Positions 1 to 5,030 of a stretch of DNA of 5,030 nt are shown here, piece by piece. Every line of letters begins with the position of its first letter. Position 1 is the first letter of the stretch. The notes under the pieces were generated by a model. It was given only the letters and a program-made list of their open reading frames with translations. It did not search any database and was not told where the DNA came from. Source of the stretch: Kiritimatiellota bacterium (GTDB lineage Bacteria > Verrucomicrobiota > Kiritimatiellia > JAAZAB01); the NCBI GenBank assembly GCA_008636095.1, contig VSJD01000069.1, forward strand, positions 1 to 5,030, written 5' to 3'. A program made the position numbers and the translations under genes.

Positions 1-1748
1 GCGGCATAGCCCATGCCCACGTAACTCATTGGACTGATCAGCGTTGCCGTCTTGGCCCGCACCCAGTAGTAATAGGAAAGGATCGGGGAAATGGCGGTAT
101 CGTCGTAGGTATAGGTGGACGTTGAGCGTGGAGCGTAGAGCGTGGAGCGTAAGGTGATCGGCGGAATATCCGCAATCCGGCTGGCGGTATTTGCGTCGTT
201 CGTCTGATTGCGCCAGATTTCGTATCCGGTGGCCCCGGCCACGCCCTGCCAAGTTATCTGAATTTTGTTCGTGTAGTTTCCCTCGGTCGCCGCCACACCG
301 GCGGGCGTCCCGATGTTGGTGGATATTTGAAGATATACGCCCGCAAAGAGCGTAGTGCTTCCGCCGGTCACAAACTGGGATTGATTGCTCGGCGCCACGT
401 AACCGGATAATGCTCCAAAAGCAATTCCATATCCACCCGTGACGGCGCTCACCGCCGCCAGATTGCCGGTGCCCACGGTCGGACCGGTATAACCGGCGGG
501 CGCGGTTAATTGCCACGAACCATCGGTCGGCGTGACATTGATCGCCAGCCAGCCGTCTTCTGTCGGCGTGGACTCAACCACACCGCGCAGGTTCACTACA
601 TACGGTGTCGTGGCGCTATTGTTGGCGATCGCGACCGAGGCGGTGGCAATCCCCGCGGCGGACGGATTGAAGACGATGGAGAAGTTACTTGCCGTGCCCT
701 GTGCGATGGAAACTGGAATACCGGAACATTGGAATAATGGAGAGCCGTTGGTCGTCACCCCGCTGATAGTTAGCGTCGCGTCCCCGCTGTTCGTCACCGA
801 AAACGTATTGGTCACCGCCGTCGCGCCGAGCGTGAAGGTTCCGAAATCCGTGCCCTTGGTGGTGGTGGCCGTCTCGCCGCTTGCTACGACCTCGCCATTG
901 GTGCCCAGCACCGTCATGGCGGCGACACCAGATCCCACCGATGCGATCGCCAAAGAATGGTAGGCATTTGGTCCCTTAGCCAGGCTGGCGGTCATCAGTC
1001 CGCCATTGTTGACCAATACCGGCACATGACTTTCGGTCGTCGTGCCGTTGCCCAACTGGCCATATTCATTGTCGCCCATGGCCCAGAGGGTGCCGTCCGC
1101 TTTCACATACAGGGAATGATAACTGCCGCCGGCCACCGCCACTACGCCGTTGGTCACCTGGGTGGGCAGGTTGGTGCGGGCACCCGCGCCGTCCGTGCCG
1201 ATGCCCAACTCGCCTTCGTTATTCCAGCCCATGGCCCAGAGAGTGCCGTCCGATTCAACAAACAAGGAATGATTTCCGCCGGCGGCCACCACCACCACGT
1301 TGTTGGTCACCTGGATGGGCAGGTTGGTGCTGGCCCACGTGCCGTTGCCCAACTGACCAGAAGGATTATTGCCCCAAACCTGCAATGGGGCGTTGGACAC
1401 GCTCAGGCTGGCCGGAAAGCTGATGGCCAGCCCGTAATCGTTCGTGATCACCACGTAGTAACTGCCGCTGTTGGTGAACTGGAAGGGGTCATAAGCCAAC
1501 GTGCTGTTGGTCTGGCCCGTCAGGATCACTCCGTCCTTAAGCCATTGATAGCCGAACGGCTCATCGCCGCTATTGCTGACGGTCAAACTGACCGGCTGCC
1601 CCACCGCAACCACTGCACTGGATGGTTGGGTGGTGATGGATGGAGGTACACCGGGGAATGCAGAAGCAGTCAAAGCCGACAGCCCTAAAACGACTGAAAT
1701 AAAAAGATGGGTGACGGCTTTGACCGTTAATCGTTGCAAGTGTTTCAC
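1..1748 (-). CDS. Secreted multidomain surface protein (Ig-like, RCC1, choice-of-anchor, Fn3), N-terminal part
   Basis: The frame is open from a GTG at 1748 to the left edge (582 codons, no stop), so the C-terminus is missing. The start is fixed by an in-frame TGA four codons upstream; GAGG lies 7 nt before the GTG. Residues 1-30 form a Sec signal peptide: basic KHLQRLTVK, a hydrophobic core, then ASA before F31. Visible domains are an Ig-like domain at about 37-118 (YQWLKDG, then NSGSYYVVITNDYG), RCC1 propeller repeats at about 121-270 (GQLGNGT, HSLFVESDGTLWAMG, HSLYVKADGTLWAMG), a choice-of-anchor D/ASH-like domain at about 298-390 (FGTFTLG, FSVTNSGDATLTISG, IVFNPSAAG), a PEGA-like segment at about 397-475, and a fibronectin type III domain at about 482-575 (GYEIWRN, YYYWVRAKT). 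It should act outside the cell, probably in adhesion or binding; substrate unknown. Proteins built this way are common in PVC bacteria. The Fn3 domain carries a repeat-derived insertion (residues 532-545). The RCC1 set looks short: about three repeats, where a full propeller has seven. Confidence 0.88.
   Translation of the reverse strand, partial: MKHLQRLTVKAVTHLFISVVLGLSALTASAFPGVPPSITTQPSSAVVAVGQPVSLTVSNSGDEPFGYQWLKDGVILTGQTNSTLAYDPFQFTNSGSYYVVITNDYGLAISFPASLSVSNAPLQVWGNNPSGQLGNGTWASTNLPIQVTNNVVVVAAGGNHSLFVESDGTLWAMGWNNEGELGIGTDGAGARTNLPTQVTNGVVAVAGGSYHSLYVKADGTLWAMGDNEYGQLGNGTTTESHVPVLVNNGGLMTASLAKGPNAYHSLAIASVGSGVAAMTVLGTNGEVVASGETATTTKGTDFGTFTLGATAVTNTFSVTNSGDATLTISGVTTNGSPLFQCSGIPVSIAQGTASNFSIVFNPSAAGIATASVAIANNSATTPYVVNLRGVVESTPTEDGWLAINVTPTDGSWQLTAPAGYTGPTVGTGNLAAVSAVTGGYGIAFGALSGYVAPSNQSQFVTGGSTTLFAGVYLQISTNIGTPAGVAATEGNYTNKIQITWQGVAGATGYEIWRNQTNDANTASRIADIPPITLRSTLYAPRSTSTYTYDDTAISPILSYYYWVRAKTATLISPMSYVGMGYA
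114..155 (-). repeat. In-frame heptamer tandem repeat inside the Fn3 domain
   Basis: On the plus strand four heptamers of the form TNGAGCG run head to tail at 122-149 (TTGAGCG, TGGAGCG, TAGAGCG, TGGAGCG). Read on the minus strand they encode the core of TLRSTLYAPRSTST, residues 532-545 of the surface protein. The segment lies between the Fn3 strands ending RIADIPP and beginning TYTYDDTAIS, where homologous domains usually have only a short loop. The frame is kept through it. Confidence 0.6.
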
Positions 1749-1755
1749 AAGGGAT

Positions 1756-1759
1756 CCTC
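1756..1759 (-). promoter_or_regulatory. Ribosome binding site of the surface-protein gene
   Basis: GAGG on the minus strand, 7 nt before the GTG start at 1748. It supports a GTG start in a frame that has a stop immediately upstream (TGA at 1758-1760). Confidence 0.55.
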
Positions 1760-1814
1760 AGGTATTACAAGCCAAGGCTTTTTTCAGAACACAACTCTCC
1801 TTGAAGCTCATACA

Positions 1815-1854
1815 GTCCGTTTTCGTTGGGTCTGTGCCAACGAAATAAACGGAC
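1815..1854. promoter_or_regulatory. Strong hairpin in the leader region of the surface-protein gene
   Basis: Inverted repeat with arms GTCCGTTTTCGTTGG (1815-1829) and CCAACGAAATAAACGGAC (1837-1854). Fifteen bases pair, with a 3-nt bulge in the right arm and a 7-nt loop GTCTGTG. It lies 67-106 nt upstream of the GTG at 1748, in the 236-bp gap after the HEPN gene. No T-run follows on either strand, so it is not a standard intrinsic terminator. It could be an operator, a leader-RNA structure or a dispersed palindromic repeat. Confidence 0.6.
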
Positions 1855-1880
1855 ACGAAACAAATGGATGAGAATATCTG

Positions 1881-1909
1881 CCCAAAAGGCTTGGATAACC
1901 ATTTTTGGG
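1881..1909 (+). repeat. Dispersed stem-loop motif, copy 1
   Basis: Arms CCCAAAA (1881-1887) and TTTTGGG (1903-1909) enclose GGCTTGGATAACC. The core resembles two further copies at 2946-2960 (same orientation) and 3348-3362 (opposite orientation), but this copy lacks one G and is the most diverged of the three. Confidence 0.4.
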
Positions 1910-1984
1910 AATCGGGAAAATGGGCCGGGGAATATTCCTTGGGCATTAGGATGGAATTGGAAGAGAGGGGAAGAAATCTGCCCG

Positions 1985-2386
1985 TCACGGTCCTGCGTCA
2001 ATTATTTTCATTGCCCAGGAAACCACAGCTTCCGCAAGAGCCACCGCATCTTTCCACTCGTCTTTTGAAACCGGCTCGTAGTTGCCCGGATAGCGCGTAG
2101 CAACGGCATACCCTGTCAGAATAATCGACGCTTTTACCTGCTCCGGCATCTTTTGACCATGTTTTTCCAAGGTGTCAATCAGTTCATTGAGGTCGTGCAC
2201 AAATCGGAATGGGATTTTCCTTTTCACCAGAACGGCTTTCAGGGATTTTTCAGCCGCTTGTTGAGCGTGGTAACAAAGGTCTTCCCACAATGCGTCTTTT
2301 GGTCTCGGAACCTTTGCCAGCGCCATGCTGCTCTGGGCGCGTTTCAACCAATCTGCGGAAGTGCCTGCTATTTGTTTATGCGGCAT
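1985..2386 (-). CDS. HEPN domain protein, partner of the upstream MNT nucleotidyltransferase
   Basis: 133 aa, all-helical, of the HEPN family (PF05168 type). Visible family marks are the N-terminal DWLKRAQSSMALAK, the helix CYHAQQAAEKSLKAVLV (38-54), FVHDLNELID (62-71) and ATRYPGNYEP (96-105) before the last helix. In known MNT-HEPN toxin-antitoxin pairs the HEPN protein is an RNase or growth inhibitor and the MNT partner silences it by adenylylation. The catalytic R-x(4-6)-H motif of HepT-type toxins is not visible; the nearest arginines are 2 or 7 residues from H64, so RNase activity is doubtful. The ATG at 2386 overlaps the end of the MNT gene by 11 nt, which implies translational coupling. 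An AGGAGG lies 15 nt before this ATG and only 3 nt before an in-frame GTG at 2398, so the start could be four codons earlier. It lies 237 nt upstream of the surface-protein gene on the same strand. Confidence 0.88.
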   Translation of the reverse strand: MPHKQIAGTSADWLKRAQSSMALAKVPRPKDALWEDLCYHAQQAAEKSLKAVLVKRKIPFRFVHDLNELIDTLEKHGQKMPEQVKASIILTGYAVATRYPGNYEPVSKDEWKDAVALAEAVVSWAMKIIDAGP

Positions 2387-2696
2387 GGTAGATCTCACGC
2401 CCCTCCTGTAAAGCACTTTGGTAGATCAGCGAAAAATTGTTCCCGTATTTCTTTATATCACCAACTGTGGCTACAATTACATCCGTGGCAATTCCAAAAC
2501 CGGCCAGCCCGCGATATATTAGTTGAACAGCTCGCCGCCGGTGAACCCCGTTTGCCACGATAACAAGTATGTCAAAATCGCTGTTGGCTCTCATCCGTCC
2601 CTGTCCGGCAGAACCAAATAAAATGATCCTCAAAGGGGACACACTGCTCACGACCCGTTTTACCAACTCCGCTATGTGTTCAGATCCGAATTTCAT
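2376..2696 (-). CDS. Minimal nucleotidyltransferase (MNT), candidate antitoxin of an MNT-HEPN pair
   Basis: 106 aa from the ATG at 2696, a typical size for the MNT group of DNA polymerase beta-fold nucleotidyltransferases. The signature is complete: LFGSAGQG with G28-S29, SDFD with the metal-binding D40 and D42, and a third acidic residue D72 in ATDVIVA. An active enzyme would transfer AMP from ATP to a partner; in MntA-HepT systems the target is a tyrosine of the HEPN toxin. Its stop lies inside the HEPN gene (11-nt overlap), so the two form one operon. Start choice: the ATG at 2696 gives the usual short N-terminus before RIILFGS. ATG 2708 and TTG 2780 are in frame, but none has a clear Shine-Dalgarno site, and a candidate promoter at 2748-2776 would exclude the TTG. 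Confidence 0.88.
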   Translation of the reverse strand: MKFGSEHIAELVKRVVSSVSPLRIILFGSAGQGRMRANSDFDILVIVANGVHRRRAVQLIYRGLAGFGIATDVIVATVGDIKKYGNNFSLIYQSALQEGREIYHAA

Positions 2697-2747
2697 TGTA
2701 ATGCCCATTGATCGTATCGCGGCTAAGTCAAGTTGCTTTTCATATTT

Positions 2748-2776
2748 ATTGTGTTCGGCCGCAACTTGGAAGTCAA
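2748..2776 (-). promoter_or_regulatory. Candidate promoter of the MNT-HEPN operon
   Basis: Minus strand: -35 TTGACT (2776-2771), 17-nt spacer, -10 CACAAT (2753-2748), about 50 nt upstream of the ATG at 2696. The -35 matches 5 of 6 consensus bases and the -10 matches 4 of 6. Single weak prediction. Confidence 0.3.
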
Positions 2777-2945
2777 ACAAATATTGCGCCCAAATTCGCG
2801 CGGCCGCAAAACTACGCCAGCCTGGATTTCGCCCGTAGCAGTCCCAAAATCCCCGCCCCTATCTTACCGCTGAATAGATTTGACGCTCCACAGGCAGGTT
2901 TATGAATTTCGTGGGGCATATGGGGGTGGCTCTTGCTTATGGTTC

Positions 2946-2960
2946 AAAGGGCTTGGATGA
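2946..2960 (+). repeat. Dispersed motif AAAGGGCTTGGATGA, copy 2
   Basis: Identical over 15 bp to the reverse complement of 3348-3362, so the two form an inverted repeat about 390 bp apart. Similarity extends outward (GGTTCAA before, TCC after). Nearby GGTTCAA (2941-2947) and TTGACC (2966-2971) form imperfect stem arms around the core. Confidence 0.6.
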
Positions 2961-3032
2961 TCCTCTTGACCGTTGGAAAAGGATAGGTGCGTACTGCTGA
3001 TGTTATGTCAGCGGGTTTGGCTCCCGAATCGT

Positions 3033-3055
3033 ACCAGTGTTTCCGGGGCTCCCAG
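3033..3055 (+). repeat. 23-bp direct repeat, left copy
   Basis: Matches 4570-4592 at 22 of 23 positions (single G/A difference at the seventh base). Begins ACCAGTG and ends GGCTCCCAG. Similarity stops at both ends of the 23 bp. The two copies bracket about 1.5 kb holding the tRNA fragment, the palindrome and the plus-strand gene pair. Confidence 0.7.
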
Positions 3056-3094
3056 GTGGATTTAGCCTGCATGATGCTGCGTTATGCTGCATTA

Positions 3095-3122
3095 TTGACT
3101 TTTGAATAAACAATGATATATG
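3095..3122 (+). promoter_or_regulatory. Weak candidate promoter in an AT-rich patch
   Basis: TTGACT (3095-3100), 16-nt spacer, TATATG (3117-3122). It points at the tRNA fragment and, further on, the plus-strand cassette. No gene follows directly. Confidence 0.2.
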
Positions 3123-3179
3123 TGCAATTATCAAGGGGTTATGCAATATTTTAGGTTGTGTGAAAATGCTGGCCACTTT

Positions 3180-3223
3180 CTCTTAATCAGCGGGTCGGGG
3201 GTTCGAGCCCCCAGCCTCTACCA
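3180..3223 (+). tRNA. 3' fragment of a tRNA-Lys(CTT)-like gene
   Basis: The 44 bases read as the 3' half of a tRNA: anticodon loop CTCTTAA (3180-3186, anticodon CTT), 3' anticodon-stem strand TCAGC, variable loop GGGTC, T arm GGGGG-TTCGAG-CCCCC, 3' acceptor strand AGCCTCT, discriminator A and encoded CCA (3221-3223). The bases before the loop (GGCCACTTT) cannot form the other strand of the anticodon stem, and no D arm or 5' acceptor strand (AGAGGCT expected) is seen upstream. The T loop is one base short of the usual seven. It is therefore a broken or duplicated 3' end, not a working tRNA. Such fragments are commonly left when an element integrates into a tRNA gene. The lysine identity rests on the loop alone. 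Confidence 0.7.
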
Positions 3224-3246
3224 ATTTTCGCCAGCAGGCGGAAATT
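3223..3246. repeat. Small hairpin directly after the tRNA fragment
   Basis: Arms AATTTTCGCC (3223-3232) and GGCGGAAATT (3237-3246) pair at 9 of 10 positions around an AGCA loop. It begins at the last base of the CCA. No T-run follows, so a terminator role is unproven. Confidence 0.5.
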
Positions 3247-3248
3247 GT

Positions 3249-3290
3249 CCGGCGTAGTCCCGACTTTCCGGGAGGTCGGGACGAAGCCGG
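3249..3290. repeat. 42-bp palindromic element
   Basis: Symmetric about 3269/3270: outer arms CCGGC (3249-3253) and GCCGG (3286-3290), three unpaired bases on each side, inner arms GTCCCGAC (3257-3264) and GTCGGGAC (3275-3282), and a centre (TTTCCGGGAG) that also pairs when G-T is allowed. GC-rich compared with its AT-rich left side. It looks like a REP-like dispersed palindrome; only one copy lies in this window. Confidence 0.65.
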
Positions 3291-3347
3291 GTATTTCACC
3301 TTCATCCCAATGCTGTCTATCTTTTTCTTAATACCTGCTGTTTCTGG

Positions 3348-3362
3348 TCATCCAAGCCCTTT
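3348..3362 (-). repeat. Dispersed motif AAAGGGCTTGGATGA, copy 3 (inverted)
   Basis: Plus-strand text TCATCCAAGCCCTTT, the exact reverse complement of 2946-2960. Flanking GGTCA (3346-3350) and TGACC (3364-3368) form a perfect 5-bp stem with the motif core in a 13-nt loop. Confidence 0.6.
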
Positions 3363-3464
3363 TTGACCCAATTCGGGCTACTGGACTATCCGCTAGACCA
3401 TCCTGTGGGGTGCCTTCCCGTCCTTTGAGCCATTTAAAGGGCACATAATTCTGAGCGCCCATTA

Positions 3465-3530
3465 TTGTATAGCAACCGCTTGACACACGTTACTATACAA
3501 GGTACCTTTTCTTTAGTCCTGTATAGTAAC
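3465..3530 (+). promoter_or_regulatory. Promoter and three-site operator of the plus-strand cassette
   Basis: Promoter: -35 TTGACA (3480-3485, perfect), exactly 17 nt, -10 TACCTT (3503-3508, weak). Three copies of one site overlap it. Site 1 is TTGTATAGCAAC (3465-3476, forward), just upstream of the -35. Site 2 is GTTACTATACAAGG (3489-3502, inverted), filling the spacer. Site 3 is CCTGTATAGTAAC (3518-3530, forward), downstream of the -10 near the expected transcription start. A repressor on sites 2 and 3 would block RNA polymerase. Toxin-antitoxin operons are often autorepressed in this way; which protein binds here is unknown. Confidence 0.65.
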
Positions 3531-3531
3531 C

Positions 3532-3535
3532 GGAG
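3532..3535 (+). promoter_or_regulatory. Ribosome binding site of the 104-aa protein
   Basis: GGAG 7 nt before the ATG at 3543. A closer ATG at 3538 opens a two-codon frame only, so 3543 is the start. Confidence 0.65.
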
Positions 3536-3542
3536 TGATGTC

Positions 3543-3857
3543 ATGAGTATCAAGAGTGTCCTTAGAGAAGAACTGGAGAATTCCCTCCAGATGGAAAAGA
3601 ACTATGCGCGGGAACTGGCTAAGCTCCCCGCGGGCAGCCTTGTTCGCCGCGTCATCAAGGCCCGCGTGTATTATTATCTTGTCTTTCGGGAAAAAGGCCG
3701 CTTTCGCGCCGTTTACCGAGGCAAGGCTGGTGCCGCCGAGATCGAGAAATTCAGAAGGGCCAAGGAATACCGTGCCAAGTATCGCCGACTGCTTTCGCAG
3801 GCCAAAAAGCAAATTCGCTTCCTAAGGAGCGCGTTACGTGGAAAAGAAGCAATATGA
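3543..3857 (+). CDS. Small basic protein, first gene of a nucleotidyltransferase cassette (candidate antitoxin)
   Basis: 104 aa, rich in Arg and Lys. It has an N-terminal helix (about 3-28), a probable beta segment at 31-60 (GSLVRRVIKARVYYYLVFREKGRFRAVYRG) and a long charged helix from 64 to the end (EIEKFRRAKEYRAKYRRLL, then KKQIRFLRSALRGKEAI). The GSLVRR...YYYLVFRE...Y pattern recalls DUF6788-type small proteins, but I cannot confirm the family and no function is known to me. No helix-turn-helix is obvious; the basic surface could bind nucleic acid. The strong ribosome binding site and the elaborate operator upstream mean it is controlled together with the next gene, whose GTG lies 20 nt inside its 3' end. 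In toxin-antitoxin operons a small basic first gene is often the antitoxin and autorepressor; that role is inferred here. Confidence 0.85.
   Translation: MSIKSVLREELENSLQMEKNYARELAKLPAGSLVRRVIKARVYYYLVFREKGRFRAVYRGKAGAAEIEKFRRAKEYRAKYRRLLSQAKKQIRFLRSALRGKEAI
3824..3829 (+). promoter_or_regulatory. Ribosome binding site that fixes a GTG start
   Basis: A perfect AAGGAG 8 nt before the GTG at 3838. It lies within the upstream coding sequence and supports GTG as the start of the nucleotidyltransferase. Confidence 0.75.
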
Positions 3858-4515
3858 ATTATGCCGCGAGGTCTTACGGCGTCTGGACCAGTGTGGTTTG
3901 CTCAACAACTTGATCATGATCGGTAGCTGGTGCCTGCTCTTCTACAAGGACTACTTCCAACAAAGCTCTTACCGGGCCGCTATCCGGACCCGCGATCTCG
4001 ATTTCCTCATCCCACTTCCGCAACGATTCGCGGTCAAGGTCGATCTACATGACCTTCTACGGGATCTCGGCTTCGTCATTAACTTTAAAGGGCAGGACGG
4101 CTGGATCACCTTGCAACATCCGGACCTTATCATCGAGTTCCTTATACCCGAACGTGGCCGAGGTACGCACAAACCAGTGCTTGTTCCGGACCTTGGCGTT
4201 AACGCGCAATCCCTGCGTTTCCTGGATTTTCTCGCCACGGATACGATTCGCGTACGCTTTCACGATCTTATCTTACGAGTTCCACACCCGGCTAATTTTG
4301 CCCTGCATAAACTCATCATCGCCTCGCGCCGACAAAGCGATAAAGGGGAGCGTGACCGAAGCCAGGCCGTTCAGGTTCTTCAAGCCCTGATCCAATCAGG
4401 AGAGAAGGCAACCATCCGTGCACGATTCAGTAAAGCTCCAGCCAAGTGGCAGACCTGTATTCGCAAGAACCTTGCCGAAATGAAGGAAGATAATATTTTG
4501 GCTGTCCTCGTTTAA
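3838..4515 (+). CDS. Nucleotidyltransferase-fold protein, NTP_transf_8/GSU2403 or AbiEii-like
   Basis: 225 aa from a GTG with an excellent ribosome binding site. Nucleotidyltransferase marks: MIGSWCLLFY with G29-S30 (27-36), TRDLDFLIP with metal ligands D53 and D55 (51-59), and a third acidic residue E100 in LIIEFL. After the core comes VPHPANFALHKLIIASRRQ (148-166) followed by KGERDRSQAVQVLQALI (169-185), the helical segment typical of AbiEii-like and GSU2403-family proteins. All three acidic ligands are present, so the enzyme is probably active; substrate unknown. AbiEii-type toxins are nucleotidyltransferases that stop growth, some by modifying tRNA, and serve as phage-abortive toxins with an AbiEi partner. 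Here the partner is not AbiEi but the 104-aa basic protein, with a 20-nt overlap. The gene ends in TAA at 4513-4515. The family assignment comes from motif recognition only. Confidence 0.88.
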   Translation: MEKKQYELCREVLRRLDQCGLLNNLIMIGSWCLLFYKDYFQQSSYRAAIRTRDLDFLIPLPQRFAVKVDLHDLLRDLGFVINFKGQDGWITLQHPDLIIEFLIPERGRGTHKPVLVPDLGVNAQSLRFLDFLATDTIRVRFHDLILRVPHPANFALHKLIIASRRQSDKGERDRSQAVQVLQALIQSGEKATIRARFSKAPAKWQTCIRKNLAEMKEDNILAVLV

Positions 4516-4569
4516 TAGTAACGGATTTCCGGCGGGAATGAGCGGTGGAAACTTGGCGACCATTCCGCG

Positions 4570-4592
4570 ACCAGTATTTCCGGGGCTCCCAG
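4570..4592 (+). repeat. 23-bp direct repeat, right copy
   Basis: Same orientation as 3033-3055, 22 of 23 bases identical. It lies 54 bp after the stop of the nucleotidyltransferase gene. No transposase or terminal inverted repeat is found between the copies. Confidence 0.7.
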
Positions 4593-4692
4593 ACTGCTTT
4601 TGGAACTGCGGATTGACTGAATTTGCGCCGCCTTGATGCCAAAACCATGGAGTTGGTAATTGCAATGTGCAAATTCGGCAAGGGAAAAAGAG

Positions 4693-4731
4693 AAAAAAAA
4701 GGGACTCCAACGTTTGTCAGAGCCCCCTTTT
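4693..4731 (-). terminator. Intrinsic terminator of the FG-GAP/VCBS-type gene
   Basis: On the minus strand AAAAGGGGGCTC (4731-4720) pairs with GAGTCCCTTTT (4707-4697) across a 12-nt loop, with one bulge or wobble. The T-tract on that strand is T8 (4700-4693), then C and TC. The stem begins 37 nt after the stop codon. Geometry and T-tract fit Rho-independent termination. Confidence 0.75.
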
Positions 4732-4768
4732 ATGGTTGTCAGGACGTTGTTGAAAACAGCCTTGCCGT

Positions 4769-5029
4769 TTATTCCGTCACCGGCTGATACTCCGGGCCGC
4801 CGAAGAGGCCCCAGGTTAATTGATAACCTTGGGTTGAGAGGAATAATTCCCAGAGACCTGCCTGCCCTGAGCCCGTCGAAGGGGTGTCCTGATGATATAC
4901 CGCCGGATCAGCCAGTCCGTCACCATCATAATCAGCTGGAACCGGCCCTCCAGCTATAGTTCCCAGAAAACCGTCACACCAGGTATAGCCCCCCTGCGTA
5001 GCCAGCGAGGCGGACATCAACACTTGCCA
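4769..5029 (-). CDS. C-terminus of a secreted FG-GAP/VCBS-type repeat protein
   Basis: The last 86 codons of a gene that enters from the right edge; no start is seen and the frame is open to the edge, so the full protein is larger. There are two related units. WQVLMSAS...GGYTWCDGFLG is followed by PVPADYDGDGLADPAVY, whose DxDxDGxxD calcium-binding loop is typical of FG-GAP/VCBS repeats. Then comes LWELFLSTQGYQLTWGLFGGPEYQPV, ending VTE with TAA. Such repeats build extracellular beta-propeller or stalk regions in surface proteins. There is no C-terminal membrane anchor, PEP-CTERM or LPXTG signal. An apparent 8-codon insertion PSTGSGQA sits between VYHQDT and GLWEL. A good terminator follows. 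Confidence 0.85.
   Translation of the reverse strand, partial: WQVLMSASLATQGGYTWCDGFLGTIAGGPVPADYDGDGLADPAVYHQDTPSTGSGQAGLWELFLSTQGYQLTWGLFGGPEYQPVTE
4862..4885 (-). repeat. In-frame palindromic repeat inside the FG-GAP unit
   Basis: About 24 bp encoding PSTGSGQA (minus strand CCTTCGACGGGCTCAGGGCA...). The core has imperfect symmetry, CCCT...AGGG. Sequences of this TTCGACnnGCTCAGG kind are recalled as frequent dispersed repeats in environmental bacterial genomes; that is memory, not a search. Removing the eight codons leaves VYHQDTGLWELF, the usual spacing of the repeat. Confidence 0.6.
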
Positions 5030-5030
5030 A

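Follow-up and report, generated by a model that had tools for sequence, protein, structure and literature searches.

What kind of system is encoded by a small gene that overlaps a nucleotidyltransferase gene behind a promoter crowded with operator-like sites? The window, i.e. the whole stretch of 5,030 nucleotides that was analysed, makes up the whole of contig C338 in an assembly of 357 contigs from a Kiritimatiellota bacterium, and the genome is 87% complete. The two products are designated SM (the small partner) and NT (the nucleotidyltransferase). Sequence comparisons and structural models make it probable that SM-NT is a widespread toxin-antitoxin (TA) module, in which NT would be the toxin and SM would be both the antitoxin and a repressor reading paired 11-bp sites. 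This reading is based on what was computed here: the pairing and overlap of the genes, the catalytic residues, the dyads at the -35/-10 boxes, the near-identity of the operator cores within a locus, and the covariation with SM.

Anatomy of the module and pairing of its genes

The module in the window contains the following features:

3466-3476, plus strand: O2, lone upstream half-site TGTATAGCAAC, seen in the sequence
3480-3485, plus strand: -35 box TTGACA, seen in the sequence; starts 9 nt before O3
3489-3499, minus strand: O3, half-site TGTATAGTAAC on the minus strand (GTTACTATACA on the plus strand), from the site scan
3503-3508, plus strand: weak -10 box TACCTT, from the sequence and the -10 position in the family consensus
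3520-3530, plus strand: O4, half-site TGTATAGTAAC, which pairs with O3
3532-3535, plus strand: ribosome binding site of SM, GGAG, seen in the sequence
3543-3857, plus strand: SM, 104 aa, ATG start; predicted antitoxin and operator-binding repressor
3824-3829, plus strand: ribosome binding site of NT, AAGGAG, inside SM, seen in the sequence
3838-4515, plus strand: NT, 225 aa, GTG start; NTP_transf_8 nucleotidyltransferase with a predicted MenT-like fold, predicted toxin

The 20-nt overlap and the two ribosome binding sites described in the initial annotation were confirmed at these coordinates. No second match to SM or NT was found in the genome itself (87% complete). NT matched NTP_transf_8 (PF12281) with 91 bits (cut-off 26.3), and this match was found in 93/93 NT relatives; DUF1814/AbiEii (PF08843) matched neither NT at E up to 1 nor any of the 93 relatives at E up to 0.01. 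The conserved residues of NT include T/S51-x-D53-x-D55, E100 and K158. The ligands previously pointed out (GS, DxD and E100) are present and nearly invariant among the 107 aligned relatives, with S30 in 104/104, D53 in 105/105, D55 in 103/105, and E100 in 107/107. A fold search of the model showed that the predicted fold of NT resembles the MenT toxins. NT thus combines features of the MenT type, namely the nucleotidyltransferase fold (as predicted), the T/S-x-D-x-D motif and the catalytic Lys; the equivalence between the NT and MenT1 residues was deduced from their order and spacing in the published descriptions. Both sequence and model indicate that NT is likely the toxin of the module, and by analogy with MenT it might act on tRNA 3' ends.

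A profile of NT relatives, which was chosen blind to their neighbours, retrieved 80 loci from a one-genome-per-species collection. SM was directly upstream of NT in 77 of these; in the other three, the contig starts within NT, and SM therefore precedes NT in 77/77 of the remaining loci. The neighbourhood survey proposed earlier, which asked whether the NT homologues occur mostly without the small gene, was thus answered in favour of the pair. The record titles of the 80 loci span at least a dozen phylum-level labels, including Omnitrophota, Elusimicrobia, Margulisiibacteriota, Planctomycetota, Nitrospirae, Deltaproteobacteria, Acidobacteriota, Cloacimonadota, and others. SM searches were positive in 8/194 genomes of the window's phylum (its own included) and in 80/384 genomes of a second phylum; the module was absent from the one same-genus and the one same-family genome sampled. 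The pair is therefore adjacent, transmitted as a unit and patchy, which are the general marks of a TA module.

After the NT and SM searches, the full set contained 134 distinct SM genes. An NT match (whole or partial) lies just downstream in 126 of them, with an overlap of exactly 20 nt in 101, and the SM and NT identities are correlated (r = 0.82 over 107 pairs). No third neighbour family recurred in more than 8 of the 80 loci, and no transposase family recurs beside the module. The SM-upstream rule is confined to a short NT branch, and distant NTP_transf_8 relatives without the small gene exist: 34 of 49 NTP_transf_8 entries stand beside an SM match and 15 do not, 12 of the latter being frames of 269-291 aa.

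The pattern of gene loss is also uneven. The 80 loci comprise 62 intact modules, 13 with a broken NT and a whole SM, and 5 cut by contig ends; no locus combined an intact NT with a damaged or absent SM. This asymmetry is modest evidence, because NT is roughly double the length of SM and some breaks may be assembly errors. Six solitary SM genes with at least 650 nt following (L018 on the minus strand, L083, L119, L127, L128, and L154) have retained their dyads, and SM is therefore unlikely to be toxic by itself. At one of these loci (L083, 1501-3315), the place of NT after the solitary SM, which has an ATAG operator, is taken by a helix-turn-helix gene and a gene for a HipA-like protein.

An unlikely alternative, though the best placed of those considered, is that SM is a true operator-binding autorepressor and NT is no toxin, its function being the benign nucleotidylation of a small molecule, a lipid or RNA. 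However, a fixed pairing with one small overlapping gene and several copies per genome are more usual for TA modules, as are solitary SM genes, the lack of solitary NT genes and the lack of a metabolic neighbour that recurs.

The initial annotation had proposed a TA or defence cassette. Its observation was confirmed and its interpretation is partly supported: the anatomy and the comparisons agree with the TA part, whereas the defence or abortive-infection part found no support, since neither SM nor NT has a PADLOC match. Weak matches among the 93 NT relatives (four families, one member each, E 0.003 to 0.009) were judged to be chance. A viral, phage or plasmid origin was rejected, as no SM relative was confirmed in viral contigs by the SM profile scan, and tblastn found none of SM in plasmids and none of NT in phages.

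The paired operator and the small partner SM

The operator-like sites reported at the promoter proved to be a family-wide feature, represented in the window by O2, O3 and O4. An inverted pair of 11-bp half-sites (TGTnnnnTAAC) was found upstream of SM in 127/134 loci, compared with a mean of 2.0/134 in shuffled upstream DNA. The start-to-start spacing of the dyad is 31 bp in 102/127 loci and 33 bp in 15. When the spacing was left free, 31 bp was still the commonest distance by far (134/260 site pairs, against 26 for the next). Many loci have a second dyad about 58 bp further upstream; the spacings of the upstream and downstream dyads agree in 82/88 loci where both are clear, and in 19/21 loci with a downstream spacing other than 31. 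The downstream dyad keeps its position relative to the promoter: in 71 of the 102 loci where the dyad spacing is 31 bp, TTGACA starts 9 nt before O3, and the family consensus shows a TATA-like -10 box after O3. The presence of the hexamer alone is a weak signal (96/102 vs 74.3 in shuffles).

In the window, O3 and O4 form a 42-bp dyad (3489-3530) with 31 bp from start to start and the core ATAG. This is the only full dyad, accompanied by the lone O2, whose expected partner (the upstream dyad) was not found within the window. The -10 box follows the -35 box by 17 bp; it is a poor one, and the SM promoter of the window was not called by the promoter scan. Directly 3' of the NT stop codon, ATAGTAACGG at 4516-4525 is part of an operator half-site.

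A search with the general pattern in 11 whole genomes found 17 sites, 16 of them at the module promoter, and none with the reversed control; one genome (G202) had no match. The dyad is therefore an operator of the module alone and does not mark a regulon. Another perfect dyad of this type was observed at L179 (1501-1540; G194:C5:2133-2172), 148 bp upstream of an operon ending in an AbiEii gene (PF08843, E 1.8e-25), the first gene of which is AbiEi-like by reading and has no Pfam match. Cross-regulation or a remnant is possible there.

SM has no convincing match in Pfam (best E 0.16) and belongs to no NCBIfam or PADLOC family. Its model (pLDDT 92.5) consists of a helix (3-27), three strands (32-38, 41-50 and 53-60) and a long helix (64-100). 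The earlier statement that the small partner is not an AbiEi-type antitoxin agrees with this build and with the lack of any AbiEi-type or helix-turn-helix family match. The suggested fold comparison was thus productive for NT (a MenT toxin fold, predicted), whereas SM gave no significant PDB fold match. Y45, R49 and Y58 are invariant in 127/127 SM sequences, although the mean pairwise identity is 48% (over 107). Residues 34, 36, 45, 47, 49, 54, 56 and 58 lie on one face of the sheet by strand register; this assignment was derived from where the strands end, with tight turns at residues 39-40 and 51-52, and not from coordinates. From sequence and model, SM is predicted to be the DNA reader of the paired promoter sites and the antitoxin.

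The mechanism that we infer includes dimer binding, repression, neutralisation, toxicity and the tRNA target. An SM dimer would sit on the 42-bp dyad, the half-sites of which, 31 bp apart, correspond to about three helical turns. One face of the three-stranded sheet would contact the DNA, with Y45, R49 and Y58 at the constant TGT/TAAC and residues 34, 47, 54 and 56 at the variable core. SM bound to the dyad would lie over the -10 box and thereby silence the operon; unbound SM would keep NT in check, possibly by way of the long helices of SM. Loss of SM would then release both NT and the promoter. The co-varying operator might keep several modules in one cell from cross-regulating.

Covariation between SM and the operator core

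The cores vary between loci and mostly match within a locus, so that the family may hold a natural DNA-recognition code. The mean identity of the 5-nt core is 92.9% within a locus, from one half-site to the other, and 63.5% across loci, for dyads picked without using the core, and 0/10,000 permutations of the core reached the observed within-locus identity.

Covariation tests were performed on 107 of the 127 dyad loci (NT segment >150 aa). Raw mutual information, which placed NT Q93 (window 4114-4116) on top, was set aside as confounded by ancestry. After background correction, mutual information across the 289 columns of the two proteins ranked SM 56, 34 and 47 highest; NT Q93 was close behind, which perhaps reflects a contact between NT and SM. 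Permutation of the cores within clades gave a mean z of 3.44 for the SM sheet, 1.09 for the SM helices and 1.03 for NT under one clustering, and of 2.97, 0.69 and 0.64, respectively, under another. The covariation claim rests on these two tests; the nearest-pair contrasts, which are the strictest test, are underpowered and were not significant after correction. SM R35, K39 and G52, which are off the face, also score high, and NT Q93 is about as strong as the best SM columns; both count against the sheet-face reading.

The residues were tallied over 92 loci whose two half-site cores agree. F56 occurs in 26/26 ATGG loci, A47 in 12/16 TTGG loci, and F54 in 4/4 ATAG loci (window included); the combination K34, Q47 and H or Q56 occurs in 14/15 AGTG loci. 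Y56 was found in 8/10 TAGGT, 5/5 TGGGT and 5/9 TGGTT loci; as an exception that speaks against the code, the TAGGC loci have F56 in 4/4. Where a genome has two divergent copies with readable operators, the cores differ in 4/4 genomes. The two copies at L018 share the same core, and of three near-identical copies in G162, the two readable cores are identical.

On this basis we tentatively propose, with slightly less than even confidence in the whole, a new class of DNA-reading antitoxin in which the sheet residues 34, 47, 54 and 56 would spell the four-base core. In this putative code, F56 would specify ATGG; A47 with F56, TTGG; mostly A34 with Y56, TAGG and TGGG; S or Q34, most TGGT; F54, ATAG; and K34 with Q47 and H/Q56, AGTG. 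As part of the same tentative proposal, Y45, R49 and Y58 would hold the constant TGT/TAAC, and the code would have diversified across phyla, insulating co-resident modules. Residues and bases can be named across many loci, and the code is therefore testable with unaltered natural homologues.

HEPN/MNT systems involve the modification of tyrosine. A similar chemistry, by which NT would nucleotidylate SM, perhaps at Y45 or Y58, and thereby switch its DNA binding or disarm a harmful SM, could account for the invariance of both tyrosines in 127/127 and for the covariation of NT Q93 with the operator. Such invariance is, however, equally expected of DNA contacts; moreover, SM has no HEPN match and the six solitary SM genes exist, which leaves this explanation very improbable compared with SM as a DNA-reading antitoxin.

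Relation to known systems and genomic surroundings

The comparisons with published systems draw on PMC7319586, PMC10435456 and PMC11375011. AbiE (AbiEi-AbiEii) and Rv2827c-Rv2826c resemble the present module in having a nucleotidyltransferase with an upstream partner, and inverted repeats over the promoter. AbiEi-type antitoxins carry a winged helix-turn-helix, and their 23-bp repeats are separated by 3 or 13 bp (PMC7319586), whereas SM-NT has 11-bp half-sites 31 bp apart, and the helix-sheet-helix model of SM comes with no AbiEi sequence match. The two pairs of repeats described there for Rv2827c resemble the two dyads of the SM-NT module (PMC7319586). AbiE is autoregulated at its repeats; in SM-NT, inverted repeats lie over the promoter in 127/134 loci, where SM would be the putative repressor. 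MenA1 of MenAT1 (MenT1-MenA1) is described as a protein of 68 aa with no DNA-binding domain; by contrast, a sheet is predicted for SM and its operator is conserved, and NT has no DUF1814/AbiEii match. SM-NT would work like AbiE and MenAT, yet it is filed under neither, because NT fails DUF1814 and SM has neither the AbiEi winged helix-turn-helix nor, as published, the MenA1 build. The HEPN/MNT (type VII) systems are likewise two-gene modules with a nucleotidyltransferase; however, SM lacks a HEPN match, and NT is larger and belongs to another Pfam family.

Literature searches on DUF6788, NTP_transf_8/GSU2403 and Omnitrophota TA nucleotidyltransferases gave no published description of the SM-NT pair; the one paper found, for NTP_transf_8/GSU2403, concerns IHF in Geobacter. 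In function the pair is apparently TA-like and thus of a known kind; its antitoxin belongs to an uncharacterised type, and its operator appears to co-evolve with the antitoxin. If true, this would be a widespread branch of the nucleotidyltransferase TA systems, found for the most part in uncultivated phyla, and its antitoxin would resemble neither AbiEi nor MenA1 nor the HEPN partners. It would also be a natural experiment in protein-DNA recognition, in which the operator and its presumed reader have changed together at many loci.

The DUF6788 proteins (PF20586) are remotely similar to SM by profile comparison (hhalign E 0.00033, probability 38.5, over the GSL...YYL...GK core), and their small genes also lie just ahead of a larger one. 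They differ in that the partner is a transposase, and in an invariant C-x4-C-x-C (10/10 sequences compared), whereas SM contains no cysteine. PF20586.3 matched neither the SM of the window nor any of 119 relatives at E up to 0.01; precomputed matches to the newer version PF20586.4 cover 111/120 listed SM relatives, whereas P0001, the cluster of the window SM, has none. Genes for DUF6788 proteins were observed directly ahead of IS66-family transposase genes at L224, L227 and L231, the three loci checked, which suggests a transposon accessory role for this family. An HNH nuclease domain joined to an SM-like domain is encoded at L007 (1285-1794), immediately ahead of an ordinary SM-NT pair. The likeness of SM to proteins encoded beside IS66 transposases and this HNH fusion hint at a DNA-binding ancestry of SM.

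The module in the window is flanked by 23-bp direct repeats (3033-3055 and 4570-4592). A third, imperfect copy was found in the same genome (G000:C315, about 6526; L237), which by itself is no better than the reversed control (one match each, up to 3 mismatches). Its surroundings match both ends of the window element (left 79% over 108 bp, right 96% over 48 bp), with about 150 bp between the ends and no module, and other dispersed repeats are also common to the window and C315. An element sharing the ends without the module, together with the absence from the sampled kin, would fit, without proving, acquisition of the module. Least probable of all is that the pair is a selfish cassette or a left-over mobile-element regulator, with the repeated sites serving movement and not regulation: the shared element ends and the IS66 neighbours of the DUF6788 proteins point that way, but the dyads are fixed relative to the -35 box (71/102), as operators are, and no transposase neighbour recurs.

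Several other features were observed around the putative TA module. No Rfam match was obtained and no tRNA was called in the window; by eye, 3177-3223 resembles a tRNA 3' half, from the TTCGA arm to CCA, and parts of it recur elsewhere in the genome in other contexts (L239 and L240). On the minus strand, 0.8 kb from the module, a HEPN gene (PF05168, E 1.5e-23) and an overlapping minimal nucleotidyltransferase gene (PF01909, E 2.5e-08; MntA-like, though below the NCBIfam cut-off) occupy 1985-2416 and 2376-2780; by sequence, 1985-2780 would be a second, type VII-like pair in the window. A large open frame at 3-1748 (minus strand), cut by the contig end, has Ig-like, RCC1-repeat and DUF1573 domains, and its product is probably a secreted or surface protein.
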